42,210 nucleotides of DNA from a bacterium. GTDB taxonomy: Bacteria; SZUA-79; Acidulodesulfobacterales; Acidulodesulfobacteraceae. Under the pieces are notes generated by a model, which was not told the DNA's origin, ran no database searches, and saw only the letters and a list, made by a program, of their open reading frames with translations. Below, piece after piece: positions 1-42,210 of this stretch. Position 1 is the stretch's first letter. Each line of letters starts with the position of its first letter. Both the position numbers and the translations under genes were made by a program. The DNA lies in the NCBI GenBank assembly GCA_021798875.1, contig JAJZBN010000015.1, positions 1 through 42,210 of the forward strand. The letters are read 5' to 3'.

Positions 1-170
1 TATTAAAAATATTAATTTAATAAAAATAAAGTTGCAAAAATATAATTTTTTATTTTATTAATGATTTTAATAACTTACATAAAATATTTTACTTGACAAA
101 TAACACAGTTGCTGACACCTTTTTTTTTCTTGCATTATATTTTTACGTTATATAAAATATAAAAATATCT
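1..170. other. AT-rich leader before the first gene
   Basis: No gene is seen here. The stretch is extremely AT-rich. It contains CTGACACCTTTTTT (112-125), which matches one arm of the GGTGTCAG repeat family found near 23.4 and 36.4 kb, but no opposing arm is present. A possible -10 box TATAAA (151-156) lies only 14 bases before the next start codon, and no Shine-Dalgarno sequence is visible. Confidence 0.4.
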
Positions 171-791
171 ATGGAAAAAAAATATTCCAAGCTGATTGCC
201 GAATTAAGAAGCGTATGCAATATAGCGTTCGACAAAAATTTAGTGGATACGCACAGCGGCAATATAAGCGTCGGAACCGAAGATGGGATACTTATTACTA
301 AAACCGGCAGAAGCCTTATAAATCTTGAACCCGACGATTTTACGCTATCGGAAGATTGCGCATCGTCGGAATTGGAAGTCCACAGATTTATACTGAACGG
401 TTTTCCGAAGTCGTCGGTCTTTCATTGTCATCCGCTTAATGCCATAGCCCTTTCTTTACGCGCGGATAAAAGCGCGGACGGCTCGGCGAAAGACGGCTCC
501 ATAAAAAAACTTTTTTCTATATACCCCGATATACAAATAATTAAACCGTTAGATTTTGAATCTGCTTATTTCTTTCCCGAAATATACGTTTTTCCTCTAA
601 AATTCATAAACGACGTAAAAAGCGGAAAATTATCGGATTTTAATATTAAAGCAGATGACATATTTAAAGAAAACGGCGTGTTTATGGTAAAATCCCACGG
701 TTCTTTTTCGTGGGGACGGACTCCGGCGGAAGCGCTCAGATGGGCAATGACGCTTGAAGCGTCGTCGAAAATTATTTTAAAATTAAGCTGA
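171..791 (+). CDS. class II aldolase/adducin-fold protein
   Basis: A 206-residue protein of the class II aldolase/adducin family. These are zinc enzymes that cleave or dehydrate phosphorylated sugars, such as fuculose-phosphate aldolase or methylthioribulose-phosphate dehydratase (MtnB). The substrate-loop motif THSGNIS is near residues 27-33, an acidic SSELEVH segment follows, and the metal ligands are HCHP and SHGSFSWG near the C-terminus. The length is normal for the family. There is no clear Shine-Dalgarno sequence. The gene converges on the ABC ATPase gene 15 bases away. The order of motifs makes the fold confident, but the substrate cannot be told from sequence and no pathway partner is adjacent. 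Confidence 0.8.
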   Translation: MEKKYSKLIAELRSVCNIAFDKNLVDTHSGNISVGTEDGILITKTGRSLINLEPDDFTLSEDCASSELEVHRFILNGFPKSSVFHCHPLNAIALSLRADKSADGSAKDGSIKKLFSIYPDIQIIKPLDFESAYFFPEIYVFPLKFINDVKSGKLSDFNIKADDIFKENGVFMVKSHGSFSWGRTPAEALRWAMTLEASSKIILKLS

Positions 792-806
792 AACCAACTC
801 CTTGAA

Positions 807-1628
807 TTACCGCCTTAACGCCCTGCCGAACTGTCTCATTCTGTCTAAAGCCGAACCGGTTTCTTCCCTTATCTCCCTGCCGACGAGAGATAAAAAAACG
901 TCGGAAAGGGTAGGAATTTCTCCGTGTTTAGACTCCGCTAATTTTTTTAAGGCTTGAGGGCTGTCTATCGCTACTATTTTTCCATGGTCGATAATAGCTA
1001 TTTTATCGCAATTTTCGGCCTCTTCTATGTAATGTGTAGTTAAAAATACCGTGGTTTTCTCTTTTATTCTTAACTTATCGATAAAATCCCACATATTTAT
1101 TCTTGTTTGAATATCTAATCCTACCGTGGGTTCGTCAAGAAAAAGAACGGAAGGAGAATGAAGAAGTCCGCGTCCCACTTCAAGTCTTCTTTTCATTCCT
1201 CCCGAAAGACGTTTTACGGGTTTGTCCCTGTATTCGTATAAATCGATAAAATTTAATATATAGTCTATTCTTTCTTTAGCCGCTTTTTTTTCCATTCCGT
1301 ATAATTTTGCATGGAAACTCAAATTTTCATATGCGCTTAGGTCGTTATCGAGCGTCGGATCCTGAAACACCAGACCTATTGATTTCCTTACGTTTTTTTT
1401 ATCCTTCGCCGTATCGTAACCGTTTATATATGCATTTCCGCTCGTAGGCAGTATAAGCGTGCATAAAATCTTTATGGTCGTAGTCTTGCCTGCTCCGTTA
1501 GGACCCAGAAAAGCAAAAAAATCTCCCTTGTTTACCGTAAACGATATATCGTTTACCGCGGTAATATCTTTATATTTTTTTACCAAGTTTTCTACTTTAA
1601 CAGCGGCAGTTTCTCCGTTTTCCTGCAT
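807..1628 (-). CDS. ABC transporter ATP-binding protein (DrrA/CcmA-like)
   Basis: The 273-residue cytoplasmic ATPase subunit of an ABC exporter. Walker A is GPNGAGKTT (about residue 42), the Q-loop lies in GLVFQDPTLDND, the signature is LSGGMKRR, Walker B is VLFLDEP and the switch is TTHYIEEAE. The 'LDNDLSAYENL' stretch and the C-terminal extension are typical of the DrrA/NatA-type multidrug and ABC-2 exporter group. The start is supported by AAAGGA a few bases upstream. No membrane permease lies next to it: both flanking genes are on the opposite strand, so it is an orphan here and its transported substrate is unknown. It may pair with an ABC-2 permease elsewhere. Confidence 0.85.
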   Translation of the reverse strand: MQENGETAAVKVENLVKKYKDITAVNDISFTVNKGDFFAFLGPNGAGKTTTIKILCTLILPTSGNAYINGYDTAKDKKNVRKSIGLVFQDPTLDNDLSAYENLSFHAKLYGMEKKAAKERIDYILNFIDLYEYRDKPVKRLSGGMKRRLEVGRGLLHSPSVLFLDEPTVGLDIQTRINMWDFIDKLRIKEKTTVFLTTHYIEEAENCDKIAIIDHGKIVAIDSPQALKKLAESKHGEIPTLSDVFLSLVGREIREETGSALDRMRQFGRALRR

Positions 1629-1691
1629 TTTTCATCCTTTTTTAAAGATGCGCCGGTTATTGCGCAATACATCGTAATATTATATAATACT

Positions 1692-1743
1692 ATGGTACCA
1701 GAATTCAATTCTGTCCCCATAATATTTGGGGTACTGGTACCAT
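1692..1743. repeat. palindromic repeat with CCAGAATTCAATTCTG core
   Basis: Perfect 10-bp arms ATGGTACCAG (1692-1701) and CTGGTACCAT (1734-1743) enclose a second palindrome, CCAGAATTCAATTCTG (1698-1713), and a CCCC/GGGG pair. The 16-bp core is the reverse complement of the core of the palindrome at 36485-36513, so this is a dispersed element and not a private hairpin. It sits between the divergent ABC and cbiX genes, where it could also affect transcription. Confidence 0.6.
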
Positions 1744-1779
1744 TACAAATTTAATGCAAAAGAACAAGGATTAAAAAAT

Positions 1780-2157
1780 ATGAAAGAATCGGTAGTGCTT
1801 CTTGGTCACGGCTCAAGAAGAAGCGACGCAAACGATATTTTAAGAAATATGACGGATATAATAAAGTCTAAAGTGCCGTTCGAGGATATTAAAATCGAAT
1901 GCGCATATTTAGAATTTGCGGAACCCAACATAAACGATATGCTGGAAAAATTGGCAGAAGAAAACTTTCATTCCATATACGTAATTCCCTATTTCCTTTA
2001 TTCCGGAAACCACGTTTCAAGGGATATTCCTGAAATATTAAGAAAATACGGCGAAAAATACCCCGAAATAAATTTTAAACTCGGCGATTATCTTGGAGTG
2101 GACGAAAGAATAGCCGACCTCGTCGCAGAAAAAATTGCCGCCGTTAAGCCCCTATAA
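1780..2157 (+). CDS. cbiX: short CbiX/SirB-type sirohydrochlorin chelatase
   Basis: A 125-residue single-domain class II chelatase, as in short CbiX or SirB. It inserts cobalt (B12 pathway) or ferrous iron (siroheme) into sirohydrochlorin. Visible are the N-terminal LLGHGSR motif with the metal-binding His, and PYFLYSGNHVSRDIPE with the second His. The open frame extends upstream to 1726, but that part falls in the palindromic repeat. The ATG at 1780 has AAGGA nine bases before it and begins with the family-typical Met-Lys-x-Ser-Val-Val-Leu-Leu-Gly-His-Gly, so I use it. The next gene also looks B12-dependent, which favours a cobalt role, but which metal is used is inference. Confidence 0.82.
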   Translation: MKESVVLLGHGSRRSDANDILRNMTDIIKSKVPFEDIKIECAYLEFAEPNINDMLEKLAEENFHSIYVIPYFLYSGNHVSRDIPEILRKYGEKYPEINFKLGDYLGVDERIADLVAEKIAAVKPL

Positions 2158-2210
2158 ATCAATCCCGTTTGCATATATAGCAGGCGAAGACGCAGTATCC
2201 GCCTTATTTT

Positions 2211-3962
2211 ATGAAAAATTATAAATTTAAAAATTTCGCACGGCAAAATAGTTCATGCAAAGATACCTCCGAATTATACGATATTTATTTAAAATCGGAA
2301 CGAAACAGGCTTGAAAATTTAAACAGGGGAAACGCCTATTTAAAAGCAGTAATGGTTTTCCCGAACTATTACGGCGTAGCAATGTCCAATCTCGGTTTTT
2401 TAAGGGCGTACGAACTGATAAACCGTTCCGGCTTTATGTCCTGCGACAGAGCTTTTATGCAGGACGATTTATCTAAGGGCATAATATCTTTAGAAACAAG
2501 GCGGAGGCTCAAAGATTACGATTTTATATTTTTTTCTTTAAGCTACGAAAACGATTTCGTAAATATACTTTCCATCTTATCGGCGGAAAAAATACCTTTT
2601 TTGTCTAAAGACAGAAACGGCAGTTTTCCGCTTATTATGGCCGGCGGAGTTATCGCGTTTTTAAATCCCGAACCGGTCGCTCCGCTTTTCGATCTTATGT
2701 TTGTAGGCGAAGCGGAGGCAATCTTTCCGGATTTTTTTGAAAAAATTAAATCTCAAAATAAACCGGACAAATATGAAATTATAAATTCGTCTGCAAGAAT
2801 TAAAGGAATATACGTTCCGTCGGCATACGATTTTATTTTCGATTCAAAAAACCCTTATATTTTAAACGAAATTAAAATAGCGGAGGGTTTTCCCGAAAGA
2901 GTCGCAAGGCGCTGGACGGACGAAAATTTTTCGTTTTCTTCGTCGGTTATTACTACGGAATTTTCTGAATTAAGCAATATAAATATGATAGAAATAGAAA
3001 GGGGGTGCAAAAGAGGATGCAGATTTTGCAGTGCAGGCTTTATTTACCTGCCTTTGAGAGAATCTAAAATAGATTCCGTCAACGATGCCGTATCAGCTAC
3101 AGGCGAAAACGAAAAAGCAGGATTTGTAGGATTCGGGACTATGGACGGTAAAAATATAGGCAAAATTATGCGCTTTTCTTTAGATTCCGGCAGAAATTTT
3201 TCATTGTCGTCCGTCAGATTCGACTGTTTAGACGAAAACAATCTGGATATGATTAAAGAGTCCGGCATAAAAACGGTAACACTTGGAATAGAAACAGGTT
3301 CCGAACGCCTGAAAAAAATGTTAAATAAAGTTCTGAGCAACGAAAATATAATAACATCCGTCGGCGATATAGTTAAAAGAGGGATAACAGGAATAAAACT
3401 ATATTTTATGTTTGGACTGCCGTACGAAAACAAAGAAGATCTGGACGATACGATAAAATTAGTCAAAGAAATTCTTAAAGAATTTGTATCTGCTTCCAAG
3501 GCAAACAAAAGAATAGGCAAACTAACCGCTTCGTTCAGCGCTTTCGTGCCTAAAGCATGGACGCCTCTTCAGTGGGAAAATTTTGAAGATTTAAAAATTT
3601 TGAGAAAAAAAGCTGCTTACATTACGAACGGTCTCAAAGGCATGCCTAATATCGTAGTGAATATAAACTCTTTAAACGCCGCATTCATTGAGGCTTTTTT
3701 TGCGAGAGGTTCAAGACTTTCTGCCGATATTTCGATATATTCTTTTCTTAACAAAACAAGCATTAAAAAAGCTGCTGAAGATAAAGGATACCGAATGGAC
3801 GGATTTATCAGGAAAATGGGCACGGACGAACTTCTTCCCTGGGATATTATAGACCAGGGCGTTACTAAAAAATACCTGCTGGAAGAATATAAAAGAGCGC
3901 TTAACCTTAAAACTACGCCTCAGTGTTTTGAAGGCTGCAAGAGATGCGGGGTCTGCGCTTGA
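2211..3962 (+). CDS. B12-binding-type radical SAM protein (TIGR03960-like)
   Basis: A 583-residue protein. The N-terminal half (about 45-180) resembles the cobalamin-binding-like domain of this group (FPNYYGVAMSNLGF, then AGGVIAFLNPEP). The radical SAM cluster is ERGCKRGCRFC, with cysteines 266, 270 and 273 in CX3CX2C spacing. Further SAM-domain elements follow, including GIETGSERLKKML and MFGLPYE. The C-terminus is cysteine-rich (572, 576, 579, 582; ending CKRCGVCA), as in the TIGR03960 family, suggesting another metal site. The usual DUF2344 partner or fusion is absent. No substrate is established for the family to my knowledge. It lies 53 bases after cbiX and its last 43 bases overlap the convergent modE-like gene. 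Confidence 0.8.
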   Translation: MKNYKFKNFARQNSSCKDTSELYDIYLKSERNRLENLNRGNAYLKAVMVFPNYYGVAMSNLGFLRAYELINRSGFMSCDRAFMQDDLSKGIISLETRRRLKDYDFIFFSLSYENDFVNILSILSAEKIPFLSKDRNGSFPLIMAGGVIAFLNPEPVAPLFDLMFVGEAEAIFPDFFEKIKSQNKPDKYEIINSSARIKGIYVPSAYDFIFDSKNPYILNEIKIAEGFPERVARRWTDENFSFSSSVITTEFSELSNINMIEIERGCKRGCRFCSAGFIYLPLRESKIDSVNDAVSATGENEKAGFVGFGTMDGKNIGKIMRFSLDSGRNFSLSSVRFDCLDENNLDMIKESGIKTVTLGIETGSERLKKMLNKVLSNENIITSVGDIVKRGITGIKLYFMFGLPYENKEDLDDTIKLVKEILKEFVSASKANKRIGKLTASFSAFVPKAWTPLQWENFEDLKILRKKAAYITNGLKGMPNIVVNINSLNAAFIEAFFARGSRLSADISIYSFLNKTSIKKAAEDKGYRMDGFIRKMGTDELLPWDIIDQGVTKKYLLEEYKRALNLKTTPQCFEGCKRCGVCA

Positions 3963-4312
3963 TAATTGCCTAAAAAAGTTTTTTCCTTTTCAAGTAGTTC
4001 TTCGTATTCCGTCATTATTTTTTTTGCATGCCCCGTTAAAACCGAACCACCGCCTGATTTTCCGCCTATTTTTTTATCTACGAGTTTGAAGCCGAATCTC
4101 TTTTCCATGAGGTTTATGAAACTCCATGCTTTTTTATACGAATATCCCAGTTCTTTTGCGGCGGAAGAAATAGAACCGTAAGTTTCTATTTTTTTTAAAA
4201 GCAAAAATCTGCCCATTCCAAAAACAGGTTCGCCGTTTTTTTCAAGCCAGATTTTTGCTTTGATATCGTAATCCGCAAAACCGTCCGCTTTATCGCCTTT
4301 AGAGTTTGACAT
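3920..4312 (-). CDS. ModE-like DNA-binding protein lacking the molybdate-binding domain
   Basis: A 130-residue protein matching the N-terminal winged-helix domain of the molybdate regulator ModE. It has the helix-turn-helix segment GSISSAAKELGYSYKKAW, then the typical FGFKLVDKKIGGKSGGGSVLTGHAKKI. Full ModE has C-terminal Mop/TOBE domains that bind molybdate, and these are absent. It may sense nothing itself, work with a separate Mop protein, or regulate another metal or redox gene set. It lies 25 bases downstream of ftsZ on the same strand, so it may be read through from the dcw operon. No Shine-Dalgarno sequence is evident. No molybdenum genes are nearby. Confidence 0.8.
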   Translation of the reverse strand: MSNSKGDKADGFADYDIKAKIWLEKNGEPVFGMGRFLLLKKIETYGSISSAAKELGYSYKKAWSFINLMEKRFGFKLVDKKIGGKSGGGSVLTGHAKKIMTEYEELLEKEKTFLGNYQAQTPHLLQPSKH

Positions 4313-4337
4313 AAAAAATATATGGTTTTTTATTAAA

Positions 4338-5546
4338 TTAATCCGCCTGCTTTCTCATAAAAGTAGGAATGTCCCACTGATCGTCCTCATAATTGACTTC
4401 TTCTTCCATATCGGAAAATCTTTCGATATATGAGGGCGTTTCTTTTATATTTACGACGGTATCGGAAACAGGTTTAACCGGCTGTATGTTATCTCCCTCG
4501 GAAAACGGCGGTTTAACCGGCTGATTTAGCGTCTGCGCCTGCTGCGAACCGGCTCCTCCCTGAACGGACACTAAAGAAACCGGTTTGGCTTCGCCGCCTA
4601 AACCTGTAGCTATAACGGTTATCATCATCCTGTCTTCAAGTTCGTCGTCTATAACCGCTCCGAATATTATATTGGCGTCGGGATGAGCTTCGGACTTAAT
4701 CTTTTCGGCAGCTTCGCTTACTTCGGCGATACCCATGTCTTTTCCACCTGCGATATTTATAAGGAGTCCCCTTGCTCCTTCTATTTTAATATCTTCTAAA
4801 AGAGGGCTGGAAACGGCTTTCTGCGCGGCTTCCAATGCTCTGTTTTCGCCTTGCGCTATGCCTGTTCCCATAAGAGCCATACCCATTTCCGACATAATAG
4901 TTTTGACGTCAGCAAAATCGACGTTTATAAGACCGTGAACGTTTATTAAATCGGATATGCCTTTAACCGCCTGCAGAAGAACCTCGTCGACTTTTTTAAA
5001 AGCGTCTATCATGGAAGTATTTTTACCGGCGACGGCAAGAAGCCTTTGATTAGGTATGGTAATTACGGTATCGACCGTGTTTTTTAATTCCCTCAAACCT
5101 TCTTCAGCCTGTTTCATCCTTCTGTTGCCTTCAAAAATAAAAGGTTTGGTAACGACGGCGACGGTCAGCGCTCCTACTTCTTTGGCTACTTCGGCGATTA
5201 TCGGCGCTGCGCCCGTTCCCGTGCCTCCTCCGAGTCCCGCCGTAACAAAAACCATGTCGGAGCCTTCGAGAAGTTCTTTAATCTTTTCCCTGTCTTCCAT
5301 AGCTGATTTTCTACCTACTTCGGGATTAGCTCCAGCACCGAGCCCTCTTGTTACCTGTTCTCCAAGCTGAATTTTAATATTGGATAAATTTGCTTTAAGC
5401 GCCTGAGCGTCGGTATTGGCGACTATGAACTCGGCTCCGGAAAGCCCAGCCGCAATCATTGTGTTAACCGCATTTCCGCCGCCTCCGCCTACCCCTACAA
5501 CTTTTATTTTTGCCGCCAATTCGTTGTTCTCGATAAATTCTAACAT
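4338..5546 (-). CDS. ftsZ: cell division GTPase FtsZ
   Basis: The tubulin-like GTPase that polymerises into the Z-ring. At 402 residues from the chosen start it is of normal length. [13 protein letters not shown] and the tubulin signature GGGTGTG (about 106-112) are intact, and the C-terminal peptide [12 protein letters not shown] matches the segment that binds FtsA and ZipA in other bacteria. The open frame begins at 5558, but that ATG is immediately followed by GGAGG (5556-5552), a strong Shine-Dalgarno sequence placed five bases before the ATG at 5546. The first four codons are therefore probably leader. It is the last gene of the dcw cluster, 55 bases after ftsA. Confidence 0.97.
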
Positions 5547-5551
5547 GATAT

Positions 5552-5556
5552 CCTCC
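5552..5556 (-). promoter_or_regulatory. ftsZ Shine-Dalgarno that fixes the start
   Basis: GGAGG on the minus strand, five bases before ATG 5546-5544 and inside the longer open frame. It argues for MLEFIEN as the true FtsZ N-terminus. Confidence 0.7.
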
Positions 5557-5600
5557 ATCGCTATTTATAGTATATATATCGTAAAAAAAATCAATAAAGT

Positions 5601-6842
5601 TTAAAAGAAATAATCAAGTAAATCTGAAAACCATTTTTTAATTTCGTCTATAAAACTATCCCCTTTTTTATAAGAAAAAGATTTCTTGTTCTGTCTGCCG
5701 TTTTTATAAGCATATTTCACGAGACCTACGGCAGTGGAATACATCGGAGAGCTGACGGCGTCGGTCAAACCGCCGACGTTCAAAGGATAGCCTATTCTTA
5801 CGGGAGCGTTAAAAATTTCTTCGGCAAGTTCCGCCGAACCGTCTATTAACGCCGCGCCTCCGGTAATCACGTAACCGGAAAGAATTTTGCTTTCCAGACC
5901 GTTCTTCTCGATATTTTTTCTTATCCACGTAAAAATTTCCGCCATTCTCTGTTCGATAATGTTGCCAAGCAGCTGCCGCGATATAGGTCTCGGCGGTCTG
6001 CCGCCGAATCCGGGAATTTCTATTATTTCGTCTTTTCCGGCAAGAGATTCTTTTGCTATTCCGTATCTTATCTTTATTTTTTCCGCTTCCTGAGGTATAG
6101 TCGTAGTTCCCTTAGATACGTCGCTCGTAACGCTCTGCCCTCCTTTAGGGATGACGAAAGTATGTATGATGTTTCCGCCGTTAAAAATTGCAATGTCGGT
6201 CGTTCCTCCGCCTATATCGATAAGCGCCACTCCGAGCTCTTTTTCGTCTTCGGTAAGCACTGCTTCGCTTGAGGCTATCTGTTCCAATACTATTTCAGAA
6301 ACATCTATACCGGCTTTATTAACGCATTTAACGATATTTTGCGCTGCTATGCTTGAAGCGGTAACTATATGGACGGTAGCTTCCAGCCTAAGCCCGCTCA
6401 TACCTACCGGATTTTTAACATCGTCCTGGTCGTCCACCGAAAAACCCTGCGGAATTACGTGTATAACCTCATGGTCGATAGGTATGGATATCGTTTTCGC
6501 CGCGGACAAAACCCTTTCTACGTCCTGCTGTGCTACTTCCCTGCTTTTGACGGCTACGATGCCCCTGCCGCTAAAACCGCGGATATGAGAACCCGCAATG
6601 CCGACCGTAGCGGATTGAATTTGATAGCCTGCCATTAATTCAGCGTCTTCCACGGCTTTGGCAATAGAATCTACCGTATTTTCGATATTTACTACTACTC
6701 CGTTTTTTAAACCGGTCGAACTGCTGTTGCCTACGCCTATGATATCCAAAGAATCGCCTTTTGCTTCGGCTACTATAGCACAGACTTTTGTAGTCCCTAT
6801 ATCTAAGCCCACGAAAATGTTATCGTTCTTTTCCAATCTCAA
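5601..6842 (-). CDS. ftsA: cell division actin-like protein FtsA
   Basis: An actin-fold ATPase that tethers FtsZ to the membrane. It has 413 residues, with VGLDIGTTKVCAIVAE (phosphate 1), ALIDIGGGTTDIAIF (phosphate 2) and GYVITGGAALIDG (adenosine motif). The C-terminal amphipathic helix (about 397-413, FIDEIKKWFSDLLDYFF) is the expected membrane-targeting sequence. There is no ATG start: the frame opens with TTG at 6842. AGAGG (6847-6843) abuts that TTG but is six bases before a second in-frame TTG at 6836, so the protein may begin two codons later. Either way FtsA is started by a weak codon while FtsZ next to it has ATG and a strong ribosome site. Confidence 0.96.
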   Translation of the reverse strand: MRLEKNDNIFVGLDIGTTKVCAIVAEAKGDSLDIIGVGNSSSTGLKNGVVVNIENTVDSIAKAVEDAELMAGYQIQSATVGIAGSHIRGFSGRGIVAVKSREVAQQDVERVLSAAKTISIPIDHEVIHVIPQGFSVDDQDDVKNPVGMSGLRLEATVHIVTASSIAAQNIVKCVNKAGIDVSEIVLEQIASSEAVLTEDEKELGVALIDIGGGTTDIAIFNGGNIIHTFVIPKGGQSVTSDVSKGTTTIPQEAEKIKIRYGIAKESLAGKDEIIEIPGFGGRPPRPISRQLLGNIIEQRMAEIFTWIRKNIEKNGLESKILSGYVITGGAALIDGSAELAEEIFNAPVRIGYPLNVGGLTDAVSSPMYSTAVGLVKYAYKNGRQNKKSFSYKKGDSFIDEIKKWFSDLLDYFF

Positions 6843-6869
6843 CCTCTGTTATATATAGAAAATACTTAA

Positions 6870-7754
6870 TTATTTAAATATATCGCCGTTGATATATTTT
6901 GCTTTATAACCGGCCGGCAAAACTCTCGAACCTTTATTTACTTTTATAACCGCTTCGTTTTTATATTCCAAATTTATATAATTTTTATATCTAATATGAA
7001 TCGCATTAATTTCTAAAAAAAGTTTCTTCAGCGTTTTCAGTTTATTCTTATAATTGCCTATTCCAAACTTAATGCATAATCCTTTACGGGTATAAAGCGC
7101 TATTCCGTCATCCTTCTCTACGTGAATTTCTCCCGTAAGCCCCGAAAGAATAGAATGCGACGAAATTTTTAAAAAAGATAAAGCTTTTTTTAATTTTTTG
7201 AAATAAACGCCGGAATCGTCCGTATTCAAACCGGTAATGACGGGGTATCCGTATCCTGAACGGGCTTCTGCTTTCCCTATGATGTAACCCTCTTTTGAAA
7301 CATAGTATAAATTATTTTTATAAACTACCATGGCAAAAATTTTCCTTTTTTTTATAACTATTACTATGGCGTCGGGAAATTTCCTATAAACCGTAACGTT
7401 TTTGACCCATCTGTAAGAAGCGGCCAACCTCGACAGTTTTTTTAAATTTATATTTATTAAATTTTCGTTTTTAAATAATCCCGACTGCACGATTATTTTA
7501 TTTTTTTCTTTACTTGTAATATTTTTTCCTATAATTTCTATTTTTTTTAGCCTGAAAACTTTTTTATTTAAAAAAAAATAGCCGTAAAATTTATACCCCG
7601 AATATCCTGCCGCTAAAATTATTGCAATTGCCGCAAAAACATAAAGCGATTTAATAAAATATTTCCCAAAACTGTGTTTGCCGTTTTGACTGTTTTTACT
7701 TATTAAGTTTTTTTTACGCCTTATTATATTGTTTTTATTTTTTTGCAGCCGCAT
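6870..7754 (-). CDS. ftsQ: cell division protein FtsQ
   Basis: A 294-residue bitopic divisome protein. A lysine-rich cytoplasmic tail (1-30) is followed by one membrane helix (about 33-58) and a POTRA domain (FRLKKIEIIGKNITSKEKNKI... WVKNVTVYRKFPD), then the FtsQ beta domain. In the family it links FtsL/FtsB to the rest of the divisome. The start overlaps the end of ddl by 20 bases, indicating translational coupling. The sequence is very basic and AT-biased, as is common for FtsQ, so the match rests on architecture and gene order more than identity. Confidence 0.93.
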   Translation of the reverse strand: MRLQKNKNNIIRRKKNLISKNSQNGKHSFGKYFIKSLYVFAAIAIILAAGYSGYKFYGYFFLNKKVFRLKKIEIIGKNITSKEKNKIIVQSGLFKNENLININLKKLSRLAASYRWVKNVTVYRKFPDAIVIVIKKRKIFAMVVYKNNLYYVSKEGYIIGKAEARSGYGYPVITGLNTDDSGVYFKKLKKALSFLKISSHSILSGLTGEIHVEKDDGIALYTRKGLCIKFGIGNYKNKLKTLKKLFLEINAIHIRYKNYINLEYKNEAVIKVNKGSRVLPAGYKAKYINGDIFK

Positions 7755-8670
7755 CTTCTATTATATTTTCTATTAACTCGATAAAACTCATGCCATTGCT
7801 TTCCGCTATCATGGGCACTAAACTAAGTTCCGTCATCCCGGGAAGCGTATTGAGTTCCAGAACGTATGCGGCGCCGTCGTCCGAAAGAATAATATCCGCC
7901 CTTGTAACCCCCCTGCATCCGATAATTTCGTTGGCTTTAACGGCGGCAGACTCGCATGCCTTATACTCTTCTTCCGTCAAAGACGGGTTTATCAAATACT
8001 CCGTCTTTCCTTTGGTGTATTTAGCCGCGTATGAATAAAAACAATCTTTAGGCTTTACTTCGACGCAGCCTAATGCCTTGCCGAACGCCCAAGCAAACTG
8101 AATTTCTCTTCCTTTTATATATTTTTCTACCAATATTTCATCGTCATATTTGAAAGCATTATTTAACGCAGTTCTTAAATCCGCATCCGATCCGCCGCTT
8201 TCGACGATAGAGCATCCTATGCTGGAACCGGAAGCGTTCGGTTTTACGAAATAAGGCGGTTCGAAATTTTTCAATATTTCATTTGCCGCATTTTCTCCGT
8301 TTTCTTTTTTGACTACTATTCCTGGAGGCGTTTTCAAACCGTAAAAATTAAACAATGCTTTCGATTTAATCTTGTCCATTGCCAGCGCGCTTGCGAGAAC
8401 GCCCGAGCCTGTATAAGGTACATCAAGTATTTCGAGCGCTCCCTGAACCTTGCCGTCTTCTCCGTACGTTCCGTGCAGGGCGATAAAACAGACGTCTATA
8501 TTTTTTAAATTAACCGTAAAATTTTCGTCCAAATCAAACAGCAAAGCGTTATATCCGCCGGATTTTAAGGCATTGAAGACTGCGTTTCCGGTTTTAATAG
8601 AAATATCCCTCTCCTCCGATCTGCCTCCAGCCAAAACCCCTATCTTCAAATTTCTCAATTTTTCCCGCAT
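7735..8670 (-). CDS. ddl: D-alanine--D-alanine ligase
   Basis: An ATP-grasp ligase making the D-Ala-D-Ala dipeptide used by MurF. At 311 residues it is of normal length. Visible motifs are GVLAGGRSEERDISIKTG near the N-terminus, ALHGTYGEDGKVQGALE, the ATP-binding loop FVKPNASGSSIGCS, and the metal and substrate site GVTRADIILSDDGAAYVLELNTLPGMT (in parts). GAGGAAAT precedes the ATG closely. It lies six bases after murB and overlaps ftsQ. Confidence 0.97.
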   Translation of the reverse strand: MREKLRNLKIGVLAGGRSEERDISIKTGNAVFNALKSGGYNALLFDLDENFTVNLKNIDVCFIALHGTYGEDGKVQGALEILDVPYTGSGVLASALAMDKIKSKALFNFYGLKTPPGIVVKKENGENAANEILKNFEPPYFVKPNASGSSIGCSIVESGGSDADLRTALNNAFKYDDEILVEKYIKGREIQFAWAFGKALGCVEVKPKDCFYSYAAKYTKGKTEYLINPSLTEEEYKACESAAVKANEIIGCRGVTRADIILSDDGAAYVLELNTLPGMTELSLVPMIAESNGMSFIELIENIIEDAAAKK

Positions 8671-8676
8671 ATTTCC

Positions 8677-9630
8677 TCACACTATCTTTATTTCGGTGTC
8701 TAATTTTATCCCTCTGCTTTCTAACGCTTTTTCCCTTATGTTGTCTATTAAAAACATAATGTCGGAAGGTTTTGCGCCGCCTTTATTGATTATAAAATTT
8801 GCGTGTTTTTTAGAAACGGACGCCCCGCCGAAAGAAACGCCCTTAAATCCCATTTCTTCTATAATTTTCCCTGCCGACGAACCTTCGGGATTTTTAAATA
8901 TACAGCCCAGAGAATATTCTCCGAGCGGCTGTCCCGATTTTCTTTCTTTAAAAATTTTAATATTTTCCGCTATTTCGGCTTTAGACGATTCTTTTAGCTT
9001 AAGATAAACCGATGTAATAAAATAGTTATCTTTAATGCCGTTAATATTTAAACTGCGGTATGAAAAATTCATATCCTTTTTTTGCACGGTGCGTTTAGAG
9101 CCGTTTGAATCCAATATATCTATAGCCTCTACTATATTGCCGACGGAACTTTCTTTAGAGCCTGCATTCATTTTTACGGCTCCGCCGAGAGTGCCTGGAA
9201 TTCCGTAAAAAAACTCGCATCCGCTTAAGTTATGCCTAATCGAGTAATTTAAAATTTTCGATAAATTAATTCCGGCACCAAACCTCAAAATCTTATCCCC
9301 GCATTTCTTATAATTTTGATAATCTTCGGATACGTCCAAAAAGGAGGAATCGAATTTTTTAAAAGATATAACGGGAACGCATATTCTTTCTTCCTTAAAA
9401 AGCGTATTCGTCCCTCCGCCTACTACATAACGGAAACATTCGGATATTACGCCTTCCGTCAGTTTTATTATTAAACCAAGTTCGGCTTCGTTTTTTGGAA
9501 ACAATATTAAATCCGCCTTGCCTCCGGTTTTAATAGAAGAATATGAAGCCATATTCTGATTTTCCATAAAATCGATGCTCAGTTCTTTTAATTTTTTTAA
9601 TAAATCTTCTTTTGTTTTTGCGCCATTCAT
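8677..9630 (-). CDS. murB: UDP-N-acetylenolpyruvoylglucosamine reductase MurB
   Basis: An FAD enzyme that reduces the enolpyruvyl product of MurA to UDP-MurNAc with NADPH. It has 317 residues. The FAD-binding part includes SIKTGGKADLILFP and GGGTNTLF; SYRSLNI and a C-terminal ISKKHANFIINKG-like segment (VSKKHANFIINKGGA) are typical. The lack of the extra Tyr-loop insertion places it among type II MurB proteins. The catalytic proton-donor motif reads GCIFKNP, with Cys where E. coli-type enzymes have Ser; this variant occurs in the family and need not be inactivating. It sits between murC and ddl, as is common. Confidence 0.96.
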   Translation of the reverse strand: MNGAKTKEDLLKKLKELSIDFMENQNMASYSSIKTGGKADLILFPKNEAELGLIIKLTEGVISECFRYVVGGGTNTLFKEERICVPVISFKKFDSSFLDVSEDYQNYKKCGDKILRFGAGINLSKILNYSIRHNLSGCEFFYGIPGTLGGAVKMNAGSKESSVGNIVEAIDILDSNGSKRTVQKKDMNFSYRSLNINGIKDNYFITSVYLKLKESSKAEIAENIKIFKERKSGQPLGEYSLGCIFKNPEGSSAGKIIEEMGFKGVSFGGASVSKKHANFIINKGGAKPSDIMFLIDNIREKALESRGIKLDTEIKIV

Positions 9631-9659
9631 AATTTATACCGCAATATCGCAATAGTTTA

Positions 9660-11093
9660 TTAGTAATTAATATGTTCTTTTAAATTACCGCCGACCGCAG
9701 CAGAAACGGTTTTCAAGATTCTTTTTTTGTTAAGCCTGCTGTGGACGAATTCGTCGCAGGTTTTAGTTATATCGCCGGCTCCGAGGAATATTACCATCTC
9801 TCCGCCTTTCAGCATATTTTTCAAATTAGATTTAATATCTTTTCTGTTAGGAACGTAATACACGTTTTTATATCCGTTATTTCTCATTTTCTCGGAAAGA
9901 GTCATAGACGAAATACCTTCTATAGCTATCTCTCCCGCTGAATAAACATCCGTTATTATAACCGAGTCGGCAATTTTTAAAGAATTTACGAAATCGTCCA
10001 TAAGATCTTTCATTCTGGAATACCTGTGCGGCTGAAAAACTGCGACTATCTGCCTGTTCCAGTTTTTTGCGGCTTTAAGGGTAGCAGCAATCTCGACGGG
10101 ATGGTGGGCGTAATCGTCCACGACTATAAGTCTTTCGTTAGATTTTTTTATCTGGAACCTTCTTTCCACTCCGTGAAAATTTTCAAGCGCTTTCGCTATA
10201 AATTCGGTTTTTATACCGAGCTCTTTAGTCATTGCTATCGACGCAAGAGAGTTTAATACGTTGTGTATTCCCGGAACGGAGAGTTTGAATTTGCCTATTA
10301 TTTTACCGCCTGAATATACATCGAAAGAAGATGCGTTTTTCTCCAAAGATATATTTAAAGCGTAATAATCCGCTTTTTGTTCTATGCCGTAAGTAAAATA
10401 TTTTTTATTTATAACCGGAAACAAAGAACTTAATAAAGGATTATCGGCGCATAAAACCGCAAATCCAAAAAAGGGAATATTGTTTATAAAATCGGTAAAA
10501 GACTGCTTTAAATTTTCTATATTGCCGTAATAGCATAAATGCTCGTAGTCTATATTGGTAACGACGCAATAATCCGGTTTTAATTTTAAAAACGAGCCGT
10601 CGCTTTCGTCGGCTTCTACGACCATATATTCGCCTTTGCCGACTTTAGAATGCATACCGAGTCCGAAAATTTTACCTCCTACGACGAAAGTCGGATCAAC
10701 TCCCGCTTCTCCGAGTATCGACGATATCATAGAAGTGGTAGTGGTTTTGCCGTGAGAACCTGCTATAGCGATTCCTTTTTTTAGGGAGAGAAGTTCGGAA
10801 AGCATTTCTGCTCTTCTTAAAACTGTAAGCTTTCTGTTTTTAGCTTCGTTAAGTTCGGGATTGGCTTCGGAAATTGCAGTAGAATATACCACTACTTCGG
10901 CATCTTTTATATTTTCCGGATTATGTCCTATGAAAACTTTGCCGCCTATAGATTCAATTTTTTCAATCGTCTGACTGTACTCTATATCCGAACCGGTAAC
11001 GGAATAACCAAGATTTATAAGAACTTCGGCTATTCCGCTCATGCCGGAACCGCCGATACCGATTAAATGAATCTTTTTGACGCCGTTTTTCAT
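9660..11093 (-). CDS. murC: UDP-N-acetylmuramate--L-alanine ligase MurC
   Basis: The first Mur ligase, adding L-Ala to UDP-MurNAc with ATP. It has 477 residues: the N-terminal Rossmann motif HLIGIGGSGMSGIAEVL, ATP-binding GSHGKTTTTSM (about 114-124), central EADESDGSF, and the ligase C-terminal domain with DDYAHHPVEI and FQPHRYSR. The start overlaps the murG stop in an ATGA arrangement, so translation is probably coupled. A short C-terminal tail of about 25 residues extends past the usual end and looks unremarkable. Confidence 0.97.
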   Translation of the reverse strand: MKNGVKKIHLIGIGGSGMSGIAEVLINLGYSVTGSDIEYSQTIEKIESIGGKVFIGHNPENIKDAEVVVYSTAISEANPELNEAKNRKLTVLRRAEMLSELLSLKKGIAIAGSHGKTTTTSMISSILGEAGVDPTFVVGGKIFGLGMHSKVGKGEYMVVEADESDGSFLKLKPDYCVVTNIDYEHLCYYGNIENLKQSFTDFINNIPFFGFAVLCADNPLLSSLFPVINKKYFTYGIEQKADYYALNISLEKNASSFDVYSGGKIIGKFKLSVPGIHNVLNSLASIAMTKELGIKTEFIAKALENFHGVERRFQIKKSNERLIVVDDYAHHPVEIAATLKAAKNWNRQIVAVFQPHRYSRMKDLMDDFVNSLKIADSVIITDVYSAGEIAIEGISSMTLSEKMRNNGYKNVYYVPNRKDIKSNLKNMLKGGEMVIFLGAGDITKTCDEFVHSRLNKKRILKTVSAAVGGNLKEHINY

Positions 11094-12217
11094 AATTTCT
11101 CTCCTTTATCTTTATTTAATATTATGCCTGCTATTTCAGCGGCAGAATCTTTTACGTCTATTTTTTTTAAATTATCATACATAGATTTTAACAAATCTCT
11201 ATTATAAAATATTTTAGAAATTTTTTGTAATAATTCATTAGAAAGATTTTCGTCGTCTTTCACGACTTCGAAACATCCGCTCTCCGAAAAAGCAAGAGCG
11301 TTCTTCTTCTGATGATTGCCTGCCGCATGCGGATACGGTATTAAAATAGCCGGCTTTCTTAACAAGACCAGCTCGGACAGCGTCCCTGCCCCCGCCCTCG
11401 ATATGACTATATCGCTTAAGCCGTAATAATATTCGATATTGTCGGTAAAAGGGAAAACTTCATAACCGCCGATTTTTAAATTATTTTTATAAAAATTTTC
11501 TGCGATTTCGGCATCCCGCGAACCGGTCTGATGATATATGATTATATTGCGCAATAAATCATTTTCCATTTCGGACAGCATCTTTAAAACAGCTTTATTC
11601 ACGGACGAAGCGCCCTGTGATCCGCCGAAAACAAAAATTTTTAAATTTTTATGTTCGGTAAACTTTTTTTCTTTTTTCGATGCCGATTCCGATTCCGAAA
11701 CGGCATAATTAAATATTTTTTCTCTTACGGGATTGCCTGTCTTAATAACGGTGCCGAAACTAATATGCTTCTTGGTTTCTTCAAAGGAAGCAAATACGGT
11801 TATTCCGAGCATGGCAAGAATTTTATTGGCAAGTCCGGGTTCGACGTTCTGCTCCATAACTCCGCACTTTATTTTTCTTAACCTTGCGACGATAAGGGGA
11901 ACTAAAGATATATAACCTCCAAGCCCTAACACGTAATCGGGTTTTATTCTTTTATAAACGGCGTTCACGTCTTTTGCCGCATAAAGCGCGTTTTTTAAAG
12001 ATTTTAATTTATTCATAAAATTTTTACCGGAAAACCCCGTAACGTTTATCGTCAACAGCCTGAAACCGTAAACGTCTTTAACTTTATTTTCTATTCCTCT
12101 TTCGGTTCCTATAAAATAAATATCCGCTTTTTCGTCTAAAGCTTTTAATTTTTCATAAACCGCAATTCCAGGAAACATGTGTCCTCCGGTTCCTCCGCCG
12201 GCAATTATGATATTCAT
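11090..12217 (-). CDS. murG: lipid II synthase MurG (GlcNAc transferase)
   Basis: A peripheral membrane GT-B glycosyltransferase that converts lipid I to lipid II. It has the N-terminal loop IIIAGGGTGGHMFPGIAV, a central FGGSQGASSVN loop and the C-terminal donor site SRAGAGTLSELVLLRKPAILIPYPHAAGNHQ (split across the UDP-GlcNAc pocket). The frame can open at a TTG at 12220, but the ATG at 12217 shares its A with the ftsW stop (TGATG), a classic coupling arrangement, so I take 375 residues. A GAGGA 11 bases before this ATG would also fit the TTG, so the exact start is not settled. Confidence 0.96.
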   Translation of the reverse strand: MNIIIAGGGTGGHMFPGIAVYEKLKALDEKADIYFIGTERGIENKVKDVYGFRLLTINVTGFSGKNFMNKLKSLKNALYAAKDVNAVYKRIKPDYVLGLGGYISLVPLIVARLRKIKCGVMEQNVEPGLANKILAMLGITVFASFEETKKHISFGTVIKTGNPVREKIFNYAVSESESASKKEKKFTEHKNLKIFVFGGSQGASSVNKAVLKMLSEMENDLLRNIIIYHQTGSRDAEIAENFYKNNLKIGGYEVFPFTDNIEYYYGLSDIVISRAGAGTLSELVLLRKPAILIPYPHAAGNHQKKNALAFSESGCFEVVKDDENLSNELLQKISKIFYNRDLLKSMYDNLKKIDVKDSAAEIAGIILNKDKGEKL

Positions 12218-13347
12218 CAAATATTTTTCCTCTTAATACTTTGAGAAGAAATATTAAGTAAAATCCCGATGCCTATACACGTAGCAAACATCGAACTGCC
12301 TCCGTAGCTGATAAACGGAAGCGCAAGTCCTTTAGTAGGAAGAGCGCCGAGAACCACGCCGATATTTATAAAAGCGCTTAGGGCAATCAGAGACGTGATG
12401 CCGTATGCAAGATAGGTTCCGAAAAGGTCGGGAGCATTGATCGCAATTTTTAATCCCCTGTAAGTAAGAATAAGATAGAGCAGTATAAACACTGCTACCC
12501 CTATGAAACCCAGTTCCTCCCCTACGCTGGAAAATATGAAATCGGAATAAGGCGTCGGAAGAAAAAAAAGTTTTTCTTTTCCGTTTCCGAGTCCTACTCC
12601 GTATAATCCGCCCCGTGCAAAAGCAAACATTGACTGTATTATCTGAAAACCTATGCCGGTTTTATCGTGAAAAGGATGAAGAAAAGCAAGCACCCTGTCT
12701 CTTCTATACGCTACGGTAAATATTAAAAAATATGCGGCGGTTCCGCCGAGCGCTGCTACCGCTATGAGATAAAAAACGGAAACTCCGCCTGCAAAAAGCA
12801 TTATAAAAGTTATAAAAAACATAATCGAACTTGTTCCAAAATCCGGTTCTTTTAAGAGCAGCAAATCTAAAAACCCCAAAAATATAAAAGGACCTATAAA
12901 AATAAACGAATACGGATTTTTATCGAGAGTATCCTTTCTCTTTTCCAAAAAATTTGCCAAATAAACTACGAAAAAAATTTTTAAAAATTCGGACGGCTGT
13001 ATGCTGAAAAACCTTAAATTTATCCATCTCCTAGAGCCTCCGGCATCTATCCCGATATGCGGAACGAATACCAAAAACATTAAAACTATTATTACGAATA
13101 AAATAATTGGATAAAAAGATTTAAGCATATGATAATCGTTGCGCATTAAAAACCATACGGCTAATCCCGATAAAGCAACGTATATCGCCTGCCTTAAAAT
13201 AAAGTGATAGCTCACGCCGTACTGAACTATGGAAATCATAGCGCTTGTCGAATAAACCATCACTAAGCCGAGCGATATCAGCAGTAAAACCGTAAGAAAC
13301 AGCGCAGTATCATATTTTCTTATAAAAACTTTTCCGTAGTTAATCAT
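12217..13347 (-). CDS. ftsW: SEDS glycosyltransferase FtsW
   Basis: An integral membrane peptidoglycan glycosyltransferase of the SEDS family that works with FtsI at the septum. It has 376 residues and about ten hydrophobic helices. Diagnostic motifs are VMVYSTSA near the first helix, GGSRRWINLRFFSIQPSEFLK in pieces, and GLALPFISYGGSSM near the C-terminus. Its ATG overlaps the murD stop (ATGA). Its position between murD and murG supports FtsW over the elongation homologue RodA. Confidence 0.96.
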   Translation of the reverse strand: MINYGKVFIRKYDTALFLTVLLLISLGLVMVYSTSAMISIVQYGVSYHFILRQAIYVALSGLAVWFLMRNDYHMLKSFYPIILFVIIVLMFLVFVPHIGIDAGGSRRWINLRFFSIQPSEFLKIFFVVYLANFLEKRKDTLDKNPYSFIFIGPFIFLGFLDLLLLKEPDFGTSSIMFFITFIMLFAGGVSVFYLIAVAALGGTAAYFLIFTVAYRRDRVLAFLHPFHDKTGIGFQIIQSMFAFARGGLYGVGLGNGKEKLFFLPTPYSDFIFSSVGEELGFIGVAVFILLYLILTYRGLKIAINAPDLFGTYLAYGITSLIALSAFINIGVVLGALPTKGLALPFISYGGSSMFATCIGIGILLNISSQSIKRKNI

Positions 13348-14780
13348 AATTTTTCATAAAAATTATTTTTTAATTTCTCGAAACATTTTTTGAATACATC
13401 CCCTCTCTCCCCGTAATCTTTAAACATATCGAAACTCGAAGACGCGGGGGACAGAAGAACCGTTCCCGAACCGCCGCTTTTAACCGTATCTTTTAAATAA
13501 TTAAAAGATTTAACGACTGCATCTTCCATATCGGCTGCAAGCATATATTCTACGCGTCCTTTCAGCGTTTTTTCGAGGATTTCTTTAGTTTCGCCCATTA
13601 AAACGCATGCTTTTACGCTTCTTTTTACCGGCTCCACGATACTCTCGTAATTAAATCCCTTGTCTTTCCCGCCCAGTATAAGAACTATATCGGTTTTAAC
13701 GCCGTCTTCTTCTCTTAAAGCGCCGAATGAACTAAGCGCGCTTACGACAGCGGCGGGATTGGTAGCCTTTGAATCGTCGTAGAAATATACGTTATCGATA
13801 TTGCCGACGCATTCAACTCTGTGTTTTAAGAGCCGATAGCCGTCGAAAGCTTTTTTAATAACGTCCGGCGAAATCCCGTACAGCGATAGAGAACAGGCGG
13901 CGGCCATCATATCTTCTATGACGAATTTTCTTTTATCTGCAACGTCTTTTAAGGAAATTTCGGCGTTAAATCCGAGTAAATCTTTGAGGCGCAGATTAAT
14001 AAAGCCGTCTTTGTAAAAAACGTCGCATTTATCTTCTTCAAATCCGTATAAAACCGCATTTGAACCGGTAATGCCTTTTAAAATAGATGAATTATAATCG
14101 CCCTGATTTAATACGGCTAAGTCGTTATATTTAAGATTTTTAAACATTTTATATTTAGTCAGCCTGTATTCGTCGAAATTAAGATATCTGTCCAAATGGT
14201 CGTCTTCTATATTAAGAAGTACGGCGATATCGGGTTTAAAATCGTAAATCCATTCAAGCTGAAAACTCGATATTTCTAAAATAAAATCTTCGTAACCGTC
14301 TATGCCCGATATAAACGGAACTCCGAGATTGCCTCCTACGAAAGTTTTTCCGCTTAAACCGGCCGCTTCTATCGCGCTTTTACACAGGGTAACCGAAGTG
14401 GTCTTGCCGTTTGTTCCGGTAATAGCTATAATTTTTGCGTTTTTCTCTTTTCGGATATTATTATAAGCAAATTCAATCTCGCTTAAAACCGGAATATTTG
14501 CTTTTCTTAATTTTAAAATAACATGATGATCTCTTGGTATTCCGGGACTTACGATACATCTTTCTATATCTTTAAAATATCTGCCGAAAAGTATTTCTTC
14601 GTTTTGCTTATTAAAGAACATGACGTTTCCGTCTTGAACTTGAACATCCAAGCCGCCGGCATTTTCGGCGGTATCGTCGTATATTAAGAGGCGCCCTTTC
14701 TCCGTATAACCTTTTCTGCTCTTAATATATCCGTAAACGGCTGAACCTGTTTTACCGAAACCCAAAATTAAATCCGACAT
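13344..14780 (-). CDS. murD: UDP-N-acetylmuramoylalanine--D-glutamate ligase MurD
   Basis: The Mur ligase that adds D-Glu. It has 478 residues. The N-terminal ILGFGKTGSAVYGY nucleotide-like fold is followed by ATP-binding ITGTNGKTTSV, LEISSFQLEWI (typical of MurD), NIEDDHLDRY and C-terminal FYDDSKATNPAAV, with ILGGKDKGFNYE near the end. GAGGA stands eight bases before the ATG. The gene begins directly after the mraY stop codon. Confidence 0.97.
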   Translation of the reverse strand: MSDLILGFGKTGSAVYGYIKSRKGYTEKGRLLIYDDTAENAGGLDVQVQDGNVMFFNKQNEEILFGRYFKDIERCIVSPGIPRDHHVILKLRKANIPVLSEIEFAYNNIRKEKNAKIIAITGTNGKTTSVTLCKSAIEAAGLSGKTFVGGNLGVPFISGIDGYEDFILEISSFQLEWIYDFKPDIAVLLNIEDDHLDRYLNFDEYRLTKYKMFKNLKYNDLAVLNQGDYNSSILKGITGSNAVLYGFEEDKCDVFYKDGFINLRLKDLLGFNAEISLKDVADKRKFVIEDMMAAACSLSLYGISPDVIKKAFDGYRLLKHRVECVGNIDNVYFYDDSKATNPAAVVSALSSFGALREEDGVKTDIVLILGGKDKGFNYESIVEPVKRSVKACVLMGETKEILEKTLKGRVEYMLAADMEDAVVKSFNYLKDTVKSGGSGTVLLSPASSSFDMFKDYGERGDVFKKCFEKLKNNFYEKL

Positions 14781-15836
14781 TTAAAAAATCCTCAATTTAA
14801 GAGTCGAAAGCGCAAATATCGTCAATATAAGTGAAATAATCCACAGTCTTATTACTATTTTTGATTCGGGAACGCCTTCGATTTCAAAATGATGGTGTAT
14901 CGGCGCCATTTTAAATATTCTTTTCTTTCTAAGTTTATAAGAACCGACCTGAAATATAACGCTTAAAGCCTCGATTACGAAAACGAATCCTGTTATAATA
15001 AGCAGAATTTCCTGCCTTGAAACTATTGCGACATAGCCGAGTATGGCACCCAAAGGTATCGAACCGGTATCTCCCATAAAAACCGAAGCCGGATAGGAAT
15101 TAAACCATAAAAAACCGATAGAAGCGCCGAATAAAGAAGCGCATAATATTACTACTTCTCCTATGTTTTTTATATAAGGTATATGCAGATAGTCCGCAAA
15201 TTTGTAATTAGACGCCGCATAGGAAAATATAAGGTATCCCGCTATTGCTATGGCAAAAACCCCTATGGCTAAACCGTCGAGACCGTCGGTTAAATTAACG
15301 GCGTTGGAAGAACCGACTATTATAAATGCCGCAAAAATTATAAAATAAACACCGAGATTTAAATAATAGTACTTAACGAAAGGAATTACTACTCTTCCAA
15401 GAGATTCGTCGTGAAAATAAAGAACGGCCGAAACGCATACGGCTATTAAAGTTTGAATAGAAAATTTATATTTGCCTCTAAGTCCTTTCGAAGAATGTCC
15501 CCTGATTTTTAAAAAATCGTCTATAAATCCTATAAATGCAAACGACAAAAGCGTTAAAACGCCCATGTAAAGATAAAAATTGCTAAGTCTGGCAAGTAAT
15601 AAAAGCGGAACGAGGACGCTGAATAAAATTAAAAGTCCGCCCATAGTCGGAATGTCTTTCTTTTCGTTTATATGCGATTTCGGACCGTCTTCCCTGACGA
15701 CCTGACCTATCTTCATTTTTTTTAATCCTTTAATAAAAATTTTACCGAAAGCTATCGATAATATCAACGACAATATAATGGCGTATGAAGACCTGAACGT
15801 TATATATTTAAAAAAATCTGGGTTTAAACTCAGCAT
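14781..15836 (-). CDS. mraY: phospho-MurNAc-pentapeptide transferase MraY
   Basis: The membrane enzyme that transfers phospho-MurNAc-pentapeptide to undecaprenyl phosphate, forming lipid I. It has 351 residues and about ten membrane helices. Family motifs include KKDIPTMGGLLIL, FIDDFLKI, NAVNLTDGLDGLAIG (Mg-binding aspartates), FMGDTGSIPLGA and MAPIHHHFEIEGVPESKIVIR. The start overlaps the end of murF by seven bases. Confidence 0.97.
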   Translation of the reverse strand: MLSLNPDFFKYITFRSSYAIILSLILSIAFGKIFIKGLKKMKIGQVVREDGPKSHINEKKDIPTMGGLLILFSVLVPLLLLARLSNFYLYMGVLTLLSFAFIGFIDDFLKIRGHSSKGLRGKYKFSIQTLIAVCVSAVLYFHDESLGRVVIPFVKYYYLNLGVYFIIFAAFIIVGSSNAVNLTDGLDGLAIGVFAIAIAGYLIFSYAASNYKFADYLHIPYIKNIGEVVILCASLFGASIGFLWFNSYPASVFMGDTGSIPLGAILGYVAIVSRQEILLIITGFVFVIEALSVIFQVGSYKLRKKRIFKMAPIHHHFEIEGVPESKIVIRLWIISLILTIFALSTLKLRIF

Positions 15837-17386
15837 ATAGATTTATCCGATTTATCCGTTTCTTCTTTGAAATATTCTTTAAAATAATCTTCGAGTTTCA
15901 TGCCTCTCGAACCTTTAAGAAGTACCACGGCGTTATTTTTTTCTAATTTTTTAAAATCGTTTTTGAAAGTTTCGTCGTCTTTTATCAAAAAGAATTTTCC
16001 CGTGAATTTTTTTTCTTCCAATCCTTTCGTTATAAAATCGGAATAATTGCCTTTGTAAAAAACATAATCGGCTAACCCGCTTATTTGGCGCCCTACTTTT
16101 ACATGCTCTTCGAGAGCGGATTCTCCGAGCTCCAGCATATCGCCGAGAACTAATATTTTCTTGTTTTCGGAATAACTTGTTCTTATAAAATCCAGTGCGG
16201 CCTTAAGAGAATCGGGATTGGAATTATACGCGTCGTTAATCAAAGTCCATCCGCCGGTTTTATCCGTTATACGTATTATCTGCATTCTTCCGTTTGGAAT
16301 ATTAAAATTTTTAAAAGCATCCGAATTAATGTATGTTTCGGGAGCTATACCGCTTGCCGAAGCAATGGCAAAAGCGCATAAAAAGTCGTAAATTAAATGC
16401 TTTCCGACGAAATTAACTTCTATAACGTATTTTTTGTCTTTAAATAAAATGTTTAAGGTCGTTTTTCCGGTTTTTTCGTTTGAAACCGCGCTTTCGCATA
16501 AAACATCCGGAACGACGGCGTTTTGTGGGTTTTGAGCATTTAAGGCGATTTCGACGTCTTGAACGTCTTTATCTTTTTCTGCGTTTAGTTTTCCGAACCC
16601 GAAAGAAACGATATTTACTCCTTCTTTTATTTTATCTTTATATTTTGCGGGCGGCACGGTATCGTCGGCGTTAAGAACGAGGAAACCTGCTCCGTTAAGA
16701 CTGCCGGCAAGTTCCGATTTTTCCGCAAACACGCCTTCGGTATTTTTAAATTCTTCGAGGTGCGCTTTGCCTATATTCGTAATAGCGGCGATATCCGGAG
16801 ATATAATTTCGGAAAGCCTTTTTATCTCTCCTTTTTTGTTGGTTCCTATTTCAAGAATAAGATATTCGACGCTGCCGCTAAGACGGAAAATAGTTTTTGG
16901 AACCCCTATTAAGTTATTGTAGTTATAATCGTTTTTAAGAATTTTTTCAGCGCCGAAAACGGCAGTAAAAATCGCGTAAACCATCTCTTTTGTAGTCGTT
17001 TTTCCGCAGGAGCCGGTTAAGGCTATTTTTTTCTTTAAATTAAATTTATTTAAATATAATTTAGCAATATCTCCCAGCGAAGAAACCGGGTCTGCGGCCG
17101 CTATGATAATTTTATCGCCGTATTTCGATATGTCGCTGTTTTCTAAAAAATCCCATGAAACCAAAGCGCAATATCCGCCTTTGTTAAAAACTGCTTCGAC
17201 AAAGTCTTCTCCGTTGAAATTCTTGCCTTTTAACGCAATAAATACCGAATTTCTGCCGAAATCTTCCCTTGAATCGGTAAAAATTTCGTTAAAAACCAGC
17301 GGACCCGTCCCGTCGCCTGCAATAATCAACTTGCCGCCCGTTGCGTTTAAAATTTCATCTAATGTTAAGTTGTAATTTATTTTCAT
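15830..17386 (-). CDS. murF: UDP-MurNAc-tripeptide--D-Ala-D-Ala ligase MurF
   Basis: Adds the D-Ala-D-Ala dipeptide to complete the pentapeptide precursor. It has 518 residues, somewhat long. The ATP site ALTGSCGKTTTKEMV, EIGTNKKGEI, NIGKAHLEEF and C-terminal NDAYNSNPDSLKAAL and VLGDMLELGESALEEH are clear. The extra length comes mainly from a charged, low-complexity stretch in the middle domain, between FGFGKLNAE and TTLNILFKDKK (about 30-40 residues). It probably lies on a surface loop. The gene starts three bases after murE; no good ribosome site is visible. Confidence 0.96.
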   Translation of the reverse strand: MKINYNLTLDEILNATGGKLIIAGDGTGPLVFNEIFTDSREDFGRNSVFIALKGKNFNGEDFVEAVFNKGGYCALVSWDFLENSDISKYGDKIIIAAADPVSSLGDIAKLYLNKFNLKKKIALTGSCGKTTTKEMVYAIFTAVFGAEKILKNDYNYNNLIGVPKTIFRLSGSVEYLILEIGTNKKGEIKRLSEIISPDIAAITNIGKAHLEEFKNTEGVFAEKSELAGSLNGAGFLVLNADDTVPPAKYKDKIKEGVNIVSFGFGKLNAEKDKDVQDVEIALNAQNPQNAVVPDVLCESAVSNEKTGKTTLNILFKDKKYVIEVNFVGKHLIYDFLCAFAIASASGIAPETYINSDAFKNFNIPNGRMQIIRITDKTGGWTLINDAYNSNPDSLKAALDFIRTSYSENKKILVLGDMLELGESALEEHVKVGRQISGLADYVFYKGNYSDFITKGLEEKKFTGKFFLIKDDETFKNDFKKLEKNNAVVLLKGSRGMKLEDYFKEYFKEETDKSDKSIC

Positions 17387-17389
17387 TTT

Positions 17390-18994
17390 TTATTTATTGC
17401 TATAATATTTTAATACTTCCTCTTTATCGCTGAAATGAAACTTGGTATCTTTCACTATCATATAATCTTCATGTCCTTTGCCTGCTATAACGACCGTATC
17501 GTCCGCTTCCGCTATGGAAAGGGCAAATTTTATCGCTTCCGCCCTGTCTTTTTCTATAGTATAAGCATGTCTTTCCGGCTCGGCAGACTTTTTGAAATTT
17601 ATTAAAGCGGCTCCGTCTTTTCTGTCGATATACGATGCATTTTTGACGCCGGATACTATTTCTTCGATAATAGCCGACGGATCTTCGCTTCTGGGATTGT
17701 CCGACGTTATTATGCTTATATCGGCGATGTCCGTCGAATGCATACCCATAAGAGGTCTTTTGCCTTTGTCTCTGTCGCCGCCGCATCCAAAAACGCTTAT
17801 CAGCTTTCCTTTGCAAATATCTTTTAAAGCTGAAAGAACTCTTTCTATGGCGTCATCCGTATGAGCATAATCTATACATATCAAAGGAGAGGATGGAACG
17901 CCGGTATCTACTTTTTCTACTCTTCCGGGAACGTTTAACAGCAATTTTATGCCTGAAATTATAAATTCGTCCGGTACGGAAAGAGCGTAACCGACGGCAA
18001 TAGAAACAAGTATATTATAAAGATTATATGAACCTATAAGGGATGAGCTTATATTTTGCAGAATTTTTTTGTCCCTGCCTTTAATTTTTATAACGGCGTC
18101 AAATTTTAATCCGTCCCTGAAGTATTTTATGTTTTCCGCTGAAATGCCGGATCCCTTATTTAACCCGTATGTAATAATATCGATATTAGTTGCGGACTTG
18201 ACGGCAATCAGCGATTTTAGCTCTTCGGCAAGCTTTTTACCGTAAGTATCGTCGCCGTTTATAAGCGCATATTTTTTAGTTTTGGAACTCTCCGCCAATA
18301 CTTCGGAAAACAGTTTCTTTTTTGCTTCGTAATAGGATTCCATATCTTTATGGTAATCTAAATGATCCCGCGTTAAATTTGTAAAAACGGCGGCATCGAA
18401 AGGTATTCCGTAAACCCTTCCCTGTTCCAAACTGTGGGAAGAAACTTCCATAACGCATGCAGAGCCGCCAGACCTTACGGTTTCGGCAAACATTTCGTTA
18501 AGTTCGTAAACATCGGGAGTAGTGTTTTTAGATTCTTTTTTGCCATTACCTATTTCATAGTCTATAGTACCTATCAAACTTGTTTTATTTCCGGCGGCGT
18601 TTAAAATAGATTTTATAAGAAACGTCGTCGTGGTTTTACCGTTTGTTCCGGTAACCCCGATAAGTTTCAGTTTATCCCCCGGATTTCCGAAGAAATTTTT
18701 AGACATTACCGCATATGCTTTAAGAGCATTTTTGGCGAAAATTACCGTAATGTTTTTTTCGTTTTTAAGTTTTTCGGCGGTTTCCGCATCATCGGTCAAA
18801 ACAGCCGCAGCGCCTTTTAAAACGGCTTCCTCCGCAAAAACGTTTGAATTAACGTTAACGCCTTTTCTTGCGGCAAAAAGACATCCTTCTTTAATTTTTC
18901 TGGAATCGTAAGATATGCATACGATATCCTTATCTGTTCTGCCGGATACGTATTCTATAAAATCGTTATTTTTTATAAGATTTTCGATATCCAT
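17390..18994 (-). CDS. murE: UDP-MurNAc-tripeptide synthetase MurE (meso-DAP type)
   Basis: Adds the third amino acid to UDP-MurNAc-L-Ala-D-Glu. It has 534 residues. Clear motifs are GVTGTNGKTTTTFLIKSIL, MEVSSHSLEQGRV, FTNLTRDHLDYHKDM, DYAHTDDAIERVL and VIAGKGHEDY. The substrate-recognition motif DNPR (in ITSDNPRSEDP) is the known signature for meso-diaminopimelate, not L-lysine, so the wall is predicted to be of the A1-gamma Gram-negative type. It lies five bases after ftsI. Confidence 0.97.
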   Translation of the reverse strand: MDIENLIKNNDFIEYVSGRTDKDIVCISYDSRKIKEGCLFAARKGVNVNSNVFAEEAVLKGAAAVLTDDAETAEKLKNEKNITVIFAKNALKAYAVMSKNFFGNPGDKLKLIGVTGTNGKTTTTFLIKSILNAAGNKTSLIGTIDYEIGNGKKESKNTTPDVYELNEMFAETVRSGGSACVMEVSSHSLEQGRVYGIPFDAAVFTNLTRDHLDYHKDMESYYEAKKKLFSEVLAESSKTKKYALINGDDTYGKKLAEELKSLIAVKSATNIDIITYGLNKGSGISAENIKYFRDGLKFDAVIKIKGRDKKILQNISSSLIGSYNLYNILVSIAVGYALSVPDEFIISGIKLLLNVPGRVEKVDTGVPSSPLICIDYAHTDDAIERVLSALKDICKGKLISVFGCGGDRDKGKRPLMGMHSTDIADISIITSDNPRSEDPSAIIEEIVSGVKNASYIDRKDGAALINFKKSAEPERHAYTIEKDRAEAIKFALSIAEADDTVVIAGKGHEDYMIVKDTKFHFSDKEEVLKYYSNK

Positions 18995-18999
18995 AAAAT

Positions 19000-21165
19000 T
19001 TATTTTTTAACTTTTCCGTTTGCTGCCGAAGCTGCGGTTAAACTTTTCTTTTTAGGTTTTGAAACGGGTTTTGATACGACTTTTATATGAGATTTTACAT
19101 TTTTGCTTTTTTTATCGGACTTTTGCAAAGGAGCATGCCCGTAATAGTCTTTGGGTTTGAATTTTAAAGTTACCGAGTTTACGCCGCTGCCCGAGGCAAT
19201 ATATGTTCCAGGTTTAATACTTTGAAAATATAAATATCCGCTTCCCCATATTTTTAACGATAGTCTTTTAAAATTGCTTAAAGCGTTTAATGCTTCGTAA
19301 ATAGTATCGCCTTTTAAATCGGGCATTTTTCCGGAATAGTTAGCGGAATGTTTTACCGAATAACTTTCGCGCTTAAAACTTTTATTTTTTAAATTTTCCC
19401 TTAATTCCTTTTCGTTATCGATATCGTAAGGTATGTTTCCTGCTTTTAATTGTTTTTTATATGCTTTTCCGCCGGGATAAACGTTTAATATATTCAAAGC
19501 GGTTTTAAATACGTCGCGGACGACGGGGGCGCTGACCGCTCCTCCGTAATAACTTATCTTAGATGGCTCCTGCTGCACCACGAGCATTGCAAGAACCGGA
19601 TGTTTATACGGCACGAAAGCCATAAAAGAGGCGGTATATTTGTTTTTATAATATGTTCCCGTTTTAGGATTGTCGACCTGTCCGGTTCCCGTTTTTCCCG
19701 AAACTTTAAAATCTATTAATTTTGCATACTGTCCAGTTCCGCCTTTAACGACCAAACGCATCATATATTTAATTTCTTTATCGGTTTTAGAATTTATAAC
19801 CCTTCTTATTTCATGAGGTTTTGCCCTGAATATAACCTTCCCGTAAGGATTGACTATTTTTTTAATAATATAAGGCTTCAATAAATAACCGCCGTTTGCA
19901 ATCCCTGAAAGCGCCGTTATTTCCTGAAGTCCGTTTATAGCCGCTCCCTGCCCGAAAGCCTCTTCGCATGGACCGACTTCCGACCATTGACTTACGTTTC
20001 TGTCTATTCCCGCGTTTTCTCCAAGTAAACCTGCATGCGGCGTCGATAAAAATCCCCATCTTTTTAACCAGTACCAGACCCTCTGCTTGCCCATCTTCAT
20101 GCCTACCTGGCAGGCGCATACGTTGCAGGAATATTCTATTAATTGATTTATAGTAAGTTTGCCGAACCAGTCTTCTACGTCGTGAACCGTTATTCCGTCT
20201 ATATAATACGTTCCGTGATGTCCGTTTATTATAGTATCCGGTTTTATTATTCCGTCTTGCATTGCTCCGGATATTATAAAAGGCTTCATGGTAGAACCGG
20301 GTTCAAAATCGTCGGTAACCGCCCTGTTTCTCCAATATCTATCCGGATATTTCCAGTAATAGTTAGGATTAAACGAAGGATAATCCGCCATAGCAAGAAT
20401 TGCTCCCGTATTTGGATCCATTAATATCGCAAAAGCTCCTTTGGAATCGGCAGCTTTTGCCTCCTTATCTAAATAGTACTGCGTAATAAATTGAAGCTGT
20501 TTATTAATAGTCAAATAAATATTATCTCCGTGTGTCGCCTTTCTAAGTCCGAAACCTCTTATAAATATATACTGTCCTAAACCGTCTTGAAGAACATTTA
20601 ATGCCCGCTTGTTACCTTTTAAATATTTATTGTATTTATACTCTATGCCCGAAAGACCGTTATCGTTTATTCCTACAAACCCCAAAACATGGGCAAGAAG
20701 CGTTCCATTAGGATAATACCTAACGGGCTGTTTAACGATAACTATGCCTTCTATTCCAAGCTTTTCGACTTTTTTTGCCGTTGCAGCTGAAACTCTCCTT
20801 TTTATCCATGTAAATTGAAGATTCTGCGTCAATATTTTAATTATCTTTTTATATTTCAATCCTGTTGCTTTTGAGAGCCTTTCGGCATTTTTAAGTTTAT
20901 GCCTTACCATTAAAGGATCTACCGCAACTCCCGGAATATTTATGCTTGCGGCAAGTATACTGCCGTTAGACGAATAAATATTGCCGCGTTCAGGCATAAA
21001 ATATATGCTTGCCTTAAATTGCGCATCTGCAAGTCTGCTTAGTCTGCCTCCCTCGATTATCTGAATATCGAATGCCCGAAATATAAGCAAAACCGCAAAA
21101 ATTAATATTACCATAAAACCGATAATCATTCTCAGTTTTAAAGTAGTTTTCCATACTCTAATCAT
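19000..21165 (-). CDS. ftsI: septal transpeptidase FtsI (PBP3) with PASTA domain
   Basis: A division-specific class B penicillin-binding protein that cross-links septal murein. It has 721 residues: one membrane anchor (about 12-31), a PBP dimerisation domain, then the transpeptidase with SxxK at Ser291-Lys294 (PGSTMKPF), SCN in YSCNVCACQ and KTGTG in VSGKTGTGQ. After the catalytic domain comes a PASTA-like segment (about 608-672, starting MPDLKGDTIYEAL) and then a lysine-rich tail of about 45 residues ending NGKVKK. PASTA domains are absent from E. coli FtsI but occur in several deltaproteobacterial and Gram-positive homologues. The start overlaps ftsL by eight bases. Confidence 0.96.
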   Translation of the reverse strand: MIRVWKTTLKLRMIIGFMVILIFAVLLIFRAFDIQIIEGGRLSRLADAQFKASIYFMPERGNIYSSNGSILAASINIPGVAVDPLMVRHKLKNAERLSKATGLKYKKIIKILTQNLQFTWIKRRVSAATAKKVEKLGIEGIVIVKQPVRYYPNGTLLAHVLGFVGINDNGLSGIEYKYNKYLKGNKRALNVLQDGLGQYIFIRGFGLRKATHGDNIYLTINKQLQFITQYYLDKEAKAADSKGAFAILMDPNTGAILAMADYPSFNPNYYWKYPDRYWRNRAVTDDFEPGSTMKPFIISGAMQDGIIKPDTIINGHHGTYYIDGITVHDVEDWFGKLTINQLIEYSCNVCACQVGMKMGKQRVWYWLKRWGFLSTPHAGLLGENAGIDRNVSQWSEVGPCEEAFGQGAAINGLQEITALSGIANGGYLLKPYIIKKIVNPYGKVIFRAKPHEIRRVINSKTDKEIKYMMRLVVKGGTGQYAKLIDFKVSGKTGTGQVDNPKTGTYYKNKYTASFMAFVPYKHPVLAMLVVQQEPSKISYYGGAVSAPVVRDVFKTALNILNVYPGGKAYKKQLKAGNIPYDIDNEKELRENLKNKSFKRESYSVKHSANYSGKMPDLKGDTIYEALNALSNFKRLSLKIWGSGYLYFQSIKPGTYIASGSGVNSVTLKFKPKDYYGHAPLQKSDKKSKNVKSHIKVVSKPVSKPKKKSLTAASAANGKVKK

Positions 21166-21424
21166 GCACCATTATAATTTCGCCCTCTTTCGGATATATA
21201 AAACCCATTTTTTTTGCAATTCCGTAAATCCTTGAAGGAGAACTTAAAGCCGTTTTTTTAATTAACAGTTTTTTATTTTTATGTTCCAATTTTGTTTTAA
21301 TATCGTTCAGCTTGGTAATATCGTAACCCAGTTTAATGCTTTCCATAGTGGTCCATACGTAAAAAATTCCAAGAATGGTAAGTATTATCACTAAAACTAT
21401 AAAATAAGGTTTTATCTTAGTCAC
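21158..21424 (-). CDS. ftsL: cell division protein FtsL
   Basis: A small 88-residue bitopic protein with a membrane helix (about 6-24) followed by a coiled-coil-like stretch (30-62) and a conserved-looking end (IYGIAKKMGFIYPKEGEIIMV). FtsL pairs with FtsB and FtsQ in the divisome. Primary sequence is poorly conserved in this family; the call rests on size, topology and the rsmH-ftsL-ftsI order. The start codon is GTG at 21424, inside the end of rsmH, so it is probably translated by coupling. Confidence 0.9.
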   Translation of the reverse strand: MTKIKPYFIVLVIILTILGIFYVWTTMESIKLGYDITKLNDIKTKLEHKNKKLLIKKTALSSPSRIYGIAKKMGFIYPKEGEIIMVHD

Positions 21425-22631
21425 GATAAAATGCCCTCAACTTAGCGCTCCTAGATCTGGGATTATTTTCTATTTCTTCTGCGGTCGGAACTATAGGTTT
21501 TTTATTTAAAGGTTTAAAATTTAAATTATTTTTTAAAAAATTTTTAACGATTCTGTCTTCGCCTGAGTGAAACGAAATTATCACGGCTCTTCCGTCTTTT
21601 TTTAAAATGCCGTCGAGTTTGTCTAAAAATTTGTAAAGCGAATCGTACTCTTCGTTTACGAAAATTCTCAAAGCCATGAAAGTTTTTGTCGCAGGATCGG
21701 TCTTGAATCTTTTAAATTTTCCGTATCCCCTGTAAACCGCTTTTCTCACTATGCCGGCTAATTCGGAAGGAGTTTCTATCGGTTTATTCTTGCTTCTGTA
21801 TTCTACTATGCTTTTAGCTATTCTTCTCGAGAATTTTTCGTCTCCGTATTTATATAAGATATCGGCTATTTCCCGCTCCGGATAGCCGTTTACTACGTCA
21901 TAAGCGGTTAATCCGTTTTCGTCGCCGGCATCCATTCTCATATCTATGGTTGCTTCCGGATATATTTTTTCTCCGCCTTCTTTTGCGGAGGTTTCTGCAG
22001 AGGCGAAGGTGGAGGCTGTGTTGGGGTTGGCGGCTTTTATCGATGTTTCGTTGCCTTCATTGCCGTCATTAAAATTAAAACTAAACCCCCTGTTGCTTTC
22101 AAGCTGTATCGAACTGATGCCCAGGTCGAGAACTACTCCGTCTATATTTTCAAAGCCGGCTGCTTTTACTGCTTCGTCTATGCTGCTGAAATTTAAATGA
22201 AAAAGTTTAAAATTTTTCGTATTAAATTCCGTTTCAAATTTAGACGAAACATTTTTAACCGCCGAATAATCTCTGTCTATTCCGATAAGAAAACCTTCGC
22301 CGTCAAGTTTTTTAAGTATCGCTTCTGAAAATCCACCTCCTCCCAAAGTTCCGTCGACGTAAACATTGCCGCGCCGTACGTCTAAAGCGTCCATAGCTTC
22401 TTTTAAAAGCACCGGTATATGGACGGCAGACTCCACGGCTTGAGCTTGAGGCTTACTCAGAGACTGAGGCTTAGGCTGCGGGACTTGATGCTTACACTGC
22501 GGGGCTTGAGATTGAGACTCAGGTTTAAGTTGAAATTGCGCCTTAAGCCCATATTCGTTTGCGCCGTTTATGACAATGCCGCCACTGCCGATAACACCGT
22601 CGCCGTTTTTCTTTCCGGAAAATATTTCCAT
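21417..22631 (-). CDS. rsmH: 16S rRNA m4C1402 methyltransferase RsmH with two low-complexity inserts
   Basis: A SAM-dependent enzyme that N4-methylates C1402 of 16S rRNA (formerly MraW). The family core begins at HIPVLLKEAMDAL (residue 71) and contains DGTLGGGGFSEAIL, DRDYSAV, GVVLDLGISSIQLE, DMRMD and ALRIFVNEE, ending SRSAKLRAF. At 404 residues it is about 90 longer than usual. The excess is an N-terminal Gln/Pro/Ser/Lys-rich extension (about 31-66) and a Thr/Ala/Ser/Glu-rich insert (about 168-207) just before DMRMD. No good ribosome site precedes the ATG at 22631, so a later start cannot be excluded, but no better candidate is seen. Confidence 0.93.
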   Translation of the reverse strand: MEIFSGKKNGDGVIGSGGIVINGANEYGLKAQFQLKPESQSQAPQCKHQVPQPKPQSLSKPQAQAVESAVHIPVLLKEAMDALDVRRGNVYVDGTLGGGGFSEAILKKLDGEGFLIGIDRDYSAVKNVSSKFETEFNTKNFKLFHLNFSSIDEAVKAAGFENIDGVVLDLGISSIQLESNRGFSFNFNDGNEGNETSIKAANPNTASTFASAETSAKEGGEKIYPEATIDMRMDAGDENGLTAYDVVNGYPEREIADILYKYGDEKFSRRIAKSIVEYRSKNKPIETPSELAGIVRKAVYRGYGKFKRFKTDPATKTFMALRIFVNEEYDSLYKFLDKLDGILKKDGRAVIISFHSGEDRIVKNFLKNNLNFKPLNKKPIVPTAEEIENNPRSRSAKLRAFYRD

Positions 22632-22698
22632 AATAATTCTTAATTAAATTATTTATATTATCAACATCTCATCTTATCTCATATAATATCCTTAAAAG

Positions 22699-22715
22699 CG
22701 AAAAGCGCCTTTTCG
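22699..22715 (-). terminator. hairpin between mraZ and rsmH
   Basis: Arms CGAAAAG and CTTTTCG with a 3-base loop lie just after the mraZ stop, followed in transcript direction by CTTTTAAGG. The stem is short and the U-tract poor, so it may be a weak attenuator, a processing site or nothing. Confidence 0.25.
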
Positions 22716-22721
22716 ATATCT

Positions 22722-23165
22722 TCAAAACCCTATTTGCGCCATAGTAGCGGCAATAGATTCAAAATTTGATTTTGCGCCTTGAAAATTAGCATCCCATAAG
22801 TCCCTGTCCCATATTTCAAATCTGTTTATTATTCCTACTATAACCGCTTCTTTATTTAAATTTCCGCTGAGCTTAAGCGACTGGGGAATGTGTATCCTGT
22901 CCATTTTATCAAGTTCTACTTCTTCCGCTCCCGAGAAAAAATACCTTAAAAATTCCAAGACGTCTTTTTGCATAGACGGAAGTTTAAGCGCCTTTTCCTC
23001 TAACTTGCGCCATTCCTCAAGCGGATATGCTACAAGGCATTTATCGAGATTGGTAATTACCACGGACGTATCATCATAAACCGACGCTAACGCCTCTTTT
23101 ATCTTTTGAGGCACCTTTATTCTGCCCTTATCGTCTATCGCATGGTTATATCTGCCGCTAAACAT
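22722..23165 (-). CDS. mraZ: MraZ, dcw cluster transcriptional regulator
   Basis: A 147-residue protein with two AbrB-like SpoVT/MraZ domains. It binds direct repeats upstream of its own gene and represses the dcw operon in E. coli and other bacteria. Visible motifs are MFSGRYNHAIDDKGRIKVPQKIK in parts and, in the second domain, KMDRIHIPQSLK. It is the promoter-proximal gene of the cluster. Upstream are a consensus-like promoter and three in-phase 10-bp repeats suited to autoregulation. The Shine-Dalgarno sequence is poor. Confidence 0.96.
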   Translation of the reverse strand: MFSGRYNHAIDDKGRIKVPQKIKEALASVYDDTSVVITNLDKCLVAYPLEEWRKLEEKALKLPSMQKDVLEFLRYFFSGAEEVELDKMDRIHIPQSLKLSGNLNKEAVIVGIINRFEIWDRDLWDANFQGAKSNFESIAATMAQIGF

Positions 23166-23210
23166 AATAGGAATAATTATTTATCGTAATAAATTTAATA
23201 TAATTAATTT

Positions 23211-23240
23211 CTTACCACTTTTTACCACTTTTTACCACAC
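23211..23240 (-). promoter_or_regulatory. MraZ operator: three 10-bp direct repeats
   Basis: On the minus strand GTGGTAAAAA is repeated in exact 10-bp phase: two full copies and a third ending GTGGTAAG. One repeat per helical turn with a GTGG core is what is known of MraZ boxes. They overlap or immediately follow the predicted transcription start of mraZ, a position suited to repression. Confidence 0.8.
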
Positions 23241-23244
23241 TTAA

Positions 23245-23273
23245 ATAATATTATTCATTTAATTAAAAGTCAA
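23245..23273 (-). promoter_or_regulatory. sigma70-type promoter of the dcw cluster
   Basis: On the minus strand the -35 is TTGACT (23273-23268), the spacer is 17 bases and the -10 is TATTAT (23250-23245). The predicted start near 23238 falls in the MraZ repeats. This is one of the best promoters in the window and is the natural source of the mraZ-to-ftsZ transcript. Confidence 0.75.
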
Positions 23274-23306
23274 GTAAATTTAAAAATATTTTTTATTTAA
23301 ATATTT

Positions 23307-23587
23307 AAAGGTGTCAGATTTATTTATTTGCTTACTCCTGCCTGAGTTTGCAGAATATTAGCAGGACACGGCTTTATTAAGATAATTTAAATGTGCATGA
23401 TTTAACTGAAGAGAAAAAGGTGTGAGAAAAAGGTGTCAGATTTTATTTTCCGCACCAAAATAAAAATAATTTGTAAAAACATAATTGCGGAAAATTAATC
23501 TGACACCTTTTTCGACTACATGATTATTACATGGCTGTACCATCAAACGCAGTCGGGAGTAAGCAAATAAATAAATCTGACACCTTT
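23307..23587. repeat. 281-bp element with 32-bp perfect terminal inverted repeats
   Basis: The left arm 23307-23338 starts AAAGGTGTCAGATTTATTTA. The right arm 23556-23587 is its exact 32-base reverse complement. The interior holds a second, independent inverted pair (23426-23513) and a smaller TCCTGC/GCAGGA pair. No open frame or transposase motif is visible inside. It ends five bases from the stop codon of the SDR gene and lies just upstream of the mraZ promoter. It looks like a non-autonomous mobile or REPIN-like element. Confidence 0.75.
23426..23513. repeat. 88-bp inner palindromic element, GGTGTCAGATT family
   Basis: The left arm 23426-23454 (GAAAAAGGTGTCAGATTTTA...) and right arm 23486-23513 are reverse complements apart from a small difference in the middle. 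Size and arms match the element at 36355-36447. A tandem copy of GAGAAAAAGGTGT (23411-23423 and 23424-23436) abuts its left end. Confidence 0.7.
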
Positions 23588-23591
23588 ATTT

Positions 23592-24509
23592 TTAGGCGAG
23601 ATACGGCGTCAGCCAGTCCTTCAGATGCGTTCTTTTTAAACCTAATATTTCGTCGTTTTTTTGCGTTTCATCGTCTGTTTCGCAGATATTGTCGTGTTTC
23701 AGCATCCTAATCTGGTCGGAAGTTACTGGGGCGTTTTTGGATAAAGACGGGGAGATTTTTTCGATAAAACCGAGAGATTTTTCCGCTATAAACGAAGGGG
23801 TATGAATTTTCAGTTTTTTAGGCGGAGATATTTCCATAATTAAATCTATAATTTCCTCGAAAGTGTAAATATCGGGGCCGCATAGGCGGAAAACTTTGTT
23901 TACGGTTTTTTCGTTATATAAAGAATTATTATACGCTTCGGCTATTGAAAAGACGTCTATCGGCGCAAATTTAGTTTCGCCGGTTCCTATTATCGGAACA
24001 AATGCCCTCGTTTTTACCAAATCTATTAAATCGTCGAAAAAACCGGCGTTGTTTCCGAAAATTAATGAAGGACGGAAAACCGTCCATTTCAAACCTGAAT
24101 TTTTGACGAGCGATTCGCCTTCGTATTTTGTCGAAAAGTACTCTGAATCGCTGTTTTCGGATGCGCCGAGAGCGCTCATATGGATAAACCTCCCTATGCC
24201 GTTTTCCTTCGCCAAGTCCAATAAAGTATTCACGTAATCTACGTGAACTTTTTGGAAGGAAAAGCCGGGTACGCTTCTTATTATACCTATAAGATTTATT
24301 ACGGCGTCGAATTTGTTTGCGGATAAAAAACTGTTAACTGCGGATTTATCTTCGAGCGTCCCTTCAAAAACTTCGTATCCCTGTTCTTTTAAACGCTGAA
24401 TCTTATTTTTATTGCGCTCTAAAAGCACGACGGAAGCGCCTGACGATTTAATTTTTTCCGATACGACCGAACCTACGAAACCGGTGCCGCCGGCAATAAA
24501 AACTTTCAT
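23592..24509 (-). CDS. atypical SDR-family NAD(P)-binding protein (NDUFA9-like)
   Basis: A 305-residue protein of the extended/atypical short-chain dehydrogenase superfamily. The dinucleotide-binding loop is IAGGTGFVGSVV at the N-terminus. INLIGIIRSVPG, MSALGASENSDSEYFSTKYEGE (YxxxK-like site) and WTVFRPSLIFG match the complex I NDUFA9-like and quinone-associated group. The substrate is unknown and the role could be structural. It lies 13 bases downstream of glpX with a GGAG ribosome site, so it is probably co-transcribed. Its C-terminal end abuts the 281-bp repeat but appears intact. Confidence 0.8.
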   Translation of the reverse strand: MKVFIAGGTGFVGSVVSEKIKSSGASVVLLERNKNKIQRLKEQGYEVFEGTLEDKSAVNSFLSANKFDAVINLIGIIRSVPGFSFQKVHVDYVNTLLDLAKENGIGRFIHMSALGASENSDSEYFSTKYEGESLVKNSGLKWTVFRPSLIFGNNAGFFDDLIDLVKTRAFVPIIGTGETKFAPIDVFSIAEAYNNSLYNEKTVNKVFRLCGPDIYTFEEIIDLIMEISPPKKLKIHTPSFIAEKSLGFIEKISPSLSKNAPVTSDQIRMLKHDNICETDDETQKNDEILGLKRTHLKDWLTPYLA

Positions 24510-24522
24510 GGGATACTCCGCG

Positions 24523-25479
24523 TTATTTTATTTCTTTGTAATTGAAATAGTGGTTAGCTTCTATATACCTTATGGTTCCAGTTTTAGACCTCATAACTAC
24601 GGAATGCGTTTTTGCGCCGCCGTGAAAAAATTTCACGCCGTTCAAATAATCGCCGTTAGTCACGCCGGTTGCGACGAATATCACGTCTCCGGCGGCAAGT
24701 TCCTGAATGCCGTAAACTTTATTTAAATCTTTTATTCCCATTTTAAGAGCGCGCTCTTTTTCGCCTTCATTCCTGAAAACAAGCCTGCCCTGCATATCGC
24801 CTCCAACGCATCTTAGCGCCGCCGCGCCGAGAACTCCTTCTGGTGCGCCTCCGGTGCCCATGAGAACGTCTATTCCGGAGTCTTCTTTGGCGGTTGCGAT
24901 AGCTCCCGCAACGTCGCCGTCCTGAATAAGGCGGATTCTTGCTCCGGCTTTTCTGACTTCTTCTATTAATTCTTTATGCCTTTCGCGGTTAAGGATTATG
25001 ACGGTAAGGTCTTCGACATATCTGTTCATGGCATCCGCTATCCTGTGAAGATTTTCCGTCGGAGAAAGATTGATGTCTATTGCGCCTTTTGCCTTGGGAC
25101 CGACGGCTATTTTCTGCATATAGGTATCCGGCGCGTGAAGAAAGTTCCCGTGGTCGCCTATTGCCATAACCGCAATAGCGTTTGGTGCGCTGGTAGCCGC
25201 TAAGGTAGTTCCTTCTAAAGGATCGACGGCTATATCGACCTTCTGCCCTTTTCCGTTGCCTACTTTTTCGCCTATGTAAAGCATCGGAGCTTCGTCCCTT
25301 TCTCCTTCGCCGATAACGATAGTGCCGTCTATATCGATATAGTTAAGGGAGTCCCTCATGGATTCTACGGCCGCCCTGTCTGCCGCTTTTTCGTCGCCCC
25401 TGCCTATAAATCTTGCAACCGATATTGCGGCATGTTCCGTAACCCTTACAAATTCGATGGTCAACGCTTTATCGTCCAT
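24523..25479 (-). CDS. glpX: class II fructose-1,6-bisphosphatase GlpX
   Basis: A metal-dependent phosphatase converting fructose-1,6-bisphosphate to fructose-6-phosphate in gluconeogenesis. It has 318 residues, normal for GlpX. Motifs include IGEGERDEAPMLYIGE and VDPLEGTTLAATSAPNA (metal and substrate aspartates and glutamates), GDVAGAIATA and MGTGGAPEGVLGAAALRC. The ribosome site GGGAGGAAC is strong. A dedicated promoter lies upstream. In an organism fixing carbon through the neighbouring operon it would supply hexoses from C2/C3/C4 products; that link is inference from proximity. Confidence 0.96.
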   Translation of the reverse strand: MDDKALTIEFVRVTEHAAISVARFIGRGDEKAADRAAVESMRDSLNYIDIDGTIVIGEGERDEAPMLYIGEKVGNGKGQKVDIAVDPLEGTTLAATSAPNAIAVMAIGDHGNFLHAPDTYMQKIAVGPKAKGAIDINLSPTENLHRIADAMNRYVEDLTVIILNRERHKELIEEVRKAGARIRLIQDGDVAGAIATAKEDSGIDVLMGTGGAPEGVLGAAALRCVGGDMQGRLVFRNEGEKERALKMGIKDLNKVYGIQELAAGDVIFVATGVTNGDYLNGVKFFHGGAKTHSVVMRSKTGTIRYIEANHYFNYKEIK

Positions 25480-25520
25480 TACTGTTCCTCCCTTATTTTA
25501 TATTTAAATGTTTTAACTTA

Positions 25521-25549
25521 ATTTTAGCAGGGAAAAAATTTAATTTCAA
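25521..25549 (-). promoter_or_regulatory. glpX promoter
   Basis: On the minus strand the -35 is TTGAAA (25549-25544), the spacer is 17 bases and the -10 is TAAAAT (25526-25521), about 40 bases before the glpX ATG. It separates glpX from the toxin remnant upstream. Confidence 0.6.
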
Positions 25550-25577
25550 TAAATATAAATAACGATGGGATAATTTC

Positions 25578-25981
25578 TTAATATGCCATATATTCTATAA
25601 ACTCTAAAGGCGTAATTATTTTAATGCCCATATATTCTTTTAGAGATGTTAAATGCTTATCTCCCGATATAACATAATTGCTTTTTAAAGCAACGGCGCA
25701 TTCTATAAATTTATTGTCATCCGGATCGTCATCTACTATTTGAAGGTGCGGAGTATTTGCGGAATATATTAAATTAAATCCTTTTGCAAATAAATTTAAT
25801 AAATCGTCTAATTCTTTTTCATTTTTTAAACCAAGCCGCTTTAGAATTTCAATATACTCGTCTATTATCGGTTTTGAAACGCACCATATTATTTCTCCTT
25901 TTTCCCAATATGAAATAATTTTTCTTGGATTGCCCCAAAAAAAGATGAAATAAAAACATTCGTATCAATTACAACCTTTAC
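25578..25981 (-). pseudogene. PIN-domain toxin (COG1569-like), frameshifted
   Basis: Reading the minus strand just past the antitoxin gives V-K-V-V-I-D-T-N-V-F-I-S-S-F-F, the classic PIN N-terminus. The frame then breaks at a run of seven T (25943-25937). One extra T would restore W-G-N-P-R-K-I-I and an open frame down to ISGDKHLTSLKEYMGIK and a TAA at 25580-25578, including the DDDPDDNKF acidic site. PIN toxins are RNases held in check by a cognate antitoxin. The expected start position reads GTA, not GTG or ATG, so the gene looks doubly damaged. A homopolymer sequencing error could explain the frameshift but not the missing start. Confidence 0.8.
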
Positions 25982-26225
25982 TCTTCTTTTCTCTCGCCTT
26001 TTTAACGGCATATTCGACATTCTCCAAAGTAACGCCTTTAGATGTCATTTTTTTGCCTATATTTGACCATAATTCGTCGATATATCCTTCAATATCTCTT
26101 TCGCTAACATAATTTTCAAGCAGTTCTCTTACTACTTCGCTTAAATTTTTTCTTTCCGAAAAAGCGATGCTTGCAGCTTTATCTTTTAATTCTGCATCTA
26201 TTTTAATAATCATCTGGGTCGTCAT
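25965..26225 (-). CDS. ribbon-helix-helix antitoxin
   Basis: An 86-residue protein. The N-terminus TTQMIIKIDAELKDKAASIAFSERKNLSEVVRELLENYV has the beta strand and two helices of a ribbon-helix-helix DNA-binding domain, as in RelB or VapB-like antitoxins. The rest (IEGYIDELWSNIGKK...) would contact the toxin. AAGGAG precedes the ATG. It overlaps the first codons of the broken PIN toxin gene, the usual antitoxin-first arrangement. With the toxin inactive it may persist as an autoregulator or a decoy against related toxins. Confidence 0.85.
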   Translation of the reverse strand: MTTQMIIKIDAELKDKAASIAFSERKNLSEVVRELLENYVSERDIEGYIDELWSNIGKKMTSKGVTLENVEYAVKKAREKKSKGCN

Positions 26226-26255
26226 TAACCGTCTCCTTAAATAATAAGACGTATA

Positions 26256-26278
26256 TATGTATATACCATATATACATA
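26256..26278. promoter_or_regulatory. palindromic operator of the toxin-antitoxin locus
   Basis: Perfect 10-bp arms TATGTATATA and TATATACATA flank a CCA centre. It lies just downstream of the -10 box and upstream of the antitoxin, where ribbon-helix-helix antitoxins commonly bind to repress their own operon. Confidence 0.6.
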
Positions 26279-26282
26279 TTAT

Positions 26283-26311
26283 ATTATACTGCGACGATTT
26301 ATAAATTTCAA
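26283..26311 (-). promoter_or_regulatory. toxin-antitoxin promoter
   Basis: On the minus strand the -35 is TTGAAA (26311-26306), the spacer is 17 bases and the -10 is TATAAT (26288-26283). The palindromic operator covers the predicted start. Confidence 0.7.
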
Positions 26312-26389
26312 CAAAGTTATTCTATAAAACATTATATAATGTATAGTTTCTTACCGTTGTTTAACGGCTTTAAAGTTACAGGCTCTATT

Positions 26390-27184
26390 TTACAGTTTGC
26401 GTTCCGGCACTCCGTCGTATTCGTGAAGGTTGGCGGCTAATCTGCGGAACGGTTTTTCCCTCATCCATTCCTCGAAAACCTGACCGACGAGACCGGCGGA
26501 ACGGGCGATAATAAAGAAACCCTTGCCGAGCCTGTAATCGAAGCCCATATCGGAAATTATAGCGGCGATACAGCCGTCCACGTTAAGGGGAAGTTTCTGC
26601 TCGGGTTTTTTAATTTTAAATTCGTCGGCGATATAAACGGCTAATTTAATAAAATCTCCGCCGAAATTTAAATCTTTTGCTACTTCTAAAAGCCTTTGCG
26701 TTCTCGGATCTACGGTATGAAGTTTATGTCCGTACCCCCCAAGACGTTTTTTGTTTTTGAGCGCGTCGTCAACTATATTTGCCGCCATCTCTTTTATTTC
26801 GGAATCTTTAAGCCCGCTCTTGCCTTTTAAATAGTCCTGAAACATTTTAGCGGCTTTTTCTATGGCTCCCCCGTGCGCATCGCCTAAAGTTAAAACTCCT
26901 GCGGCTACGGCGGCATTAAGCGAATTCCCGCCCGAAAATACCGTCCTTGCGGCAACGGACGAAGGTGCGGCTATGCCGGCATCTATGCAGGAAACGAAAA
27001 TTGCGTCGAGCATTTTAGCTTCGTTTTGGTTTGGAAGTTCGCCTTTTAAAAGCAGAAAACAGACTTCCGCATAAGATTTATTCCCTATCAGGCTATCGAG
27101 ATTGTAGCCCCTTATAAGAATTTTACCGTCCTGATTGGACGTAATAGCGGTTCTCCATTCTTTTTGAGAAACGGTTTCGGACAT
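26390..27184 (-). CDS. ccl: citryl-CoA lyase
   Basis: A 264-residue member of the citrate synthase superfamily. It keeps the three catalytic positions: His104 (GDAHGGAIEKA), His153 (GYGHKLHTVDPRT) and Asp203 (PLNVDGCIAAI). At 264 residues it is far shorter than citrate synthase (about 370-430), but matches the stand-alone citryl-CoA lyase of the rTCA cycle, which splits citryl-CoA into acetyl-CoA and oxaloacetate. It follows the ccsAB genes, which make citryl-CoA. AAGGAG is ten bases before the ATG. An alternative is another short citrate-synthase-like lyase, but the gene company makes Ccl the best reading. Confidence 0.85.
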   Translation of the reverse strand: MSETVSQKEWRTAITSNQDGKILIRGYNLDSLIGNKSYAEVCFLLLKGELPNQNEAKMLDAIFVSCIDAGIAAPSSVAARTVFSGGNSLNAAVAAGVLTLGDAHGGAIEKAAKMFQDYLKGKSGLKDSEIKEMAANIVDDALKNKKRLGGYGHKLHTVDPRTQRLLEVAKDLNFGGDFIKLAVYIADEFKIKKPEQKLPLNVDGCIAAIISDMGFDYRLGKGFFIIARSAGLVGQVFEEWMREKPFRRLAANLHEYDGVPERKL

Positions 27185-27272
27185 AAAATCATCGCTCCTT
27201 ATTTTAAAAATTATTTTTAATATTTAAATTTAAATTATGTTATGTTAAGCCGGCTTGATTCCAAAATTAAAT

Positions 27273-27313
27273 TTCCCTTAGCTTCGACAAATACATTGAA
27301 GAAACTAAGGGAA
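27273..27313 (-). terminator. stem-loop between ccsB and ccl
   Basis: TTCCCTTAGCTTC (27273-27285) and GAAACTAAGGGAA (27301-27313) pair over 13 bases with one mismatch and a 15-base loop. In transcript direction it is followed by ATTTAATTTT, a poor U-tract. It could be a partial terminator, an RNA-stabilising processing site or an attenuator lowering ccl relative to ccsAB. Confidence 0.4.
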
Positions 27314-27337
27314 CGAAATTATAAATTCGATAAAAAT

Positions 27338-28336
27338 TTATTTTAAAGTACTGTAAAGGGGCTTGACGTCGTCGGAAGAACTATCTTCAAAATCTCTTTT
27401 GACTCCAAGCGAAATAATTGAGTTTACTAATTCGTGATAAAATTTGGCAACCTTTATTGTTCCCGTTTTTTTGCCGACTTCTTCAAGCAGTTTTATCTTG
27501 TTGGTAGCTTTTCCCATTCCTCTTTCTACTATCGCTCCCGCATGGCCGAAAGAAACGCCTTCCGGCATCATCTCCTGGAAAACGCCTGCTACGAATACCG
27601 CCAACGGCTTAGTATATCCGCCTTTATCCACGAGCTCGGCGACCTGCTCTTCATAAACGCCGCCTGGTTCTCCCATTATAACGCATGCCTGAACGTTTTT
27701 GTCTTTTTCCAGTTCCGGCAGGACATCCGCAAACGTTGTACAGGCAATAACGTCGCCGCCTACGGCAAGAGCCATATAAATTCCGAAGCCTCTTCTTTTA
27801 AACATCTCTGAAGTCGTAACGGTTAGTCCGCCGCTTTTTGAAAGTACTACGATAGAACCGTCTTTAAATGCGATGCTCGGGTCTTTTCCGCCTATCGCTC
27901 CTATTCTGCCTACCGAAGGAACGTAACAGCCAAGAGAAGTTCCCCCTACTATAGTAACGCCTTTTTCCTTTGCAAATTCGTATATTATTATAGAATCCCT
28001 GATAGGCACGTGTTCTGTAATTATATATATAAGTTTAATGCCGTTGTCGATAAGTTCATAAACGGCATCCAAAACGGACGTCGGCGGAACGTAAACAAGT
28101 CCCGTATTAACGGACTGCTTTAAGTCTTTAACTTTAAGAGCTTCTTTTACGGTATCGAAAACTGGTACGGGGCAGTCGTCCGTGAGGACAGTACCTCCTT
28201 TACCAGGCGTTACTCCGCATTTTACTATGCCTGGGAATAATTTTTCCGATTCTATAACGACCTGTGAAGCTTCTCTTCCGGTAATACCTATTACTATAAC
28301 TCCCGTTCCGTCGTTTAAAAATTTAGTGCCCTTCAT
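27338..28336 (-). CDS. ccsB: citryl-CoA synthetase small subunit (succinyl-CoA synthetase alpha-like)
   Basis: A 332-residue protein of the acyl-CoA synthetase (NDP-forming) alpha type. The CoA-binding Rossmann start is VIVIGITGREASQVV, the MGEPGG loop is near 221-226, and the phosphorylated active-site histidine is His265 in SFGHAGAIV. Succinyl-CoA synthetase alpha is usually about 290-300 residues; this longer form matches CcsB of the two-step citrate cleavage system. The frame reaches 28351 with TTG, but that TTG lies in TTGGAG, the ribosome site for the ATG at 28336, so I use the latter. It is co-directional with the beta-like gene 96 bases upstream. Confidence 0.83.
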   Translation of the reverse strand: MKGTKFLNDGTGVIVIGITGREASQVVIESEKLFPGIVKCGVTPGKGGTVLTDDCPVPVFDTVKEALKVKDLKQSVNTGLVYVPPTSVLDAVYELIDNGIKLIYIITEHVPIRDSIIIYEFAKEKGVTIVGGTSLGCYVPSVGRIGAIGGKDPSIAFKDGSIVVLSKSGGLTVTTSEMFKRRGFGIYMALAVGGDVIACTTFADVLPELEKDKNVQACVIMGEPGGVYEEQVAELVDKGGYTKPLAVFVAGVFQEMMPEGVSFGHAGAIVERGMGKATNKIKLLEEVGKKTGTIKVAKFYHELVNSIISLGVKRDFEDSSSDDVKPLYSTLK

Positions 28337-28432
28337 ATAAATAATCTCCAATCAATTATTTTAACGAACTAAATTATTTTTTATGCAATTTAAATAAATA
28401 ATATAAATATAAAATAAAATTATATTAAAACG

Positions 28433-29674
28433 TTATATTAAATTTTTAGATTTTAAAATTTCATATAATTTTTCAGGCGCTTCGGTCAGCGGAAGTTCCG
28501 AATCATATATTACGCCTTCGATATTGTTTCTCTGAAAACATTCGTAAAGCATTTTTAAACCTTTCTGATATTCGGGTCCGCTTCTTCTTACTACCCAAAT
28601 CAAACCTTCGGGAAACGTTCCGTCTTTTTTCATTTCCTCGATTGCCGATACTAATCCTTCGCCTATCGTTACGTCTATCCTTGTATTGCTTGCCGTGCCT
28701 CCGCATACAAGAACCGCTTTTAAACCGGGTTTAGAAAGAATTATTTTTGAAATTTTATTCATTTTTTCTGCGGGAGGATTTCCGCCTATATCCGTTAAAT
28801 TCGCAGGTTTCATTCCCAGAGCGAAAACTGTTTCCGCCGTAATAGTGGAACCGCCGCCACCGAAAGTCATCATTCCTATATTTCCGTCTAATTCGACGTA
28901 AGAGCCTGCTTTCCCTCTATGATCGTCCCTGTCTATCAAATGGGCGGCCTTTTCTCTTTCCGTAAGAGGTCTTCCCATCGCGCCTCTTGCCGTATATATT
29001 TTTGAAGGCGCAATTCTTGCATCGTCGTCTATCATAGTTACGGCATCGATGGCAAAAACTTTCTGTTTGTCCGGATTAGCCTTGTCGCCTGCTATTATTA
29101 AAGGATTAACCTCAAGAAGCCTTGCTTCGGAATTCCAGAATCCTTTATACATATTGGCTATGACTTCCGACATCTGCCTCAATACAGGCCTGTCCTCAAG
29201 TCCTATTTCGATAAGATATTCCCTGACTTTGTAAGGAAACAGACCTTCGAGCGGATTTATCTCAAAAGTAAATATTTTAGAAGGATCCTGCGCTTCGACG
29301 TCCATTCCGCCTTCAAGAGAAACTACGAATACTGGGCGTCTCGGTTTTGAAGAATATGTAAAACTTACATATAATTCCTTAATTATAGAGGCTTTTTCCT
29401 GAAGAATTACGCTTACCGGTTTTTCTCCGTAAACTTCGGCTTCCATTAAAGCCTGAACATGTTCGTTTGCTTCTTCGCCGTTTTTTGCAAATTTTACGGC
29501 ACCCGCTTTGCCTCTCTTGCCTACCAGAACCTGCGATTTTATAACTACATCGCCGTACTGCTCTACAAAATCGGCAACATTCTGCCCTGGATGCTGGACT
29601 ACTAAATATTTAGGCGTCGGTACGCCGTACTTTTTGAATATGGTATCATAAGTTTCGTATTCGTAAAGCTTCAT
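28433..29674 (-). CDS. ccsA: citryl-CoA synthetase large subunit (succinyl-CoA synthetase beta-like)
   Basis: A 413-residue protein with an N-terminal ATP-grasp domain (VVIKSQVLVGKRGKAGAVKF, VEVNPLI-like LLEVNPLIIAGD) and a C-terminal CoA-ligase domain (GGGGSTITAETVFALG, LTDIGGNPPAEKM, VLVCGGTASNTRID). Together with the alpha-like partner it would phosphorylate and load CoA onto citrate with ATP, giving citryl-CoA. Succinyl-CoA synthetase beta is about 385-390 residues; the size and the insertion before the ligase domain resemble CcsA and the N-terminal part of ATP-citrate lyase. Direct neighbours ccsB and ccl support this. Succinyl-CoA synthetase remains the alternative until tested. Confidence 0.83.
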   Translation of the reverse strand: MKLYEYETYDTIFKKYGVPTPKYLVVQHPGQNVADFVEQYGDVVIKSQVLVGKRGKAGAVKFAKNGEEANEHVQALMEAEVYGEKPVSVILQEKASIIKELYVSFTYSSKPRRPVFVVSLEGGMDVEAQDPSKIFTFEINPLEGLFPYKVREYLIEIGLEDRPVLRQMSEVIANMYKGFWNSEARLLEVNPLIIAGDKANPDKQKVFAIDAVTMIDDDARIAPSKIYTARGAMGRPLTEREKAAHLIDRDDHRGKAGSYVELDGNIGMMTFGGGGSTITAETVFALGMKPANLTDIGGNPPAEKMNKISKIILSKPGLKAVLVCGGTASNTRIDVTIGEGLVSAIEEMKKDGTFPEGLIWVVRRSGPEYQKGLKMLYECFQRNNIEGVIYDSELPLTEAPEKLYEILKSKNLI

Positions 29675-29713
29675 ATAAAACCTCAGTAAATTAATTTAGA
29701 AATTGTTTTATAA

Positions 29714-31627
29714 CTATCCAATGTTTAACAGCGGATCGTCGGGCGTGATATTATCGCCAACTTTTACGTAAACCGCTTTAACAGTACCGTCTGACGCAGC
29801 ATGGATTTCATTTTCCATTTTCATAGCTTCGACCATAGCGACCGTCTGGCCTTTCGTTACTTTATCGCCTTCTTTTACTAATATTTTGGCGACTTTTCCT
29901 GGCATAGGAGCCGAAACGTCTCCCGCTTCAATTTTTCTTTTACCGGTAGACGCGCCTCCAGCGGAGGTTTTGGAACCGCCGGCTTTTCCGCCGATTACCG
30001 CTTCTACTTTTGGAAAGAGTTGTATTTCTTCTAATTTGCCGCCTACCCTGACATAATATTTTCTTGGTTTCCCTTCTTCCTGGTTTGGAGTTACGCCTTC
30101 GATTTTTACGTTAAATTTATCGCCGTGATATGTAACGTCAAATTCTACGGGCGCAGTATTTTCTATAACTCCGGAACGCGTTTCTATAATATCTTCGGTA
30201 CCAGGCGTCACTTCGGGCGTTTCTAATTCGCCGTTTTCCCTTGCTTTCAAAAATTCCATAGCCTGAAGCGGGAACAAAACATAAAGAAGAATGTCTTCGT
30301 CCGATTTAGCAAGCGAGCCGAGTTCTTTAACCGCCTTATCCCATTCGTTTACGTCTGCGCTGTCGCTTGGACGCTTGGTGTAATCGGGTTTGCCGCCTTT
30401 GCCCATAATTTTTTCGACAAGCTCTTTCGATACCGGTCCAGGAGGAGTTCCGTATTTGCCTTCTATATAATCCCTTACTTCTTTCGTTATCATTTTATAT
30501 CTTTCGCCGGATATAACGTTTAAGACTGCCTGAACGCCGACTATTTGAGAGGACGGCGTCAAAAGCGGCGGATAACCGAGGTCTCTTTCGACGTTGGGAG
30601 TTTCTTTAAGAACGTCTTCCATTTTATCGATAGCGTTAGCTTCTTTTAACTGAGCGGTCATATTTGAAATCATTCCGCCCGGTATTTTATGTATAAGAAC
30701 TTTTGCGTTAACTCCGCCGTATTCGGTTTCGTATTTTTTATAATTTTTTCTTATAATTCCGGTTAAAGCGGCTGCTTCCTCCAATATTTTTAAGTCTATG
30801 CCCGTATCGTAAGGCGTACCTTGAAGCGCTGCAACTACGCTTTCCGTAGCGGGATGCGACGAACCGAAAGCAAGAGGGGAAAGAACCGTATCGAGCATAT
30901 CCACGCCTGCATATATCGCCATCATATGATTCATTATGGCGGTTCCGCTCATATCGTGATTGTGAAACAAAATTTTTATTTTATCTCCGACTTTTTCTTT
31001 CATTCCTTTTATTATGTTGTAAGTATCTAAAGGCATTATAATACCGGTAGCGTCTTTAAAGGAAATCCAATCGGGTCCTATTTCTAAAAGTTCGTCGGCG
31101 TATTGCATCCATTTTTCGTATGTATGAACGGGGCTTTTGGTGTAGCTTATTTCAGCATGACATTCTCCGCCGAGTTCCTTAATTACCTTGCATGCAACTT
31201 CGATATTGCGGTTATCGTTTAAAGAATCGAACACCCTGAAAACGGTAATACCGTTTTTAAGGGCTTTCTCGACAAACTTATAAACTACCTTGTCGGCTCT
31301 CGGTCTATAACCTACAATGCTCTGTCCCCTAAAAAGCATCTGTATTTTCGTATTCGGCATTACGGCTTTAATTCTTCTGAGCCTTTCCCACGGGTCTTCC
31401 TTTAAATATCTCAAGCAGACGTCGTAAGTTGCGCCGCCCCATGCCTCGAACGCATAAAGACCTGCTTTATCCATTTTTTCGCATAAAGGAAGCAGATCGT
31501 CCGTCGTAACCCTCGTAGCTAATTTACACTGCTGTCCGTCCCTTGCGGTTAAATCGGTAATTAAAATCTTTTTAGGCTTCGCAATTTCTATCGAGCCTTC
31601 CTGCAACATAGTTTCGATATTTTTCAT
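29714..31627 (-). CDS. cfiA: 2-oxoglutarate carboxylase large subunit (carboxyltransferase plus biotin carrier); pyruvate carboxylase B possible
   Basis: A 637-residue protein with an HMGL-type carboxyltransferase TIM barrel (about 20-290), a conserved carboxylase domain and a C-terminal biotinyl domain (about 568-637) with biotin site Lys603 in VEAMKMENE. The metal site HNHDMSG is present. The opening motif TDLTARDGQQC differs from the DTTLRDAHQS of ordinary pyruvate carboxylase or oxaloacetate decarboxylase and resembles CfiA of Hydrogenobacter as I remember it. CfiAB carboxylates 2-oxoglutarate to oxalosuccinate using ATP and bicarbonate. A GGAGG ribosome site is six bases upstream; 18 bases separate it from cfiB. 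Pyruvate specificity cannot be excluded by eye. Confidence 0.78.
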   Translation of the reverse strand: MKNIETMLQEGSIEIAKPKKILITDLTARDGQQCKLATRVTTDDLLPLCEKMDKAGLYAFEAWGGATYDVCLRYLKEDPWERLRRIKAVMPNTKIQMLFRGQSIVGYRPRADKVVYKFVEKALKNGITVFRVFDSLNDNRNIEVACKVIKELGGECHAEISYTKSPVHTYEKWMQYADELLEIGPDWISFKDATGIIMPLDTYNIIKGMKEKVGDKIKILFHNHDMSGTAIMNHMMAIYAGVDMLDTVLSPLAFGSSHPATESVVAALQGTPYDTGIDLKILEEAAALTGIIRKNYKKYETEYGGVNAKVLIHKIPGGMISNMTAQLKEANAIDKMEDVLKETPNVERDLGYPPLLTPSSQIVGVQAVLNVISGERYKMITKEVRDYIEGKYGTPPGPVSKELVEKIMGKGGKPDYTKRPSDSADVNEWDKAVKELGSLAKSDEDILLYVLFPLQAMEFLKARENGELETPEVTPGTEDIIETRSGVIENTAPVEFDVTYHGDKFNVKIEGVTPNQEEGKPRKYYVRVGGKLEEIQLFPKVEAVIGGKAGGSKTSAGGASTGKRKIEAGDVSAPMPGKVAKILVKEGDKVTKGQTVAMVEAMKMENEIHAASDGTVKAVYVKVGDNITPDDPLLNIG

Positions 31628-31645
31628 TTATTCCTCCGTTATAGA

Positions 31646-33064
31646 CTATAAACCGTGATATGCCGACAAGGCGGCGCTGATGAAAGCTACAAAATCTTCT
31701 TTGTCTCTCTGTACTTCGTATTCAAAGACATCCGGATTTTCTTTTAAATAATTAGTAGAAAAAAGTCCCGTTTTAAAATTATCTTTTTTTATTATCTTTT
31801 TTATAATAGGTATAGTGGTTTTAATACCTTTAATCTCATAAGTTTCGAGAGCTTCATAAGTTCTGCCGATAGCTTCTTCAAAAGTATTGCCCCAGCAGAT
31901 TAATTTACCTATCATAGAATCGTAGTAAGGAGTTACTTCAAAACCTACCGAGGCCGCGCTTTCTATCCTTATGCCGTTGCCTCCGGGAACGTAATAGCGT
32001 TCTATAGTGCCGATGCTCGGACGGAAATCGTGTTTAGGGTCTTCCGCGTTTATTCTGCATTCTATGGCAAATCCCTTTAACTTGACGTCTTCCTGTTTTA
32101 TAGATAATTTATTGCCCGCGGCTATTTTAATCTGTTCCTTAACTATATCGAATCCGGTAATACTTTCTGTAACCGGATGTTCCACCTGAACCCTCGTGTT
32201 CATTTCTATAAAATATATATTGCCGGACAAATCGGAAACGAATTCCATAGTACCTGCGCTGTAATAGCCTATATCCCTGCATGCCTTAACAGCGGCATCG
32301 CCGTAAAATTTGCGTTTTTCTTCGGTTAAAACCATAGACGGCGCTATTTCTATCATTTTTTGATTTTTCCTCTGAATGGAACAGTCTCTTTCGCCAAGAT
32401 GAACTACGTTGCCGAATTTATCTCCGAGAATTTGAAACTCGATATGTTTGGGATTTTCGATAAATTTTTCTAAAAGCAGTTCTCCGTTGCCGAATGCTTT
32501 AAGGGCTTCCGCATAAGCATTTTCATAATTGGTCTTTACTTCTGCAGCATTGCGGCACAGCCTTATTCCTCTTCCTCCGCCGCCTGCGGTAGCCTTAAGA
32601 AGAACCGGATAGCCTATTTTTTCCGCTATTTCAAGGGCTTCTTCGGCGGATTTTAATATACCGTCGCTGCCTGGAACGGTGATAACTCCTGCTTTTTTCA
32701 TAATTTCTTTAGACCTTGCTTTGTCGCCCATAAGCATTATAACTTCGGAAGAAGGTCCGATAAAATTAATATTATTGTCTTCGGCAGCTTTTGCGAAATC
32801 TTCGTTTTCGGCAAGGAATCCGTAACCTGGATGAATTGCATCCGCTCCTATAGATTTTGCAAGGTCTATTATGAGTTGATAGTTTAGATAAGTATCGAGA
32901 GGATTTGCGCCTATCATATAAGCTTCATCTGCCATTTTTACGTGACGCGCAGTCGGTTCTACATCGGAAAAAATAGCCGCGGTGGGTATGCCGAGCTCTT
33001 TCGACGCCCTTATTATTCTGCAGGCTATTTCACCCCTGTTCGCTATTAAAATTTTATTAAACAT
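31646..33064 (-). CDS. cfiB: 2-oxoglutarate carboxylase small subunit (biotin carboxylase)
   Basis: A 472-residue biotin carboxylase of the ATP-grasp family. It has MFNKILIANRGEIACRIIRA, HPGYGFLAEN, the glycine loop AGGGGRGIRLC, GERDCSIQRKNQK and EMNTRVQVEHPVTE, all family hallmarks. It carboxylates the biotin of the partner subunit. The C-terminus ends RDKEDFVAFISAALSAYHGL, which closely resembles the end of Hydrogenobacter CfiB as I recall it and is unlike acetyl-CoA carboxylase AccC. It is co-directional with cfiA, and no accB or accD is nearby. Confidence 0.82.
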   Translation of the reverse strand: MFNKILIANRGEIACRIIRASKELGIPTAAIFSDVEPTARHVKMADEAYMIGANPLDTYLNYQLIIDLAKSIGADAIHPGYGFLAENEDFAKAAEDNNINFIGPSSEVIMLMGDKARSKEIMKKAGVITVPGSDGILKSAEEALEIAEKIGYPVLLKATAGGGGRGIRLCRNAAEVKTNYENAYAEALKAFGNGELLLEKFIENPKHIEFQILGDKFGNVVHLGERDCSIQRKNQKMIEIAPSMVLTEEKRKFYGDAAVKACRDIGYYSAGTMEFVSDLSGNIYFIEMNTRVQVEHPVTESITGFDIVKEQIKIAAGNKLSIKQEDVKLKGFAIECRINAEDPKHDFRPSIGTIERYYVPGGNGIRIESAASVGFEVTPYYDSMIGKLICWGNTFEEAIGRTYEALETYEIKGIKTTIPIIKKIIKKDNFKTGLFSTNYLKENPDVFEYEVQRDKEDFVAFISAALSAYHGL

Positions 33065-33108
33065 TATTTTAAAAATCCTCCGTCAGATTAATTCGGTTCA
33101 CTTTGACA

Positions 33109-33516
33109 CTAACCAAGTTTAATGCTGTATGTTATAGGGCAAGCTTTGTTTACTAAATAGGCTATGCTGCAGGAACTCGTGAGAGCTTCTTCGACGGCTT
33201 TTTTGACGTCTTCTTCGGTTATTCCTTTGCCTTTTACGGTAAAGCTTAACATTATTTTAGTAAATACCTTCGGTTTTTCTTCTCTTCTTTCGCTGTCGGT
33301 ATCTACTATTACGTCCTCCACGTGCTTGCCTGCTTTATGAAGTGCTTCGTATGCATGTATTCCCATGCATCCTGCTATAGAATACAAGAATAGTTCTGGC
33401 GGTCTTATTCCCCTTCCTTTGCCGCCGACGTAACCGGCCGCATCTATGTTTATTTCGCCGGATTCGCTCTTTCCGACGAAATGAAAATCTTCTTTTTGCT
33501 TAACGGTTAATTTCAT
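33109..33516 (-). CDS. OsmC/Ohr-family protein
   Basis: A 135-residue OsmC-like protein. Two redox cysteines sit in SIAGCMGIHAYEAL and SSCSIAYLVNKACPI, the typical arrangement of thiol-dependent peroxide reductases, plus one extra Cys in ACPI. GGAGG precedes the ATG. It lies between icd and cfiB in the rTCA operon, 55 and 44 bases from its neighbours. An antioxidant role for an oxygen-exposed carbon-fixation pathway is plausible inference; many OsmC proteins have unknown substrates. Confidence 0.85.
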   Translation of the reverse strand: MKLTVKQKEDFHFVGKSESGEINIDAAGYVGGKGRGIRPPELFLYSIAGCMGIHAYEALHKAGKHVEDVIVDTDSERREEKPKVFTKIMLSFTVKGKGITEEDVKKAVEEALTSSCSIAYLVNKACPITYSIKLG

Positions 33517-33571
33517 ATAACCTCCGGAATTAATTTTAAATCTTATTTTAATTATATTTATTTTTTTATTT

Positions 33572-34834
33572 TTAAATTTCTTTTATTATATGTTTGCCGA
33601 AATCTACCGTACTAAGCTCTACGGCTTTTTTGTCCAATTTTTCAAAACCGGTATAAATATCTCTTGTGCCGTTGCCTTGATAAATGGTTCTTTTGACTGC
33701 ATCGTAAACGAGTTTTGCCGCTTCGTTGAAACCGATGTATTCAAGCATCATAGCTCCCGAAAGAGTAATCGAAAGAGGATTGGCTATTCCTTTGCCGGCA
33801 ATGTCCAAACCTACGCCGTGCGTGCTTTCGAATAGAGCGTAGCCGTCGCCTATATTGCCGCTCGGCACGAAACCTGGTCCGCCGACTAACGCCGAAGCAA
33901 GATCGGAAATATAATCGCCGTTTAAATTCTGCGTAATAATAACGTCGTATGCATTAGGATTTAAAACCAACTGCATAAGCATCTGGTCGGTAATAACTTT
34001 GGATAATTTTATTTTTCCTGAAGAAACGCCTGCTTCCGTTGAAATTTTATCTTTAAATTCGTCCTCTTTTGCCACTTCGAATGCCCAATTTAGAAACGCT
34101 CCTTCCGTAGCTTTCATTATGTTGCCTTTACCGGCAACGGCGATAGATTTTTTGCCGTTATTTATAGCGTATCTGAAAGCTTTTCTTACGTGCCTTTTTG
34201 TTTTGAATTCGCTCATAGGCTTTATGGTAATTCCGGCATCCTCGGGTATAGCGTCTTCTTTAACGCCCATTTCTTTTATAAAAAAATTGCGCACCTTTTT
34301 TGCGCCTTCACAGCCTGCCATGTATTCTATTGCCATATAAACGTCGTCGGAATTTTCCCTAAAAATTGTAACATCTACTCTTTCAGGATCAGGAATAGGC
34401 GTCGGTTGACCAAGATAATAAACGGGTCTAATGGCAGAATAAAAATCCATAGACTGTCTTAATATAGAATTTAAAGATTTCCCTGGTTTGCCGACAGGAG
34501 TCCCAAGCGGTCCTTTAATGGAAACTACGCTGCGTTTAAGCAGTTCGAGAGTTTCCGCAGGCATTCTTTCCAAACCGTTAGACTCGGCTTTGTCTCCCGC
34601 AACGGCTTCTACCCAGTATATTTTCTTTGCATCTCCGTAAGCTTTTTCCATTGCAGCGTTTACTACGTTAAGCATTACGGGCGTAATCTCCGGACCTATA
34701 CCGTCACCGCTTATAAAAGGTATTATGGGATTTCCGGGCACTTCTATGCTATGATCTTTTTTTAATTTTATAAATTCGCCGTCCTTAGGTATGTTTATTT
34801 TACCGTCCCATAAAAAAACGTTTTCGTTTTTCAT
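33572..34834 (-). CDS. icd: isocitrate dehydrogenase / oxalosuccinate reductase, NAD-type residues
   Basis: A 420-residue beta-decarboxylating dehydrogenase of the E. coli Icd type. The substrate site is S120-L-N122-S-I-L-R126 and the metal aspartates are in the NGDYISDLASA region. Where E. coli NADP-Icd has Lys344, Tyr345 and Val351, this protein has Asp344, Ile345 and Ala351 (HGVGLDIAGKGIANP), the combination known to give NAD preference. In the Hydrogenobacter pathway the homologue reduces oxalosuccinate made by CfiAB. It is the first gene of the operon, with a promoter upstream and AAGGAA nine bases before ATG. It could also act oxidatively. Confidence 0.93.
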   Translation of the reverse strand: MKNENVFLWDGKINIPKDGEFIKLKKDHSIEVPGNPIIPFISGDGIGPEITPVMLNVVNAAMEKAYGDAKKIYWVEAVAGDKAESNGLERMPAETLELLKRSVVSIKGPLGTPVGKPGKSLNSILRQSMDFYSAIRPVYYLGQPTPIPDPERVDVTIFRENSDDVYMAIEYMAGCEGAKKVRNFFIKEMGVKEDAIPEDAGITIKPMSEFKTKRHVRKAFRYAINNGKKSIAVAGKGNIMKATEGAFLNWAFEVAKEDEFKDKISTEAGVSSGKIKLSKVITDQMLMQLVLNPNAYDVIITQNLNGDYISDLASALVGGPGFVPSGNIGDGYALFESTHGVGLDIAGKGIANPLSITLSGAMMLEYIGFNEAAKLVYDAVKRTIYQGNGTRDIYTGFEKLDKKAVELSTVDFGKHIIKEI

Positions 34835-34914
34835 TATTTATGTTCCTTTTTAAAATTATCGCTATTTTAACTTAATTATAAAAATTAAACGGATTAAAAA
34901 ATATGATGACAATG

Positions 34915-34943
34915 ATTATAATAAAACATTTTTTTAAAATCAA
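34915..34943 (-). promoter_or_regulatory. promoter of the icd-to-ccl operon
   Basis: On the minus strand the -35 is TTGATT (34943-34938), the spacer is 17 bases and the -10 is a perfect TATAAT (34920-34915), about 80 bases before the icd ATG. No other convincing promoter is seen in the gap back to 35028. Confidence 0.65.
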
Positions 34944-35027
34944 GCAAAAAAAACAATTTCTATTTTTAGGCATCGACTTTTTTACACATATAAAAACGTC
35001 GAAAAATTAAAAGAAATTAATATATTA

Positions 35028-36266
35028 TTATAATTGACAAAAGTTGTTTAAAAAATATTTAAAGAGCTTAGAGCCTGAGTCGAAAAATAAACCGCTGTTT
35101 TGGGCTAAATTTTCGGAATAATGAACAGCCGAGTATTTAGCAATTGCCTGCTTTTCGTTTTTAGTCGAAAAACCGCAGAACGGAACGGGTTCCGGCGTAT
35201 GTTTTTTTAATTTAACCTGATTATAATGGTCGGGCAAAATCATTACCGTGTAATCGCTAAATTTTTTAAGTCCTTCAAGCACGCCGCCGGCGATAAATTT
35301 ATCGAAATCTTCTATGGCTTTAAGCTTTAAATCTATTTTTCCTTCGTGGGAAGCTTCGTCGGTCGCTTCTACGTGAATATAAACAAAATCGCCGTCATTT
35401 AAAGATTTCATTCCGTATTCTACTTTACCGGCATAATTGGTATCCAAATATCCGGTAGCGCCGGGAACGTCGATAACTTTAAGTCCCGCATATTTTCCGA
35501 TGCCTTTTACTAAATCTACGGCGGAAATAACCGAGCCTTCAAGTCCGTAAGCTTCTTTCATGGTGGGCATGGATGGTTTATATCCCTGACCCCAAAGCCA
35601 AATTGAATTTGCCGGTAATTTGCCTGCGGCGATTCTTTTTTTATTTACTTCATGATTTTCCAATATTTTTTCCGCTTTTTTCATTATTTCGACTATTTCT
35701 GGACTTGAAGCGGTTCCGTGGGGAATATATTCGTCTATCTGCAAATCGGGAATGTCGTGCGGCGCAACGGTTTGAAGACCGTTTATATCTATATTTTTAA
35801 CTACAAGAAGATGTCTATAGCTGACGCCCGGGTAAAAGCGGAACCTTTCGTTTCCGAGCTCTTTTGCGAACGATTCGATAATCTGTTTTGCCTCTTCGGT
35901 GGTAATATGTCCGCCGGAATAGTCGTGCATATATTTTTTGCCGTCTTTTTCAAGTATATTTACAAGATTAAGCCTGAACGCAACGTCTTCTTTGCCGAGC
36001 TCAACGCCCATGCTTGCCGCTTCCAGAGGCGATCTTCCGGTATAATAATTTAAAGGGTCGTATCCAAGTATCGACATAGAACCAATATCGCTGCCCGGAA
36101 GACATCCGTCGGGAATAGTTTTCATTAAACCGGTAACTCCTCTTGCCGCCACGGAATCCATATTCGGCGTTTTAGCATACTCGAGGGGCGTTTTGCCGCC
36201 GAGTTCGGATAAAGGGGTATCGGCCATGCCGTCGGGGCACAAAATAACGTATTTATGTTTATTCAT
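35028..36266 (-). CDS. ApgM-like protein, candidate homoserine kinase (TIGR02535-like)
   Basis: A 412-residue metalloenzyme of the alkaline phosphatase superfamily, related to archaeal cofactor-independent phosphoglycerate mutase. Motifs are ILCPDGMADTPL at the N-terminus, PGSDIGSMSILGYDP (active-site Ser), IHVEATDEASHEG and ILPDHYNQ near the C-terminus. A subfamily of these proteins has been proposed as homoserine kinase in genomes that lack ThrB, typically next to hom and thrC. Here it follows hom and thrC on the same strand and no GHMP-type thrB is present, so threonine synthesis is the likelier role. Phosphoglycerate mutase is the alternative. GAGGAGG is rather far (14 bases) from the ATG. 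Confidence 0.8.
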   Translation of the reverse strand: MNKHKYVILCPDGMADTPLSELGGKTPLEYAKTPNMDSVAARGVTGLMKTIPDGCLPGSDIGSMSILGYDPLNYYTGRSPLEAASMGVELGKEDVAFRLNLVNILEKDGKKYMHDYSGGHITTEEAKQIIESFAKELGNERFRFYPGVSYRHLLVVKNIDINGLQTVAPHDIPDLQIDEYIPHGTASSPEIVEIMKKAEKILENHEVNKKRIAAGKLPANSIWLWGQGYKPSMPTMKEAYGLEGSVISAVDLVKGIGKYAGLKVIDVPGATGYLDTNYAGKVEYGMKSLNDGDFVYIHVEATDEASHEGKIDLKLKAIEDFDKFIAGGVLEGLKKFSDYTVMILPDHYNQVKLKKHTPEPVPFCGFSTKNEKQAIAKYSAVHYSENLAQNSGLFFDSGSKLFKYFLNNFCQL

Positions 36267-36354
36267 CTAATTAAATAAATCCTCCTCAATCTCAATTTTA
36301 TTTTTCTTTCTATTTTTTATTTTTATTTATTATTTTTTCTATTTCTATCCTATC

Positions 36355-36447
36355 GGAAAAGGTGTCAGATTAATTTTTTTTGCAAATAGCTTTCTATGCT
36401 GATTGACTGTTTAGTATGCAAAAAAAATAAAATCTGACACCTTTTCC
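36355..36447. repeat. 93-bp palindromic element, GGTGTCAGATT family
   Basis: The left arm 36355-36384 begins GGAAAAGGTGTCAGATTAAT and the right arm 36417-36447 is its near-perfect reverse complement, both ending in a T-run and TGCA. The interior (about 32 bases) differs from the copy at 23426-23513, while size and arms agree. It lies in the 249-base gap between thrC and the apgM-like gene. Confidence 0.7.
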
Positions 36448-36451
36448 TCTT

Positions 36452-36513
36452 CCGGAATTGAATTCCGGCCTTTTCCAATTTGTGACAGTGCCAGAATTGA
36501 ATTCTGGCACTGT
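36452..36513. repeat. two GAATTGAATTC-core palindromes in tandem
   Basis: CCGGAATTGAATTCCGG (36452-36468) is a perfect odd palindrome. The second, 36485-36513, is a 29-base perfect palindrome centred on a G, with core CCAGAATTGAATTCTGG. The latter shares 16 bases with the element at 1698-1713. It ends three bases before the thrC stop codon and could fold as a strong hairpin at the thrC 3' end. Confidence 0.65.
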
Positions 36514-36515
36514 GT

Positions 36516-37583
36516 CTATATTATGCCCATAGCTTTTAGGACGGAGTTTTTATCGCAAGGAACGATGACCGGTTCCTTGGAAACCTTTATTGCATTGCCT
36601 GGGTCTTTAAGACCATGACCGGTAAGAGTCAAAACGCAGACTGAACCCTTTTCGAAAAATCCGCGTCCGTTAAGTTTAATTAATCCTGCAAGGGTAATCG
36701 CCGATGCAGGTTCGCAAAAAACTCCTTCGTTTGCGGCCAGCAAAGCATAGGCTTTTAATATATCTTCATCGCTTACCGATTCTATTAATCCGCCCGACTC
36801 TTCTTTTGCTTCTACGGCTTTCTGCCAGCTTGCGGGATTTCCTATTCTTATAGCCGTAGCGACGGTATGAGGCTCTTTTACAATATGGTTTAAAACAATA
36901 GGTGCAGCTCCTTCGGCCTGAAAACCTATCATTTTAGGAAGTTTGTTTATTTTACCGGCGGCGCGGTATTCTTTATAGCCTTTCCAGTACGCAGTTATAT
37001 TTCCGGCGTTTCCTACCGGCAAAATATGGTAATCCGGCGCGGAACCAAGTTCGTCCGCTATTTCAAAACTTGCAGTCTTCTGCCCTTCCAGCCTGAACGG
37101 ATTTACGGAATTAACCAAAGTAACGTCGTAATCTTTTGCTATTTCGCGCGTAATTACCAAAGCGTCGTCGAAATTTCCCTGAATCTGCATGACCAACGCT
37201 CCGTGGACTAAGGCCTGCGACAGCTTGCCGGTAGCTATTTTGCCTTCCGGTATTAATACGAAAGATTTTATTCCCGCCCTTGCCGCATAAGCGGAGGCAG
37301 AAGCAGAAGTATTTCCGGTAGAAGCGCATATTACGGCTTTGGAACCGTCTGAGACGGCTTTAGATACGGCCATCGTCATACCTCTGTCTTTAAAAGATCC
37401 CGTAGGATTTAAACCCTCGTATTTAAAATATATTTCTATATCGGGATTTATAATCTTGCCTAAATTACGGGCTTTAATAAGAGGAGTATTTCCTTCGTTT
37501 ATGGTAATTATATATTTTTCGTCTATTTCCGGTAAAAATTCACGATATTTTTTTATTACCCCTTCGTATCTTTTAAATGCCAA
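36516..37583 (-). CDS. thrC: threonine synthase
   Basis: A PLP enzyme converting O-phosphohomoserine to threonine. It has 355 residues, the shorter fold-type II form. The PLP-lysine motif is PTGSFKDRGM, the phosphate loop is PVGNAGNITAYWKGY, and ASTGNTSASASAYAARAG follows the lysine. The start codon is TTG at 37583, supported by GGAGGG five bases upstream; no ATG is suitably placed. It follows hom by 52 bases. Confidence 0.95.
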   Translation of the reverse strand: MAFKRYEGVIKKYREFLPEIDEKYIITINEGNTPLIKARNLGKIINPDIEIYFKYEGLNPTGSFKDRGMTMAVSKAVSDGSKAVICASTGNTSASASAYAARAGIKSFVLIPEGKIATGKLSQALVHGALVMQIQGNFDDALVITREIAKDYDVTLVNSVNPFRLEGQKTASFEIADELGSAPDYHILPVGNAGNITAYWKGYKEYRAAGKINKLPKMIGFQAEGAAPIVLNHIVKEPHTVATAIRIGNPASWQKAVEAKEESGGLIESVSDEDILKAYALLAANEGVFCEPASAITLAGLIKLNGRGFFEKGSVCVLTLTGHGLKDPGNAIKVSKEPVIVPCDKNSVLKAMGII

Positions 37584-37635
37584 ACTTCCCTCCGTCAGCT
37601 TATTTTTATAAGTTAGATTTACTGATTTTCTTGAA

Positions 37636-38937
37636 TTAATCTATTTTGTCTTCTATCCTTAAAACCATAGTCTTAGCGGTAATAACATCTAATTTGTCGC
37701 ACTTTTCTATACTCCTAAGCAATTCGGCTTCGTTTGCCTCGTGAGTGGTGATTACTATGGGAACGGAACCCTCGACTTTCCTGCCTTTTTGAATCATAGA
37801 GCTTATGCTAATAGAGTTTTCCCCGAGAATACCGGATATTTTAGACAGCACTCCCGGTCTGTCCATAGCCGAAAATCTTAAATAATATCTTGAAATTATA
37901 TCTTTTTTTGTTTTTATATTGAGCTTGTTTTTAATTTTAGACATAATAAAATCGCGTCTGCCTTCGCCGTTGATTATTCCCGAAACAGTTTCTACCAGAT
38001 CTCCCATGACTGCGCCGGCTGTAGGATTTCCTCCGGCTCCGTAACCGGTAAGGCTCAACGGTCCGGCAAATTTAGTATTGACGAGAAATGCGTTAAAAAC
38101 GCCGTCAACCTTCGCTATAATGCTTGAAGACGGAATTAAAGTAGGGTGAACCCTTATTTCTATTTTGGAGTCTTCGTTTTTGAGAATTCCCAAAAGTTTT
38201 ATAACGTATCCAAGTTCTTTTGCAAAACTTATGTCTAACTGCGATATATTTTCGATGCCTTCTATTATAATATCGTCCATAGTCAAACTTGTCGAAAAAG
38301 CGAGCCTGCCCAAAATAGCAAGTTTATGGGCGCTGTCCGTCCCGTTTATGTCTAAAGACGGATCTGCTTCGGCATATCCTTTTTCCTGAGCTTTTTTAAG
38401 AACGTCTTCAAATTTTCCGCCTTCGTTGGTCATTTTAGAAAGTATGAAATTCGACGTTCCGTTTATTATAGAATAGACCGATTTAATTACGTCTCCGGCA
38501 AGTCCGTTTTTAATGGAACGCAAAATAGGAATGCCGCCGCCGACGGCCGCTTCGAATCCTATATGCACTTTTTTTTCCGAGGCTTTTTTAAATATCTCCT
38601 CTCCATGTTCGGCAAGAAGAGCTTTGTTTGCGGTAATTATATTTTTCCCGCCGGTTATGGCTTGCAAAATAATATCTTTTGCCGGTTCTATTCCGCCTAT
38701 AAGCTCTATAACGATGTCGATATCCTTGTCGTCTATTATGTCGCCGGCACTTTTAACGAGAAGTTTTTTAATATTTTCGGGTACAGGGTGGCTCTTGCCG
38801 CGGGTATATATCTTTTTTACATTAACCGGCATCGAAAATAAGTCGTCGATTTCATTTTTCTGCTCCGAGAAAATGTGGTAAAAACTCGAAGCTACGGTAC
38901 CGAAGCCGAGAAGTCCAATATTGACAGATTTTTTCAT
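37636..38937 (-). CDS. hom: homoserine dehydrogenase with C-terminal ACT domain
   Basis: Reduces aspartate semialdehyde to homoserine. It has 433 residues, normal for the monofunctional enzyme. The NAD(P) loop is IGLLGFGTVASSF, the catalytic region reads GYAEADPSLDINGTDSAHKLAIL, and the C-terminal ACT domain (about 350-430, RFSAMDRPGVLSKISGILGENSISISSMIQ in parts) suggests feedback control by threonine or another amino acid. It is in a block with an aminotransferase, thrC and the apgM-like gene. Confidence 0.96.
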   Translation of the reverse strand: MKKSVNIGLLGFGTVASSFYHIFSEQKNEIDDLFSMPVNVKKIYTRGKSHPVPENIKKLLVKSAGDIIDDKDIDIVIELIGGIEPAKDIILQAITGGKNIITANKALLAEHGEEIFKKASEKKVHIGFEAAVGGGIPILRSIKNGLAGDVIKSVYSIINGTSNFILSKMTNEGGKFEDVLKKAQEKGYAEADPSLDINGTDSAHKLAILGRLAFSTSLTMDDIIIEGIENISQLDISFAKELGYVIKLLGILKNEDSKIEIRVHPTLIPSSSIIAKVDGVFNAFLVNTKFAGPLSLTGYGAGGNPTAGAVMGDLVETVSGIINGEGRRDFIMSKIKNKLNIKTKKDIISRYYLRFSAMDRPGVLSKISGILGENSISISSMIQKGRKVEGSVPIVITTHEANEAELLRSIEKCDKLDVITAKTMVLRIEDKID

Positions 38938-39082
38938 ATTTTATTATTATTATTTATTTAACATTGAGTATTTTAATTTAATTAAAATTTATTTAAAACA
39001 GAAGCAGTTTTTGTATAATTGCAACAATAAATAAATAACCGTTGTGTAATTACGTTTTGTATAATTAAGTATTGACTTTGTT

Positions 39083-40294
39083 TTATACTGCTTTGCGTAT
39101 AAATTCTTCGTTATTTATGAAATGTTTTACTCCTTTAGATGCCTGCCTTATCCTCATCTCGTTTTCCACTAATGCAAAACGGACGTATTCGTCGCCGTAT
39201 TCCCCGAATCCTATTCCAGGAGAAACCGCAACTTTGGCATTATCAAGCAATAATTTAGAAAATTCGAGCGATTTTATTCCCGCATCAAGAAACTGTGCGG
39301 GTATTTTACCCCAAACAAACATGGTAGCTTTCGGTTTTTCTATGTGCCATCCCGCAAACCTGAAACTTTCTATAAGTACGTCTCTTCTTTTTTTATAATG
39401 CAAAACCATATCGCTTACGGCATTATGTTCCATTTCCTCATTAAGGGCTATTATGGAGGCTATCTGTATGGGCTGAAACATTCCGTAATCCAGATAGCTT
39501 TTTATCCTGGAAAGCGCGTTTATAAGGGTAGGATTGCCGAGCGCATAACCGACCCTGAACCCTGCCATACTGTAGCTTTTCGACATAGAAAAAAATTCTA
39601 TTCCTACGTCTTTTGCGCCCTTTGCCTGCAAAAAACTGGGGGCTTTGTATCCGTCGAAAGTCAAATCGGCGTATGCATTGTCGTGTATTATATATATGTT
39701 GTTTTCTTTGGCAAAATCGACTAATTTTTCAAAAAAATCAAGTTCCACGGTAACCGTAGTGGGATTGTGAGGGAAACTTAAAACGATAACCTTAGGTTTA
39801 GGCCAAGTCTGCTTTAGCGCCGTCATAAGATGTTCAAAAAAATCTTCGCCTGGAATTAAAGGTATGCTTCTCACGTCTCCTCCAGCAATAATAACGCTGT
39901 ATGCATGGATGGGATAAGTCGGGTTGGGCACGAAAGCAACGTCGCCTTTATTTATAATCGCCAGCATAAGATGACTCAATCCTTCTTTTATACCCATAGT
40001 AACGATAGCTTCGGAGTCTGGGTCAAGTTCGACGCCGTAATTTCTTTTGTACATATTTACTATGGCAAGCCTCAGTTTGTAAATTCCTTTAGATACCGAA
40101 TATCTGTGGTTTTTAGGATGTCTCGACGCTTCTATCAGCTTTTCTATTATATAATCCGGAGTAGGAGAATCGGGATTGCCCATTCCAAGGTCTATAATAT
40201 CGTCGCCCCTTTTTCTGGCTTCCATTTTTATTTTATTTACTTCCGCAAAAACATATGGCGGCAGCCTTTTAATAGTTTCAAAATCTTCAGTCAT
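39083..40294 (-). CDS. class I/II PLP aminotransferase (AlaC/DapL-like)
   Basis: A 403-residue fold-type I aminotransferase. [15 protein letters not shown] and [15 protein letters not shown] are at the N-terminus, the PLP lysine is in [18 protein letters not shown], and [13 protein letters not shown] and [15 protein letters not shown] line the cofactor. The pattern resembles alanine transaminase AlaC and LL-diaminopimelate aminotransferase-like proteins. Its place directly before hom suggests aspartate or alanine formation feeding the aspartate family; the exact substrate cannot be read from sequence. Confidence 0.88.
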
Positions 40295-40440
40295 AATAAA
40301 TTTCTCCGAAATTATATAATAGTTTAATATTATATTATTTTGCTCATATAAAATAAATAATAAAATTTAAAAAATAAAATAATGAATAAAAATAAAAGAT
40401 GAAATTACTTAAAACTTTACAAAATATTAATTTGGCATGA

Positions 40441-41382
40441 TTAAACCGAGTGTTTAAAAAACTTTTCGGCGCCGAAAGAACTTCTTACCAGCGGAGCGGC
40501 AAAAACCTGTTTAACGCCTTTCCCGTTTGCATAATTTTTATATTCTATAAATTTATTTAAAGGAACGTATCTTTGTACGGGAATATTTTCGAGCGAAGGT
40601 CTTAAATACTGCCCTATCGTAATAAATTCTACACCGTTATCTATCATATCGTCGATAGTCCGAAAAACTTCGTCGTCGTTTTCTCCGAGTCCAACCATAA
40701 TACCTGATTTCGTAACGATATCCGGCATTTCTCGTTTTACTGTTTTAAGCATGTCCAAAGATCTTTTGTATGAACTTGAAGGTCTGACGTCTGCATAAAG
40801 CCTTTCTACCGTTTCCATGTTGTGTCCGAAAATATCCACGCCGCTTTCGGCGACGTTTAACGCTGACTTCATATTTCCGTTAAAATCGGATGTTAATACT
40901 TCTATGATTTTACAGTCGGTAGTTTTTCTAATTTCTTTTACGGTTTTAACCATAATATCCGAGCCGCCGTCATATATATCGTCTCTTGTAACCATCGTAA
41001 TTACGGCATGTTTCAATCCAAGCGTTTTCACGGCATATGCTACTTTTTGAGGTTCGTCAGTATCTACGGCGGCAGATTCAATTGCAGGTGCGACTGATTC
41101 AGGGATTAAAGCCGCCTGGTAATTTTTTTTATTTTCAATATCTGTATCCATATCCATATGCTCTATATTGCAGAAAGGGCATTTTCTGGTACATTTATCG
41201 CCGAGAAGGAGAAAAGTCGCGGTTTTATTTGAAAAGCAAAGGTGCAGATTAGGGCATCTGGATGAAGAACAGACGGTATTAAGATTTTTATCCTTAATAA
41301 TTTTAGAAGTCTCGAAAATATCTTTTCTGGATTTTATTTTAAGTATCTCTTTTTTTAAATAGTCGGGGAGCCTTTCGTTCAT
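40441..41382 (-). CDS. lipA: lipoyl synthase with an unusual insert
   Basis: A radical SAM enzyme inserting two sulfurs into protein-bound octanoate. It has 313 residues. The auxiliary cluster cysteines are 38, 43 and 49 (CX4CX5C) and the radical SAM cysteines 64, 68 and 71 (CTRKCPFC); the C-terminal RSSFGAE supplies the family's RSSY-like serine motif with Phe. Between CNIEH (about 75) and DEPQKVAYAVK (about 109) there is an extra acidic, Ala-rich segment of roughly 30 residues not usual in LipA. Lipoate would serve 2-oxoacid dehydrogenases or a glycine cleavage system, none in this window. Confidence 0.95.
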   Translation of the reverse strand: MNERLPDYLKKEILKIKSRKDIFETSKIIKDKNLNTVCSSSRCPNLHLCFSNKTATFLLLGDKCTRKCPFCNIEHMDMDTDIENKKNYQAALIPESVAPAIESAAVDTDEPQKVAYAVKTLGLKHAVITMVTRDDIYDGGSDIMVKTVKEIRKTTDCKIIEVLTSDFNGNMKSALNVAESGVDIFGHNMETVERLYADVRPSSSYKRSLDMLKTVKREMPDIVTKSGIMVGLGENDDEVFRTIDDMIDNGVEFITIGQYLRPSLENIPVQRYVPLNKFIEYKNYANGKGVKQVFAAPLVRSSFGAEKFFKHSV

Positions 41383-41612
41383 TTTATATCCGCATTACCG
41401 GTTTAATCTAATGCGCTTATTATTATAATATTTTATCGTTTTTTTATTTCTTAAGCCATGTATCATGTATATTATTATATACTTTATCCGTTATATAATA
41501 ATACATAAAACGTCTATAAATTTCAATCGTATTTTGCATGTTTGCATTTTTATTTTAGTAATTTTAAAAGTTTTTTTAAATTTAGATAAATTTATATAAT
41601 ATAATATCAAGA
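41383..41612. other. AT-rich divergent intergenic region, lipA/tadA
   Basis: No gene is seen. It holds two overlapping TATAAT sequences (41595-41600, 41600-41605) just before tadA and another TATAAT-like box facing lipA. None has a convincing -35 partner. Confidence 0.4.
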
Positions 41613-42092
41613 ATGAATAAATTAGACGATAAATATTTTATGAATTTAGCTTTAAAAGAAGCAGAAAAAGCGCTGGCAAGCGACGAGGTTCCGGTTGGAG
41701 CGGTTATAATAAGCGGCGGCGGCGAGGTTATTTCTTCCGCTTTTAACACGGTCGAAAGCGATATTTCCTGTATCATGCACGCCGAAATAAACGCTATTTT
41801 AGAGGCGCAAAAAAAACTTCATAACTGGCGCTTAGACGAATGCTCGCTTTACGTTACTCTCGAACCATGTATTATGTGCTGCGGAGCTATTCTTTTATCG
41901 AGAATCGGCAGAGTAGTTTACGGAGCATGCGACCCGAAAGGCGGCGTTTCAAGTTCTATTTTGGGCGGGAAAATAGAGCTTATCGGCGGGGTAATGAATG
42001 AAGAATCATCGAAGCTGTTAAAGTCTTTTTTTAAATCGAAACGAGAAAACGCAAGGTATAACAAATCTGCAAACGCTGACGGCAGTAAGTGA
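41613..42092 (+). CDS. tadA: tRNA adenosine(34) deaminase TadA
   Basis: A zinc deaminase converting A34 to inosine in tRNA-Arg(ACG). It has 159 residues. The zinc ligands and catalytic Glu are in MHAEINAI (HAE) and LEPCIMCCGAI (PCxxC); VPVGAVII and GACDPKGGVSS match TadA against other cytidine/adenosine deaminases. The ATG follows TATAAT by only seven bases and there is no Shine-Dalgarno sequence, so it may be translated from a very short or absent leader. Confidence 0.95.
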   Translation: MNKLDDKYFMNLALKEAEKALASDEVPVGAVIISGGGEVISSAFNTVESDISCIMHAEINAILEAQKKLHNWRLDECSLYVTLEPCIMCCGAILLSRIGRVVYGACDPKGGVSSSILGGKIELIGGVMNEESSKLLKSFFKSKRENARYNKSANADGSK

Positions 42093-42155
42093 ATAAATAA
42101 ATCTTGTATAATATACATATTATCATTTAATATATATATTTATTTTAAGATGTAA

Positions 42156-42171
42156 GGGTGGGCGGGTGGGG
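42156..42171 (+). other. G-quadruplex-type tract
   Basis: GGGTGGGCGGGTGGGG has four G-runs separated by single bases, the pattern of a very stable parallel quadruplex, in an otherwise strongly AT-rich flank 64 bases after tadA. A GGCGG (42161) to CCGCC (42185) hairpin is an alternative fold. The window ends soon after, so a larger feature could be cut off. Confidence 0.5.
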
Positions 42172-42210
42172 ATAATTAAGCCGCCGCAAAAAGTTAAATA
42201 AGATTTAAAT

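Follow-up and report, generated by a model that had tools for sequence, protein, structure and literature searches.

A phosphoglycerate mutase-like protein as the predicted homoserine kinase ThrB2 in a threonine gene cluster of an uncultivated member of the Acidulodesulfobacterales

In Bacteroides thetaiotaomicron and Dehalococcoides, a threonine synthase is present and no known homoserine kinase (Price 2018; PMC5764234); the homoserine kinase of Desulfovibrio vulgaris is of the shikimate-kinase type (PMC5764234). The hypothesis behind the protein family TIGR02535, "proposed homoserine kinase", was taken up in GapMind (2020) with fitness data for BT2402 of B. thetaiotaomicron: mutants require threonine in minimal medium, an E. 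coli thrB mutant was not complemented by the gene, and among 148 prototrophs homoserine kinase was of low confidence in 29, of which 15 carry TIGR02535 (PMC7311316). A 2022 survey named the protein ThrB2, found it in 300 gut genomes, 278 of them without thrB, and described the occurrence of thrB and thrB2 as complementary; in most Bacteroidetes, thrB2 shares an operon of three genes with thrC and a gene for a fused Asd-Hom (PMC9026213). No demonstrated ThrB2 enzyme activity was found among the matches listed in a search of mostly open-access literature, and a search by gene name gave no papers on the archaeal mutases.

As the homoserine-kinase idea is already in print (TIGR02535; GapMind 2020; ThrB2 2022), the protein described here is a well-supported further member of this family, with its activity predicted. 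It resembles the BT2402 system in passing the curated cut-off, in its threonine context and in that no thrB was found, and differs from it by its array of aminotransferase, hom, thrC and thrB2 with an unfused hom, and by its host, an uncultivated relative of Ca. Acididesulfobacter. With ThrB of the GHMP type (TIGR00191) and the shikimate-kinase-like NF040667 it would share the expected product, O-phosphohomoserine, and the slot in the pathway, whereas both are from different protein families (Pfam) and neither was found over its cut-off in this genome.

The threonine locus and the names of its last gene

The window, that is, the whole stretch of 42,210 nucleotides that was analysed, is part of a 2.5-Mb genome assembled into 126 contigs, with a completeness of 97.33%. 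It is close to two metagenome-assembled genomes (L045 and L046, 95% identity) and related to Ca. Acididesulfobacter diazotrophicus (L057, 73% identity). Four genes, all on the minus strand and headed by the aminotransferase, make up the locus:

39083 to 40294, minus strand: aminotransferase of class I, alanine / LL-diaminopimelate type (602 bits on its best model, cut-off 647)
37636 to 38937, minus strand: hom, homoserine dehydrogenase with a C-terminal ACT domain, 433 aa (PRK06349, 497 bits, cut-off 205)
36516 to 37583, minus strand: thrC, threonine synthase, 355 aa when counted from the listed TTG codon (TIGR00260, 314.5 bits, cut-off 167.1)
35028 to 36266, minus strand: thrB2 candidate, ApgM-like TIGR02535 protein, 412 aa, intact open reading frame with ATG start

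The 412-aa protein matched PF10143 and PF01676; these domains and its fold place it among the metalloenzymes of the alkaline-phosphatase superfamily. TIGR02535 was matched over its full length (profile positions 2-397 of 397) with 517.3 bits (cut-off 446.3). The gene also lies among threonine genes, and no classical thrB was found in its genome, as has been described for this family. The original prediction had assigned the gene by context to the proposed non-homologous homoserine kinases, which is supported by the TIGR02535 score and, as set out below, by the separate GpmI and by searches that found no thrB of the GHMP, APH or Desulfovibrio shikimate-kinase type. The names given by the databases conflict: PRK04200, "cofactor-independent phosphoglycerate mutase", was passed with an even higher score (544.3 bits, cut-off 426); the broad subfamily TIGR00306 apgM was passed as well (502 bits, cut-off 320). 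PRK04200 and TIGR02535 tag the same proteins; of six ThrB2-like loci scanned, five pass the former and four the latter. The archaeal mutase models were both failed (PRK04024, 292.8 of 489 bits; PRK04135, 177.9 of 468 bits). The model of the phosphonoformyl transferase PhpG (NF038358) was matched at only 207 bits (cut-off 545), and a literature search for this protein as a precedent gave no paper.

Palindromes fill much of the 249-base spacer between thrC and thrB2 (36355-36447 and 36485-36513), with AAAAGGTGTCAGATT arms and a perfect ACAGTGCCAGAATT pair; further ones lie at 23306-23588 and 1699-1713. The AAAAGGTGTCAGATT motif has six matches in the window (at most two mismatches; 0.06 expected). 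By their appearance we take these palindromes to be mobile elements of the REP type. The same spacer is shorter than 35 bases in the close relatives L045 and L046 and offers no room for them. Downstream of thrB2, icd (33572-34834) is 96% identical to its counterparts in L045 and L046 and 78-80% to those in L054-L057, and only 45-47% to those in L047, L049-L052 and L058, so that two types of icd occupy one slot.

Homoserine kinases in the genome, the family and other groups

The original prediction stated that no GHMP-type thrB lies in the gene block. This was borne out: none is present in the window, and the only PF00288 match of the genome (E ≤ 0.001), on another contig, is IspE (180 bits, cut-off 139), which reached 50.5 bits on the thrB model (cut-off 168). 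A genome search with TIGR00191 likewise gave nothing over its cut-off, with 41.4 bits at the ispE place. Two APH matches were found, one of them over the cut-off only with neighbours in frame; both were rejected as homoserine kinases of the APH type, since by eye one resembles a Ser/Thr protein kinase and the other a protein of the UbiB type. The single SKI place of the genome, downstream of aroC, holds a gene of 195 aa that scored best on a shikimate-kinase model (150.9 bits, below the cut-off of 204). With 93.8 bits on NF040667 "hom_kin_desulfo" (cut-off 197) it was rejected as a homoserine kinase of the Desulfovibrio type; most simply, it is the shikimate kinase. A canonical thrB hidden elsewhere in the genome was rejected for the GHMP, APH and SKI types. 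Absence from one 97.33%-complete, 126-contig genome is weak evidence alone, and becomes firmer because none of 30 related genomes, all of one family, exceeded the thrB cut-off.

These relatives were obtained by a draw at phylum level, and the 30 genomes that it yielded represent six genera of a single family. In 27 of them, including all 19 of good quality, TIGR02535 exceeded its cut-off. In each of the 27 carriers, thrC lies next to thrB2 on the same contig and strand, the matches ending at most about 640 bases apart (coordinates of the two profile searches, compared by eye). The three genomes lacking thrB2 (G010, G015 and G023; completeness 85, 99 and 59) also lack the adjoining thrC and have kept only a second, different ThrC. 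With TIGR00191, sub-threshold matches were obtained in 29 of the 30 genomes. Identified were that of the window's own genome (IspE) and the best one (L036), which was rejected as thrB: its best model was heptose-7-phosphate kinase, at 434 bits below the cut-off of 600. SKI matches were found in 25 genomes (two places in G018) and none in five; the search is thus incomplete per genome.

The second ThrC was over the cut-off in 28 of the 30 relatives (all except G021 and G026). In the window's genome it heads a cluster on contig C85 (L150:3615-7940) with a ThiS-NIL fusion, ThiF/MoeB, TusA, CysK/M and a JAB protease, which looks like a pathway for cysteine or homocysteine synthesis from a protein thiocarboxylate. 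The substrate of this second ThrC may be O-phosphohomoserine or O-phosphoserine, used together with a sulfur carrier.

In a scan of named genomes, 80 loci were considered, the best 80 of at least 500 relatives. In the 14 loci from the group to which the window belongs, hom and thrC always share the strand of thrB2, and thrC immediately precedes it. Among the other 66, hom or thrC was present in the available flank in 30 (all on the same strand in 29 of these), and thrC lay within 700 bases upstream in 18; where at least 5 kb of upstream sequence existed, hom or thrC was found in 25 of 45. Because thrC stands beside thrB2 in every carrier of the family and hom or thrC flanks 30 of these 66 loci elsewhere, the threonine-gene neighbourhood is not due to chance. 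A motif scan detected no GHMP protein in any of the 80 loci. When 50 of the 66 genomes were searched for thrB, six exceeded the cut-off of 168.25 bits, one reached 161.8 and none of the remaining 43 scored above 73.5 bits. The seven genomes with both thrB2 and a thrB-like gene (G042, G056, G060, G069, G070, G071 and G073), five of which were reached from Actinomycetota loci (L090, L096 and L111-L113), are test cases for redundancy or changed function.

A gene that by eye resembles glpX, for a class II fructose bisphosphatase, directly follows thrB2 in L135, L136 and L137; being a gluconeogenic neighbour, it was counted against the homoserine-kinase reading. The window's own glpX is located at 24523-25479. 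In four Omnitrophota loci (L062, L064, L067 and L070), a CoaB-like gene (phosphopantothenoylcysteine synthetase, by eye; 213-244 aa) lies between thrC and thrB2. Six frames of 738-1270 aa, considered as ThrB2 fusions, were rejected, their reading suggesting stop-free, GC-rich extensions over neighbouring genes.

A second sample comprised 118 genomes (at least 90% completeness requested) from the phylum to which a Desulfomonile genome belongs. TIGR02535 was matched at E ≤ 1e-60 in 101 (97 over the cut-off) and thrB at E ≤ 1e-25 in six (five over the cut-off); four genomes had both genes, two thrB alone and 15 neither, and 97 of the 101 carriers were without thrB. These counts do not show an anticorrelation of the two genes within this phylum, as thrB is rare in both groups (four of 101 versus two of 17). 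That 15 of the 17 non-carriers also lack a GHMP-type thrB, the type searched for there, means that other homoserine kinases occur nearby or were missed. Among 14 control genomes, four matched TIGR02535 at E ≤ 1e-60, two of them over its cut-off; thrB (E ≤ 1e-25) was not matched in two of the four, Bacteroides ihuae and Methanosarcina acetivorans, and was matched in the other two, Methanocaldococcus jannaschii and Sulfolobus acidocaldarius.

The protein could be needed for threonine synthesis without phosphorylating homoserine, being a partner of a kinase or of ThrC, or a repair phosphatase, while another kinase acts. Genomes such as the 15 from the Desulfomonile phylum that lack both genes would agree with such a role, as would the failure of BT2402 to complement E. 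coli and the reserve expressed by the authors of that work (PMC7311316). Yet the genome searched here contains no candidate for the other kinase among the GHMP, APH and SKI families, and there are the few Bacteroidetes in which thrB replaces thrB2 in a similar threonine operon (PMC9026213). A role of this kind is considered unlikely.

Separation from phosphoglycerate mutases

Another phosphoglycerate mutase, whose presence elsewhere in the genome was a further check of the original prediction, was indeed found: a full-length GpmI of 517 aa on contig C79 (639 bits, cut-off 331). GpmI and the thrB2 candidate are the only PF01676 matches of the genome, and PF00300 had no match in it. The related genomes all matched GpmI, 29 of the 30 over the cut-off; the copy in G018 is cut by a contig end, and that in G029 is split into two frames. 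The separate full-length GpmI can, judged by its family, carry out the mutase step. Archaeal-type genes in bacteria, including delta-proteobacteria, were counted as phosphoglycerate mutases by Foster et al (2010; PMC2964296). In Table 1 of the same paper, 11 of 21 delta-proteobacteria carry the archaeal type, each of them together with a further phosphoglycerate mutase, which fits a role other than that of a mutase.

For a comparison of residues, 81 ThrB2-like rows (the window and the 80 loci) were set against seven mutase-type rows, namely partial segments of the two solved structures 3kd8 and 2zkt and five uncharacterised paralogues. Four of these paralogues were scanned: L127 passes PRK04024, L129 and L131 pass PRK04135, and L128 passes apgM and is 3 bits short of PRK04024. 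In a quick maximum-likelihood tree of 85 rows (three were left out), a single branch with full SH-aLRT support split the 78 ThrB2-like from the seven mutase-type rows, and 20 alignment columns divide the two groups almost fully. All seven mutase-type rows have Arg at positions 116, 117 and 225 and Lys at position 300. In all 81 ThrB2-like rows these are replaced, by Tyr, His, Phe, Asn or Pro (116), Ser, Thr, Ala or Gly (117), Trp (225) and Glu (300); the window protein has Tyr, Ser, Trp and Glu, and thus none of the basic residues of the mutase type. Positions 223 and 150 likewise changed from Leu to Trp and from His to Tyr, respectively (7/7 versus 81/81), and Glu304 is found in 80 of 81 ThrB2-like and in none of the mutase-type rows. 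Across the ThrB2-like family, the four basic positions show a net loss of positive and a gain of negative charge. Such a change would be expected if the substrate shifted from phosphoglycerate to a zwitterionic amino acid. No mention of this charge swap was found in the available text of PMC9765024 or of the other papers cited.

The presumed catalytic residues are nearly all retained. By comparison with GpmI, we take Asp12, Asp303, His307, Asp346, His347 and His356 to be metal ligands and Ser59 to be the nucleophile. Asp303 is invariant across both groups. Where a row covers the respective column, Asp346 and His347 are invariant too, and His356 is missing from a single row; position 59 is Thr in L072. 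His307 is found in 80 of 81 ThrB2-like rows and in two of the seven mutase-type rows, the other five having Glu, which makes those five imperfect references for a mutase. For BT2402, conservation of the zinc sites, but not of the calcium site, has been described (PMC9765024). An AlphaFold2 model (48-row alignment; mean pLDDT 96.5) was closest to the archaeal enzymes, with 2zkt_B as the closest solved chain (VIA-align Z 45.4; 371 residues aligned at an rmsd of 2.4) and the Thermoplasma enzyme (3kd8) also among the closest. Bacterial iPGMs followed at Z of about 20-21, some with 3PG or 2PG bound. The modelled fold fits metal-dependent phosphoryl transfer in general, whichever the substrate.

Compared with archaeal ApgM (2zkt, 3kd8/3idd; PRK04024, PRK04135), the protein thus shares the fold, the presumed metal-site residues and 34-35% identity to two PDB segments, whereas it stands on the other side of the fully supported branch of the quick tree, has Arg116, Arg117, Arg225 and Lys300 replaced and stays below both cut-offs. 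That it is simply one more cofactor-independent phosphoglycerate mutase of the archaeal type, placed in the threonine operon by chance or for regulation, is quite unlikely. The equivalog name of PRK04200, the nearness of the fold to 2zkt and 3kd8 and the counting of delta-proteobacterial genes by Foster et al (PMC2964296) speak for a mutase; the GpmI of the genome and its relatives, the loss of the four basic residues in all 81 rows, the strict pairing of thrB2 with thrC and the delta-proteobacterial carriers, none of which depends on the archaeal type as its only phosphoglycerate mutase (PMC2964296), speak against it. A bifunctional enzyme, a homoserine phosphotransferase with residual mutase activity, would suit the shared fold and the almost complete conservation of presumed nucleophile and metal ligands, and is nonetheless very improbable given the separate GpmI and the absence of the four basic residues.

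Proposed reaction and significance

The gene probably encodes the homoserine-phosphorylating enzyme of the organism, ThrB2, predicted to form O-phosphohomoserine by phosphotransfer via a phosphoserine enzyme. The evidence for ThrB2 consists of the family, the gene context, the absence of the known kinase types, the separate mutase gene, the conserved presumed metal ligands and the charge change; the reaction, its phosphoserine step, the donor and the residues holding homoserine are what we infer. ThrB2 would have kept the alkaline-phosphatase / ApgM fold, a presumed binuclear metal site and the presumed Ser nucleophile, and lost the basic residues of the mutase type. Most likely, Ser59 would accept a phosphoryl group from a small phosphorylated donor, more probably phosphoenolpyruvate or a phosphoglycerate than ATP, and phospho-Ser59 would pass it to the hydroxyl of homoserine, yielding O-phosphohomoserine for the adjacent ThrC. 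The first half-reaction would be as in iPGM, which works via a phosphoserine enzyme (PMC5382265), with homoserine replacing glycerate as the acceptor. A donor such as phosphoenolpyruvate was proposed by the TIGRFam curators, as cited in GapMind (PMC7311316). That BT2402 did not complement E. coli could be accounted for by a donor other than ATP or by a partner that E. coli does not have; simple misfolding, or another function of the protein, would account for it just as well.

Homoserine kinase is among the commonest gaps in predicting the amino-acid self-sufficiency of microbes. Since an equivalog model names the same proteins phosphoglycerate mutase, many genomes may be misannotated. The case described here is a clean natural setting, with one carrier gene, no known kinase type found, a separate mutase and a steady arrangement across the family. 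The residue signature, which is open to mutation tests, may allow homoserine-kinase and mutase functions to be told apart. More tentatively, and with somewhat less than even confidence, threonine synthesis, here and in many groups of bacteria and archaea, could dispense with an ATP-dependent homoserine kinase and use instead a re-tooled mutase that would draw on a glycolytic phosphoester donor via phospho-Ser59 and whose site, through the exchange of Arg116, Arg117, Arg225 and Lys300 for aromatic, hydroxyl or acidic residues (with Trp223, Trp225, Glu300 and Glu304), would have been converted to suit a zwitterionic amino acid.
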